A stretch of 45,536 bases of DNA. Source: Planctomycetota bacterium (GTDB lineage Bacteria > Planctomycetota > Brocadiia > Brocadiales > Brocadiaceae). This document shows, one piece after another, positions 1 through 45,536 of the stretch (positions are counted from its first letter, which is position 1; every line of letters starts with the position of its first letter). The notes beneath the pieces are model-generated. The model was given only the letters and a program-made list of their open reading frames with translations. It did not search any database and was not told where the DNA came from. The stretch is from assembly GCA_016873165.1 (NCBI GenBank), contig VGXV01000029.1, positions 1-45,536 on the forward strand. The letters are read 5' to 3'. The position numbers were made by a program, and so were the translations under genes.

Positions 1-25
1 AATCTATTCCCACAAAATAACTCAT
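1..25 (-). CDS. 5' end of a gene running off the window, possibly IS110-type transposase
   Basis: Read on the minus strand, an ATG at 25 is preceded by a strong Shine-Dalgarno (AAAGGAGG, about 8 nt upstream) and opens with MSYFVGID before the window ends. The residues resemble the start of IS110-family transposases (RuvC-like DEDD fold, where an early 'FVGID' carries the first catalytic Asp). Only eight codons are visible, so other families whose proteins begin with a nucleotide-binding 'GID' strand are equally possible. The clear ribosome binding site argues that it is a real start. Confidence 0.4.
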
Positions 26-130
26 ATCTGCTCCTCCTTTCTTACCGTTTTCACCGTTTATTTCACGATGCCCTTATGATACAATTTGGCATCGAATTGT
101 GAAGGAGCCTTCTATATGATTATCAAATCT

Positions 131-412
131 TTATAATTGACAAATCCGCTCAACCTTTTTGATTATTTGAGAAAGATGATTGTCACCTTTCAGTCTTTCT
201 CGTAATCGTTTTCTACACTGGCTCACGGTACTATAGTCTATCCCCATCATTTCTCCTATCTCAATCCCGCTGAGTCCACCAACCCGATATAACAAGTCCA
301 TCGCCATTTGCCTTATTATACCTCGTTCCTGTTTTATTTCATCAAAACTTTTCTTCGTCTCTTTGCAGAGCGCAGTAGATGATAGGAAATTGCTTTTCAG
401 CTTGAGGTAATA
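131..412 (-). pseudogene. C-terminal remnant of a long RAYT-type (Y1/HUH) transposase
   Basis: The minus strand encodes an open stretch ending at the TAA at 131-133, with residues such as IKQERGIIRQMAMDLLY and a helix-turn-helix-like GEMMGIDYSTVSQCRKRL. This is the DnaA/HTH-like C-terminal extension found on longer REP-associated tyrosine transposases. No start codon or N-terminal HUH catalytic domain is present: an in-frame stop lies just upstream (about 415). It is therefore a decayed 3' fragment. A different truncated member of the family, keeping only its N-terminus, lies at 28527. Between this fragment and the repeat at 551 (413-550) I see nothing recognisable. Confidence 0.6.
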
Positions 413-550
413 TTACACCAAAATGAAGAGATGGTGTCCAGTTTTTTAAATTCCTTCAGCTAAATTGAATACCAAAACAGGGCGAAGATGGAAAGAATGG
501 AATGAAACGGCAGGAGCATTATCTGTGGATGGGTAATTTGCTGCAAATTC

Positions 551-713
551 GGTAAACAGGGACAGCGACTATTTATTTTCATAAAAAAGGTAGCTGTCCC
601 TATTATCGTCAATCAATTCCAACATATCCTTGTGATCAAAACTGTTAAACGTATAATCTTTTTAAAGAGAAAAACTCTTTATTGTCAATAGATTAGGTTT
701 GACCCCATGTTTC
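551..713. repeat. Dispersed repeat A, copy 1 (hairpin plus right end)
   Basis: A 42-nt hairpin with arms GGGACAGC/GCTGTCCC (559-600) is followed by a segment ending in the terminus TGTCAATAGATTAGGTTTGA (683-702) and CCCC. The same hairpin recurs at 28763-28804 and the same right end at 26813-26836 and 28998-29021. All copies continue into ATGTTTC. Just downstream, 'gaccccatgtttcttcc' is tandemly duplicated (701-736). The remaining stretch up to proA (737-878) holds no recognisable gene. Confidence 0.8.
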
Positions 714-2103
714 TTCCTTGACCCCATGTTTCTTCCATGTTTCTTCTCTGTCTGAAAGCAAAGGGAGAACGATGTTATTAATAACAAGTTTTCCATCTTA
801 AGCCAAAAAGGCATAGCACACGTCAAGCAAAAAACTGTTTATGTTGACATATGAAGTTATCAGGTATTTAACGATATACTATTTTCGTATCTGTCCATTT
901 CCGAAAATCACAAATTTATACGAGGTAAGTTCTGCCAGGCCCATTGGTCCTCTGGCATGGAGTTTATCCGTGCTAATGCCAATTTCAGCGCCCATTCCAA
1001 ATTCGTACCCATCGGTAAAACGGGTCGAAGCATTAACGTATACTGCCGCAGCATCAACCTCTCCGGTAAATTTTATGGCATTATTATAATCGGCGGTAAT
1101 AATCGCATCTGAATGGCCTGATCCGTATCTTGTTATATGTGAAATAGCCTCATCAGTTGAATCCACTATTTTTATGTTTAAAATCATATCAAGATATTCA
1201 TTAAAATAATCTTCATCTGTTGCAGGTGTTATAGTATTATTCAAAATAGTGCATGTTTTTTCACAACCCCGTATTTGCACACCTGAGTCAATGAACTTCT
1301 TCGATATTTTCGGCAAAAAAACCGAAGCAATCTTTTCATGCACCAGCATTGTCTCCATCGCATTACACGTCGCCGGTCTTTGAACTTTTGCATTAAAACA
1401 AACATCCTCGGCAATTTTTAAATCTGCAAACTCATCCACGTACGTATGGCAAACACCTTTATAATGTTTGATAACGGGGATGGTAGATTTTTCAACTACG
1501 GTACGGATGAGCGCTTCTCCGCCGCGGGGAATGACAACGTCAACATACTTGTCTGATTTAAGCAAATAATCAACAGCCTCTCTGTCGGTAATTTCAATAA
1601 GTTGTATACAATTCCTATCAAGCCCTGCTTTTTCCAAAGCCGCAGCAATGACCTTATAAATTGCAATGTTAGAATGAATTGCTTCTTTTCCGCCCCGCAA
1701 TATAACCGCATTCCCTGCTTTAAGACATAATGCAGCCGCATCGGCAGTTACATTAGGCCGTGATTCATAGATAATGACAATAACACCGATTGGCACACGT
1801 ACTTTTTTAATTTGTAAACCATTTGGCCGTGTATGACCATGTATTATTTCTCCTACAGGGTCGGCAAGTTGAATGATTTGTCTTACCCCATCAGCCATTG
1901 CTTTGATACGCTTGTCATTAAGACATAGCCGGTCGATCATTGCTTCTGATAGTCCGGCTTGTTTTGCGGCAAGAACGTCTTTTTTATTTTCCGATTGAAT
2001 GGAATGCGCAGAAGATTCGATGCCTTCGGCTATATAATCAAGAGCAACATTTTTTAGTGCAGCGCTTGCGGCAGCAACAATCCGCGAAGCGCTTTTCGCA
2101 TTT

Positions 2104-3926
<1,823 letters not shown>

Positions 3927-4132
3927 TTATATATACCATTGATGGAATGTAAGTTATGTGCTAATAAAAACTTGTGGATTCCTCTATAGCACATTTTTTG
4001 CACGATGTCAAATATATTCTTTCAGACTACTGCTTTAATCCATCCATTCACCATATTGTCTTAAAAACTAACAGCTAACTATAGTACTTGTAGTGAGTTA
4101 TAGCAGAGAAATAAAAATACTTTGAAAAAACC

Positions 4133-4159
4133 TAAATAATTTTTTCTTTTCGCCGATAT
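4133..4159 (+). promoter_or_regulatory. Sigma-28 (FliA) type promoter for flgM
   Basis: TAAA (4133-4136), a 15-nt spacer and GCCGATAT (4152-4159) match the flagellar sigma-28 consensus TAAA-N15-GCCGATAA at 11 of 12 positions. Transcription would start near 4166 and run into flgM at 4336 through a leader of about 170 nt. In enterics flgM also has a class-3 sigma-28 promoter. The rest of the eno-flgM intergenic region (3912-4335) is AT-rich with no other feature I can name. Confidence 0.75.
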
Positions 4160-4335
4160 CATTATTAGAATTTGTTGTCATAAAGTTTTTAAGAAGCAAA
4201 GAATAAAGCTTTGAATTATCACATTATATAATATATAATTGCCACGATTGTATTAAAAAGAAGCACTTTTTAATACCTTCATAAAGAAATTTAAAAGTGT
4301 ATTTTTAAACTTAATTCAACCTTAAGGAAGCTATT

Positions 4336-4653
4336 ATGGATAAAATTACAAATGATCCATCCAAACTAAAAGTTATCGGTTTGAATCGTTACGAGATGAA
4401 TAAACCGGTGAAAAGCAAGGAAAGAGGCGGTGGCGCCAGCCAGAAATTTGACACCGTCAGCATTTCTCAGGAATCCAGAACTCTTTTGGAAAAAGTTGAA
4501 AATCTGAAGACTGCTGTAAATGAAATATCGGAGACAAGATCTTCAAAGATGAAAGAAGTAAAAGAAAAATTAGAAACAGGGTTCTATGAAAAAGATGAAA
4601 TAGCAAAAGACGTGGCAGACAGGATAATAGATGCCTTTAAAATCAAGGCATAA
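4336..4653 (+). CDS. flgM: Anti-sigma-28 factor FlgM
   Basis: A 105-residue, highly charged protein with the FlgM layout: a flexible N-terminal half, then FDTVSISQESRTLLEKVENL, and a C-terminal helical sigma-binding part (SKMKEVKEKLETGFYEKDEIAKDVADRIIDAF), including the family's 'G-Y...IA' pattern. FlgM binds the flagellar sigma factor until the hook-basal body is finished and is then exported. The start ATG has a Shine-Dalgarno-like AAGGAAG just upstream. The sigma-28-like promoter at 4133-4159 would make it autoregulated through its own target. No other flagellar genes are adjacent. An intrinsic terminator follows at 4699-4740. Confidence 0.85.
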   Translation: MDKITNDPSKLKVIGLNRYEMNKPVKSKERGGGASQKFDTVSISQESRTLLEKVENLKTAVNEISETRSSKMKEVKEKLETGFYEKDEIAKDVADRIIDAFKIKA

Positions 4654-4698
4654 AACCTATGGTTTGACTTTATTCGCCGGCAGTGTGGAATCGCAAGC

Positions 4699-4740
4699 GC
4701 CTGTTAGTTTGTATTAAATACAAATGATCAGGCCTTTTTT
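4699..4740 (+). terminator. Intrinsic terminator after flgM
   Basis: GCCTG (4699-4703) pairs with CAGGC (4729-4733), and the interior arms TTTGTAT/ATACAAA extend the hairpin. It is followed by a run of Ts. Its position 46 nt after the flgM stop and before the next gene fits a rho-independent terminator. Confidence 0.7.
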
Positions 4741-4787
4741 ATTCCGTTACAAAATGAAGTTGCATTAACATATTCATCTTCCTAACA

Positions 4788-5996
4788 ATGTTCAAAAAAG
4801 CGCACACATCATTATTACGTATCATCGTTTTTCTTATCTTTTCAGTACAAACCTTGCCTGTATATTCACAGGAACAAAAGCATAAGGTTGTCATTTTCCC
4901 TTTTGTGTACAATCTTGGATTAAACAGTCAAATTAAGGGAGCAGAACGTATTGTCCAAAGCGAGTTAATCCGCTCCGGCCTTTTTACGGTAATAGACCAG
5001 AAACGCACGTATACATACGTGAAAAAAACGGTTTTGCATAATTTCTACAAGATTGATGATGTCGAAAAAGGATCAAATTTCACCGATAAAGATATTATCG
5101 ATCTTTTTTTTAGCTTCGAATGGAAAAAAATAGTACACATGACGAAGCAATTAAATGCAGATTTTGCAATAAAGGGAAGCCTATCTCAATTTGGCGAAAA
5201 ATTCCGGGCTGACCTCGAAATAATTAACGCAAGGGAAATAGAAACAATACGACTGCAGGAAATGAAGGACAAAACAGTTGGTGCATTGGTCGGAGAATGC
5301 GAATCGGAAGAAAAAATCCCAGAGATGTTTGAAAAACTTACGCAGCAAATCATTGAAGTCTGCCTGGCAGACAGAGTACAACAAAATGCCGAAACTATCA
5401 TCGAAAGCTACCGTCAGGGAAAATTCACTTATCAGGAAACGGAAAACAAATTACTACAACTTGCTTCCGATATGCCTGATGAATTTATTGTACATTATTC
5501 TTTATTTTCCCATTATTTGGAAAACCATGAAAAAAATGATTCCTTAATAAAAGCAGGAGAGAAAGCAATACGTTTATTTGATTCGGGTAATGAAGACCAT
5601 ATCAGATACTTATCCTTTTTAGGAATCGACGTCTTTCACGAACTTGCCAGCGCTTATGTTATCAAAGAGAACTTTTCAAGAGCAATTTCTATTTATAATT
5701 ATGCCATAACGGTATACCCAATGAACCATATTAGATATTTCAAACAATTGGGAGTTCTCTATCTGTTGGAAGATAAAACAGAGGAATCTATTGATTCCTT
5801 TAAAAAAGCGCTGAACTTGGATCCCACGGATTTTGAATCCGGTTTTGCTATCGCTTCTATCTATGAAGCAAAGGGCAATACCAAAGATGCTCTTGGACAA
5901 TACCAAAACTGTGTTAAATACGCGACAAACCCTGCTGACAGATCAAAAGTACAAGAAGCAATCAAAAACCTTAAAGAAAAGAAACCTGCACATTGA
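4788..5996 (+). CDS. Secreted protein with CsgG/FlgO-like N-terminal domain and C-terminal TPRs
   Basis: A 402-residue protein with a clear signal peptide (about 1-28; LLRIIVFLIFSVQTLPVYS). The segment HKVVIFPFVYNLGL...AERIVQSELIRSGLFTVIDQ (about 32-75) and ADFAIKGSLSQFGEKFRADLEI (about 124-146) resembles the nucleotide-binding-like fold shared by CsgG, FlgO/FlgP-type and LpoB outer-membrane-associated proteins. The C-terminal third has at least two tetratricopeptide repeats (LDPTDFESGFAIASIYEAKG). A periplasmic or outer-membrane scaffolding role is plausible; the exact function is unknown. There is no lipobox, unlike CsgG itself. It follows the flgM terminator, so it probably has its own promoter. 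The Shine-Dalgarno is weak. Confidence 0.65.
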   Translation: MFKKAHTSLLRIIVFLIFSVQTLPVYSQEQKHKVVIFPFVYNLGLNSQIKGAERIVQSELIRSGLFTVIDQKRTYTYVKKTVLHNFYKIDDVEKGSNFTDKDIIDLFFSFEWKKIVHMTKQLNADFAIKGSLSQFGEKFRADLEIINAREIETIRLQEMKDKTVGALVGECESEEKIPEMFEKLTQQIIEVCLADRVQQNAETIIESYRQGKFTYQETENKLLQLASDMPDEFIVHYSLFSHYLENHEKNDSLIKAGEKAIRLFDSGNEDHIRYLSFLGIDVFHELASAYVIKENFSRAISIYNYAITVYPMNHIRYFKQLGVLYLLEDKTEESIDSFKKALNLDPTDFESGFAIASIYEAKGNTKDALGQYQNCVKYATNPADRSKVQEAIKNLKEKKPAH

Positions 5997-6246
5997 TCCG
6001 AACCTTTCTCCCCATTTCTCCAACAAATATCCTCCCCGTCTGAAATACCTATATCTTCGTCTTCCAAGTTCGCCGACTACTATCAAAGAAACGGCTGGCA
6101 TTATGTTTCTGCAAAAAAACACTATACTTTTTCCTGCCGTTGCAATTAAAGTCGGAATAAAATTACTATTTGTTATAATTAAAAATTAACACTATTTTTA
6201 GATGTGTATCATTTAATTCACAAGGTTCTTCTGCAAACAGCAATAT

Positions 6247-7620
6247 ATGCCATTACCCCCGGACACCAAAATAAAAAACCGGACTGTCTTTTCATTAAAA
6301 ACCTATGCAACCAACCTATCACTTTCTTTATTTCTATGCATAGCGTTTCATTTTCTTTCCTTTACCTATGCCGGTAAAAAATTCGAAGAAAAAGATGCGT
6401 ATGGTCAGGGTTTTAAGGAGGCCATTCATGCCATTCCTGTCAACAAAGTGATGTTGGGAGGCAAGATGGTGAGAATTAAAGCAGGATATTTACATGGAGT
6501 AACAAAAGGATCGGTATATGTCGCATACAATAAAGAAAAAATAATACATCCAAATGCGCCAACATTCGTAATTACTAATGTGAGAACCTTTTCAAGTGAC
6601 GGAGAAGTACAATGTGGAAGTTTCAGTGAGGACGACCTTGTGATAGAGGAAACCCATGTATATCCCTATAAACCAATAAAGATTTTTTGCAAAGCAAGTT
6701 TCTTAAAAGATGAGACATTATTGAAGGAAATAGCGGAGGAAGCAGGAAAAATACCTGGGTTTGAAATTACGGATATTCAAAAGGAATCAGATATTACGCT
6801 CTTTGTTGTGCGACCAAAAATAGTACATTCAGCGCCTGTATACGAATCCGCCGCACATACCTTGCCAATGTCTTATGAACGCGAGTCTCCCGAAGTATGG
6901 ATTTTGCCGACTACAAAAAAACCCTCTCATAAATATTTACGAATTGGTATGGAAAATACCCGGCAAGGAATTCAGTCCTTACTCGGAAATCTGCGAAAGA
7001 TGCTTCACATACGGGAGGTTAAAAAAATAGCATCCCCTCAACATAAGACAAAAGCTATCGATCTTCAGACAATAATAATGAACCCGGAAGATTCATGTGA
7101 AGGGAAATCTGATTGTATTACACTTCCCAATGGCAAGTCTTTCAAAAAAAATGGTATTTATTCGCCTTCTTCGATGGAAGGCAAAAATTTAGTGCCTGGG
7201 CAAATGATAACATTTCTGCTAACAAACAATTCAGCAAATAGCTTATATTGCCAACTTGTCAATATAAGTTCTGACGGCAAAATAGAAACCATTTATCCTG
7301 ATGCCGCCCACAATAGCAATGCCGCCATGATTAAAGCAGGAGAAATATTGGATATAAGCGATGAAGCAGGTGTGTTTTTAAATTGTACCGGGGAGGAAAC
7401 TATTAAGTTATTTGCAACAAAAGAACCATTTAACACCTCATTGCTGGAACAGTCGGCATATGAAAGCAAAGATATCACCTATTATTTTGATTTGCATGAA
7501 GCGATTCATACTTCTGACACTTACACCACTCCAGAGGCGATAATAAATTCTTTCGAATGCAATGATTGGGAAATTGAACACTACAGCTTTTACGTGAAAG
7601 AATTGAAACCCTTGCCTTGA
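6247..7620 (+). CDS. Exported DUF4384-domain protein
   Basis: 457 residues. A hydrophobic stretch at about 22-41 (ATNLSLSLFLCIAFHFLSFTYA) is a signal peptide or N-terminal anchor. Residues about 305-385 show the DUF4384 pattern (LVPGQMITFLLTNNSANSLYCQLVNIS...IYPDA...GEETIKLFATKEPF), a beta-rich module often attached to secreted caspase-like or TPR proteins. The preceding region (about 140-205) contains IFCKASFLKDETLLKEIAEEAGKIPGFEI and DITLFVVRP, similar to how DUF4384 follows peptide-binding or protease modules, but I see no catalytic His-Cys pair. The mature domain lies in the periplasm. The next gene upstream ends 250 nt away, so it is not tightly coupled to its neighbour. Function unknown. 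Confidence 0.6.
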   Translation: MPLPPDTKIKNRTVFSLKTYATNLSLSLFLCIAFHFLSFTYAGKKFEEKDAYGQGFKEAIHAIPVNKVMLGGKMVRIKAGYLHGVTKGSVYVAYNKEKIIHPNAPTFVITNVRTFSSDGEVQCGSFSEDDLVIEETHVYPYKPIKIFCKASFLKDETLLKEIAEEAGKIPGFEITDIQKESDITLFVVRPKIVHSAPVYESAAHTLPMSYERESPEVWILPTTKKPSHKYLRIGMENTRQGIQSLLGNLRKMLHIREVKKIASPQHKTKAIDLQTIIMNPEDSCEGKSDCITLPNGKSFKKNGIYSPSSMEGKNLVPGQMITFLLTNNSANSLYCQLVNISSDGKIETIYPDAAHNSNAAMIKAGEILDISDEAGVFLNCTGEETIKLFATKEPFNTSLLEQSAYESKDITYYFDLHEAIHTSDTYTTPEAIINSFECNDWEIEHYSFYVKELKPLP

Positions 7621-7760
7621 CGCCGTGCAAAAATAAACAGTAACGCTATCCTTATTTTTAAAAAAAAGCATAATTCTCCAAAAAATTCCGTCTAATCATT
7701 CCAGATAGTTTTAATTGCTTAAGATAAAAACAAAAAGGCTAACAGTCTCTTTTTAAAATT

Positions 7761-7899
7761 GCTCCTGTAAATGCACGCACAGGAGCATCATGCTGGTGGC
7801 AGATGTAATTGTATTTTATATTTTGATTGATAAGAGATGGGCAACCGCAAGTACTGACCCCACTTGTAGGAAATTCGGCAACTCTGCCACCAGCGTGAT
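7761..7899. repeat. Hairpin plus 113-bp inverted-repeat element upstream of the zinc-ribbon gene
   Basis: A hairpin GCTCCTGT/ACAGGAGC (7761-7786) abuts a larger inverted repeat: a 17-nt arm at 7787-7803 (core CTGGTGGCAGA) pairs with 7883-7899 with one mismatch, enclosing 79 nt. It could be a MITE-like element or a structured 5' leader RNA for the gene at 7954. I could not match it to a known riboswitch. The remainder of the 7621-7953 gap is AT-rich and featureless. Confidence 0.65.
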
Positions 7900-7953
7900 T
7901 TCAGTAATATTCTTCATACAAATACTCTGTCAGAAAAAGGGAAGGAGGAAAAA

Positions 7954-8193
7954 ATGAAAGTGATGGAAAACAAGAGTGCTCATGATTTTACCTGTCTTCA
8001 TTGCCAGGGAAAATTGTTCATTTTTCTTGGTCTACATCAGCAAAAAGGGCTATTCAAAAACCATGAATTGTGGACCTGCAAAGGTTGCCACAGTACCTTT
8101 GCCAGTGAAAGTATAGAAGTAAACATATCGACAGAAAGTGCTACTTTCAGAAAACAAGCCTTCCCTTTCTATCGTAGATTTAAACCTTCCTGA
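7954..8193 (+). CDS. Small zinc-ribbon protein
   Basis: A 79-residue protein with two CxxC knuckles, FTCLHCQGK (Cys14, Cys17) and WTCKGCHSTFA (Cys42, Cys45), spaced as in a zinc ribbon. It has no signal peptide or TM, so it is cytoplasmic. The start ATG has a near-perfect Shine-Dalgarno (GGAAGGAGG, 6 nt upstream), which supports it as a real gene despite its size. Such ribbons can bind nucleic acid or mediate protein contacts; nothing here fixes a function. The large inverted-repeat structure upstream (7761-7899) would lie in its leader if transcription starts beyond it. Confidence 0.6.
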   Translation: MKVMENKSAHDFTCLHCQGKLFIFLGLHQQKGLFKNHELWTCKGCHSTFASESIEVNISTESATFRKQAFPFYRRFKPS

Positions 8194-8283
8194 AATACCG
8201 ATGCAAATATCTCTATTTTTTGAACACATAAATAATAAATATAAGAATACACCTCTTCATTGCATAAATAACCTCGAGGCATG

Positions 8284-9447
8284 TCAGACTTCAGTCAGCA
8301 ATGTCATTTCCATAGAATAAACATAAATACGATTACGTCCTTCCTGTTTTGCTTTGTACATAGCCGTATCAGCGCAATTAAGCAACGTGTTTGCGTCGAT
8401 TCCATGAGCAGGAAACAATGCAATGCCAATGCTGGCAGTAACGTTTATATGTTCTGTGGCAGTTATTATTGATGCCAAAATTTGCTCTGAAATCAATTGC
8501 GCTTGTTCTTCGTTTGTATGGGGTAGTATTACGGCAAATTCATCACCACCAAGCCTTGCTACCAGATCGAGTTGACGCAATCTTTTACGCAATAAACGGG
8601 CAATTGTCACCAGTAATTCGTCCCCCTTCTGATGCCCGAGAGTATCATTTACCTGCTTAAAATTGTCCAAATCCAAAAACATCAATGCCCCATTAGAACC
8701 GTATCTTTGTGTTTGTTCCATACACAATTCCAATTCCTTGTGGAAACGTCGCCGATTGAATAGATTCGTTAGCGGATCACGATCTATCAAAAGAACAAGT
8801 TGCGCTTCAGAGACTTTTCTTTTTTCAATCTCCTGTTTTAGTTCGTTATAAGAACTCTCAAGAGCCTTTGTCATAGTATTGACATTCATTGCCAATAATC
8901 CGATTTCATCCTGAGACTGAATGCTGACAGCACGGGTAAAATTTCCCCTCGCAATTTCCTGTGTAATTTCTGTGATACACCGCAACGGAGACATAACACG
9001 TTTTGACAGAAAAAATGCCAAACATATCCCCCCAAAAATAAAAACTACTCCCGTTGGTATAAGGCAGATCAAAACAGTATGATAAATTTTCTTATCTATT
9101 TTTTGCGTACGAAGTCCTATTTGAACAAAACCTATTGTATGCGGAAACATTTCATCATTATTTTTCAGTAGTTGTATTTTCTTAGGAGTAGTTTCTGCAA
9201 ACTCATGCTGTGAAAGAATAAACGAAGAAATAATTTCGTTGTCATATGAAAATTGCATCTCCAGCGCCGCACTCCGTTTTTTCATATCCTGGGCGTGTTG
9301 TCTCTTTAGAATGTTGATAAATAAAAAGCAACCAAGTATATATACAAAAACTATTAACAGGCTGATATAAGAAAGTATTTTTGTTCGTATACTCATCGTG
9401 CTTCGGAAATATCCATTTTCATAGAAACTCTGTATAAAGACTTGCAT
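8284..9447 (-). CDS. Membrane diguanylate cyclase (HAMP-GGDEF)
   Basis: Makes cyclic di-GMP from two GTP. The 387-residue product has TM1 (about 24-46), a short extracytoplasmic loop (about 50-120), TM2 (about 123-148), a HAMP linker (about 149-200; RVMSPLRCITEITQEIARGNF...QSQDEIGLLAMNVN), a coiled coil and a C-terminal GGDEF domain. The active-site motif is an intact GGDEF (300-304). An RQLD sits five residues upstream, a canonical RxxD inhibitory site, so the enzyme should be active and product-inhibited. The sensor loop is too short for a full Cache/PAS fold. A second in-frame Met (residue 18, position 9396, MSIRTKILSYIS) is an equally good start. No neighbouring gene reveals the input signal. 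Confidence 0.9.
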   Translation of the reverse strand: MQVFIQSFYENGYFRSTMSIRTKILSYISLLIVFVYILGCFLFINILKRQHAQDMKKRSAALEMQFSYDNEIISSFILSQHEFAETTPKKIQLLKNNDEMFPHTIGFVQIGLRTQKIDKKIYHTVLICLIPTGVVFIFGGICLAFFLSKRVMSPLRCITEITQEIARGNFTRAVSIQSQDEIGLLAMNVNTMTKALESSYNELKQEIEKRKVSEAQLVLLIDRDPLTNLFNRRRFHKELELCMEQTQRYGSNGALMFLDLDNFKQVNDTLGHQKGDELLVTIARLLRKRLRQLDLVARLGGDEFAVILPHTNEEQAQLISEQILASIITATEHINVTASIGIALFPAHGIDANTLLNCADTAMYKAKQEGRNRIYVYSMEMTLLTEV

Positions 9448-9689
9448 TCACAAATCGGAGATACAAAAAAGAGAAAGGCGATTTTTTGTTTCAACTATTA
9501 CGCCTATCCATGCAGTAATGATTCTCTTTGTATAAATTCATTTATATTAGACGGACTATATTGAAGAATTTATTTTTTATCTGAGAGTAATAATTCTTTC
9601 ATTTAAAACATCTCTTGCCAAAAACATTTTCGTCTTCTCAATACTTCCGGCGATAGAATTAATTTGTTACAAGTATTCTTGAATACTAT

Positions 9690-9796
9690 TATAATTAAAG
9701 GAGGTTTTTACCGTGTATGCCCTATGCCGTAATGAAATTTTTTTGAAATCTTCTCCCTTATATGTTAGTTTTTTTCGATATTTCATTATTTCATGA
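9690..9796 (+). promoter_or_regulatory. -10 box and possible leader peptide ahead of the sigma factor gene
   Basis: A perfect TATAAT (9690-9695) is followed by AAAGGAGG (9698-9705) and, 7 nt later, a GTG opening a 27-codon reading frame (9713-9796) whose stop lies 15 nt before the sigma-factor ATG at 9812. The ribosome binding site of this short frame is far better than that of the sigma gene. It may be a leader peptide or chance. The -35 region is poor (TTACAA at 17 nt). The rest of 9448-9811 shows nothing else. Confidence 0.35.
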
Positions 9797-9811
9797 ACCC
9801 GGGAATTTTAT

Positions 9812-10591
9812 ATGAACGCGGAAGACGCAAGAAATCTTTTCGAATCCAACATTGACTTAACGCAGAAAATCGTAAGAAAATATTGCTATAAACATAATCT
9901 TACTGATGATGCGGCGGATGAATATTGCTCCCATGTCTATGAAAAGTTAATTGAAAACGATTTCAAAAAAATAAGAGAATTCAAGGGTAAAAGCAGTTAT
10001 AAGACATATCTCACTGTTGTTATCTCAAGAATCCTCATAGACAAAATTCGATCCGGCGGGAGATGGACGTCTTCCCAAAAGGCGTTAAAGCTCGGTAAAA
10101 ATGCCATAATGCTGGAAGAACTTATATTCAGGAATAACTATTCCTTCGATCAGGCATATAATACTCTGACGACAATTCATAATGCCTCGATAAGCAGGGA
10201 AAAGGCTTATGAAATTGTAACAGAACTTCAAAGAAAACGCGTTCTCGGCGTCAGGCCAAAAGAAACGGAACTTGCCGAAAATATTTCTGATGAAAAAGTA
10301 TCTTCCCCTGACAGCGCAGCAGAAAATGAAGAAATTTTGAATAAAAAGAACCTGTTAAACAACCTCCTAAAAGAAATAAACATGTCTCTGTCAAATGAAG
10401 AACGGTTATTATTGAAAATGAGTTTCGAAGATGGTATTAAAGTTTCTGCCATCGCAAGGGCATTGAAAAAAGAAAGAAGCTATATCGATAGTAAAATAGG
10501 CTCTATTCTTCAAAAATTTAAGAAAGAGATTGTATCAAAGGGCATGGATACGAATGATATAAAAGATATTATTCGTGGTGGTTTTTTTTGA
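9812..10591 (+). CDS. ECF-like RNA polymerase sigma factor
   Basis: A 259-residue sigma-70 family protein. Region 2 occupies about residues 1-90 (NLFESNIDLTQKIVRKYCYKHNLTDD... FKGKSSYKTYLTVVISRILIDKIRS), including the helix that contacts core polymerase and the -10 element. Region 4 lies near 190-245 (NEERLLLKMSFEDGIKVSAIARALKKERSYIDSKIGSIL), a helix-turn-helix for -35 recognition. There is no region 3, but the linker (about 90-190) is longer than in typical ECF sigmas. The next gene encodes a zinc-finger anti-sigma factor, the classic ECF arrangement, so release is probably controlled by that membrane protein. Targets are unknown; the secreted protease and RCC1 protein downstream are candidates. 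Confidence 0.8.
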   Translation: MNAEDARNLFESNIDLTQKIVRKYCYKHNLTDDAADEYCSHVYEKLIENDFKKIREFKGKSSYKTYLTVVISRILIDKIRSGGRWTSSQKALKLGKNAIMLEELIFRNNYSFDQAYNTLTTIHNASISREKAYEIVTELQRKRVLGVRPKETELAENISDEKVSSPDSAAENEEILNKKNLLNNLLKEINMSLSNEERLLLKMSFEDGIKVSAIARALKKERSYIDSKIGSILQKFKKEIVSKGMDTNDIKDIIRGGFF

Positions 10592-10779
10592 TTGCAAAGA
10601 AACAACGTGTGTTCGTCTTACAATGTAAGATCATTAACTGGCAACAATTTTATTTACATAAGTTGTGGTAGAAATAATGGGTGAAAAAAATAAAAATATC
10701 CGTCTAATACGTTCGGAGGACGAAATGTTTGGTAAATTTTTATCCACGAAAAATGAATAGAGAAGAAAAGGGGATATCA

Positions 10780-11655
10780 ATGTGCCCTACACAGGAAGAT
10801 ATTGCGGCATTTCTTGATGACAAACTTAATGATAGTGAAAAAGATGTCATTATGGGACATCTAAGTGCATGCACCGATTGTCGTGAAGTCTTTGTTGCGG
10901 CAATAAATATTCAGGAAGAACTTGCTTCGGCAAAATCAAACTTACCACCCAGGAAAATCCTTTTTAAGATCATATCCTATTCTTCGGCAGCCGCCGCGGC
11001 AATTCTTATCACGTTCTTTATTGCCCGGGGCGTCTCAATGAGTAAACTTTCTTTCGTTGAACACAGGATAGCATCACTCGCAAAAGAAATCGATAAAGAT
11101 TCTATACCCTCACTGTCCATACGTGAACCATCTGCGGTTTATGGTTTTGCCGATTCCTATGCGGTTAATTCAGAAGCTTTCAGGGTTGGTGTATGTTTGA
11201 CAAAACTTGAGATAACGATGATGCTGGAAGATAAGGAAAATGCCATCCGCCTTATCGATGAAACAATCAGATTATTGAAAGGCATACAAGGCGCTGATAA
11301 ATCCATCGAATCATGTACAAGCATAAAAAAAGAGATCGGAGAGGGAATTTCCATGAGAAAACTTGCTTCGCAGATAGAAAAAACCGCCTCTGACTTTAAA
11401 GACCCGCTGCATGTATACGTAAGATTCGGACAATGGTGCGAGGGAGGCAGAATTGCTGCCTTTCATAAAACAGAGAAATTTTTTGATCCTGAGGATGTAA
11501 AAGCATTTATAAAAAAACTGGAAAACGAAAATATGCCAAAGGGCGTTTCCCTCTCATTACAGGAAATTAAGAAAATCCTTGGCGAAGGTATATATTCAGA
11601 GAGGCAATTCAGGAAACTGGAAAAGGAATACGAAAATCTGATTCTGCTTATTTAA
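10780..11655 (+). CDS. Transmembrane zinc-finger anti-sigma factor
   Basis: About 291 residues. The N-terminal anti-sigma zinc finger reads MCPTQEDIAAFLDDKL...GHLSACTDCREVF with the HxxxCxxC signature (His27, Cys31, Cys34). It is followed by a single TM helix (about 61-83; Ala-rich, ILITFF) and a roughly 205-residue extracytoplasmic sensor domain without obvious homology. It should hold the adjacent sigma factor at the membrane. The start is uncertain: I chose the ATG at 10780 with AAGGGG upstream. An in-frame TTG at 10729 sits 8 nt after a better GGAGGA, and an out-of-frame ATG at 10725 shares that Shine-Dalgarno but stops after 11 codons, which could be a regulatory minigene. Confidence 0.75.
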   Translation: MCPTQEDIAAFLDDKLNDSEKDVIMGHLSACTDCREVFVAAINIQEELASAKSNLPPRKILFKIISYSSAAAAAILITFFIARGVSMSKLSFVEHRIASLAKEIDKDSIPSLSIREPSAVYGFADSYAVNSEAFRVGVCLTKLEITMMLEDKENAIRLIDETIRLLKGIQGADKSIESCTSIKKEIGEGISMRKLASQIEKTASDFKDPLHVYVRFGQWCEGGRIAAFHKTEKFFDPEDVKAFIKKLENENMPKGVSLSLQEIKKILGEGIYSERQFRKLEKEYENLILLI

Positions 11656-11726
11656 TGATTTTTGATAATTTTTTCGTCGCTCCTTTACGTTTCTTAACAG
11701 ACAATCCGTAATAAGGAAGTTTCACT

Positions 11727-13523
11727 ATGAAAAGGTCATTAGTTTTTCCCTTATTTATTCTGACCATTTTATCTTTCACTCATAATCACGCATACTCCAT
11801 TGATTGGGAGAAAATGAAAGAACATGGTTCTTACTGGATAAAAAATTTCGGCGTGGTTACTGCCAAAGATAGTCCTTTCGTTGCACGGGCGGAAAACATT
11901 TTTCAAAAGGTATCCGCAGCTTCGGACAAAAGCGGCAAGAGAGACCCCAGACTTCTCATCATACATGGTGACGATGACTTATGGGCAAGGGTAATTAAAG
12001 ATGGCACCATTATCCTTACGTATGGCGCTGTGAAAATGTGCTATTCCGGGGTAAATGTGGAAGAGGGAGACTCGCGTCTGGCATTTGTACTTGGCCATGA
12101 ACTTGCCCATCTGGCAAAGGATGAATTCTGGCATGCCTTTGCCCTTGAGGCTGTTGACGAACATTTAGAAGATCAGGATATGAAAAAAGCGTTAACATCT
12201 CAACTGAAAGAAACGGGAAATATTCATCGCGGACCTTCGGATTCCGGCTCTTTCGCAAAAACAAGAGAATTACAAGCGGATACATACGGATTACTATCGA
12301 TGGCGATTGCAGGGTATGATCCTGATTTTATCGTAAACAATACTACTAACTTTATAGAAGAATGGGTCATGCATACGGGGAAAAACAGCAACCCCGAAGA
12401 AGGATATCATCCTGACCCAAAAATGAGAGCGGAACTCCTCAAAGTGCATCTCGCGGCGGTAGCTGAAGAAATAGATTATTTTGCTTTTGGCGTAAACCTC
12501 TGTTTACTGGGAAGGCATGATGATGCTGTTTTGCTATTTGACGCTTTCGCAGAACAATTTCCCGGCAGAGAAGTCTTTAACAATATAGGGTTGTGCCATT
12601 ACCAGATTGCAATGAAATATCTTTCATATTGTGATGAAGATTTGCTGGTACGGTTCAGGTTGTCAACGTTTCTCGATATAAAAACCCACGCAATAAAGTT
12701 CAGAGGAGAAGGCGGCAATGACTGTCTGGAAGATGAAAGATTTTTACAGCATATTCGCGATGCAATAAAATATTTTGAATTAGCCATTGAGAAAGACCCT
12801 TCCTATGTGACTTCCCGGGTTAATCTCTCCTCCGCCCTTATAATGGCAGGAGAATATTCAAAGGCTGTCAGCGAAGGGGTCGAAACATTAAAAATAGCCC
12901 CTGATAACTCCGACGCACTGAACAACAAAGCAGTGTCGCTGTATCTTTTCGGTAATACCAACAACATCGACACCACGGATAATGCAATCGAACTGTTAAA
13001 GAGCATATCATCTGCGCATCCTGATTATAGCAACGCGGTATATAATATTGCTGCGATTCAGTCAGAGCGGGGAAGAGGCGCCTCCGCGAAAGCGACATGG
13101 AAGGCATTTCTTGATATTGAACCCGCGGGAGATTATGCTGATGCGGCACGGGAAAATCTTGGCATTGAAAAAAAGAAAAATGCTGTCGTATCAACAATTA
13201 AAAACCCTGAATCTCCTATTAAACTCGGTGACTTGGAAGATAACACGAAAGCGATATTACAAAAGATGAAAAAGAGGGAATTTGTTATAGGAGATTTTAT
13301 TGGAGAATTTTATAATGGAAACGGAATGAAGGTTCTCGTCATTGATTATGTTGTGGAATTGGTTGAAACACAACACCCTGAACTATTGAAAATAAGTGAA
13401 TTCGAAAATAAATATGGCGCTCCAAAGAAGGTTAAAAATCACTCTTGCGGCAAAACATTGATTTACGATAATTTCGCCGTCGATGTTGTTGACGAAATGA
13501 TTCAAAAGTGGATTTATTTTTAA
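11727..13523 (+). CDS. Secreted M48-family metalloprotease with TPR repeats
   Basis: 598 residues with a signal peptide (about 1-24, ending HAYS). The zinc site is HELAH (124-128) in FVLGHELAHLAKDEF. A downstream glutamate in the helix TRELQADTYGLLSMAIAGYDP (Glu181, Asp185) completes the M48/BepA-type gluzincin site. The sequence GYHPDPKMRAELL after it is also typical of periplasmic M48 peptidases. Residues about 230-480 contain TPR units (YVTSRVNLSSALIMAGEYSKAV), as in BepA-like outer-membrane assembly quality-control proteases. The C-terminal 110 residues are unrecognised. It follows the sigma/anti-sigma pair by 71 nt and may be part of that stress-response locus. Catalytic residues are intact. 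Confidence 0.85.
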   Translation: MKRSLVFPLFILTILSFTHNHAYSIDWEKMKEHGSYWIKNFGVVTAKDSPFVARAENIFQKVSAASDKSGKRDPRLLIIHGDDDLWARVIKDGTIILTYGAVKMCYSGVNVEEGDSRLAFVLGHELAHLAKDEFWHAFALEAVDEHLEDQDMKKALTSQLKETGNIHRGPSDSGSFAKTRELQADTYGLLSMAIAGYDPDFIVNNTTNFIEEWVMHTGKNSNPEEGYHPDPKMRAELLKVHLAAVAEEIDYFAFGVNLCLLGRHDDAVLLFDAFAEQFPGREVFNNIGLCHYQIAMKYLSYCDEDLLVRFRLSTFLDIKTHAIKFRGEGGNDCLEDERFLQHIRDAIKYFELAIEKDPSYVTSRVNLSSALIMAGEYSKAVSEGVETLKIAPDNSDALNNKAVSLYLFGNTNNIDTTDNAIELLKSISSAHPDYSNAVYNIAAIQSERGRGASAKATWKAFLDIEPAGDYADAARENLGIEKKKNAVVSTIKNPESPIKLGDLEDNTKAILQKMKKREFVIGDFIGEFYNGNGMKVLVIDYVVELVETQHPELLKISEFENKYGAPKKVKNHSCGKTLIYDNFAVDVVDEMIQKWIYF

Positions 13524-13567
13524 TAAAGCAGGTTAATTTAACGTTTAAGGAATTTCAAATTCCTGTA

Positions 13568-13586
13568 GGGTGGGCAATGCCCACCC
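13568..13586. repeat. Short perfect palindrome (REP-like)
   Basis: GGGTGGGC-AAT-GCCCACCC forms an 8-bp stem with a 3-nt loop between the M48 and RCC1 genes. There is no T-run after it, so it is more like a dispersed REP unit than a terminator. Confidence 0.6.
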
Positions 13587-13703
13587 TTGTTAAAAGTTGC
13601 CAAATACCTAATTTAACTATCCTTTTTAAAGAAAAGCACGTATACTTTATACAATTTTCCCGGCCAAATATTAAAAAAATATTCCCATAAAAAGAGGTTG
13701 TCT

Positions 13704-15008
13704 ATGCTTAAAAAACGATTTCCTGTTGCTGTTTTTTCTTTGTCTCTCTTATTTATTGTTTTTCATTTGCCGGTAAATCTTCTTTCGGTAACCTATGGGC
13801 AGGTCCCGTCTCCCCGTCAGAATCCGACAAGACCTCCCCTGCCAGGGATAACAGTAACGCCACAGCCGGAGGCAACACCTATTCCCGTTAATCCAATGTT
13901 ATCAGCGGGAGGCTATCATAGTCTTGCGCTGGATTCAACCGGTTCCGTCTGGAGTTGGGGGAAAAATACACAAGGCCAATTAGGAAGATCCGATGATAAT
14001 GATAAACCCGGCAAGGTCATAGTGGAAGATGAAGAAGTTGTTTTTGCATCAGTTGCAGCAGGAGAAAATCATAGCCTTGCGCTAAGCTCGTCAGGAGAAG
14101 TATGGGCATGGGGGGAAAACGACGATGGACAACTCGGGGACAATTCAACAAATGAAAGCGATACTCCTCTTAAAATAGACTCTTTTTATTTTGAACCCAC
14201 AGACGAAAATGATACCGTTATTGCAACAGCAATTGCCGCAGGAAAGAACCACAGCCTCGCATTGTTACCGGATGGCAGCGTTTACGCATGGGGAAGTAAC
14301 GAAAACGGGCAGTTGGGCCAAAGTTTCTTAACAGAAAGTTTAATACCTCTGAAAGTAGAAGAACTTTCCGACACGGTTATAGTTGCCATTGCGGCAGGAG
14401 ATGACCACAGCCTTGCATTATCGGAAGACGGAGAAGTTTACGCCTGGGGCAGCAACAAAAAAGGACAGTTGGGAGACGAAAGTATCTCCGATATCAGCCA
14501 TACCCCTGTAAGCATAGAAGAATTGGAAGAAATACAATCTATTGCGGCAGGAGGCACATTTAACCTTGCGCTGGATAATGATGGCAACGTGTGGGCATGG
14601 GGCAACAATGAGCTTGGGCAAGCGGGAAACAGCAGCGGAGGCATACTAAATGAACCGGCCCAAATCGTTAATCTATCAACCATTGACAAAATAGCAGCGG
14701 GAGAATCTCACAGTTTAGCAATAAAATCGGAAACAATATACGCATGGGGCAACGGCAAAGACGGACAGTTGGGAATCGGTTTGAAACTCACTACCAGCAT
14801 ACCTCAGAAATTATCGAAACCCAGAGAAGCAATGGGAATTGCAGGCGGGAAATTGCACAGTCTTGCCCTGGACGCAAACGGAGAAGTTTGGGCATGGGGA
14901 AATAACAGCTATGGCCAATTGGGTATCCAAAATGAGAAAACGAATTTAAAGCCCTCTAAAATCAAAACAGATGTGGACGGCAATGCCTTTCGCTTGTTTG
15001 ATGAATAA
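13704..15008 (+). CDS. Secreted RCC1-repeat beta-propeller protein
   Basis: 434 residues from the ATG at 13704, which has an AAAGAGG Shine-Dalgarno. A signal peptide is followed by a proline-rich linker (about 35-70; PTRPPLPG, PIPVNP). Then come seven RCC1 units, each with the signature 'AAG..HSLAL...G.V(W/Y)AWG.N..GQLG' (for example VWSWGKNTQGQLG, VYAWGSNENGQLG, VWAWGNNSYGQLG). Seven repeats are the number needed for one closed seven-bladed propeller. In bacteria such exported RCC1 propellers probably mediate protein or surface contacts; no enzymatic motif is present. There are few Cys residues and many acidic ones, consistent with an extracytoplasmic location. It may belong to the upstream sigma-factor locus. 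Confidence 0.88.
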   Translation: MLKKRFPVAVFSLSLLFIVFHLPVNLLSVTYGQVPSPRQNPTRPPLPGITVTPQPEATPIPVNPMLSAGGYHSLALDSTGSVWSWGKNTQGQLGRSDDNDKPGKVIVEDEEVVFASVAAGENHSLALSSSGEVWAWGENDDGQLGDNSTNESDTPLKIDSFYFEPTDENDTVIATAIAAGKNHSLALLPDGSVYAWGSNENGQLGQSFLTESLIPLKVEELSDTVIVAIAAGDDHSLALSEDGEVYAWGSNKKGQLGDESISDISHTPVSIEELEEIQSIAAGGTFNLALDNDGNVWAWGNNELGQAGNSSGGILNEPAQIVNLSTIDKIAAGESHSLAIKSETIYAWGNGKDGQLGIGLKLTTSIPQKLSKPREAMGIAGGKLHSLALDANGEVWAWGNNSYGQLGIQNEKTNLKPSKIKTDVDGNAFRLFDE

Positions 15009-15053
15009 ATGGCAATGTTTTTTTGCCGCCAGCCTGATTTGCTTGTTATGCCA

Positions 15054-15230
15054 TTATTGACGTACTACCGGACGGAGTTCAAAGATTCTGCCGTATTTTG
15101 CTGACTGGCCCTCCAAGTCACCTTGCCAAAGCGCCTCTCTCACGTCATCTAATTTATAAGCATCTTCACTACTAAAATAAGAAGACCAACCTGTATCATC
15201 TTCCATCAAGGTGACCTCTATTTCAGCCAC
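15054..15230 (-). CDS. Small conserved protein, possible truncated gene
   Basis: On the minus strand, a GTG at 15230 opens 58 codons reading VAEIEVTLMEDDTGWSSYF...EDAYKLDDVREALWQGDLEG...YGRIFELRPV. The 'DDTGWSPYLSLEDAYKLDDVREAL' pattern is one I recognise from a widespread family of roughly 60-70-residue uncharacterised proteins, often next to small toxin-like genes. The frame stays open upstream of the GTG into dispersed repeat C (15251-15374), so the true start may have been replaced by that element. No partner gene remains. Function unknown. Confidence 0.55.
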   Translation of the reverse strand: MAEIEVTLMEDDTGWSSYFSSEDAYKLDDVREALWQGDLEGQSAKYGRIFELRPVVRQ

Positions 15231-15250
15231 ATATGCACATACTTTAATTT

Positions 15251-15374
15251 CAGAACACCTGAAATGCCATTTCTGTCTAAAATTCCTTAAGTCAGGTGAT
15301 ATCAGGGAGAAAGGAAAATATGGGGCAGAAGGAGTACCATCGGAGTGGAGAATTTGGCAATATCCCTGTTTTTA
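15251..15374. repeat. Dispersed repeat C, copy 1
   Basis: A 124-bp segment beginning CAGAACACCTGAAATGCCAT and ending CCCTGTTTTTA matches 45285-45408 end to end, at the same length with no gaps and roughly 80% identity by eye. It abuts the transposase remnant at 15376, so it may be a decayed internal or end part of the same insertion sequence. Confidence 0.8.
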
Positions 15375-15375
15375 A

Positions 15376-15693
15376 TTTACAGACACAATTAAAATGGTTG
15401 CTTATCGGGCGGAGACGGCAATGGCGAATATATTGCGTGAATATATTCCCAAAAAAGATGAAGCAAGGTCACTCATCCGTCAAACTTTTATGACAGATGC
15501 AGACATAATGCCGGATGAAAAAAATGGAGTCTTAAGGATATCGATTCATAACATGACGAATCCAAGAAACAACAGATATGTTCAGCAATTATGTGATGTC
15601 CTTAATAATTCCGAAACGACTTTTCCCGGTACAAATTTGCGTCTTGTATATGATTTGGTATCAAATCATATTCCAACAGATCAGGAGTTCTGA
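15376..15693 (+). pseudogene. C-terminal remnant of a DDE-type transposase
   Basis: An open frame of 105 codons reading DTIKMVAYRAETAMANILRE...KKDEARSLIRQTFM...DIMPDE...LRISIHNMTNPRNNRYVQQL...FPGTNLRLVYDLV. The 'AYRAETAMA' start and the '(Y/F)PGT.L.L.Y' end resemble the last roughly 100 residues of a common transposase family whose C-terminus lies after the last catalytic Glu. No upstream catalytic domain is present: a TAA at 15373 closes the frame and repeat C precedes it. It is a 3' relic of an insertion sequence. I am unsure of the IS family. Confidence 0.55.
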
Positions 15694-15802
15694 ACTTAAT
15701 GACATTATCTTGCATCTTGCACCCCGGATCTTACATCGAACATGTGACATATTTGTAAGGATAAATCAGATATAATAAGGCATTTAACGGAAGAACTTTT
15801 CA

Positions 15803-17290
15803 CTACACCCACCCTTTTGCACATTCAACGGCTTTATTCCAGTTGGCAATCATCTCCTGTCTTTGGTTTTCCGGCATAGATGGTTCAAAAACCTTTTCAA
15901 CTTTCCGGTGTTCCGAAAGAAAATCAACGTCTTTCCACATACCAACACCCATTCCGGCAAGATATGCAGCGCCCAGCGACGTTGTCTCTGTTATATGAGG
16001 ACGCAGAATGGGAATACCAAGGATATCCGACTGAATCTGCATGAGAACATCGCTTTTTGCCGCACCGCCATCGACACGAAGTTCTTTTATGCGAACACCC
16101 GCATCCGCTTCCATTGCTCTCAATACATCGGCTACCTGAAAGGCAATACCTTCCAGTGTTGCGCGACTAATATGTGCCGCGGTAGTGCCGCGTGTTATGC
16201 CCAGGAGAGCGCCTCTTGCTCCCGAATCCCAATGGGGAGCGCCCAACCCCACAAAGGCAGGCACAAAATAGACTCCACCGGAATCAGGAACCGATGTTGC
16301 CAATGTATTCACCTCAGAAACCTCTTTGATAATTCCCAAACCATCCCGTAACCACTGTATCGCCGCTCCTGCGATAAAGATGCTGCCTTCCAACGCATAG
16401 GAAAGGGGCAGTCCCTCAAACTGCCATGCCAGGGTAGTTAACAATTTGTGTTGACTTCGAACCGGACTGGCTCCGGTATTCATCAGAAGAAAACAGCCCG
16501 TTCCGTAAGTATTTTTTACCATGCCCGGCTTGATACACATTTGCCCGAAAAGCGCGGCATGCTGATCTCCCGCCACACCGGATACGGGAATAGACTTGCC
16601 AAAGACCGTTCTTTCGCAATCCGCAAAAAAAACGCTGCTTGCCTTAATTTCCGGAAGTAATGAAGATGGTATATCGAAGATTTTCAATAAATCTTCATCC
16701 CATGTTCCCGTATGAATATTTAAGAGCAGCGTGCGGCTGGCATTGGTAACATCGGTAACATGACATTTTCCGCCGGACAATTTGTACAAAAGCCAGGAAT
16801 CGATGGTGCCTGCGGCAAGTTCTCCCCTTTTTGCCCGCTCACGCGCCCCCGTAATATTGTCAAGCATCCACATTATCTTCGTTGCTGAAAAATATGCGTC
16901 AGGCAGGAGGCCGGTTTTTTCTCTAATAAGTGTCTCATATCCTTCATTTTTCAGTCGTGCAACGGTTGCCGCTGTCCTGCGGTCCTGCCACACGATAACA
17001 TTATGCAGGGGAACTCCGGTTTTTCTGTCCCAGACAACGATACTTTCCCGCTGGTTTGCAATGCCAACGGATGAAATATCACCGGCACGGATCCCTGCCT
17101 TCTCAATAGCCTTTCTCCCCGTATTCACTATGGATTGCCAGATTTCTTCAGGATCATGCTCTACCCATCCCGGATGCGGATATATTTGCTTTATTTCCTG
17201 TTGGGCAGAGCCGACAATACTGCCTGTTTCATCGAATACAAAGCACCGGGAACTACTCGTTCCCTGATCAAGTGTAAGTATGTATGGCAT
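15803..17290 (-). CDS. glpK: Glycerol kinase
   Basis: ATP-dependent phosphorylation of glycerol to glycerol-3-phosphate in the cytoplasm, feeding phospholipid synthesis or glycerol use. The product of 495 residues has the FGGY-kinase landmarks: MPYILTLDQGTSSSRCFVFD (N-terminal phosphate loop), VGIANQRESIVVWDR, GTIDSWLLYKLSGG, GVAGDQHAALFGQ, GTGCFLLMNTG and the C-terminal LRVDGGAAKSDVLMQIQSD. I placed the start at the ATG of MPYILT (17290), which has GAGAG upstream and matches the family N-terminus. An in-frame upstream extension to 17377 would add 29 residues unlike the family. No glpF or glpD is adjacent. Confidence 0.95.
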   Translation of the reverse strand: MPYILTLDQGTSSSRCFVFDETGSIVGSAQQEIKQIYPHPGWVEHDPEEIWQSIVNTGRKAIEKAGIRAGDISSVGIANQRESIVVWDRKTGVPLHNVIVWQDRRTAATVARLKNEGYETLIREKTGLLPDAYFSATKIMWMLDNITGARERAKRGELAAGTIDSWLLYKLSGGKCHVTDVTNASRTLLLNIHTGTWDEDLLKIFDIPSSLLPEIKASSVFFADCERTVFGKSIPVSGVAGDQHAALFGQMCIKPGMVKNTYGTGCFLLMNTGASPVRSQHKLLTTLAWQFEGLPLSYALEGSIFIAGAAIQWLRDGLGIIKEVSEVNTLATSVPDSGGVYFVPAFVGLGAPHWDSGARGALLGITRGTTAAHISRATLEGIAFQVADVLRAMEADAGVRIKELRVDGGAAKSDVLMQIQSDILGIPILRPHITETTSLGAAYLAGMGVGMWKDVDFLSEHRKVEKVFEPSMPENQRQEMIANWNKAVECAKGWV

Positions 17291-17518
17291 ACCATTATCT
17301 CTCTTTGAAAAACCTTTTTCCGGTATTATACGAACTTGTTTCGTTTCAACAAAGGGCGTAATTCCCTTGTTAACCAAAAGTATTTCTCAGTTATGGCAGG
17401 AAAAACATTTCGGATAATTGTACCCTATCGTTTTCACAAAGGAACTCTATTTGAGATCCATACAAGGCATACGTAAAAATGCCGGTGAATAAAATATGCT
17501 CAAACAACGATAACTTTG

Positions 17519-17547
17519 TTGCATATATAATAAAGTTGCATTATACT
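17519..17547 (+). promoter_or_regulatory. Candidate sigma-70-type promoter of the RRM gene
   Basis: TTGCAT (17519-17524), a 17-nt spacer and TATACT (17542-17547) resemble a vegetative promoter. Transcription from about 17554 would give a leader of roughly 140 nt that includes an AAAGGAGG motif near 17585 and a hairpin at 17649-17665. Long leaders are usual for cold-inducible RNA-binding proteins, but no regulation is demonstrated here. Confidence 0.45.
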
Positions 17548-17648
17548 TAAGCGCAGGTAATCTTTCCTAACCTACAAAAAACAGGAAAGGAGGACTGAAA
17601 TAAGAATTTGAAACATACTCAGAGCTGAATTTATTCGAATATCAATAC

Positions 17649-17665
17649 GCCAAATGAAATTTGGC
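17649..17665 (+). promoter_or_regulatory. Leader hairpin just upstream of the RRM gene
   Basis: GCCAAAT-GAA-ATTTGGC is a perfect 7-bp stem with a 3-nt loop, ending 15 nt before the ribosome binding site region of the RRM gene. It could modulate mRNA stability or translation, or be bound by the protein itself. Confidence 0.45.
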
Positions 17666-17693
17666 ATCAATACTCAAAAGAAAGGACACAAAT

Positions 17694-18044
17694 ATGAATA
17701 TTTACGCTGGCAACTTAGCACAAAAAACTACCGAAGATGAATTGAGGCAGGTCTTTGAGGAGTTTGGGCAGGTCACGTCAGTAACAATTATCAAGGATAA
17801 ATTCAGCGGAGAGTCCAGGGGATTTGGATTTGTGGAAATGCCCTCAAGGACAGAGGCACAGGCTGCGCTTAACAGTCTCAACGGAAGAGATTTAAACGGA
17901 AGGGTTTTGAATGTTAATGAGGCGCTTCCGCGTTCGGACGACCGCAAGCGAAGTGGTGGTGGAAGAAGCAGCGGAGGGAGAAGCGGCGGTGGTAGTGGAA
18001 GAAGCGGCGGTGGCGGAAAGCGAGGGGGAGGAAGACCCTGGTAA
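17694..18044 (+). CDS. RRM-type RNA-binding protein with Gly/Arg/Ser-rich tail
   Basis: 116 residues from the ATG at 17694 (AAAGGA Shine-Dalgarno), beginning MNIYAGNLAQKTTEDELRQVF. One RNA recognition motif spans about 1-80 with both ribonucleoprotein signatures: RNP2 IYAGNL (3-8) and RNP1 SRGFGFVEM (about 43-51). The tail (about 83-116) is almost entirely Gly, Ser and Arg, giving a disordered, basic RNA-binding extension. This is the layout of cyanobacterial Rbp and other bacterial cold-responsive single-RRM proteins. It probably binds RNA non-specifically as a chaperone in the cytoplasm. The long leader with a hairpin fits post-transcriptional control. An 11-codon upstream extension to 17661 is possible but lacks a ribosome binding site. 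Confidence 0.92.
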   Translation: MNIYAGNLAQKTTEDELRQVFEEFGQVTSVTIIKDKFSGESRGFGFVEMPSRTEAQAALNSLNGRDLNGRVLNVNEALPRSDDRKRSGGGRSSGGRSGGGSGRSGGGGKRGGGRPW

Positions 18045-18165
18045 AATCGCTTTGCCAATTACTGCAAGGAGGAATACTCCACTTCCGGCGTTAACAAATA
18101 TGTTTCATACTCTTGCTAAGGGTAGTAAAGGTTGTGGCGCAATTCCTCTTTGTATTTATCTGCCA

Positions 18166-18606
18166 TTATTTCAGATTCCAAAGTGGTAATCCGGTCTCCT
18201 GATCAAAATCTCTTTTAAACTCCTGACCGTCAAACGCTTGGATTAAGACTTCACAGGCAAATACGATTGTTCCCGGAGCAAGATGTCCGCCATGTGCGTT
18301 TCCTTTTTCATCGGATAGCGTTATATGCGCGTGAACAACGGGTTTGTTCTCTTTCAACGAAATATTCCCGATCAGGCAGGTTATTTCCATTGGTTTGTCT
18401 ATGGTAAAAAACGCATATTCGCGTACCTGCTGGTGATAATAACCCAAGCGCGCCTTCTTTATGGCCCCCAGTGCTTCCACCTTTCCCAACGAAATACTGC
18501 TATTCCTGCATATTTCGGTAATTTCTTCCAACAAGTCTGAATTATGAGAAAGTTTGCCCATAATAATTTTTCCGGATTTTAATTCCTTCACTATTGCCAT
18601 TTTCAT
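18166..18606 (-). CDS. PPC/DUF296-domain protein
   Basis: 146 residues forming one PPC (plant and prokaryote conserved, DUF296) domain: LKSGKIIMGKLSHNSDLLEEITEICRNSSISLGKVEALGAI, LLGYYHQQ-like middle and the hallmark VVHAHITLSDEKGNAHGGHLAPGTIVFACEVLI near 95-130. In plants the domain sits on AT-hook proteins; bacterial single-domain members form trimers of unclear function, and the histidines of the HxH...HGGH motif could bind metal. There is no AT-hook here, so DNA binding is not implied. The gene stands alone between the RRM gene and an inverted-repeat element. Confidence 0.85.
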   Translation of the reverse strand: MKMAIVKELKSGKIIMGKLSHNSDLLEEITEICRNSSISLGKVEALGAIKKARLGYYHQQVREYAFFTIDKPMEITCLIGNISLKENKPVVHAHITLSDEKGNAHGGHLAPGTIVFACEVLIQAFDGQEFKRDFDQETGLPLWNLK

Positions 18607-18645
18607 CCTTTCTGTTTCCGATCTGTTTGTTTTATTCTCAAAGTT

Positions 18646-18735
18646 ATACCTTACAAGTTCATACGTTACGAAATGTAGAGCGAAGAGACTCGTCGCTCTG
18701 CAAGTAAAATCACAATTTGTGAACTCGTAAGGTAT
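18646..18735. repeat. 90-bp inverted-repeat element
   Basis: The arm ATACCTTACAAGTTCA (18646-18661) pairs with TGAACTCGTAAGGTAT (18720-18735), 15 of 16 positions. An inner hairpin GAGCGA/TCGCTC lies between. It has the size and form of a small MITE or REP pair, sitting between two minus-strand genes. Confidence 0.7.
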
Positions 18736-18767
18736 ATTTCAGGGTATGCGGGTTATTTCTTCCATCA

Positions 18768-20309
18768 TTAATAAGTATTTATTTGGGGCGAAGCGATAAT
18801 ATCTTTGACAACGTCACCCAGCGTTTTGATGTCAGGAATGTGTGCGGAATAATAAGCAGGATTATGTTTATACGATTTCCACTCAACATTTATGCAATCA
18901 TTTAAGTGATCGTACCTGATATTGGCATAATCTGCCGAAGGGTTAAATATAAATATAATCTGCGATAAATCCATTCCCTCTTTTAATAGCTGATCGATCA
19001 GTATTTCCAGACTTTTCGTGTGATTGGCAACAATTGCACAGTGAAGATTATCCAATTGGTATGGATACAAATCGTAGCGTCTTATTTTTTGCAGTATTTT
19101 CTGAAGATAGCTTGTCTTCCGATTGCCTAATAAATATTTAGCAAAAGGATCTTTGTGATAAATGTCATCTACAGGACTGATATGCGCAAAATAACCAAAA
19201 CTTTTGGGATACGAAAAAATGACGGTAGTGCACGGCCCTACCCCTTTCGTTTCCAATATCTCGCCCGACTTTGTCATGGCATACTCGTTAATATCCACCC
19301 TTTTGGTCTTTTGGGCCGGCAATGGATTCCTGTCCCGAACAGAATTCGTGATAGCTGCGTTTGGCAGGCATTCTGCAATTTTTACAAGAAAATATTTTTT
19401 ATATTCCTTATAAATATTCGAAATAACCTCATCTTCATCCATCTCAACAATAATGCACCATGATTGTCCAAACACCTCAAATTGTTCAAATGTGCTGAGC
19501 ACATTTATATCCCTGTAATCTTTTATAATCTTGCTCCCCGTTTTTTGCTGAAGCGCAAGTTTAACCGCCTCGGTGTCTATTTTACGCTTCAAAATAGTGC
19601 TGTCTTCAATAAATCTGGACTCCGTCAGCATCAGTTTATTTTCATTTACAAGATACACCTCCCCGGTTCTTCCAAGATTCTTATGGTCAGACAATATCGT
19701 GTTAACTTTGTTTATCGGAAATTGCAAAACAAACCAGCCCGTAAAATTTTTCTTTTCATATACGGACACAACAAAAAAAGCGGCAGGCTCATCTGACGGA
19801 GGATAAAATTCATAGTTGATAAACTCCATTTCAGGCACTTCCTTAAGATGTCTGGCAAGGGAAGTAGCCGCATACTTCCCGGTAAAAAGATTTGTATGAT
19901 AATCATCTTCCTGTTTTATACTATGAAAGATAAAACCCTTGCTATCCACAAAAAGAATATCATAGAAATCCTTATACTTCGTGACAAAATTCACATCCGC
20001 CTCACACTCCTTATCCTGAATACTCTCCCTATCATCGGTTCCTGAAGCGGCAACCCGATAGTATTTTTTTATCTGATAAAAACAATCAAGCATGCTTTTA
20101 TCAGAAGCAATACCCATTGCTATATTTCTAATTTCAGCAAAATAATTAATTATCTCCTCTTTCTTCACATCTCTTATTTCCCTCAAAAACCGGAAATTAC
20201 GCTCTATAAGGTTATTCCCGGGTATTCTGCTGCATCCGGGATTAACTAATAGAAAAACGAATAACACGATTAATCCGGAATAATTTTTGTATTTCCAAAA
20301 AGATTTCAT
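18768..20309 (-). CDS. Lipoprotein with Cache-type sensor and CheD-like deamidase domain
   Basis: 513 residues. A lipobox (LVNPGC, Cys26) after a hydrophobic signal anchors it on the outer face of a membrane. Residues about 40-295 read as a Cache-type sensor (DFYDILFVDSKGFIFHS, FTGWFVLQFPINKVNTIL, GRTGEVYLVNENKLMLTES, QSWCIIVEMDEDEV), as in chemoreceptors. Residues about 337-475 resemble CheD: VDINEYAMTKSGEILETKGVGPC with Thr354 six residues before Cys360 and, after TTVIFSYPKSFGYFA, His376. This matches the Thr/Cys/His arrangement of CheD glutamine deamidases (Thr21, Cys27, His44 in Thermotoga CheD), one residue shorter in the Cys-His loop. A later helix (TKSLEILIDQLLKEGMDLSQI) also fits. Deamidation outside the cytoplasm would be new; substrate unknown. 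Confidence 0.7.
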   Translation of the reverse strand: MKSFWKYKNYSGLIVLFVFLLVNPGCSRIPGNNLIERNFRFLREIRDVKKEEIINYFAEIRNIAMGIASDKSMLDCFYQIKKYYRVAASGTDDRESIQDKECEADVNFVTKYKDFYDILFVDSKGFIFHSIKQEDDYHTNLFTGKYAATSLARHLKEVPEMEFINYEFYPPSDEPAAFFVVSVYEKKNFTGWFVLQFPINKVNTILSDHKNLGRTGEVYLVNENKLMLTESRFIEDSTILKRKIDTEAVKLALQQKTGSKIIKDYRDINVLSTFEQFEVFGQSWCIIVEMDEDEVISNIYKEYKKYFLVKIAECLPNAAITNSVRDRNPLPAQKTKRVDINEYAMTKSGEILETKGVGPCTTVIFSYPKSFGYFAHISPVDDIYHKDPFAKYLLGNRKTSYLQKILQKIRRYDLYPYQLDNLHCAIVANHTKSLEILIDQLLKEGMDLSQIIFIFNPSADYANIRYDHLNDCINVEWKSYKHNPAYYSAHIPDIKTLGDVVKDIIASPQINTY

Positions 20310-20539
20310 TTTAATACTCTTAAATCATACTCAGAGTGCTTATAAAATGTAAATTTTCGTAACAATTTAGTTTTTTGAAAGCACATTGCCTATAAGCTCT
20401 GTAGGAGCGCTCTGTTTGTAAGGCATGATGCTCCTATCAGTACAAAACGAGTCTGAAAAATATTTCACCGCAGTGTATCTCACTTCGCTGTCTTCGTGTA
20501 AGATGGCATTTTTTATTTTATTTTCAGAAAGTCGTATTG

Positions 20540-22165
20540 TCATTTATCTGATGCCTCCGGATCATGATCATAAAATTTTGTGACCATCTTCAACCTTCTC
20601 ATTTCGTCAGCGGCACGTTCCTTATCTCCCAGCTTTGTGTATAGTTGAATAAGATTGCTGTGAACAATGGGGTTGAAGGGATTCACCCTGTTTGCCAGCA
20701 AAAGATAATCTATCGCCGTTTGATACTCTCCTTTTCTCTGGTACAGTTCGCCTAAGGAAATATATGTGGTGGTGTATTCGGGATAATAATCGAGTGCGGA
20801 CTTCAACACTTCTTCCGCCTTTGAATACTGCGTATCCCTGATATAGGCAATTGCCAGTTTATTCTGAATCTGAGGGGAAATATTTTTTGCCCTCTCAAAC
20901 GCCTTTTCATATTCTATAATAGCCGCGCTATACAATCCTTCGCGCCGCAGAAGGTCTCCCAACATTGCGAATTTTCTTGCGTCTTTTACCTCTATTTCGG
21001 CAACACTTTCAAGATCGTCCACAATCGAGGACGATTCCTTCAATTTCGTCGGAAGTATCCTGATTCCATGAACCCTTTTTAGTTTCTTTTCTTTCAGGTA
21101 TTGCAGCCAATTCTTTTCGAATACATCAAATGGAATCCCGAGAGCAGACGATATTGCGTCTTTCGCGTCCATCCCGCTTTTTATTTCATCGAGTATCGCG
21201 GTAATAAAGGGATATCCTCCCTGATTATGCAAATAGTCAATTGCCGTAAATACCTCCGCAAAGGCAAGGGCGGTATCCTCTCTTTTTTCTAATTTAGCCA
21301 GAGAGGGATGCATTTTCTCGAAGGTGATAAAGTAGTCATTTTCCACCGCCTCTGCCAAAAGACTTTCCAGAGAAACGGGCAATGCGGGAGCATTATCCCC
21401 CAACCATCGTCTTTCCTCATATTTGGCAATCCCTTCATGAAGCCAGACCGGCACGCGGTTGTATGTCTTTTTCATTATCACATAATGTACATATTCATGG
21501 GTAAGGGTATCGAGCCACTCGTATCCCCTCGGCTGCAACCGAGGACTCGTAATAATCACCCGGTTAAATAAACATATTGCAATCGTCCCGGAGGTTTCTA
21601 TCTCTTTCTGCGTCAAAGTGGAAATGGTGCAAAAACTCTCAGCGTCCGGATAGACTTCAACGAGTATTTTCCCCTCAGGAAAATAATTCAGGTCGCTGCC
21701 AATAGCATGATATGCGCTTTCAAGCGTATCAAGTGCGTATTCTGCCAAAATCGCGTCTTTTTCTTCCAGAAACCGAAAGATAAAATGTTCCGACTCGATT
21801 TCCTTAAACTTGCCTGCTGTGCGGTAAATTGTTTGGACAAACTGATAAAATCCCTCTGCCTGCTGAATTACCTCTGGCGCTTTTTGCGCTTTTTTCAAAA
21901 GACCCAGCGCTTCCTCATACCTTCCCTCATAGAAACGTACTTTTCCGGCAAAATAACACACATGTGAATCATCCGGCGCTAATAAAAGCACTTTTTCAGC
22001 GATCTTTTTTGCATCTTCAATCTGCCATGCATTCAAACATTCCTCGCCATACACGATTTCACCCAGAATATCAAAAAATTCATTCGACCGGGCTTTCGCA
22101 ATATTTTCCTGAAAGACAAGGAATAGTATCAGCATCATCATTGTTATTATTGCTTTTCTTTTCAT
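20540..22165 (-). CDS. Exported TPR protein with gluzincin peptidase (peptidase MA-like) domain
   Basis: 541 residues from the ATG at 22165 (GAGGG Shine-Dalgarno; a TTG 15 nt further upstream is also in frame). A signal peptide (about 1-25) is followed by TPR-like helices (about 35-105). The peptidase domain has HEYVH (about 223-227) in LDTLTHEYVHYVIMKK and the third zinc ligand in VPVWLHEGIAKYEER (Glu about 244), the HExxH...E pattern of the MA clan. The C-terminus has three or more TPRs (about 400-510). It is likely a periplasmic protease or degenerate scaffold; the active site looks intact. It starts only 7 nt after the stop of the 1138-residue DUF4175 gene, so the two are co-transcribed and probably work together. 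Confidence 0.8.
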   Translation of the reverse strand: MKRKAIITMMMLILFLVFQENIAKARSNEFFDILGEIVYGEECLNAWQIEDAKKIAEKVLLLAPDDSHVCYFAGKVRFYEGRYEEALGLLKKAQKAPEVIQQAEGFYQFVQTIYRTAGKFKEIESEHFIFRFLEEKDAILAEYALDTLESAYHAIGSDLNYFPEGKILVEVYPDAESFCTISTLTQKEIETSGTIAICLFNRVIITSPRLQPRGYEWLDTLTHEYVHYVIMKKTYNRVPVWLHEGIAKYEERRWLGDNAPALPVSLESLLAEAVENDYFITFEKMHPSLAKLEKREDTALAFAEVFTAIDYLHNQGGYPFITAILDEIKSGMDAKDAISSALGIPFDVFEKNWLQYLKEKKLKRVHGIRILPTKLKESSSIVDDLESVAEIEVKDARKFAMLGDLLRREGLYSAAIIEYEKAFERAKNISPQIQNKLAIAYIRDTQYSKAEEVLKSALDYYPEYTTTYISLGELYQRKGEYQTAIDYLLLANRVNPFNPIVHSNLIQLYTKLGDKERAADEMRRLKMVTKFYDHDPEASDK

Positions 22166-22172
22166 TCTGCCC

Positions 22173-25100
22173 TCAATCAACCAATCTTTGATAATAATCT
22201 TTATTTAACTCCTTATATTTCTCAGGCAAACCCTCTTTTAACGCATCGAGAATTTCTTCTCTGAATTTTTTCGGCACTTTATATGCATCCTCGGAGGGTA
22301 TTTCCACCTTTTCCGAAGTAGAGGCAACCTGCCCTTCTTCCATTCTGCCGCGGAACGGCATCGGCATTCCTTCTCCCATCATCCCCTGCTTTACGTGCTC
22401 TTTTGCCTTCTGCACCCCTTTTTTCGCCTCGGCAAGGCGGTACAGCGATTCTCTTTCCTCAATAACCGCGCCGGGAATGTCCTGCCCTTCCAGTCGTTGC
22501 TTCGCGCCGGACATGGAATTTGAAGCCATTTCAAGCTGTCTGTTTGCATCCTCATCCATAAATGGCGTTTGTTTCGAAAGCTGCTCTAACATCTCCATGA
22601 GTTCATCCGTCTCATTTTTATACTCTCCCTGTTTCTCCGCGTATTGTTGCAATGCTTCCTGATCTTCCTGATTCATACTGGCCATCCGGTGCTGATCGAG
22701 AAACTTTGTCATAGACTCAAGGTCCCTGACTATCTCCTGGCTTTGTTGCGCCGCATCTTCAATTTTTTGCGCTGTTTCACTCTCTTCCTGCGGCAGCGCT
22801 TCCTCTCCCTCACTCTTTTTCAGTTCGAGAGACTCCTGCATACGATTGTTCCAGTGATTCGTGTTCTGCGCAACTTCCCGTGCCAATTCCAACGACTCGT
22901 TGATATCTTTCCCCTTCATCATTTCCTTAAGATGAGAAAGCGCCTCCTCTGTCTGGGGCAATTCCTTATCGACATAAAGAAAATCTCTCTGCAGGGGATC
23001 TCTGTTGATCTCACGGTTCAACTCCGCGTTTTTTCTTGTCAGTTCCGATAATTTACCTGCTTCCTCTTTCGACATATCCGGTTCTTCTGTACTTTCGAAC
23101 AAATCGCTGAATCGGTTCATCGGCAACATTCCCCGCTGTTCGGAAAATTGCTGCAATTGTTGTTTGGTCTGAAGATATTCCTGCAGCAATTCATTTTTTG
23201 CCAGATATTCTTTTGCCCCTTCAATATCCCGTTTCACGGCTTCGATTCTTTCTTCCTGTTTTTCGAAAAAGGACTTTAATGTTTCATTCATGGATTCCGA
23301 GACACGCTCCTGAATATCTTTCTTTAACTCTTCCGTTTTCTCCGCCAGCGCTCTTTGCTTATTTTCCAGTTCCGACATAGAATCCAGCGCTTTGTCCATC
23401 TTTTTCAAGGAGTCGGAATAAAACGAATCCGTCAGCCCCTGCGAAGCGGAATTCATCTGATCCATCATCTTCTGCAGAGACGAAAGCATCCTTTGCGCCG
23501 CCTGCAGCGCGCCTTCAAAATCTCCGTTTTTAAGGGCATTTTTCATTTCATTTACATCGTTCATAACGTTATCCTGCTCAATCCCCTTCATTGCGTCCGC
23601 GTTCAGGAATTCATCCATGTGCTCACTCTGCGCCATTTGCATGAGTTTCATCATCATCTGCTGAATCATATTTTCAATATTTTTCAATTCGGCAAGCGCC
23701 TTTTCATTCAGTTTCATATTCCCTGTTTCACGCAGTTGATTAAGTAATTGTTCAATCGTATTCTGGGACTGAATCAGGTCTTTCCCCGTATCAATAACTT
23801 CATCCAGCTTCTGCTTTTGTATCATTTCATTCAGGAACATAATCATATCTTCCACTTCCGCCACTTCCGCGTCCTGTAATAATTGAAGCTCTGTCAGCAT
23901 TGTTACGGGCACATTATCATCAGCCACGGAAAGCATTGATTTTTGTATGGCCTCTTGTTTCTGCTCCGTCACATCACGAAACTTCTTCCTCAGATTTTCC
24001 AGGGAATAATAAACACTGTAATTTGCTATGGTATCTTCCTGCATGCCCACCAGAATATCCGTAAAGAGGCGATTAATAATCCCTACACGTTCTTTGATAA
24101 TATCCTGCCGCATAAGCAGATACTCTTTTGAGGCGCACCTTTCATCATCAACCCTGTTCACAAGGTCATCGGACAATAATCTCAGCGCTTCTTTCACCAG
24201 CGATTCCTGCAATTGTATCAACTCCTGATGCTTCTTCCGGGAACTGTAAATCTCCAGATAATACGTTGCAGATGTGCCGGTTTTCGGCCCCGATATCGTA
24301 TCGTTGTCCTTTACTTCCAGATAGTATGCAACCTTATCGTCCGGCTGCAGATTCAATTCGCTTAACGACCATTTATACGTCCCGTTATACAATACCTGTC
24401 TTTTACTGAAACGGGACAAAGCCCTTGCGTTCTTTTCATTTCGCACTTCATAGACAAGAGAAATCTCCGTCAATCCATAATCATCCTTCGCGTTATATTG
24501 AAGATGTACCACGTCTTTTTCGTTCACCACCAAATCCTTTGCCGGTGTGTCAATGGACACATGGGGAGTCTGATCAGGAAGGACTTCAACCATATATAAT
24601 GCCTGATCCCTCGTGACATTTCCCCTCGAATCCGTTATCTCAAAACAATAGGAACCATTCTCCAGCAATTGCAACACGCCGTTCATGGTCTTGTTGTTCT
24701 CGACTGTGAGCGGAATTATTGTGGACTCGTTAAATATAATCTTTGCCGATACCAGGGGACGATCGGTCGTTGCGCTGATTTGCGCTTCACTCCCCTTCAG
24801 GGCCTTTATATTGCCGCTCGTGTTGTAAAACGTCTTCGGCTCCATGCCGGAATAGAGAGGATACCGGTAACTCACGGTAATATCGCCAATAACGGGCACT
24901 GTGGGTGTTGCAAATTGCCCTCTGATAATCTCACCCCTGTCGCTGAGATAACTGAAGAAAAGCGGAATATTTTTGTCGAGAGAAGCACGGTGAAACGCAT
25001 ATACTGCCCCAAAAAGAAGAACGCTAAAAATAAGGAGTGTATTGCCGAAGAGAAGAAATTTTCTGCCAACCACCACCTGCATGTTCAATTGCTTCAATTT

Positions 25101-25589
25101 CCGTGAAGTATCGTCAACCAGCATGGAGACCATCTGGTCGGAATAGTGCAACTTCTCCGCATCGCCCCGCGACTTTGTTAACTGCAGGGAACTGATAAGC
25201 GCGTTATTCAGCGAGGGGTATTTTTGCTCTATCAAAAGGGCGATCTTTTCTCTGTTCAGTACGGAAACCAGTGGCCGCACAATTAGCTTAAAAAAAACGA
25301 CGCTCAAAACAGCAAGGCAAAGGAGATAAAATGCCCCAAGTCCTCCGGATAATCGTAAGAGTGTGGTGACACTAAAAGCGCCCGTCATCACCAGCGCAAC
25401 CATCAGTGAAAGCACCACGGCAACACCGCCGAACAATCTATTCACAATGACATGTTTGCACACCAGTCGTAATGACCTGTTGATTATGCTTTCACCGCTT
25501 TGGGACTTCGCGTCCCTGAAGTTTAACAGCGTAACAATATCAATCAGGTTAGTGATCAGCTTACTTGTTTTCGACAATAAATTTTTCAT
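22173..25589 (-). CDS. Large DUF4175-type membrane protein with long coiled-coil region
   Basis: 1138 residues. Three N-terminal TM helices (two near 48-112, one about 175-200) precede a periplasmic beta-rich part (about 220-430; PVIGDITVSYRYPLYSG, DYGLTEISLVYEV, PDDKVAYYLEVKDND), the pattern of DUF4175/TIGR02302 proteins. The rest (about 470-1070) is dominated by Glu/Gln/Met-rich amphipathic helices that predict long coiled coils, for example KMDKALDSMSELENKQRALAEK. DUF4175 proteins usually sit beside MoxR/BatA-type genes and are implicated in envelope integrity; here the partner is a TPR-gluzincin protease. There is no lipobox and no C-terminal anchor. It is the first gene of its operon and its exact function is unknown. 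Confidence 0.75.
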   Translation of the reverse strand: MKNLLSKTSKLITNLIDIVTLLNFRDAKSQSGESIINRSLRLVCKHVIVNRLFGGVAVVLSLMVALVMTGAFSVTTLLRLSGGLGAFYLLCLAVLSVVFFKLIVRPLVSVLNREKIALLIEQKYPSLNNALISSLQLTKSRGDAEKLHYSDQMVSMLVDDTSRKLKQLNMQVVVGRKFLLFGNTLLIFSVLLFGAVYAFHRASLDKNIPLFFSYLSDRGEIIRGQFATPTVPVIGDITVSYRYPLYSGMEPKTFYNTSGNIKALKGSEAQISATTDRPLVSAKIIFNESTIIPLTVENNKTMNGVLQLLENGSYCFEITDSRGNVTRDQALYMVEVLPDQTPHVSIDTPAKDLVVNEKDVVHLQYNAKDDYGLTEISLVYEVRNEKNARALSRFSKRQVLYNGTYKWSLSELNLQPDDKVAYYLEVKDNDTISGPKTGTSATYYLEIYSSRKKHQELIQLQESLVKEALRLLSDDLVNRVDDERCASKEYLLMRQDIIKERVGIINRLFTDILVGMQEDTIANYSVYYSLENLRKKFRDVTEQKQEAIQKSMLSVADDNVPVTMLTELQLLQDAEVAEVEDMIMFLNEMIQKQKLDEVIDTGKDLIQSQNTIEQLLNQLRETGNMKLNEKALAELKNIENMIQQMMMKLMQMAQSEHMDEFLNADAMKGIEQDNVMNDVNEMKNALKNGDFEGALQAAQRMLSSLQKMMDQMNSASQGLTDSFYSDSLKKMDKALDSMSELENKQRALAEKTEELKKDIQERVSESMNETLKSFFEKQEERIEAVKRDIEGAKEYLAKNELLQEYLQTKQQLQQFSEQRGMLPMNRFSDLFESTEEPDMSKEEAGKLSELTRKNAELNREINRDPLQRDFLYVDKELPQTEEALSHLKEMMKGKDINESLELAREVAQNTNHWNNRMQESLELKKSEGEEALPQEESETAQKIEDAAQQSQEIVRDLESMTKFLDQHRMASMNQEDQEALQQYAEKQGEYKNETDELMEMLEQLSKQTPFMDEDANRQLEMASNSMSGAKQRLEGQDIPGAVIEERESLYRLAEAKKGVQKAKEHVKQGMMGEGMPMPFRGRMEEGQVASTSEKVEIPSEDAYKVPKKFREEILDALKEGLPEKYKELNKDYYQRLVD

Positions 25590-25762
25590 AGGAAATGAAG
25601 AAAATAACCCCTTTGTTTTTTAGTTGTTAACTATCATAAAGGGTATGTCTGGAGCGTTCAATTGTCAAACAAAAACTTATGGTTGAAAAATTGATATTCG
25701 CGGCTAAAATGTCACTTGCAGCTCTTATAAAAACCCTTTCAAATAATTGTCAATAACGGCCT

Positions 25763-26251
25763 ATGAAAATACTCGGAATTGATCCCGGAACGCTGGTTGT
25801 CGGTTACGGCATAATAGAAAAATCAGGTTCGGAAGTAAAGGTAATCGATTTTGGCGCCATAAAAACCGAAAAAAACCAGAGTTTCCCGGAACGCCTCAAA
25901 ACAATCCATACCAGGGTAACAGACCTGATATCGATACACAAACCTGACCAAATGGCGGTAGAAGAGGTTTTTTTCAGCAAAAACTTTAAATCCGCCATTA
26001 AAATAGGAGAAGGCAGGGGCATCATTTTTCTGTGCGCAGCGACCTCAAACATCCCCATCACCGAATATGCCGCCAGGGTGGTAAAAAAAGCAATCGTAGG
26101 AAACGGAAACGCCCATAAAGGCCAGGTGCAGGAAATGGTAAAAGTCATCCTCCGCCTGCCCGAAATCCCACAGCCGGAAGACGCCTCCGACGCCCTTGCC
26201 ATTGCCATCTGCCATAGCCATAATCTGCAAACGGGGCATTCATACTTTTGA
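25763..26251 (+). CDS. ruvC: Holliday junction resolvase RuvC
   Basis: Dimeric endonuclease that resolves Holliday junctions with RuvAB in recombinational repair. The 162-residue length and sequence fit RuvC: MKILGIDPGTLVVGYGII with catalytic Asp7, AVEEVFFSKNFKSAIKIGEGRG with Glu67, and PEDASDALAIAICH with Asp140 and Asp143 completing the acidic tetrad. KAIVGNGNAHKGQVQEMV is the conserved DNA-binding segment. The gene stands alone and divergent from the DUF4175 operon; ruvA and ruvB are not in the window. It forms the left chromosomal flank of the accessory island. Confidence 0.96.
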   Translation: MKILGIDPGTLVVGYGIIEKSGSEVKVIDFGAIKTEKNQSFPERLKTIHTRVTDLISIHKPDQMAVEEVFFSKNFKSAIKIGEGRGIIFLCAATSNIPITEYAARVVKKAIVGNGNAHKGQVQEMVKVILRLPEIPQPEDASDALAIAICHSHNLQTGHSYF

Positions 26252-26393
26252 GAAAGAAATCAAAACGGGGAAGGCATTCTCATTCATCGGTATGCTATAC
26301 TTATATTCGTGTTACGTAGTTTCAAAGATGTCATTCTTGTTCTTGTTTTCGCCAGGCTAAACTCCAGCACGAATTCATAGAGTGGTAAAGTCA

Positions 26394-26431
26394 CAACCAA
26401 ATCCCCATTAGAAAATGGGGCGAGGGGGTTG
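26394..26431. repeat. Imperfect palindrome downstream of ruvC
   Basis: CAACC...TCCCCATT-AGAA-AATGGGGC...GGTTG folds into a hairpin, followed after six nt by a T-rich stretch (cttttttac). It could act as a weak ruvC terminator, or be a REP-like repeat; it lies 140 nt beyond the ruvC stop. Confidence 0.5.
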
Positions 26432-26532
26432 CAAAAACCTTTTTTACAATTTATCAAATGTTTCGAGGTTTATTTATATTGTTGTAACTATGCTGCATTA
26501 TGAAATAACAAAGAAATAAAGAGAGAGAGAGG

Positions 26533-26615
26533 GTTGGGTTGAGCGAAAGTAAAACCCAACGATCACCATTTGCAACACTCGAAAAATAGTTGGGTTTCGT
26601 TCCACTCAACCCAAC
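26533..26615. repeat. Paired hairpin repeat (REP/BIME-like)
   Basis: Two units, each a hairpin with arms GTTGGGTT/AACCCAAC (26533-26560 and 26589-26615), are arranged head-to-head, so the whole is also palindromic. A GA microsatellite (gagagagaga) precedes it. It is the left edge of the repeat-rich zone bounding the cassette island. Confidence 0.7.
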
Positions 26616-26629
26616 GTGCTTTTGATATT

Positions 26630-26840
26630 GGAGAAAATGCGGAAAGACGATTCCTTAAGGTTCCTCTATAACCAGTGCAATAAAACGCTCTCCGGCGAAT
26701 AGTTACTATGCAGGTAAAATGATTTACCTGAATTGTAATCAATCCCCAATATATCCTTGTAATCAAAACTGTTAAATGTATAATCTTTTTAAAGGGAAAA
26801 ACTCTTTATTGTCAATAGATTAGGTTTGACCCCATGTTTC
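26630..26840. repeat. Dispersed repeat A, copy 2
   Basis: From GGAGAAAATGCGGAAAGACG to the terminus GGTTTGACCCCATGTTTC it is nearly identical to 28817-29028: a one-nt length difference and a handful of substitutions in about 210 bp. Only the right-hand half of the 545-bp element at 28477 is present. It truncates the first cassette gene on its left side and supplies an ATG to the remnant frame. Confidence 0.85.
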
Positions 26841-26965
26841 ATATTGACTGCGCAAATGGTCATGAATGGCAAGAATGTCCAAATAGAAGAACTGATAAGC
26901 GGCGGCCAAAGGGGTGTCCGGTGTGCAGAAGAAAAGGCAGCCAAACAAAAACTGAGGGGTGCTAA
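26834..26965 (+). pseudogene. Remnant of a zinc-ribbon cassette gene
   Basis: A 43-codon frame reads FHIDCANGHEWQECPNRR...RPKGCPVCRRKGS, the 'C..GH.W......R....GCP.C' pattern of DUF4379-like zinc-ribbon/nuclease-associated repeats. Its ATG belongs to dispersed repeat A, so the original 5' part is missing. The stop TAA lies inside the 5' end of attC1 (GCTAAC), which is normal for integron cassette genes. It is the tail of the first cassette in the array, cut off by the repeat. Confidence 0.55.
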
Positions 26966-27020
26966 CAAGCGCATCAACACCGACTCCGCTTCGCTACGCG
27001 GGTTATGCTGGTCGTTAGAT
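26961..27020 (+). other. attC recombination site 1
   Basis: 60 bp starting GCTAACAAGCGCATCAACAC and ending GCTGGTCGTTAGAT. The R'' box (GCTAAC) and R' box (GTTAGAT) are inverted, and the inner arms GCATCAAC/GTTATGC pair with unpaired extra bases, as in class 1 integron cassettes such as aadA. An imperfect stem with an extrahelical base is what integron integrases recognise. Confidence 0.88.
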
Positions 27021-27060
27021 TTATAAGTTATCAAACACACATTAGAGCAAACAAGACCAT

Positions 27061-28296
27061 ATGATCTCAGAAAATCATATCACAGTTATTGAGAAAGGGA
27101 CTGATGCTTGGAATTCATGGAGAGATAAAAATCCCCACATCAAGCCACTCCTTAGAGGCGAACGCCTCGGAGATTTACACGCTTCCGGAGTTAACTTTAG
27201 AGACACTGATTTGTCTAATGCATCCATGGAAGGAGCTAATCTAATTGAGGCTGATTTAAGCAATTCAAATCTGTTTCATGCTGACCTGGGCGGAGCCAAT
27301 CTTCTAAGGGCAAAATTGATTAATGCAAATTTGCAGAAAACTTACTTTTGTAATCGCTACAAGAGTACGATATACGGCTTGGAAACTCACGAAAATGTAA
27401 TCTCTTATGAGCATTATCGCTCCGCAAGTTTACGAGAAGCAAACCTTAGCAATGCCGACTTAAGTGAAGCTGATCTTTGTCATGTAGATTTAACAGATGC
27501 GAACCTAAGTGGTGCGACACTATTTCGAACTAATCTCAGCGGTGCAAATCTGACAAAGACAAACCTTTCAGGTGCGAAACTCATTGAGGCTGATATTAGT
27601 AATGCCATATTATATTCCGTAAATCTTCAAGATACGACTCTTACAAATTGCAGAATTCACGGTATTTCAGCGTGGAAACTAGATATTACTAAAACGGTTC
27701 AAACAAGTCTCATCATCACAGACAAAGATGAACCAGAAATATCAGTGGATAATCTGGAAGTAGCACAGTTTATTTATCTCCTTCTTCATAATAAGAAAAT
27801 ACGTGATGTAATCGATACTGTTGCTAATAAAGCCGTTCTTATCCTAGGCCGCTTCACTCCCCAAAGAAAATTGATTTTAGACGCCATTAAAGAATTCCTG
27901 CGCAATCATAACTACGTTCCTATATTATTTGACTTTGAAAGATCCCCCAGAAGAGACGCACTTGAAACCATAACAACACTTGCTGGTTTATCCAAATTTG
28001 TTATTGCTGATTTTTCAGAACCTATGTCAACCCCATTAGAGGCCCATGCGATTATTCCTAACCTTATGATCCCATTTGTGCCAATTATTAAGGAAGGTGA
28101 AAAAATATTCTCAATGTTTACCGATTTGAAGATGAAATATGATTGGGTATTAGAACCTATAAGTTATAACAGTAAAGAAGACCTTTTAGAATACTTCGAA
28201 AAAGGTATTTTAGAAAGAGCGGAAAACAAATTCTGTAAAATTCGAGAGAAAAGATTATCAGCTCAAAGAGATCCGATAAGAATGAGAGAAATCTAA
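27061..28296 (+). CDS. Cassette gene: pentapeptide-repeat protein with C-terminal Rossmann/TIR-like domain
   Basis: 411 residues. After WNSWRDKNPHIKPLLRGERL, residues about 38-200 are pentapeptide repeats of the A(D/N)LXX type (GANLIEADLSNSNLFHADLGG, ASLREANLSNADLSEADL), which form a right-handed quadrilateral beta-helix. Residues about 256-365 (KAVLILGRFTPQRKLILDAIKEFLRNHNYVPILFDF, SKFVIADFSEPMSTPLEAHAIIP) look like a Rossmann-type module similar to the TIR/nucleotide-binding domains that accompany pentapeptide repeats in many bacteria. It is cytoplasmic. It starts 41 nt after attC1, with no clear Shine-Dalgarno, as expected for the first gene of a cassette. A defence or NAD-related role is possible but unproved. 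Confidence 0.7.
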   Translation: MISENHITVIEKGTDAWNSWRDKNPHIKPLLRGERLGDLHASGVNFRDTDLSNASMEGANLIEADLSNSNLFHADLGGANLLRAKLINANLQKTYFCNRYKSTIYGLETHENVISYEHYRSASLREANLSNADLSEADLCHVDLTDANLSGATLFRTNLSGANLTKTNLSGAKLIEADISNAILYSVNLQDTTLTNCRIHGISAWKLDITKTVQTSLIITDKDEPEISVDNLEVAQFIYLLLHNKKIRDVIDTVANKAVLILGRFTPQRKLILDAIKEFLRNHNYVPILFDFERSPRRDALETITTLAGLSKFVIADFSEPMSTPLEAHAIIPNLMIPFVPIIKEGEKIFSMFTDLKMKYDWVLEPISYNSKEDLLEYFEKGILERAENKFCKIREKRLSAQRDPIRMREI

Positions 28297-28316
28297 CCAG
28301 AAGAAAATGATGCAGA

Positions 28317-28459
28317 ATAATAAGGACAGCGACTGTTTTATTTGTCAAGTATGTTATTCTATTTGACCAACACCTTGATTGCCTCAGGTTATTACTGGGT
28401 TTAACTTTCATTTAATCAGGCCTGCAATATGTCCTCGATTATTAAACGGCAATAAACAG
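28317..28459. repeat. Dispersed repeat B, copy 1
   Basis: A 143-bp segment starting ATAATAAGGACAGCGACTG and ending TAAACGGCAATAAACAG matches 32537-32679 with about two differences. It lies 20 nt after the pentapeptide gene and directly precedes the 545-bp transposon remnant. Near-identity suggests recent spread or gene conversion. Confidence 0.88.
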
Positions 28460-28476
28460 AAACCAGAAAAGACTTT

Positions 28477-29021
28477 GGGGTCAAACCTGATCTATTGACA
28501 TTGACCTGATTTGTTAACTTATCGACATGGCAAGACCGTTACGAATAGAATATCATGGCGCATGGTATCACTTCACCTCACGCGGTAACGAAAGAAACAG
28601 CATATTCAAAGATGACACCGATCGCGAAAAGTTTCTCGTTATATTAAAAGATAGTCTGGAAAAATACCTGGTGCAATTACATGGCTATGTTCTCATGGAA
28701 AACCATTTTCATCTTATCCTTCACACACCCGCAGGAAACCTTAATCGTTTTGAAGGTAAACAGGGACAGCGACTATTTATTTTCATAAAAATGGTAGCTG
28801 TCCCTATTATATAACGGGAGAAAATGCGGAAAGACGATTCCTTAAGGTTCCTCTATAACCAGTGCAATAAAACGCTCTCCGGCGAATAGTCATCTATGCA
28901 GGTAAAATGATTTACCTGAGTTGTAATCAATCCCCAATATATCCTTGTAATCAAAACTGTTAAATGTATAATCTTTTTAAAGGGAAAAACTCTTTATTGT
29001 CAATAGATTAGGTTTGACCCC
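28477..29021. mobile_element. 545-bp transposon remnant with 24-bp terminal inverted repeats
   Basis: The left end GGGGTCAAACCTGATCTATT (to TGACA at 28500) is repeated inverted at 28998-29021 (ending GGTTTGACCCC) with one mismatch in 24. Inside are the start of an HUH transposase gene (28527), the GGGACAGC hairpin (28763-28804) and the 3' half shared with dispersed repeat A. The element has inserted into, or displaced, the end of a cassette, because a broken cassette tail and attC2 follow. Copies of its right half occur at 551-713 and 26630-26840. HUH/Y1 elements normally lack inverted ends, so the ends may belong to a passive, trans-mobilised unit. Confidence 0.7.
28527..28814 (+). pseudogene. 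Truncated RAYT-type (Y1/HUH) transposase, N-terminal part
   Basis: The frame encodes MARPLRIEYHGAWYHFTSRGNERNSIF...HGYVLMENHFHLILHTPAGNL. This is the N-terminus of a long REP-associated tyrosine transposase, with the metal-binding HUH motif HFHLI intact. After NLNRF (about 28754) it runs into the repeat hairpin GGTAAACAGGGACAGC, and the rest of the catalytic domain, including the expected tyrosine, is missing. It is not functional. A decayed C-terminal part of a related gene is at 131-412. Confidence 0.8.
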
Positions 29022-29028
29022 ATGTTTC
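28817..29028. repeat. Dispersed repeat A, copy 3
   Basis: The second near-identical copy of the roughly 210-bp unit also found at 26630-26840, here as the right half of the 545-bp element. The two copies flank the pentapeptide cassette as direct repeats 2.2 kb apart, so homologous recombination between them would delete that cassette. Confidence 0.85.
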
Positions 29029-29029
29029 C

Positions 29030-29152
29030 GTTCGAACAAGGTCAGGCCAGATATCTCTCCATACGAACCTTTATGAAGCACTTTCTGAAGCTCATAAAGA
29101 GCCTCGAAATGATGAAGTTAGGGAAGCTCTTCAAAATATTAAAAAACATTGA
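29030..29152 (+). pseudogene. 3' remnant of a cassette gene
   Basis: An open frame of 40 codons ending TNLYEALSEAHKEPRNDEVREALQNIKKH with its TGA stop 1 nt before attC2. The helical, charged end and its position against attC mark it as the tail of a cassette gene whose 5' part was removed by the 545-bp element. The protein family is not recognisable. Confidence 0.45.
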
Positions 29153-29153
29153 T

Positions 29154-29285
29154 GCTAACAAGTCATTGCAGTGAACGAGTACCACAGGACACTTTTCAAA
29201 TGAGCGATGACTTTAGATTTGCAAATCGTCTATTTTGCTTTTTAACGTCTTACGGTGGTACTCGTCACTGAATTTTACGTTAGGC
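29154..29285 (+). other. attC recombination site 2
   Basis: 132 bp from GCTAACAAGTCATTGCAGTG to ...TTTTACGTTAGGC. The arms GCAGTGAACGAGTACCAC and GTGGTACTCGTCACTG are complementary with one extra unpaired base, an attC hallmark. R'' GCTAAC and R' GTTAGGC match the consensus. The large variable terminal loop is rich in A and T. Confidence 0.9.
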
Positions 29286-29295
29286 ATAAAATAAA

Positions 29296-30051
29296 ATGAA
29301 GAAGATAAGACCAAATACCTTAACCAATGCGCCTCTCCAGTGTGCTCCACAGAACGAAATTGGCGTTGTCTATCTTTTTGCCCATATTGCACGAAAAAAA
29401 CAATTTCGTATTGAAGAAATTCGACCGCAGTTTCCAGATTGCATAGCTTATCGCAGGAGTGGCGATCAGGAAAAGCTTGTCAGAATAGAATTTGAATTCC
29501 GATCAAGCAGTTTTAAAGCTCATGGCCACGATCCCACGAAATGTGACTGCATTGTGTGTTGGCATCATGACTGGCCTGAATGCCCGCTGGAAGTAATAGA
29601 ACTTAAAAAGGACTTTCATTCTGTCCCAAAGGTTTGGATTCAACCGGCGAGAAAAGATCAATGGCATTGGCTTGAAAATTCAAAGCGTGTCTCATGGGGT
29701 GTTTCTAAACGTGCCACTCTTGGCGATCTCCTCTTGATATATCGGTGTCGGCCAGAAAAGGCGATAAAGGAAATTTACACAGTTGTTGGAGAAAAAATCA
29801 GAGGAAAAGCAGATTGGCGTGAAGGTAACTGTTACGCAGCCACAATAGAGAGAATTTGCACTTTAGACGCTCCCCTCTTTTTTGAAGACTTCAAATCAAA
29901 TCGCATTCTCAAGACTGCGGGTTTTGTGCGCCGCAATTTTCAAGGAAATCTTCTTGTTTCAGAATATTGGCCTTACATCTATGAAATGATTGTTGAAAGA
30001 AATCCAAAAACATTAAAAATTCTGAATAATTACGAGCCATCAAAAATGTAA
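29296..30051 (+). CDS. Cassette gene: PD-(D/E)XK-like nuclease fused to an EVE domain
   Basis: 251 residues starting 10 nt after attC2. The N-terminal part (about 20-105) has a restriction-endonuclease-like core: FPDCIAYRR (Asp48) then LVRIEFEFRSSSF (Glu65, Glu67) and HGHDPTKCDCIVCWHHDW with a terminal VIELK. This is the PD...ExE pattern with Glu where Lys is usual. The C-terminal part (about 112-240) reads as an EVE/PUA-like modified-base-binding domain: VWIQPARKDQWHWLENSKRVSWGVSKRATLGDLLLIYRC, WREGNCYAATIERI, VRRNFQGNLLVSEYWPYIYEMI. EVE-nuclease fusions act as modification-dependent (type IV-like) restriction factors, so anti-phage defence is likely. The protein is cytoplasmic. No Shine-Dalgarno is visible. 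Confidence 0.7.
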   Translation: MKKIRPNTLTNAPLQCAPQNEIGVVYLFAHIARKKQFRIEEIRPQFPDCIAYRRSGDQEKLVRIEFEFRSSSFKAHGHDPTKCDCIVCWHHDWPECPLEVIELKKDFHSVPKVWIQPARKDQWHWLENSKRVSWGVSKRATLGDLLLIYRCRPEKAIKEIYTVVGEKIRGKADWREGNCYAATIERICTLDAPLFFEDFKSNRILKTAGFVRRNFQGNLLVSEYWPYIYEMIVERNPKTLKILNNYEPSKM

Positions 30052-30113
30052 AAAACCTTGACAAATAAGAGGCTATAGATAAGAATTAGAAGCAGTTTGA
30101 AAAGGAGGTTTTT

Positions 30114-30305
30114 GTGGATAACGTTTTATTAAAAGACGGCGAAAAATACGGCGGCCAGTATGTAGCAACAAGGTCATTTAAGGACAGGAGGGTTGTCAGT
30201 CATGGCAGCGATCCGAGCAAGGTTTTTAATGATGCGAGGGAAAAGGGTGTAAAAGCACCGGTAGTCTTTTATGTCCCCAAAAAGGGTATGGTGCAAATAT
30301 ACTGA
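30114..30305 (+). CDS. Cassette gene: DUF5678-type small protein
   Basis: 63 residues, starting at a GTG with a strong AAAGGAGG Shine-Dalgarno 6 nt upstream. The sequence YGGQYVATRSFKDRRVVSHGSDPSKVFNDAREKGVKAPVVFYVPKKG fits DUF5678, a small alpha/beta family of unknown function. Its stop TGA overlaps by one base the ATG of the aspartic-protease-like gene downstream (TGATG), so translation is coupled. DUF5678 genes commonly precede a retropepsin-like gene. Because no attC lies between this pair and the EVE gene, all three belong to one cassette. A TTGACA at 30058 could be part of an internal promoter, but its -10 is weak. Confidence 0.7.
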   Translation: MDNVLLKDGEKYGGQYVATRSFKDRRVVSHGSDPSKVFNDAREKGVKAPVVFYVPKKGMVQIY

Positions 30306-30766
30306 TGCCGCTCAAGGACTGTCCATTTCTTAAACTCAGCAAAGAAGATATTCCACGGCCTCTCCTTCCCATAAACATAATCAATCCACATACCGGGCTT
30401 TCATACGCCACTTTTGGCATCATAGACACTGGCGCAGATGAATGTGCAATCCCTGCCAGTATCGCCTCAATATTGGGACACAACCTGCAATCAGGTTCTA
30501 CAAAGATAATAGGCACAGGAAATGGAGAAACTATTGCATTTGTCCATACAACAAAATTTGAAATATACGATCCTTTGTCCTTTAAACTCACATATACAAT
30601 TCAGGATACCCCAATTGACTTTATGCCTAATCTACATGTCGTTCTTCTCGGTGTAAACAGCTTTCTCAGCAAGTTTGTCTTGAACATAGATTATCCAAGT
30701 AAAGTTTTTTCAATCAGTTCGCCCCAAAAAGCAATGAAAAAGAAGTCAAGAGGGATAAAGTTATAA
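30305..30766 (+). CDS. Cassette gene: retropepsin-like aspartic protease
   Basis: 153 residues with the single-lobe aspartyl protease signature FGIIDTGADECAIPASIASILG (Asp41-Thr-Gly), followed by the family's GTGNGETIAFVHTTKFEI and the second conserved hydrophobic-Gly segment NLHVVLLGVNSFLSKFVLNIDY. As in viral retropepsins it would need to dimerise to form an active site. It has no signal peptide, so it is cytoplasmic. The start overlaps the DUF5678 gene. In other genomes this pair is often found in small mobile, toxin-antitoxin-like loci; the substrate is unknown. The attC3 site begins 6 nt after the stop. Confidence 0.75.
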   Translation: MPLKDCPFLKLSKEDIPRPLLPINIINPHTGLSYATFGIIDTGADECAIPASIASILGHNLQSGSTKIIGTGNGETIAFVHTTKFEIYDPLSFKLTYTIQDTPIDFMPNLHVVLLGVNSFLSKFVLNIDYPSKVFSISSPQKAMKKKSRGIKL

Positions 30767-30772
30767 AGGTAT

Positions 30773-30870
30773 GCCTAACAAGCCGCTCCACATTGACGCT
30801 TTTCTGTCATGCGGCTTGCAAAGGCCTGCAAGCCGCACGCCAGAAGCGCAAGTGAGCTTGGTCGTTAACT
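30773..30870 (+). other. attC recombination site 3
   Basis: 98 bp from GCCTAACAAGCCGCTCCACA to ...GAGCTTGGTCGTTAACT. R'' GCCTAAC and R' GTTAACT are canonical. The terminal stem ATGCGGCTTGC/GCAAGCCGCAC is long and strong, and the outer arms pair with mismatches and bulges. The R' side is followed by CTCAATAAAT, also seen after attC4. Confidence 0.9.
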
Positions 30871-30879
30871 CAATAAATC

Positions 30880-31803
30880 ATGAAGCTACTTGATCCTAAT
30901 ATTGCGGCACCAGACATTCGGTACAATAATATTCAAAAGCCGATAGGGTGTAATAACCCACCTGATTTGGCAATAAGGCATGTAAAAGAACTATATTCTT
31001 TAACTTCACACATATTGGACTCAGGGTTTAGAGAAAAAATAAAGCTTAACTTTGCCGCGTGTTATTCAGAGATGTATTTTGCCGCCTCTTTAATGGAGCG
31101 TTCTAAAATTGATGTTACACACCCGTCAGATGAAGGCGCAGATTTTTACTTAAAAAATCTTGATTGTTGGGCCGAAGTTGTAACTGCAACGGATGGTAAG
31201 GAGGGAAATCCAAACACAATTCCTCAGCCAAAATTTAACGAAGTACAAAGCTACCCAGAAGAACAGCTTGTATTACGTCTCAGTAGCGTTTTTTGTGATA
31301 AAGCAAAAAAATTAAAGGAAGAAGACATTAAAAAAGGCCGAATCGATGAAAATCAGCCTATTATTATTTGTATTTCAGGTGGTTGGTTGACTGAAAGACT
31401 CCCTATGCACCCTGAAGGTGGTTATCCCGTCATCGCTAAAACCCTATTGCCTATAGGTGACTTCGTGCTGTGGATAAATACAAAAACGAATACGATTACA
31501 TCACATGAATATAAATACCGAGAGGGCATGAGTAAAAAAACTAACGCTGGTCAAAAAATGATATCAACTGATTTTTTTCTTAACGCAGAATTTAATCATA
31601 TAAATGCAGTTGTATATTCTTGGGCTAATGCAGCAAACCCTATTGAAAGAAGCAAATGGGGCTGTGATTTTTACACTGTGCATAATCCGTTTGCTAAAAA
31701 CAAGCTACCATTAGGTTTCATAAGGTGCGGGATTGAATATCCTGTTACAGCGAATGAGAAATCATTCACTATGGATCCACCAATTGACCATGAACGGAGT
31801 TAA
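30880..31803 (+). CDS. Cassette gene: protein with PD-(D/E)XK-like segment
   Basis: 307 residues starting 10 nt after attC3 and ending at the TAA inside the R'' box of attC4, a textbook one-gene cassette. I do not recognise the full-length family. Residues 60-104 have the order expected of a PD-(D/E)XK nuclease core: a helix with Glu64 (ACYSEMYFAASLMERSKI), then GADFYLKNLDCWAEVVTA with Asp88 and Glu99. The lysine position is occupied by Val/Thr, so catalysis is uncertain. The C-terminal half (IIICISGGWLTERL, INAVVYSWANAANP, GCDFYTVHNPFAKNKLPLGF) looks alpha/beta. There is no signal peptide. It may be a restriction-type or degenerate nuclease. Confidence 0.6.
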   Translation: MKLLDPNIAAPDIRYNNIQKPIGCNNPPDLAIRHVKELYSLTSHILDSGFREKIKLNFAACYSEMYFAASLMERSKIDVTHPSDEGADFYLKNLDCWAEVVTATDGKEGNPNTIPQPKFNEVQSYPEEQLVLRLSSVFCDKAKKLKEEDIKKGRIDENQPIIICISGGWLTERLPMHPEGGYPVIAKTLLPIGDFVLWINTKTNTITSHEYKYREGMSKKTNAGQKMISTDFFLNAEFNHINAVVYSWANAANPIERSKWGCDFYTVHNPFAKNKLPLGFIRCGIEYPVTANEKSFTMDPPIDHERS

Positions 31804-31855
31804 CAATCGCATTCAGCCGACGCAAAAAGCGCGCGGCTGATGCTTGTCGTTATGC
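31798..31855 (+). other. attC recombination site 4
   Basis: 58 bp from AGTTAACAATCGCATTCAGC to ...GCTTGTCGTTATGC. The inner arms CGCATTCAGCCG/CGGCTGATGC pair well, as in short attC sites. The R' box GTTATGC deviates from GTTRRRY at one position. It contains the stop codon of the preceding cassette gene. Confidence 0.85.
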
Positions 31856-31869
31856 CTCAATAAATATAT

Positions 31870-31898
31870 TTGACAAGTTTATATGTGAGTTGTACAAT
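31870..31898 (+). promoter_or_regulatory. Strong sigma-70-type promoter for a leaderless toxin-antitoxin transcript
   Basis: TTGACA (31870-31875), a 17-nt spacer and TACAAT (31893-31898) are near consensus. The expected start of transcription, 6-7 nt after the -10 box, coincides with the ATG at 31905, and no Shine-Dalgarno exists, so the mRNA is probably leaderless. Confidence 0.7.
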
Positions 31899-31904
31899 TA
31901 GCAC

Positions 31905-32294
31905 ATGGAAATTGTAGCCGATGCAAGCGTATTCCTCGCTGTTATCCTCAACGAAGATGACCGTGATTGGGTTATTCATAAAACCACAGGAAAAGGCATT
32001 GTTTCTCCTGAAGTTCTGCCCTATGAAATTGGCAATGCATTAATCGCCATGAAAAGAAAAGGACGTCTCCATGACCGAGAAATCCTTCGGGCATTCGATC
32101 TATCGCAGAGAATAGCGGTCAATCTGGTTTCGGTAAATATTCATGAGGCGGTAAAAATGGCTATGCGCTTCAATATATATGCCTATGATGCGTACTATCT
32201 GCAGTGCTCCATAGAAAATAAATCGCCGCTCATTAGTCTTGATAATCGCATGTGCGATATTGCAGGAAATATTGGAATAAAGGTAGTGAGGTAA
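31905..32294 (+). CDS. PIN-domain toxin (VapC-like)
   Basis: 129 residues forming one PIN ribonuclease domain: EIVADASVFLAVILNEDD (Asp6), PEVLPYEIGNALIAM (Glu41), FNIYAYDAYYLQCSI (Asp95) and PLISLDNRMC (Asp113) supply the four acidic residues that bind Mg. VapC-type toxins usually cleave tRNA or rRNA and are neutralised by an antitoxin. The predicted antitoxin gene follows 3 nt downstream, so the toxin comes first, the reverse of the usual order. It lies directly after attC4 with a promoter of its own, as toxin-antitoxin cassettes typically do to stabilise integron arrays. Confidence 0.85.
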   Translation: MEIVADASVFLAVILNEDDRDWVIHKTTGKGIVSPEVLPYEIGNALIAMKRKGRLHDREILRAFDLSQRIAVNLVSVNIHEAVKMAMRFNIYAYDAYYLQCSIENKSPLISLDNRMCDIAGNIGIKVVR

Positions 32295-32297
32295 ATT

Positions 32298-32519
32298 ATG
32301 AAAATTTATACTTATTCACAAGCTCGTGAGAAACTTGCAGATATTCTTGAAGAGTCCAAAAACGAAGAGATTGTCATTCGTCGCCGCAAGGGCGATATGT
32401 TTTCCATTGCGCCGAAATCACCCTCTCGCCGTTCCCCCTTTGACGTGCCGGGCTTGAGCAAAAAGATTTCTCGCAAAGAAATATTAGAGGCTTTACGAGA
32501 ATCCAGAGAACGGGCATAA
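32298..32519 (+). CDS. Phd/YefM-type antitoxin
   Basis: 73 residues starting MKIYTYSQAREKLADILEESKNEEIVIRRRKGDMFSIAP, the Phd/YefM DNA-binding fold (beta-hairpin plus helix). A C-terminal, probably disordered toxin-binding tail follows (LSKKISRKEILEALRESRERA). It starts 3 nt after the PIN toxin stop, so the genes are co-transcribed from the 31870 promoter. Antitoxins of this family repress their own operon, but no palindromic operator is obvious near the promoter. Pairing of a Phd-type antitoxin with a PIN toxin is common. Downstream lies dispersed repeat B instead of an attC site. Confidence 0.82.
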   Translation: MKIYTYSQAREKLADILEESKNEEIVIRRRKGDMFSIAPKSPSRRSPFDVPGLSKKISRKEILEALRESRERA

Positions 32520-32536
32520 CAAAACAATCCAGGAGG

Positions 32537-32679
32537 ATAATAAGGACAGCGACTGTTTTATTTGTCAAGTATGTTATTCTATTTGACCAACACCTTGATT
32601 GCCTCAGGTTATTACTGGGTTTAACTTGCATTTAATCAGGCCTGCAATATGTCCTCGATTATTAAACGACAATAAACAG
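32537..32679. repeat. Dispersed repeat B, copy 2
   Basis: Nearly identical (about two differences in 143 bp) to 28317-28459, and like it begins about 20 nt after a cassette gene stop. It forms the right edge of the array, where an attC would be expected. From 32680 to the mtnP stop I see no gene. Confidence 0.88.
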
Positions 32680-32815
32680 GAACGAGTAAACTTTGAAAGA
32701 CAGGAGATAGCGCCTAACCGAAACAATTTTACATTTTTCTTTGCAAAAGAAAGTTTTGGGGAATATCCTTTCCAGGCATTAAATGGTCGATTGAAAGATA
32801 CAATCGGTATCAATA

Positions 32816-33697
32816 TTAAGGTACAGCTACCCAGCTATGCCAGTCAGGGCCAATATCTCCCCTTCGTTTATAGCGTTCCATTAATGACTGACACTGGCAG
32901 ATCGTTTTCTGCTGCTTAATATTCTCCGCTATCTTCTTTATAATTTGAGGAAACAGCGAAACGGCGTTTTTCACTACTTTGCGGTCACTGTCATCAGCCA
33001 AACCCTCAAACAGTTCTCCCGCCTTAAAAGGTCTGCTTACCACTCCCTCAGCATAGTTTGTGACGTAACAGAGAGAGGCGTAACACATTTCCAACTCTTT
33101 GGCAAGAAAGACCTCGGGGGCAAGCGTCATTCCGACAAGATCTCCTCCATACGATTTGTATTTTCGTATTTCAGCAGGTGTTTCAAGCCGCGGCCCTTGT
33201 GTGCACACATAGGCGCCTTTGTCTATCGCGTTAACACTGAGAGATTGCAGAGTGTGCAGGATGCACTCCCGCAATGTGGGACAGAAAACAGGAAATTGGC
33301 GTATAAATCCAATGCCCAGATTCTTATAAAACGTTGATTCTCTGCCATGTGTTTCATCGATAATATCGTCAGGCAATACGTACCCGCCAATTTTATACTT
33401 TTCATTTATCGCACCGGGACCTGACCATGAAACTATTTGTCTGGCGCCAAGTTCTTTCAGCGCATATACATTTGCCCTGTAGTTTACAAAGGGGGCGGTA
33501 ATGCTGTACCCTTTTTCTCCATGACGCGACAAAAAAAGCATTTCTGTATCAGCATCCTGAACAAGATATACCGGCTGCGATAGTCCGTAAGGGGTATTGA
33601 TTTCTCCCAGTCTTTTCCCTTTAATACTCCCGTTAAGAAGTAAATCATAGGCCTGGCTGCCGCCAATTACCGCAAAGACCGCTTTGCTGTTTACCAA
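32816..33697 (-). CDS. mtnP: S-methyl-5'-thioadenosine phosphorylase (purine nucleoside phosphorylase family)
   Basis: Phosphorolysis of methylthioadenosine (a by-product of polyamine and SAM metabolism) to adenine and methylthioribose-1-phosphate. The 293 residues include FAVIGGSQAYDLL, FLSRHGEKGYSITAPFVNYRANVYALKELGARQIVSWSGPGAIN, QGPRLETPAEIRKYKSYGGDLVGMTLAPEVFLAKELEMCYASLCYVTNYAEG, all standard for the MtnP/PNP-MTAP family. The start is a TTG at 33697 with a GGGAGG Shine-Dalgarno; it overlaps the stop of the oxidoreductase gene (TTGGTAA). An extension of 21 codons upstream would be unlike the family. The serine and methionine in the active-site loop (SWSGPGAIN, VGMTLAPE) vary among relatives, so substrate range is uncertain. 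It is the downstream gene of a two-gene operon. Confidence 0.87.
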   Translation of the reverse strand: MVNSKAVFAVIGGSQAYDLLLNGSIKGKRLGEINTPYGLSQPVYLVQDADTEMLFLSRHGEKGYSITAPFVNYRANVYALKELGARQIVSWSGPGAINEKYKIGGYVLPDDIIDETHGRESTFYKNLGIGFIRQFPVFCPTLRECILHTLQSLSVNAIDKGAYVCTQGPRLETPAEIRKYKSYGGDLVGMTLAPEVFLAKELEMCYASLCYVTNYAEGVVSRPFKAGELFEGLADDSDRKVVKNAVSLFPQIIKKIAENIKQQKTICQCQSLMERYKRRGDIGPDWHSWVAVP

Positions 33698-34605
33698 GCA
33701 TGAACCTCCCGTTTTTCTTCTATTGCCGCAAAGGGACATTCTCTTGCACAAATCATGCATCCTTTGCAGTTGTTATAATCTGTAAAAGGGAAACCTTCAT
33801 CATTCACGGAAATGCAGCTATCGGGACACCTGCTAACGCATATCATGCATTTTGTGCAAACTTCATAATTCCACACAGGTTTAAATATTCTCCAGTTACC
33901 GGTTTTTCGCAAGGGAGTGTTTGCAACGGAATATACGGCAGGACTTGATATAGTTGCAGCTTCAAAAGGAACAGAAATGACGGGATTATCCTTACGTACA
34001 ATTTCGATAGTAGTTATTTCCACCGGAGGAATGGAACGAAAACAATGCAGCGCGGCTTTGATATTTTTTCCAATAATCTCTTTGTCCTGTATTATTTCCG
34101 ACACTTCCATTTCGACCGCCTGTCGTAAGAAATTTTCTTCCATGCGGACAATTTTTGAAGCAACCCCTCCTGCCAGAGTACTTAAGATAGGTTTCCCCAG
34201 TATTTCAAGACTGATTTTTGTAATGTCAAGAGTCACTGTTTGCTCCGTAAGATGATATTTTGTTTTCGCTTCTTCAGGGGTATGGGCAGTATTGATAAAA
34301 ACAATGCCGCCTTTTTTCAACCCTGATAATGGATTTGACGCAGTGTCCTCAAAAAGAGTTTCATCCATTATAATAATGATATCCGGACCGGTTACCACCC
34401 CACGTTCCAGTATCGGTTCTGAAGATATACGTGTGCAGGCAAGTATCGGCGCCCCTCTGCGTTCTGCACCATAAAGAGGAAAGTCCTGCGCATACAATCC
34501 TCCCAAAAAGGCAGTGGTTCCGAGTATCCTACTGGCAACCTTTGCACCCTGGCCGCCTCTCCCGTGGAATCGTATCCTGTAAGTAAAAGGTTTTTGTATT
34601 TCCAT
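33691..34605 (-). CDS. 2-oxoacid:ferredoxin oxidoreductase gamma-delta fusion subunit
   Basis: 304 residues. The gamma domain (about 1-190) starts FRIHGRGGQGAKVASRILG-like (YRIRFHGRGGQGAKVASRILG) and continues DFPLYGAERRGAPILACTRIS and GGIVFINTAHTPEEA. A C-terminal delta domain (about 245-304) carries two [4Fe-4S] motifs, CTKCMICVSRCPDSC and CKGCMICARECPFAA. Such subunits pass electrons from the thiamine-diphosphate alpha/beta core to ferredoxin in pyruvate or 2-oxoglutarate:ferredoxin oxidoreductases. No alpha or beta genes are adjacent, so the enzyme's other subunits must be elsewhere. Its neighbour across a divergent promoter region is a citrate-synthase-like gene, which suggests a role in the same pathway. 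All eight cluster cysteines are present. Confidence 0.88.
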   Translation of the reverse strand: MEIQKPFTYRIRFHGRGGQGAKVASRILGTTAFLGGLYAQDFPLYGAERRGAPILACTRISSEPILERGVVTGPDIIIIMDETLFEDTASNPLSGLKKGGIVFINTAHTPEEAKTKYHLTEQTVTLDITKISLEILGKPILSTLAGGVASKIVRMEENFLRQAVEMEVSEIIQDKEIIGKNIKAALHCFRSIPPVEITTIEIVRKDNPVISVPFEAATISSPAVYSVANTPLRKTGNWRIFKPVWNYEVCTKCMICVSRCPDSCISVNDEGFPFTDYNNCKGCMICARECPFAAIEEKREVHAW

Positions 34606-34735
34606 AATTACTGAATTGTTTGTGCTCTACTCATTTTAAAATCACGTTAAAAATTATACACAAAAAATTAGTTTTCAGGCAAGAAAACGTTTTTTTGCTA
34701 TGGGAAAATAACCATAATGTTTTCATACGGTTGCG

Positions 34736-34819
34736 CTATTATGCTGCACCTCTGAGTGTTGTTTTGCTAATATTATTCTATTATGCTGCACCTCTGAGCG
34801 TTGTTTTGCTAATATTATT
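34736..34819 (+). repeat. Tandem 42-bp duplication
   Basis: Two 42-bp units beginning CTATTATGCTGCACCTCTGA (34736-34777 and 34778-34819) differ at one base (GTG/GCG). They lie in the divergent intergenic region between the oxidoreductase gene and the citrate-synthase-like gene (34606-34941), which otherwise shows no recognisable element. The duplication may alter spacing of regulatory sites. Confidence 0.85.
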
Positions 34820-34941
34820 TTTATTTCATAATCATTTCGCTTGACTTGTAAAAATGATGTTTATAAAATTCATCTCACTGATTATTTATTTAAAAATGTA
34901 CCTGATGTACAGAATGAAACTTGAGACAAAGGAAGTGAAAG

Positions 34942-36327
34942 ATGCTCCGATTAAACAAACGACGCAATACTCTGGAACCGGAAGAACATCCTTTTGAATT
35001 GCAAGATCCGAAAGAGCCCAATCTCTTTCGTGATATCTTCCCGTACGACAAAATACCTAAAATCCCATTCAACTATCGGCTAAATCCCATGAATATGCCC
35101 GAGGAAATCTGGATTACCGATACTACGTTTCGTGATGGTCAACAGTCGCGTCCGCCCTATACGGTGAAACAGATTGTGGATTTATTTGATATGTTGCACA
35201 GGCTGGGGGGTAAAAAAGGACTCATTCGCCAGTGTGAATTTTTCCTTTATAATGAAAAAGATAAGGAAGCGGTGCGAAAATGTATGGAGAAAGGATATAA
35301 ATATCCGGAAATAACGGGCTGGATTCGTGCCGTAAAAAGCGATTTCAAACTGGCAAAAGACATGGGGCTTAAGGAAACGGGTATTTTGTGTTCCGCCTCC
35401 GATTATCATATATACTTAAAATTGAAAATAACAAGAAAACAGGCGCTGGAAATGTACCTGGATATCGTACGCGCCGCCCTTGACGTGGGTATGATTCCAA
35501 GATGTCATTTTGAGGATATAACACGGGCAGATCTTTATGGATTCGTAATACCGTTTGCAAAGGAACTTATGAAATTATCAAAAGAAAGCGGTATTCCAAT
35601 AAAAATTCGCGCATGCGATACCATGGGAATGGGGGTAAGTTATCCCGGCGCAGCGCCACCCCGTAGTGTTCCCGGAATTATATACGGATTGACGCACTTT
35701 GCATCTGTTCCCTCTGAATGCCTCGAATGGCATGGGCACAATGATTTATATCTGGCAATGAGCAATGCGTCGGCTGCATGGCTGTACGGATGCAGCGCTA
35801 TTAACGGGGCTTTGCTTGGTTTGGGGGAACGTACGGGAAATACCCCGGTAGAAGCCCTGGTTATTGAGTATCTCGCCTTACGAGGCAACGATGAAGATAT
35901 TGACACAACAGTAATTACTGAAATTGCAGACTATTATCGCAATGAGATCGGATATCAGATTCCTCCCAATCAGCCTTTGGTCGGTTCGGAATTTAATGTG
36001 ACAAGGGCAGGGATACACTCGGATGGTTTGCTGAAAAATGAGGAAATTTATAATATTTTTGATACCACCAAGTTATTGAACAGGCCAATTGGTGTTTCTG
36101 TAACAGATAAGTCCGGAATCGCAGGAATTGTTCAGTGGATTGATATTCATTTTAAACTGCAGGGCAACAAGAAGATATCTAAAGACCATCCCGGTGTTGT
36201 AAAGATTAAGGAATGGATCGATGATCAATATGCAAACGGGCGAATTACTTCTATTTCCGACAATGAAATGATTGAACAGATTCAAACGCACCTCAAGGAA
36301 GTTGTTCCTGTTAAGGGGAAAAAATAA
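34942..36327 (+). CDS. Putative Re-type citrate synthase (HMGL-like)
   Basis: 461 residues of the DRE-TIM metallolyase superfamily: ITDTTFRDGQQSRPPYTVKQIVDLFDMLH (Asp and Arg of the metal/substrate site), then HFEDITRADLYGFVIPFAKEL, CDTMGMGVSYPGAAPPRSVPGI, LEWHGHNDLYLAMSNASAAWLYGCSAINGALLGLGERTGNTPVEALVIEY with the metal-binding HGHND, and GSEFNVTRAGIHSDGLLKNEEIYNIFDTTKLLNRPIGVSVTDKSG. The long, colinear match recalls the Re-citrate synthase of Clostridium kluyveri rather than 2-isopropylmalate synthase. The enzyme would condense oxaloacetate and acetyl-CoA to citrate in the cytoplasm. sucC follows 25 nt downstream and sucD overlaps it, so it is the first gene of a TCA-type operon. Homocitrate synthase is an alternative. 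Confidence 0.78.
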   Translation: MLRLNKRRNTLEPEEHPFELQDPKEPNLFRDIFPYDKIPKIPFNYRLNPMNMPEEIWITDTTFRDGQQSRPPYTVKQIVDLFDMLHRLGGKKGLIRQCEFFLYNEKDKEAVRKCMEKGYKYPEITGWIRAVKSDFKLAKDMGLKETGILCSASDYHIYLKLKITRKQALEMYLDIVRAALDVGMIPRCHFEDITRADLYGFVIPFAKELMKLSKESGIPIKIRACDTMGMGVSYPGAAPPRSVPGIIYGLTHFASVPSECLEWHGHNDLYLAMSNASAAWLYGCSAINGALLGLGERTGNTPVEALVIEYLALRGNDEDIDTTVITEIADYYRNEIGYQIPPNQPLVGSEFNVTRAGIHSDGLLKNEEIYNIFDTTKLLNRPIGVSVTDKSGIAGIVQWIDIHFKLQGNKKISKDHPGVVKIKEWIDDQYANGRITSISDNEMIEQIQTHLKEVVPVKGKK

Positions 36328-36352
36328 ACATCTGAACGGTTAAAAAATATCT

Positions 36353-37528
36353 TTGAAAGTATATGAATTTCAGGCAAAAGATATATTAAAAACGAATAAT
36401 ATATGTATTCCCCGCGGAAGAGTAGTAACGTCTGCCGATGACGTTCCGGCGGTATACAAAGAAATCGGATGCAGCCGTTGTGTGGCAAAAGCGCAAATAC
36501 ATGCCGGCGGCAGAGGGAAGAGCGGTGGCATCCGATTTGTCGATTCATCCGAAAAAGCCGTGTCATGCATCTCAAACATGCTTGGCTCAAAACTTGCCAC
36601 ATATCAAACCGATCGGGAAGCCTTCGAAATCAAGCACATTCTCCTGGAAGAAGTTGTTTCAATTCAAAGGGAATTCTATCTCGCCATAACAATTGATCGT
36701 TCCCTGCAATCCCTTCTGTTAATTCTAAGCGCAGAGGGAGGCATTGATATAGAAGAGGTTGCGAAAAACACCCCCGAAAAAATTTTAAAAGAACCCGTTG
36801 ACCTGTTTTTTGGGGTGCAATCTTTTCAGATGCGCCGGATTGCGGAAAAATTGATCATTTCTGATGACCTTTCAAAAAAGCTGAGCAGCCTCATAAAAAA
36901 ACTATTCCATGTCTTCATGAATACAGATTGTTCATTGCTGGAAATCAATCCGCTGGCGCTGACAGGCGATAATGAACTGGTTGTGCTTGATGCTAAAATG
37001 GAGATCGACGATAATGCCTTTTTTCGCCATCCGGAATTAGAACACATTGCCGCAAGCCAGGACATTTCCCCCGATGAATCTTTGGCAAAGAAATACAGTC
37101 TGAACTACATAAGCCTTGATGGGAACATTGGGTGCCTTGTAAATGGCGCAGGTCTTGCAATGGCAACTATGGATATTATAAAACTTTGCGGAGGCGAACC
37201 TGCAAATTTTCTTGATGTCGGAGGCAACGCATCTCTGGAACAGGTAGTAGAGGCATTTAAAATAATTTTGTCCGATAAAAAAGTAAAAGCCGTTTTTGTA
37301 AATATTTTCGGCGGCATCATGAAATGCGATGTGATTGCCGAAGGCATCATAAGGACTATCAAAGAAGTAGGAATTCATATCCCGTTAATTGTAAAACTGG
37401 AAGGAACGAATGTGGATATAGCAAGAAAAGCCCTTGGTGATTCCGGATTAAAAATAGTCTTTGCCAGGGATATGAAGGAGGCGGCAGATTTTGCAGTAAA
37501 GGCGTCAAAAGGTGAGTATATTAGTTAG
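36353..37528 (+). CDS. sucC: Succinyl-CoA synthetase, beta subunit (ADP/GDP-forming)
   Basis: ATP-grasp subunit of succinyl-CoA synthetase, which interconverts succinyl-CoA and succinate with substrate-level phosphorylation. The 391 residues begin [23 protein letters not shown] and contain [67 protein letters not shown] and [20 protein letters not shown]. The start is a TTG at 36353 that matches the conserved N-terminus; no ATG fits. It lies 25 nt after the citrate-synthase-like gene and its end overlaps sucD by 17 nt, so all three are one operon. Some relatives are malate-CoA ligases (MtkA); length and motifs favour SucC. Confidence 0.9.
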
Positions 37529-38393
37529 CAAGGAAACAAAGGTCATATGTCAGGGCATAACGGGACGCACCGGAAGTTTTCATTCCCGGCGGATGCTGGA
37601 GTATGGGACTAAATTAGTTGCAGGGGTAACCCCCGGAAAAGGAGGCTTCGCTCAGGACGGAATTCCCGTATTTGGCAGTGTTTTTGAAGCAGTAAATAAA
37701 ACGGGAGCAAATGCCTCGGTAATATATGTCCCGGCGCCCTTTGCCGCAGACGCCATCATGGAAGCAGCGGATGCGGGAATAGAACTGGTGGTATGTATCA
37801 CGGAAGGGATTCCAACACTGGACATGTTACGGGTAGTAAAATTCCTTCTCGGCAAAAAGACACGGCTTATAGGCCCCAATTGCCCCGGCATCATTTCACC
37901 CGGAGAGTGTAAAATCGGCATTATGCCCGGATATATCCATAAAAAGGGCAGCGTTGGAGTTGTTTCGCGCAGCGGCACCCTCACGTATGAAGTTGTCTGG
38001 CAACTTACCCAACAAGGCATCGGACAATCAACCTGTATTGGGATAGGCGGCGACCCTGTTATTGGAACACATTTTATCGATATACTTAAGATGTTTCAGA
38101 ATGATGAAGAAACTTCGGCAATGGTGCTGATAGGCGAAATAGGCGGAAGTATGGAAGAAGAGGCTGCGGAGCATATCAAGCAGGAAATCACAAAGCCGGT
38201 TATCGGCTTTATTGCCGGCAGATCGGCGCCGCACGGCAAACGCATGGGACATGCCGGTGCTATCATTTCCGGCAACAAAGGAAAGGCACGTACAAAGATA
38301 ACCGCATTGCAGGATGCGGGCGCCTTTATGGTAGATAATCCTGCGGATATTGGGATAACCGTATCAAACATTTTAAAAGACGCCGGGAAGTAG
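37512..38393 (+). CDS. sucD: Succinyl-CoA synthetase, alpha subunit
   Basis: 293 residues with a GTG start inside the end of sucC. The CoA-binding Rossmann domain reads [35 protein letters not shown], followed by [40 protein letters not shown] and the phosphohistidine site [19 protein letters not shown] (His247). Together with SucC it forms the heterodimer or tetramer of the TCA cycle. The overlap gives the balanced translation usual for this pair. After the stop there is a repeat-rich gap (38394-38602). Confidence 0.94.
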
Positions 38394-38458
38394 TTTTTCC
38401 TTCACTACCCGATCAATTTATTCCACAAACAAATATTTCCGGCATTTTTCCCTTAAGC

Positions 38459-38483
38459 GGGTTCAAGTTTGCAACTTGAACCC
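38459..38483. repeat. REP-like hairpin 1
   Basis: GGGTTCAAGTTTGCAACTTGAACCC folds into a long stem with a small loop (arms GGGTTCAAGT/ACTTGAACCC). Similar units lie at 38541-38569 and 39186-39208 around the RAYT pseudogene. Confidence 0.8.
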
Positions 38484-38540
38484 AGAGGTTTGATTCGACC
38501 GCCGGTTTGAATTCCCTGTCGTTATTAGCTGATAAACTAT

Positions 38541-38569
38541 GCGGGTTCAGGTTATAAACCTGAACCCGC
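38541..38569. repeat. REP-like hairpin 2
   Basis: The arms GCGGGTTCAGGTT and AACCTGAACCCGC form a perfect 13-bp stem around ATA. It sits 33 nt upstream of the RAYT pseudogene start; RAYT proteins are known to bind and cleave such adjacent palindromes. Confidence 0.82.
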
Positions 38570-38602
38570 CAGAACCTGTGAATTTTATTGAAGAACAGTG
38601 TT

Positions 38603-39177
38603 ATGCCATCTGTAAGAATTTCAAAGGAATTTACGTCAGGAATTTATTATCTCACTTTCACCGTCAGGAACTGGTACTATCTTTTTGACAGGCACAACCG
38701 CTTTGAAATTCTTGCTGACTCATTACAATACTGTCAAAAACACAAAGGGCTTAAGCTGTATGCGTATGTTTTTATGCTCAACCATATGGGAGCATTCCCG
38801 AATTTTTGTAAATCCCATCATTCTTGTTCCCAAGTTCCTGCGGGAGCATTCCCAACCATATCCACTTGATTGCATCATCTCCTGACATGATTGCCTTTGT
38901 CAGGGATTTTAAAAAATTCACGTCAAAAGAGATCCAAAAGAATATCATTGCTACAGAACCAAATGTTTTAAAGCTTTTCGAGATGGGAAATGGCAGATTT
39001 GAATTTTGGGAGAAGACGAATATGCCAAAAATGATTAAGGGCGAGTATTATTTAATCCAGAAAACAAATTATATTCATGCAAATCCGGTGAGGAAACAAT
39101 ATGTGAAAAATCCCGAAGATTGGGTGTGGTCGTCTGCGAATACTGAGGGTAAAATTAACGTTGATTCAGTCGCATAA
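38603..39177 (+). pseudogene. Short RAYT (REP-associated tyrosine transposase), broken by an insertion
   Basis: The 5' part (38603-38780) encodes MPSVRISKEFTSGIYYLTFTVRNWYYLFDRHNRFEILADSL...LKLYAYVFMLNH. The 3' part (in another frame from 38855) continues NHIHLIASSPDMIAFVRDFKKFTSKEIQKNI...NYIHANPVRKQYVKNPEDWVWSSA. Joined, they give a complete short Y1/HUH transposase of about 165 residues with the HUH motif HIHLI and the conserved end 'YIHANPV...W.WSS'. A 74-nt insertion lies exactly in the HUH motif and shifts the frame, so the gene is inactive. REP hairpins flank it on both sides, the classic REPtron layout. Confidence 0.8.
38788..38861. mobile_element. 74-nt miniature insertion with 9-bp target duplication
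   Basis: The sequence CAACCATAT occurs at 38779-38787 and 38853-38861, flanking 65 nt that begin and end with GGGAGCATTCCC (itself a near-palindrome). The insert interrupts the HUH motif of the RAYT pseudogene. The last C of the insert and the first C of the duplication are ambiguous. Confidence 0.75.
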
Positions 39178-39185
39178 AATATTCA

Positions 39186-39208
39186 GGTTCAAGTTGCAAA
39201 CTTGAACC
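39186..39208. repeat. REP-like hairpin 3
   Basis: GGTTCAAGTT-GCA-AACTTGAACC is a perfect 10-bp stem, directly after the RAYT pseudogene. It resembles hairpin 1 in the opposite orientation, so the locus is bounded by REP units. Confidence 0.8.
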
Positions 39209-39361
39209 CGCCGTGGGATTCAGGCCGGAATATGAAAGAAGAAATAATAACCAGATTAAATGAGGTATGGCCATAAAAACAGGTATTTTTTCTGTTTCCT
39301 TGATAATTGCCGAACCATTTGCTACAGTAGCACCGTTTAAGATAATATAACCATTTGCATC

Positions 39362-39494
39362 ACTTTAGCTTTTTGAAAAATTCACACATATAATTATGTA
39401 ATCCGCACGGAATAGAATGCGCAGCGCGGGTGGTTTATCCCCCTGCACAAGCCTACCACAAGGGATCGGCGCTACATTTTCAAAAAGTCAAAGC
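39362..39494. repeat. Imperfect inverted repeat of about 130 bp
   Basis: The arms CTTTTTGAAAA (39369-39379) and TTTTCAAAAAG (39477-39487), with flanking partial matches, bound a GC-richer interior (GCGCAGCGCGGG). It looks like a small MITE between the RAYT locus and the M1 aminopeptidase. Between 39209 and 39361 nothing is recognisable. Confidence 0.5.
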
Positions 39495-39519
39495 GTACAA
39501 CTTTACATAAAGGACTAAT

Positions 39520-41637
39520 ATGTTTTGGCGTATCAGATTAATTTACCGAATAGCGTATCTTCTTTGTATTCTGGTCTGTATCGTATCTCTGCACGCACAT
39601 GCAGGAGAAGGAAATAGCAGCATCAGAAGCCACGAAATCGAAGTTGAATTGTATTTGAAGGAAAACAAACTGAGAGCGGTAGATCGTATATGCGTACAAA
39701 AGGGAGAGGGCAGCGTTGTTCTGTTTCACATCAATAAATCGTTCAGAGTGTTATCAATAAATTCCTCCGGCGCGAAAATAGCCTTTAAAGCGAAAAAAGG
39801 AGGATATGCGGAAAATATCCAAACAATTGAGATACCTGTTCCTGCACCATTACAAAACAAAGAAACCCTTTATTTTGACATCGGGTATGAAGGCTCTCTG
39901 CCCGCATTGCCCGATTCCTTCAACGGAGAAGATATTGGCACCACTTCCGGAGTTATTGGAGAAGATGGCGTTTATCTGAGTCCCGCCTGCAGATGGTATC
40001 CTGACACAATTCATTCTCTCGCTGCTTTTAAGGTAACTGTTGTTATGCCCCGTGAATATGAGGCCGTAACGCAAGGTGTTCTTGTCAGCAAAAAAACAGA
40101 AAACAACAAAACATATACAACGTGGGATGAAGGCTATGTATCCGAGGGATGCAGTCTCGTGGCAGGCAAATACAAAGTAACGGAGGCGAAACACAGCGGC
40201 ATTGACATTTATGCGTATTTCTTTCCGGAAGAACAAACGCTGGTTGATACTTATTTGAATGCGACAAAACGATACCTGGATATGTACCGGAATATTATTG
40301 GAGAATACCCTTATAAAAAATTTGCCATTGTAGAAAACTTCTTTCAAACAGGTTATGGAATGCCATCATTTACTCTTCTGGGAAGCGCGGTGGTAAAACT
40401 CCCCTTTATTGTTGATATTTCTTTGGGACATGAAGTGCTCCACAATTGGTGGGGAAACTCTGTTTTTGTCGATGATGCTCAGGGAAATTGGTGTGAGGGA
40501 TTAACAACATACATGGCAGACTATTATTATAAGGAACTCCAGGGGAATTCTGCCGCAACTGATTATCGAAATGAGGTTTGCAGAAAGTACACCAACTATG
40601 TAACGCCACAAAATGATTTTCCGTTGAAGGCATTTATCGGCAGAAGCGATAAGGCAACACAGGCTGTTGGTTACGGGAAAACGGCTATGGTTTTTCACAT
40701 GCTGAGAAACATGACAGGTGATGAAGTATTTTATACATCTCTGAAAAAATTTTATAAAAAAATGCTCTGGCAGCGTGCGGCCTGGAGTGATATTGAAAAT
40801 GTGTTTGAAGATGCAAGCAGACAGGAATTATCGTGGTTTTTTGATCAATGGGTTAATAAAGAAGGCGCCCCGGTTATCGAATTAGGCCAAACACATGTTG
40901 TTCAGGCAGGGAATGTATGGACTGTGAATGCAGAAATTTTGCAAAAAACCGACGAGCCGTATCGTATTCATTTACCCGTTTACATCCAATTGGATGACGG
41001 CATCTTTCATACGGTAGCCGAACTAAAAAATAACACTGAAAACATTTCTCTAAAGGTACAATCCCGACCGGAAAGTATAGCCATAGATCCTTACAACGAA
41101 ATCTTCCGGCGTTTGCATACTGAGGAGATTCCCCCTACGATAGATCTCGTAATGGGAGAGAGAAAGGTTATTGTATATCCGGCAAACTGTGAAGACACTA
41201 TGAAGGCAGAATATAAGAATCTGGCAACTATGCTTGCAAATGAACGGGATTCTATTAAGGCGGATACGGAAATATCGGAAGCAGAAATTGCACAAACAAG
41301 TTTGTTTGTCTTAGGGGGAGTGGAAGAAAACAGAGTAAGCAAACTCCTCCAAAAAAATTTGCCGCAGAAGTTTTCACTCGACAAGGATTCTTTTTGCATT
41401 GATACGGCAAAATATGGCGATAAAAAAGACGCGTTTCTGATGACAATGAAAAATCCTTTCAATAAGGAAAAAGGAATTGCATTGTTTGCAGGATTCAGTC
41501 CGGAAGCGGTAACGAAAACGGGATACAAAATTCAACATTATGGAAAATACAGTTACCTTGTTTTCTCCGATGGAATTAATCGGGTAAAAGAAATATTGCG
41601 CATAAAAAATAACCCGTTACAGAGGGCCTTAAAATAG
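39520..41637 (+). CDS. Exported M1-family metallo-aminopeptidase
   Basis: 705 residues with an N-terminal signal peptide (about 1-28, ending HAHAG). The zinc site is HEVLH (304-308) in SLGHEVLHNWWGNSVF, and the third ligand Glu326 in GNWCEGLTTYMADYY. The exopeptidase GAMEN loop is replaced by GYGMPSFTLLG, as in several M1 branches. The M1 N-terminal beta domain (about 35-230) and helical C-terminal part (about 380-460) are present, followed by an unusual roughly 200-residue beta-rich extension. It probably trims peptides in the periplasm or paryphoplasm. It stands alone; no regulatory motif was seen upstream. Confidence 0.87.
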   Translation: MFWRIRLIYRIAYLLCILVCIVSLHAHAGEGNSSIRSHEIEVELYLKENKLRAVDRICVQKGEGSVVLFHINKSFRVLSINSSGAKIAFKAKKGGYAENIQTIEIPVPAPLQNKETLYFDIGYEGSLPALPDSFNGEDIGTTSGVIGEDGVYLSPACRWYPDTIHSLAAFKVTVVMPREYEAVTQGVLVSKKTENNKTYTTWDEGYVSEGCSLVAGKYKVTEAKHSGIDIYAYFFPEEQTLVDTYLNATKRYLDMYRNIIGEYPYKKFAIVENFFQTGYGMPSFTLLGSAVVKLPFIVDISLGHEVLHNWWGNSVFVDDAQGNWCEGLTTYMADYYYKELQGNSAATDYRNEVCRKYTNYVTPQNDFPLKAFIGRSDKATQAVGYGKTAMVFHMLRNMTGDEVFYTSLKKFYKKMLWQRAAWSDIENVFEDASRQELSWFFDQWVNKEGAPVIELGQTHVVQAGNVWTVNAEILQKTDEPYRIHLPVYIQLDDGIFHTVAELKNNTENISLKVQSRPESIAIDPYNEIFRRLHTEEIPPTIDLVMGERKVIVYPANCEDTMKAEYKNLATMLANERDSIKADTEISEAEIAQTSLFVLGGVEENRVSKLLQKNLPQKFSLDKDSFCIDTAKYGDKKDAFLMTMKNPFNKEKGIALFAGFSPEAVTKTGYKIQHYGKYSYLVFSDGINRVKEILRIKNNPLQRALK

Positions 41638-41898
41638 TTTATTTTGTTTTGAAAAATCGGGCAAATATCCCCAATAAATACTGCTTCAATAAAGTTTGTA
41701 TTTTGAAACTAACATTTCATACCTGAAATTGCTTTGAAAATAAACGCACAGGAATGGAACAACTTCTGATTCATTTAATATATTTAAATTTGGCAACTTA
41801 TGAGACATTTTAAGTTTTTCTTTTTTTTATGCACCGGAGGAACGATTTTTGTTGATTTACAAGGGGATCATTGAAATTTTAAGAAAGTGATGGAGTGA

Positions 41899-42627
41899 AT
41901 GATACGAACAGTTTCCTTATGTATTTTTGTTTTGTTTTTTTGTTGCGATATTCTGTATTCTAAAGAGTTAGTAACAGAGGACGCTTATACCGTAATTGAT
42001 GTTTCTGATGGCGGCAGCATCACCGGACATGTTACCTGCACCGGAGATGCGGGTGCGCCTTCTCTGGACATGTATGCAGGATGGGAATTATCCAAGCCTT
42101 CACAGGTTGTTTCCGAAAAGATCGTGATAAACAGATTAAACAACGGCGTGAGAAATGCTGTCGTTTCTCTTTCAAACATTGAAAAGGGGAAAAAAGGGGT
42201 AGTTCCGTCGGTCCATCCTGTTATAGACCAACAAATGGGCATTTTTTTACCGCGTGTAACCGCAATTCTGGCCGGAACAACAATTGATCTGCTCAATGGC
42301 GATGAAGAACTGCATAACGTCCATACCAAATCAGTAAGAAATCAACCATTTAATTTTGGCATGTCGTATAAACAAAGGATATCAAAAGATTTTGATTATC
42401 CTGAAACGGTAAAGTTGTCCTGCGATATTCACAAAGAATATGCGTGGATTGTCGTTTTCAGCAATCCCTATTTTGACGTAACAGACAGGAGCGGGTACTT
42501 TGAAATATGTGATATTCCTGAAGGCACTTATGAACTTAGGGTATGGCATGAAGAATTAGGAAAACAAGAAAAGGAGGTAATAATACAGGCTAGAAAGAGA
42601 GAAAATATAGCGTTTGTTTATGAGTAG
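41899..42627 (+). CDS. Secreted cupredoxin-like protein with carboxypeptidase-regulatory-like module
   Basis: 242 residues with a signal peptide (about 1-21). The middle (about 75-190) resembles plastocyanin-like domains: NGVRNAVVSL, GDEELHNVHTKS (His139, His142) and KLSCDIHKEYAWIVVFSNPYFDVTD (Cys175, His178) supply ligands for a type 1 copper site. The end (about 192-240; DRSGYFEICDIPEGTYELRVWHEELGKQEKEVII) is a carboxypeptidase regulatory-like beta-sandwich. Related 'methylamine utilisation-like' proteins occur near multiheme cytochromes. It lies 98 nt before the diheme cytochrome c gene and may be an electron carrier or assembly partner for the HAOr complex; this role is inference. Whether the ligand set binds copper needs measurement. 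Confidence 0.6.
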   Translation: MIRTVSLCIFVLFFCCDILYSKELVTEDAYTVIDVSDGGSITGHVTCTGDAGAPSLDMYAGWELSKPSQVVSEKIVINRLNNGVRNAVVSLSNIEKGKKGVVPSVHPVIDQQMGIFLPRVTAILAGTTIDLLNGDEELHNVHTKSVRNQPFNFGMSYKQRISKDFDYPETVKLSCDIHKEYAWIVVFSNPYFDVTDRSGYFEICDIPEGTYELRVWHEELGKQEKEVIIQARKRENIAFVYE

Positions 42628-42725
42628 AATGAATGGGAAATAGAGAATTTTAACAACGATAACTGAGTGAATAATTATTAATTAGGTTTTTTTAAATTCG
42701 CAACCGGAAAGGAGGATTTGCTGAT

Positions 42726-43511
42726 ATGAAACCTAAGGGTTTATTCTATAAAGCCGGCTTCTTGAGCGCCGCAGTATTTTCCTGCGCAGTGTTGTCTGTT
42801 GGCATGCGCCCTACAACTGCATCAGCAATTGAAATTCCTAAAGAAGTTACTGAGGAAGGGAAAAATGTTTACAAAAAGTATTGCAGTGCTTGTCACGGGG
42901 AAGAAGGTGCCGGAGATGGTCCTGTGTCAAGATCAATGATTCCTAAGCCACGCAATTTTACAAGGGGCGCATACAAGTTCAGAACAACTCCAAGTGGTTC
43001 ACTGCCTACCGATGAAGATATTTACAAAACAATCTCATATGGCGTACCAAACTCTACGATGATCCCTTGGGACATTTTAACCGAAGAACAGCGCGCTTCC
43101 GTAGTGCCGGTTCTCAAAAGTTTTTCAGAAGCGTTCGAGTTTCGCGAACCGGATGCACCTGTAGCAATAGGCTTGCCGCTCAGGCCAACGGAAAGAACAA
43201 TTTTAGAGGGGAAAAAGATTTACGAGGAAAAACTGGAATGCTGGAAATGTCATGGCGTTGAAGGCCGTGGCGACGGTCCAAGCGCCGGGGAACAGGAAGA
43301 TGACTTTGGATTCCCTATAAAACCTTTCGATTTTACAACAGGCAAGTTTAAAGGCGGCAATTCGCCATCAGATGTCTATCTGAGATTTACAACAGGTTTG
43401 AACGGAACACCAATGCCTTCTTTTGCGAAAGAGCTTAGCGATGAAGAAAGATGGTATTTAACCCATTACGTAATGTCGCTGGTTCAATCAGAGGAATGCA
43501 GCAAGGAATAA
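42726..43511 (+). CDS. Diheme cytochrome c, partner of the HAO-like reductase
   Basis: 261 residues with an N-terminal signal peptide (about 1-34). Two c-type heme sites are CSACH (53-57, in KKYCSACHGEEGAGDGP) and CWKCH (172-176, in LECWKCHGVEGRGDGP). The likely distal Met ligands are Met112 (NSTMIPW) and Met230 (GTPMPSF), so there are two tandem class I cytochrome folds. The gene has an AAAGGAGG Shine-Dalgarno and is followed 57 nt later by the octaheme gene. This matches the diheme subunit (KsDH) of the K. stuttgartiensis alpha6-beta6 HAOr-DH complex with 60 hemes. It should pass electrons to the octaheme reductase in the anammoxosome. Confidence 0.9.
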   Translation: MKPKGLFYKAGFLSAAVFSCAVLSVGMRPTTASAIEIPKEVTEEGKNVYKKYCSACHGEEGAGDGPVSRSMIPKPRNFTRGAYKFRTTPSGSLPTDEDIYKTISYGVPNSTMIPWDILTEEQRASVVPVLKSFSEAFEFREPDAPVAIGLPLRPTERTILEGKKIYEEKLECWKCHGVEGRGDGPSAGEQEDDFGFPIKPFDFTTGKFKGGNSPSDVYLRFTTGLNGTPMPSFAKELSDEERWYLTHYVMSLVQSEECSKE

Positions 43512-43568
43512 AAATTAGAATTAAAATTTCTCTTACTAAAAATGTTGACCATACGGAGGTGTTTTGAA

Positions 43569-45197
43569 ATGAAAAAGATATTATTGGGCATAGGTATGTT
43601 TACTATGATGCTGCCCAGCATAGCGGGATGGATTCCGGGGCAGTCAGGCACTCTCTGGGCCTCTGAGCAGGCAACAGAAGAAATTCCGCCACCGGATTTG
43701 TATACAGGCATGCCAGACTGGTATAAAGCGGTATTTAAGGATAATGTCGGGATGAGCGAAGGTTCCGGACCATTTACCAAGTATTTTAAACCCCAAATAC
43801 TTGATATGTACTGGCAGCCTAACAGGCATTATGTGCCAATGGAAAATTTGGATCACTCTATTTTTATTGAACAGGAGAGAAGGGATTTGTGCGTAATATG
43901 TCACGAACAAGCTACTCCAGGCATAGTTGCGGATTGGAGAAGCTCCGGTCATAAACATCCAAAGAGCACTCCTTATCTTTCGAGCAGAACCGCACAGATA
44001 GAAAAAAACATTGGCAGAGTGTTAAACGAAGTTCACTGCTTTGATTGCCACGCCGACACAGAAAAGAAGCAAATAAGGATGCCTACCGGCGAAGTATGCG
44101 GCGGATGCCATAGACAACAGTTCGATGATTTCCTCAGAGAAAGGGAAATGGGACGTCCCAACCATATACAATCATGGGAAGCAAATACCATAGTACCTTG
44201 GTATGCTGAAGCGGCGCGAAGAGGATATTTATACGGACAGCACGGTTGCGATATGTGCCACTCAGGAGCTGAAAAGTGCGATGTCTGTCATACCAGACAC
44301 AAGTTCAGCGCAGTAGAAGGAAGACAGCCGGAAGCCTGTATGACATGCCATATGGGTCCTGATCATCCGGATGCGGAATCTTACGGCGAATCAAAACATG
44401 GTGTTATCTATGAAAAAGAAGAAGAACACTTCGATTTCACGAAACCACTTGTTGAAGTTCGTCCCGGAAAGGATTATCGTACACCGACATGTCAATTCTG
44501 CCATATGTATGAAAAACACGGCAGGTTTATTCACAACCCTGTTATGAAGGGCATTTGGCGTATGGGTACTGTGCCGCCGTCCAATATTGAATATACATCC
44601 TCCTTGAAGGACTATCCGTACGGAATAAAATTGATCCCGGATAAAATTGATATTTATTCCGAAGAAAATGTCGCAAAAAGGTCATATTGGCTGGAGGTTT
44701 GTGCAAATTGCCACAGCGACAGGTTTGCGGATACTTACCTGAAATCACTGGATCAATTCATGTTCCAGGCGCATACGCTTGCTGATCAAGCGCAAAAGGT
44801 TGTTGAGGATCTGATTGCGGATGGAATATTGTATCCTGATGCGGCCAACCGTGATCCTTTCCCGTTAAGCGACGGAATTGTGAAAGAGCTTAATGCGGAT
44901 TTCCTTGGCGAGCCGGTTTATAACGCCTTCAAGACGTTAAATGGCAAATTCCCGGTTGTTGGACCAATCCTGGGCGTTTATGGTATGTTCTTACAGTCAC
45001 AGGATAATCCTTCTCACATAGAGAACGAATACAACAGATTATGGTTCTGGTACAAACTACAGGGATATAAAGGCACGGCACACGCACAGCAGGACGTTTC
45101 CTGGTGGTGGGGACAAGCTCCTATGATGATGTCAATGACAAGGATTCAGTCTGAAGCTGCAAGGTTAAGAAGAGAAGCCGCTCTTGAGAAAAAATAA
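43569..45197 (+). CDS. Octaheme hydroxylamine-oxidoreductase-like reductase (HAOr)
   Basis: 542 residues from the ATG at 43569, which has an ACGGAGG Shine-Dalgarno; a signal peptide ends near LWA (31). Eight CXXCH heme sites are present: CVICH 108, CFDCH 157, CGGCH 177, CDMCH 227, CDVCH 237, CMTCH 257, CQFCH 308 and CANCH 378, the spacing of the HAO/HDH family. Oxidative HAOs have a C-terminal tyrosine that cross-links to the catalytic heme. At the place where I recall it (PDYTHWHG-like), this protein reads QQDVSWWWG, with Val510 instead of Tyr. That points to a reductive, non-cross-linked HAO, as described for KsHAOr, whose physiological role may be nitrite reduction. There is no C-terminal TM. 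It is the last gene before a strong terminator. Confidence 0.9.
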   Translation: MKKILLGIGMFTMMLPSIAGWIPGQSGTLWASEQATEEIPPPDLYTGMPDWYKAVFKDNVGMSEGSGPFTKYFKPQILDMYWQPNRHYVPMENLDHSIFIEQERRDLCVICHEQATPGIVADWRSSGHKHPKSTPYLSSRTAQIEKNIGRVLNEVHCFDCHADTEKKQIRMPTGEVCGGCHRQQFDDFLREREMGRPNHIQSWEANTIVPWYAEAARRGYLYGQHGCDMCHSGAEKCDVCHTRHKFSAVEGRQPEACMTCHMGPDHPDAESYGESKHGVIYEKEEEHFDFTKPLVEVRPGKDYRTPTCQFCHMYEKHGRFIHNPVMKGIWRMGTVPPSNIEYTSSLKDYPYGIKLIPDKIDIYSEENVAKRSYWLEVCANCHSDRFADTYLKSLDQFMFQAHTLADQAQKVVEDLIADGILYPDAANRDPFPLSDGIVKELNADFLGEPVYNAFKTLNGKFPVVGPILGVYGMFLQSQDNPSHIENEYNRLWFWYKLQGYKGTAHAQQDVSWWWGQAPMMMSMTRIQSEAARLRREAALEKK

Positions 45198-45230
45198 TCG
45201 CCAGGTAAAAAGCGGTTAAACACAAAAATA

Positions 45231-45266
45231 AAAAGCCCATGATATTCACATATCATGGGCTTTTTT
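45231..45266 (+). terminator. Strong intrinsic terminator after the HAOr gene
   Basis: AAAAGCCCATGATAT pairs perfectly with ATATCATGGGCTTTT around a TCAC loop and ends in a T-run. It lies 34 nt after the HAOr stop and closes the respiratory operon. Confidence 0.92.
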
Positions 45267-45284
45267 ATTGAATACCTCCAAATT

Positions 45285-45408
45285 CAGAACTCCTGAAATG
45301 CCATTTCTGTCAAAAATTTCTTAAGTCCGGCAATATCCGTGAGAAAGGAGAATATTTGGCAGGAGGAGTATCATTGGAGTGGGGAAAATGGTATGATCCC
45401 TGTTTTTA
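45285..45408. repeat. Dispersed repeat C, copy 2
   Basis: The 124-bp counterpart of 15251-15374, same length without gaps. No transposase remnant follows this copy. Its right-hand flank is AT-rich. Confidence 0.8.
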
Positions 45409-45448
45409 ACATTATTTTGTTAAAGAATGCGTCTGAAAAAATATTTTT

Positions 45449-45483
45449 AAGTCGTAAGTCGAGTCGGCCACAACTTATGACTT
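45449..45483. repeat. Inverted repeat near the right window edge
   Basis: AAGTCGTAAGT (45449-45459) pairs with ACTTATGACTT (45473-45483) with one mismatch. It is a small hairpin of unknown role. No gene is seen between 45484 and 45536. Confidence 0.5.
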
Positions 45484-45536
45484 TTCAATGCTTTGCGACA
45501 AATATTTGCACTTGATTTTGTTCGTTACTTCCGGTA

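Follow-up and report, generated by a model that had tools for sequence, protein, structure and literature searches.

CheD is a small cytoplasmic protein that acts on chemoreceptors as a glutamine deamidase. YfiH/PgeF (DUF152), which has the same superfamily fold, edits a peptidoglycan precursor in the cytoplasm. Known deamidases with the CheD fold are intracellular, or are toxins acting inside target cells. Human N-terminal asparagine amidohydrolase (NTAN1) shares the CNF1/YfiH-like fold with CheD, belongs to the N-degron pathway, takes an N-terminal Asn as its substrate and has an appended C-terminal specificity region. Double Cache (dCache_1) receptors, which include chemoreceptors, histidine kinases and diguanylate cyclases, have a second transmembrane helix, which carries the signal to an output domain in the cytoplasm. 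The catalytic triad consists of Cys27, His44 and Thr21 in CheD of T. maritima, and of Cys75, His92 and Ser69 in NTAN1 (PMC7022378). In NTAN1, deamidation is abolished by the substitutions C75A and H92A and lowered about 5-fold by S69A, while YfiH/PgeF carries a zinc at its active site (PMC7022378).

Here, we describe a gene from an anammox bacterium whose product is predicted to combine a double Cache sensor with a CheD-fold domain outside the cytoplasm. The gene lies in a window of 45,536 nucleotides (the complete contig VGXV01000029.1, assembly GCA_016873165.1), which is the whole stretch of DNA that was analysed. The predicted domain shares with CheD the overall fold, the Thr/Cys/His triad and the spacing between Thr and Cys, and its first strands and hairpin align with CheD by sequence. 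It differs from CheD in its predicted export, its fusion to a Cache domain, a distance from Cys to His that is one residue shorter, and the lack of both the GGA motif and a match to Pfam CheD. NTAN1 has a Ser/Cys/His triad with the same six-residue spacing but, unlike our protein, no sensor domain. Structural similarity to YfiH/PgeF is lower. The sensor domain is shared with the dCache_1 receptors, whereas our protein has no second helix and its output domain appears to lie on the sensor side of the membrane. Fusions of CheD with CheR or with a response regulator, found in Planctomycetota, are likewise multi-domain proteins with a CheD fold from the same phylum; in these, however, CheD is joined to chemotaxis domains of the cytoplasm, and no export signal was visible.

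Gene, host and distribution

The open reading frame is a genuine gene, and its host is an anammox bacterium from the same genus as Candidatus Kuenenia hertensis (source assembly of 191 contigs). Its features are listed in Table 1.

Table 1. Predicted features of the Cache-CheD-fold protein, with their positions in the window.
Feature	Residues	Position	Strand	Basis
Cache-CheD-fold protein (P0001), 513 aa	1-513	18768..20309	(-)	ORF, ATG start
N-terminal export signal / membrane anchor (predicted), ending in atypical lipobox VNPGC (Cys26)	1-26	20232..20309	(-)	hydropathy
Double Cache (dCache) sensor domain	33-302	19404..20213	(-)	Pfam dCache_1 and fold match
Low-confidence linker	314-333	19311..19370	(-)	pLDDT ~45-57, full-length model
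Predicted CheD-fold (CNF1/YfiH-like cysteine hydrolase) domain	332-489	18843..19316	(-)	Foldseek, VIA
Thr354, aligned with Thr21 of T. maritima CheD	354	19248..19250	(-)	alignment, conservation
Cys360, at the position of catalytic Cys27 of CheD in the alignment; no other Cys invariant in the family	360	19230..19232	(-)	alignment, conservation
His376, aligned with catalytic His44 of CheD	376	19182..19184	(-)	alignment, conservation
His430, invariant family-specific residue in A-[TN]-H-x2-S stretch	430	19020..19022	(-)	conservation

A search for homologues with the same domain order, as the initial annotation had proposed, yielded 14 family proteins, 13 of them distinct, which diverge to ~24% identity. 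The architecture was present in 13 of the 75 genomes of the class, all from one order (around Kuenenia), and in none outside that order among 392 genomes drawn from the phylum. No distant homologues were found in plasmids, and a scan of genome contigs extended to close relatives only.

Evidence for a CheD fold

When the whole protein was compared with the PDB by sequence, the only match was CheD of T. maritima (2f9z_C), over residues 335-399 and with a weak E-value of 0.24. In this match Thr354, Cys360 and His376 aligned with Thr, Cys and His of CheD, respectively. A profile built from 11 homologues again placed 2f9z_C first (E = 0.077). We then compared the family with a canonical CheD profile (30 CheD sequences from the same order) using hhalign. 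The score was 33.4; none of the 150 column-shuffled controls exceeded 23.4, and a reversed control scored 13.2. The local alignment was used; the global alignment (-glob) misaligned the CheD-fold domain beyond the triad. When the CheD profile was run against all open reading frames of 14 neighbourhoods, the top ten hits all belonged to the Cache-CheD family, and no other protein ranked above them.

The domain was also modelled by itself with AlphaFold from the alignment of its own family (A1), which contained no CheD sequence. The model had a pLDDT of 77.1 and a pTM of 0.78. Foldseek ranked CheD (2f9z_C) first with an E-value of 3.3e-8, followed by NTAN1, CNF-type catalytic domains and YfiH. 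According to VIA-align, the model matched CheD with a Z-score of 13.2 over 138 of 154 residues (rmsd 3.0 Å), NTAN1 (6a0e) with a Z-score of 11.0, and YfiH-type proteins with Z-scores of about 7-9. The CheD fold was also matched by the full-length model (E = 7e-7).

Hence, the evidence from sequence alone is suggestive, and that from the predicted structures is strong. The model places the domain in the CNF1/YfiH-like cysteine-hydrolase fold, with CheD as its nearest relative in the PDB. The initial annotation had aligned this part of the protein with CheD, and the PDB and profile matches, the shuffle-controlled profile comparison and the family-only model all point in the same direction. The modelled limits of the domain are close to the residues 320-513 proposed at that stage.

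The Thr/Cys/His triad

The triad was invariant in all 13 distinct homologues, with a constant T-x5-C-x15-H spacing (6 and 16 residues). A looser pattern, T-x5-C-x14..17-H, matched just two of the 143 other proteins of the neighbourhoods. Since no cysteine other than Cys360 is invariant in the family, a conserved structural disulfide is unlikely and a chemical role is favoured.

In the domain model, Cys360 (model residue 65) immediately precedes strand 66-72, while His376 (model residue 81) lies in the hairpin partner strand 76-82. As modelled, this placement relative to the strands is what one would expect from CheD. The structural alignment begins with model residue 37 on residue -1 of 2f9z_C, an offset of 38, so that model residues 59 and 65 would fall on Thr21 and Cys27 if there is no intervening gap. 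Alignment and conservation thus give good support to Thr354, Cys360 and His376 as a predicted CheD-type triad, with the six-residue spacing that the initial annotation had noted between Thr354 and Cys360. That annotation had also allowed that Cys360 might be a plain structural residue, which the family-only fold search, the profile comparison and the full conservation contradict.

Departures from CheD proper

Pfam CheD (PF03975) did not match the protein at E-values up to 1, nor any part of the genome at E-values up to 10, and an NCBIfam scan of the protein gave no match to CheD. The GGA motif occurred in none of the 14 family proteins (13 distinct), in contrast to all 30 canonical CheD sequences of relatives. 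According to the alignment there, the stretch around the invariant His430 would lie near the expected position of this motif. The absence of GGA from the whole family implies a substrate pocket different from that of CheD. With neither the motif nor a Pfam match, 'CheD-fold cysteine hydrolase' is a safer label than 'CheD'. The cytoplasmic location of the CheD family is not predicted here either, given an N-terminal export signal and no second transmembrane segment.

Ordinary CheD was found in 110 of the 392 genomes of the phylum. Ten CheD matches in long open frames were retrieved, from which six proteins were recovered. Those with a recognisable partner were, as judged by eye, fusions to regions resembling chemotaxis methyltransferases or response regulators, and neither a Cache domain nor an export signal was visible in any of the six. 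Canonical CheD was not found in the source genome, which has about ten chemoreceptor signalling domains, and was present in both other genomes of the genus; its absence reflects either an assembly gap or a loss.

Sensor domain, export and topology

Pfam dCache_1 (PF02743) matched residues 50-288 with an E-value of 2.4e-14 and a score of 53.9 bits, above the curated cut-off of 45. In the full-length AlphaFold model (mean pLDDT 76.5), the Cache part matched 2p7j_A with a VIA Z-score of 18.3 (233 residues) and 3lid with a Z-score of 18.1. A Cache-like sensor had been placed at about residues 40-295, and the modelled limits deviate little from it. The low confidence of the linker between the two domains points to loose tethering rather than rigid coupling.

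The N-terminus begins with a short segment of positive charge, and a hydrophobic stretch then leads up to Cys26. Hydropathy peaked at residue 11 (1.73). There was no second transmembrane segment, as hydropathy did not exceed 1.04 past residue 60. Two Cache paralogues from the same genome have a second hydrophobic helix directly after the Cache domain (hydropathy 2.56 and 2.78). One N-terminal anchor without a second transmembrane helix would leave both domains on one side of the membrane, the outer one. The predicted export of the Cache and CheD-fold domains, with which the initial annotation agrees, is well supported by the hydrophobic N-terminal segment, the lack of a second helix and the extracytoplasmic type of the Cache domain.

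Whether the protein is a lipoprotein was assessed with the lipobox pattern [LIVMFWSTAG]2-LIVMFYSTAGCQ-[AGS]-C (PROSITE PS00013). Its VNPGC sequence does not match this strict pattern. Three homologues from another genus (L013, L014 and L020) do match, with VLFGC or ILFGC, whereas in families f4 and f5 of the order a plain membrane anchor takes the place of the lipobox. Lipidation is uncertain, because the lipobox is atypical here, canonical in one branch of homologues and replaced by an anchor in another. Hence, of the earlier proposal of a lipobox at Cys26, the cysteine after a hydrophobic stretch stands and has canonical counterparts in homologues, while the motif of this protein itself is atypical. 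As judged from their N-termini, membrane attachment appears to be conserved across the homologues, and lipidation in a part of them only.

Gene neighbourhood

The DUF4175 and TPR/peptidase-like neighbours of the gene are conserved in the genus only, and a radical SAM neighbour resembling spore photoproduct lyase occurs only in another genus of the same family (f1). In family f4, a gene for a membrane-anchored cytochrome c'-like protein with a CxxCH motif adjoins the Cache-CheD gene in five of the six genomes. In two of these five, a gene for an AhpC/TSA protein with a lipobox-like N-terminus (exported type) lies on the other side. No redox neighbours were present in family f1. Since neighbours differ between genera and families, the gene has no family-wide partner. 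The context in f4 fits an extracytoplasmic and perhaps redox-related role, which is not a family-wide link. The cytochrome c'-like protein was considered as an obligate partner and rejected; it is widespread in genomes without the Cache-CheD gene.

At two loci (L091:5379-8400 on the plus strand and L088:6997-10085 on the minus strand), the Cache-CheD gene is flanked by the genes for AhpC/TSA and for the cytochrome c'-like protein, whose CxxCH lies close to the C-terminus, and all three genes share one strand.

Proposed function and alternatives

We consider it probable, with some reserve, that the protein is a Cache-coupled extracytoplasmic cysteine amidohydrolase. It would be exported and held at the membrane by its N-terminus, and its periplasm-facing double Cache domain would bind a small ligand. 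On an envelope protein or peptide, the CheD-fold domain would most likely hydrolyse the side-chain amide of Gln or Asn, or an amide of a similar kind. When the Cache domain binds its ligand, this may change how active or how accessible the CheD-fold domain is, or may place the enzyme near its substrate. Catalysis, by analogy with the family, would rely on a Cys thiolate activated by His. Control by a ligand, and the nature of ligand and substrate, we only infer. Several observations count against an amidohydrolase: Pfam CheD does not match, GGA is lost, the linker is of low confidence and the gene neighbourhood is not conserved across the family. A free catalytic cysteine outside the cytoplasm would also need protection from oxidation.

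A ligand-gated protein deamidase outside the cytoplasm is a more tentative proposal; here, the Cache domain would act as the switch of a CheD-fold enzyme, whose targets would be Gln or Asn residues of envelope proteins. If true, it would be a form of one-protein signalling, in which the signal is written as a permanent modification of the envelope and not passed across the membrane.

Among the alternatives, it is unlikely, though the best of them, that the CheD-fold domain is a non-catalytic module that binds a partner, with Cys, His and Thr kept for structure or binding. The loss of GGA and the lack of a Pfam match would suit such a module, but the triad is invariant and its spacing fixed among proteins that diverge to ~24% identity, whereas in pseudoenzymes one or more of the catalytic residues have usually been lost.

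We regard it as improbable that Cys360 is a redox or nitrosative sensor, in which oxidation or nitrosylation of a periplasmic thiol is read together with the Cache signal. A single invariant and extracytoplasmic cysteine, and the neighbours of the f4 genes, would fit this role. However, His376 and Thr354 are no less strictly conserved than Cys360, which is what a hydrolase triad demands. The lack of redox neighbours in f1 and the wide occurrence of the cytochrome c'-like protein without this gene also speak against a redox sensor.

Similarly low odds apply to an exported domain that acts on a small molecule or a peptidoglycan amide rather than a protein, as in YfiH/PgeF. The envelope location and the presence of YfiH/PgeF among the fold neighbours speak for it, but CheD and NTAN1, enzymes of protein or peptide side chains, are nearer by VIA Z-score. 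A chance resemblance, with an accidental Thr/Cys/His match and Cys360 as an ordinary structural residue, would explain the weak pairwise sequence scores (E = 0.24 and 0.077) but is very improbable in view of the family-only fold search, the profile comparison above all shuffles and the full conservation.

For the extracytoplasmic amidohydrolase that we favour, both domains are known singly; their combination, compartment and altered pocket are new to us. A literature search, covering few subscription papers, found neither an exported CheD-fold protein nor a CheD of anammox bacteria described in any paper. These results suggest that the exported Cache and CheD-fold protein represents a previously unrecognised type of enzyme for envelope signalling or protein modification. 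If an exported, sensor-coupled member of this fold is confirmed, bacteria may modify their own envelope in a controlled way, by deamidation of glutamine or asparagine, and the output of this Cache protein would at no point cross the membrane. The architecture is confined to anammox bacteria and close relatives, which are of ecological and technical weight and whose envelope signalling is poorly known.

Other observations in the window

No RNA families were found, and promoter- and terminator-like sites occurred little above chance. An open frame of ~58 codons, perhaps what is left of a gene, lies just upstream of the Cache-CheD gene at about 20367-20543 (-) and overlaps the stop codon of the TPR/peptidase gene. 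A PCC/DUF296-domain protein is encoded downstream of the Cache-CheD gene on its strand, at 18166-18606 (-), and a small RNA-binding protein of the RRM type, with a tail rich in glycine, at 17661-18044 (+).

An RCC1-repeat protein with an N-terminal signal-like segment is encoded at 13698-15008 (+). Relatives that are 1363-1413 aa in length contain long internal repeats that are nearly identical, and their genes directly adjoin the Cache-CheD gene in L022 and L084. The first of these loci (G013:C70, WYAU01000076.1), filed under Candidatus Brocadia sp. AMX1, has ~99% DNA identity to the second, which comes from the Kuenenia genus (G001). The same bin also has its own divergent copy of the gene (G013:C25), and the contig is likely a contamination of the bin. 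Finally, positions 43542-45197 (+) encode a multi-haem cytochrome (Pfam Multi-haem_cyto, E = 2.5e-54).

Follow-up and report, generated by a model that had tools for sequence, protein, structure and literature searches.

A predicted PD-(D/E)XK-like nuclease joined to an EVE domain and carried as an integron cassette in an anammox bacterium

The gene described here lies on contig C29 of the 4.05 Mb genome (G000) of an anammox bacterium whose genus is Kuenenia, within a stretch of 45,536 nucleotides that was analysed as a whole and is called the window. It encodes a protein of 251 residues with two domains, a nuclease-like one at residues 1-108 and an EVE domain at residues 111-241, and it stands in an array of integron cassettes. 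The features of the locus are collected in Table 1.

Table 1. Features of the integron locus and of the nuclease-EVE gene, with positions in the window
Feature	Position	Strand	Evidence
ruvC, left border of the integron locus common to the window and K. hertensis	25763..26251	+	PF02075 E 9.9e-54; synteny
Upstream attC-like site of the same array (R'' TGCTAAC, R' GTTAGAT)	26960..27020	+	
attC1 (R'' TGCTAAC, R' GTTAGGC); R' opens the nuclease-EVE cassette	29153..29285	+	
Cassette A: nuclease-EVE gene and two more ORFs	29280..30864	+	core complement
PD-(D/E)XK-like-EVE gene, 251 aa	29296..30051	+	ORF, ATG start; purifying selection; full-length relatives at 45-81% identity
N-terminal nuclease domain (residues 1-108), alpha-beta-beta-beta-alpha-beta core	29296..29619	+	AF2 pLDDT 94.8; nearest PDB structures almost all PD-(D/E)XK
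Putative catalytic PD (P47-D48), start of strand 2	29434..29439	+	invariant, 67/67
Putative catalytic E65-F66-E67 (ExE replacing ExK), strand 3	29488..29496	+	invariant, 67/67
His/Cys loop (residues 76-93: H76, H78, C83, C88, H91)	29521..29574	+	each residue kept in 62-67/67
EVE domain (residues 111-241)	29626..30018	+	PF01878; Z 13.6 to 2gbs, 13.0 to 1zce, 11.1 to VcaM4I 6yex
DUF5678 ORF, cassette A	30114..30305	+	PF18929 E 6.4e-12
Clan-AA aspartic protease-like ORF, cassette A	30305..30766	+	PF13650 E 1e-4, slightly under the curated cut-off
attC2 (R'' GCCTAAC, R' GTTAACT)	30773..30870	+	
Cassette B, 307-aa ORF (30880-31803)	30865..31849	+	exact core complement GTTAACT/AGTTAAC
attC3 (R'' AGTTAAC, R' GTTATGC)	31798..31855	+	
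Cassette C: PIN toxin (31905-32294) and antitoxin-like ORF (32298-32519)	31850..32520	+	ends GCATAAC, attC body eroded

The start core (GTTRRRY side) and the end core (RYYYAAC side) of an integron cassette are complementary, the two forming one site in the circular form. In cassette A, the start core GTTAGGC at 29279 exactly complements the end core GCCTAAC at 30773, and such exact 7-mer complements are found in three successive cassettes (29279/30773, 30864/31798, and 31849/32514), the cores of cassette C being GTTATGC and GCATAAC. Exact links with an attC fold arose in 3 of 462 random placements in a first scan, and in a second scan a core link was met at 23 of 1179 neighbouring ORFs, some of which may be real cassettes. 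A scan allowing one mismatch was uninformative (66 of 462 random placements), and only exact links were counted. An earlier note, made from the letters of the window, had proposed that the gene is carried as an integron cassette. This holds, since the gene is bounded by attC sites that fold and there are three successive exact core complements, with the refinement that the cassette borders also enclose the DUF5678 and clan-AA protease-like ORFs.

These two additional ORFs (30114-30766) overlap end to start and possibly form a two-gene module. For the 307-aa ORF of cassette B, no Pfam or NCBIfam match was found, and there is a weak PADLOC match (E 2.6e-4) to the phage-defence protein PD-T7-5. 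In cassette C, the end core overlaps the stop codon of the second ORF. On the left side, the upstream attC-like site is followed by a cassette-like pentapeptide-repeat gene (27061-28296), and the C-terminal half of its product (about 170 residues, unassigned) is possibly TIR-like, as judged by eye. Copies of a repeated element at 26640-26840 and 28820-29022 flank this gene, more copies being present genome-wide, and its own attC seems to have been lost to the element. An IS200-like remnant lies at 28527-28814; together, the repeated element and this remnant may account for the missing intI and for the part of the array that was lost.

No integron integrase was found within the window, and in the rest of the host genome intI is present only as separate pieces, on contig C28 and at other places. 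In K. hertensis (G030), DNA that matches window positions 24000-26480, including ruvC, is followed directly by a complete integron integrase, and a chain of attC sites on the + strand, with successive cores complementary, accompanies it. Because this syntenic locus carries both the integrase and the attC chain, the array in the window occupies a chromosomal integron locus that no longer has its integrase. Linkage to an integrase is thus seen only via relatives, at the syntenic locus of G030 and in the genome G033. In the latter, the cassette next to a complete intI is an EVE relative, the first of the array, and it is followed by cassettes for a 289-aa protein, an AbiGi-like protein, and a CD-NTase (SMODS-AGS_C). 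This anammox integron (L155; C1:1557000-1566000) is intact, its intI and cassettes running in the same direction. The ruvC-adjacent integron of G030 (L154; C79:126000-140000) contains a gene for a TIR protein, one for a DUF726 protein that matches PDC-M09A, and an ORF weakly similar to REase_MTES_1575. Genes of defence type are frequent in arrays of the G030, G033, and window type, as seen from the AbiGi-like and CD-NTase genes of G033 and the TIR and weakly REase_MTES_1575-like genes of G030. Exact core links accompany the EVE relatives L006, L028, L030, and L053, and also L026 and L027, where they were read by eye from the flanks; L023 has a link with one mismatch, and the link of L034, which has weak arms, was left uncounted. 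Members with other architectures likewise have exact core links in L068 and L080.

Between the ORF and its nearest relative (L023), dN is 0.108 and dS is approximately 2.1, the latter near saturation. The ORF is therefore not a chance reading frame, and it is under strong purifying selection, with the nuclease half more constrained than the EVE half. At the DNA level, similarity to L023 and L024 spans the gene and goes no further on either side. Searches of whole genomes from the class and the phylum recovered relatives over the full length, with 61, 50, 45, and 45% identity, as well as many genomes in which only the first 105 residues are conserved. Database profiles say little about the first half of the protein: Pfam, NCBIfam, PADLOC, and PHROGs gave no confident match for it, an NCBIfam search with the 251-aa protein gave no match, and the sole PADLOC match of the protein (JAB, weak at E 0.053) was dismissed as chance.

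The N-terminal domain was modelled separately, from 67 sequences, the EVE half having filled the structure hit list. The AlphaFold2 model (pLDDT 94.8) consists of helix 21-31, strands 37-42, 49-55, and 58-69, helix 71-76, and strand 85-90; D48 opens strand 2, E65 and E67 lie within strand 3, and E21 lies in helix 1. For D48 and E65/E67 these are the classical PD-(D/E)XK places, strand 2 carrying the Asp and strand 3 the (D/E)-x-K motif. The PDB neighbours of the model (NucS, EndoMS, BsmI, FokI, VRR_NUC, MspJI, AspBHI, SwaI, and BamHI) are nearly all PD-(D/E)XK enzymes. Individually, these matches are weak: the best VIA Z of 6.5 is below the level at which a modelled likeness could stand alone, the best Foldseek E is 0.11, and no Foldseek match with this model reached E <= 0.001. 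Nevertheless, because topology, catalytic positions, and a consistent list of neighbours combine, the modelled domain very probably has the PD-(D/E)XK fold. Several candidate parents were set aside. One relative matches PDDEXK_13 weakly (E 0.0035), and this family, with one weak match and rare in the phylum, was not adopted; a profile-profile comparison (hhalign) with NucS_C was negative; and a PDB sequence search with the domain profile returned only chance-level matches such as VPS26.

Across the 67 N-terminal domains, P18, E21, V24, P47, D48, E65, F66, E67, F73, C88, W89, W93, and L103 never vary. It should be mentioned that C88, W89, H91, and W93 belonged to one of the two search patterns of the genome-contig scan, so their conservation is partly selected, and that D48, E65, E67, H76, H78, and C83 were in neither pattern. 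The earlier note had placed a nuclease core on Asp48 and the ExE at 65-67, with Glu in place of the motif Lys, and had pointed to a Cys/His-rich loop. All of these lie at the positions it gave, the core is supported by the model and by the invariance of its residues, and Glu occupies the Lys position (E67) in every domain. The replacement of Lys by Glu is, to judge from this invariance, a family trait and not decay. A protein that reads modified bases with an inactive nuclease domain, in a regulatory role, might be suspected from the missing canonical Lys. We regard this as highly improbable: D48, E65, and E67 are invariant in relatives of several architectures, which is unexpected for a dead site, and BamHI employs an ExE motif with the same D-X16-E-X-E catalytic spacing as D48/E65/E67. 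BamHI itself is among the Foldseek hits of the domain (ranks 6-26, E 0.37-1.4), hits that are not significant alone, and, unlike the window protein, it is a sequence-specific type II enzyme without an EVE domain.

The loop at residues 76-93 (HGHDPTKCDCIVCWHHDW) is conserved family-wide, with H76 and H78 each in 66, C83 in 62, C88 in 67, and H91 in 64 of the 67 domains. Because it is so strongly conserved, a metal-binding or structural role is plausible. A metal site made of Cys residues only was rejected, since C85 occurs in 10 and C96 in 45 of the 67 domains, whereas H76, H78, C83, C88, and H91 are conserved.

Directly after the nuclease core, as the earlier note had proposed, comes a PUA-like EVE module. 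Pfam EVE (PF01878) matches residues 113-223 with E 4.6e-5 and 23.9 bits, over the curated cut-off of 23, and also matches 17 of the 28 full-length relatives (E <= 1; best E 3.2e-8). In an AlphaFold2 model built from the 28 full-length sequences (pLDDT 89), the C-terminal half matches solved EVE structures with a Foldseek E of 3.2e-6 and with VIA Z scores of 13.6 (2gbs), 13.0 (1zce), 12.2 (2eve), and 11.1 (the EVE domain of VcaM4I, 6yex); the predicted fold of this half is accordingly that of EVE. In other words, structure prediction returned both an EVE and a nuclease fold, where the lack of either would have counted against the earlier note. W114, Y149, and W225 are unvarying in the alignment of the 28 relatives, and this is compatible with a putative modified-base pocket.

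Other proteins use their EVE domains in RNA biology, and this counts against a restriction enzyme. The protein might instead have an RNA target, the EVE domain binding a modified RNA base and the nuclease cutting RNA as an abortive-infection or toxin-like effector. Toxin-type genes are common as cassettes, and a PIN toxin pair is among the next cassettes in the window. In the survey by Bell, Wolf and Koonin (2020, PMC7641849), EVE domains are tied to modified RNA and modified-base readers occur in toxin-antitoxin settings. We nonetheless hold an RNA target to be unlikely: no antitoxin gene is conserved beside the nuclease-EVE gene, in other proteins this nuclease module is joined to the DNA-binding Mrr_N or to HNH_repeat, and its PDB neighbours are mostly restriction or repair nucleases that cut DNA. 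Around the 28 relatives (145 ORFs), no conserved neighbour or operon partner was found, a methyltransferase included; DNA methylases make up 2 of the 145, and a scan of neighbouring ORFs in the window found no methyltransferase. Such a scarcity of methylases and lack of a conserved neighbour would be expected of an enzyme that works alone.

When genome contigs were scanned with the N-domain alignment, at least 268 relatives were confirmed, and 80 of them were kept. Their hosts are MAGs of the Planctomycetota, Desulfobacterota, Acidobacteriota, Chloroflexota, Verrucomicrobiota, Nitrospirota, Asgard archaea, and others, phylum assignments in which single MAG contigs may be misbinned. Several architectures were distinguished: the N-domain followed by EVE (about 145 residues); preceded by HNH_repeat (PF18780), the largest sister group; preceded by Mrr_N (PF14338); followed by a short tail with the pattern AWQ.FC..KRLEGL.F.EIAKLW; and followed by an unnamed tail of about 160 residues. 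No Pfam match was found for this last tail in the four members scanned (L056, L057, L062, and L098), which together with L063, L065, and L104 constitute one clade (96/97 support). In the N-domain tree, which has few columns and weak inner forks, the EVE group requires a single label change (84% of bootstrap trees), as do the unnamed-tail and small-tail groups each. Broken copies of the N-domain gene, with frameshifts, stops, or truncations, are seen in related genomes (L007/L022, L015, L016, L017, L021, and L029). An HNH_repeat-type member in a Lokiarchaeota MAG (L077, 2808-3736) is followed by an attC-like hairpin, which points either to a cassette in an archaeon or to wrong binning of the contig. 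No relatives were found by tblastn in public phage and plasmid records, or in viral contigs scanned with the single 251-aa protein; scanned with the N-domain alignment, viral contigs yielded four.

The rows nearest to the window protein come from MAGs of more than one phylum, a distribution pointing to horizontal transfer of the gene between phyla. Such movement is also what one would see with a sequence-specific or homing-type nuclease, whose cutting aids the spread of its own element and whose EVE domain is merely a DNA anchor. The largest sister group indeed bears repeats associated with homing endonucleases (PF18780), and a single Rhodospirillaceae bin holds five N-domain loci (L050, L076, L081, L089, and L099), called HNH_repeat-type from the length of their N-terminal extensions, which suggests that this architecture is expanded or mobile there. 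On the other side, the EVE members are found in integron arrays or in unrelated surroundings that share no flanking target, DNA similarity to L023 and L024 does not extend beyond the gene, and movement by an integron is independent of the nuclease. For the window protein, homing seems to us rather improbable.

The two folds, the invariant residues, the purifying selection, the cassette borders, and the integrase-linked relatives, all of them computed, support our preferred reading: the 251-aa protein is, with fair likelihood, a single-polypeptide, modification-dependent (type IV-like) restriction nuclease that spreads as an integron cassette. The joining of the nuclease module elsewhere to Mrr_N and HNH_repeat was counted in favour of DNA restriction; the weak structural matches of the N-domain, the negative NucS comparison, and the ExE in place of ExK were counted against it. 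The C-terminal EVE domain would bind a modified base, the likeliest being modified cytosine, flipped from the helix in the manner of VcaM4I, and the N-terminal domain would use D48, E65, and E67 with a divalent metal to cut the DNA nearby. With no need of a partner methyltransferase, one gene could move between hosts as a cassette. Metal-dependent cleavage, the DNA substrate, and the identity of the base are proposed by analogy, and the protein probably serves in defence against phages or plasmids whose DNA is modified. A broader reading, to which we give an even chance, is that an unnamed PD-(D/E)xE family, with a His/Cys site that possibly holds a metal, is a cutting module joined to varied readers or partners (EVE, HNH_repeat, Mrr_N, and small helix-turn-helix-like tails), and that its EVE branch crosses phyla as one-gene, modification-dependent restriction cassettes of integrons.

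The general kind, an EVE domain with a nuclease in a type IV-like enzyme, is already known. In MspJI and AspBHI, a modified-base reader is joined to a PD-(D/E)XK nuclease; both match the N-domain weakly in structure (Z 4.4 and 3.9), are larger, have an SRA-like reader, and showed no sequence relation to the window protein. VcaM4I is an EVE-HNH enzyme whose EVE domain flips modified cytosine into a pocket and which restricts the 5hmC-containing T4gt (PMC7897488). It resembles the window protein in joining an EVE reader, of matching fold, to a nuclease, but its EVE domain is N-terminal and its nuclease is HNH, whereas in the window protein a PD-(D/E)XK-fold nuclease precedes EVE. Fusions of EVE and PD-(D/E)XK have been described as a class of putative type IV restriction endonucleases (PMC7641849). 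That class, like the window protein, has both domains in one protein and is predicted to restrict modified DNA, and the part of the survey at hand describes it without naming the nuclease family of the window protein, in which the nuclease is N-terminal, spans about 105 residues, carries the ExE motif and the His/Cys loop, and travels in an integron cassette. What appears to be new, within Pfam, NCBIfam, PADLOC, and PHROGs, is the nuclease family with its ExE and His/Cys loop, its modular partners, and the repeated use of one gene as a cassette.

Integrons are best known for cassettes of antibiotic resistance. A self-sufficient restriction enzyme of 251 residues, needing no methyltransferase, would be well suited to cassette life, and the nuclease-EVE combination recurs in the integrons of anammox, desulfobacterial, ignavibacterial, and victivallal genomes. 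The family would offer a small system in which to test how the exchange of reader domains retargets a nuclease core, and it may also bear on the restriction of phages with modified DNA in bacteria not yet cultured.
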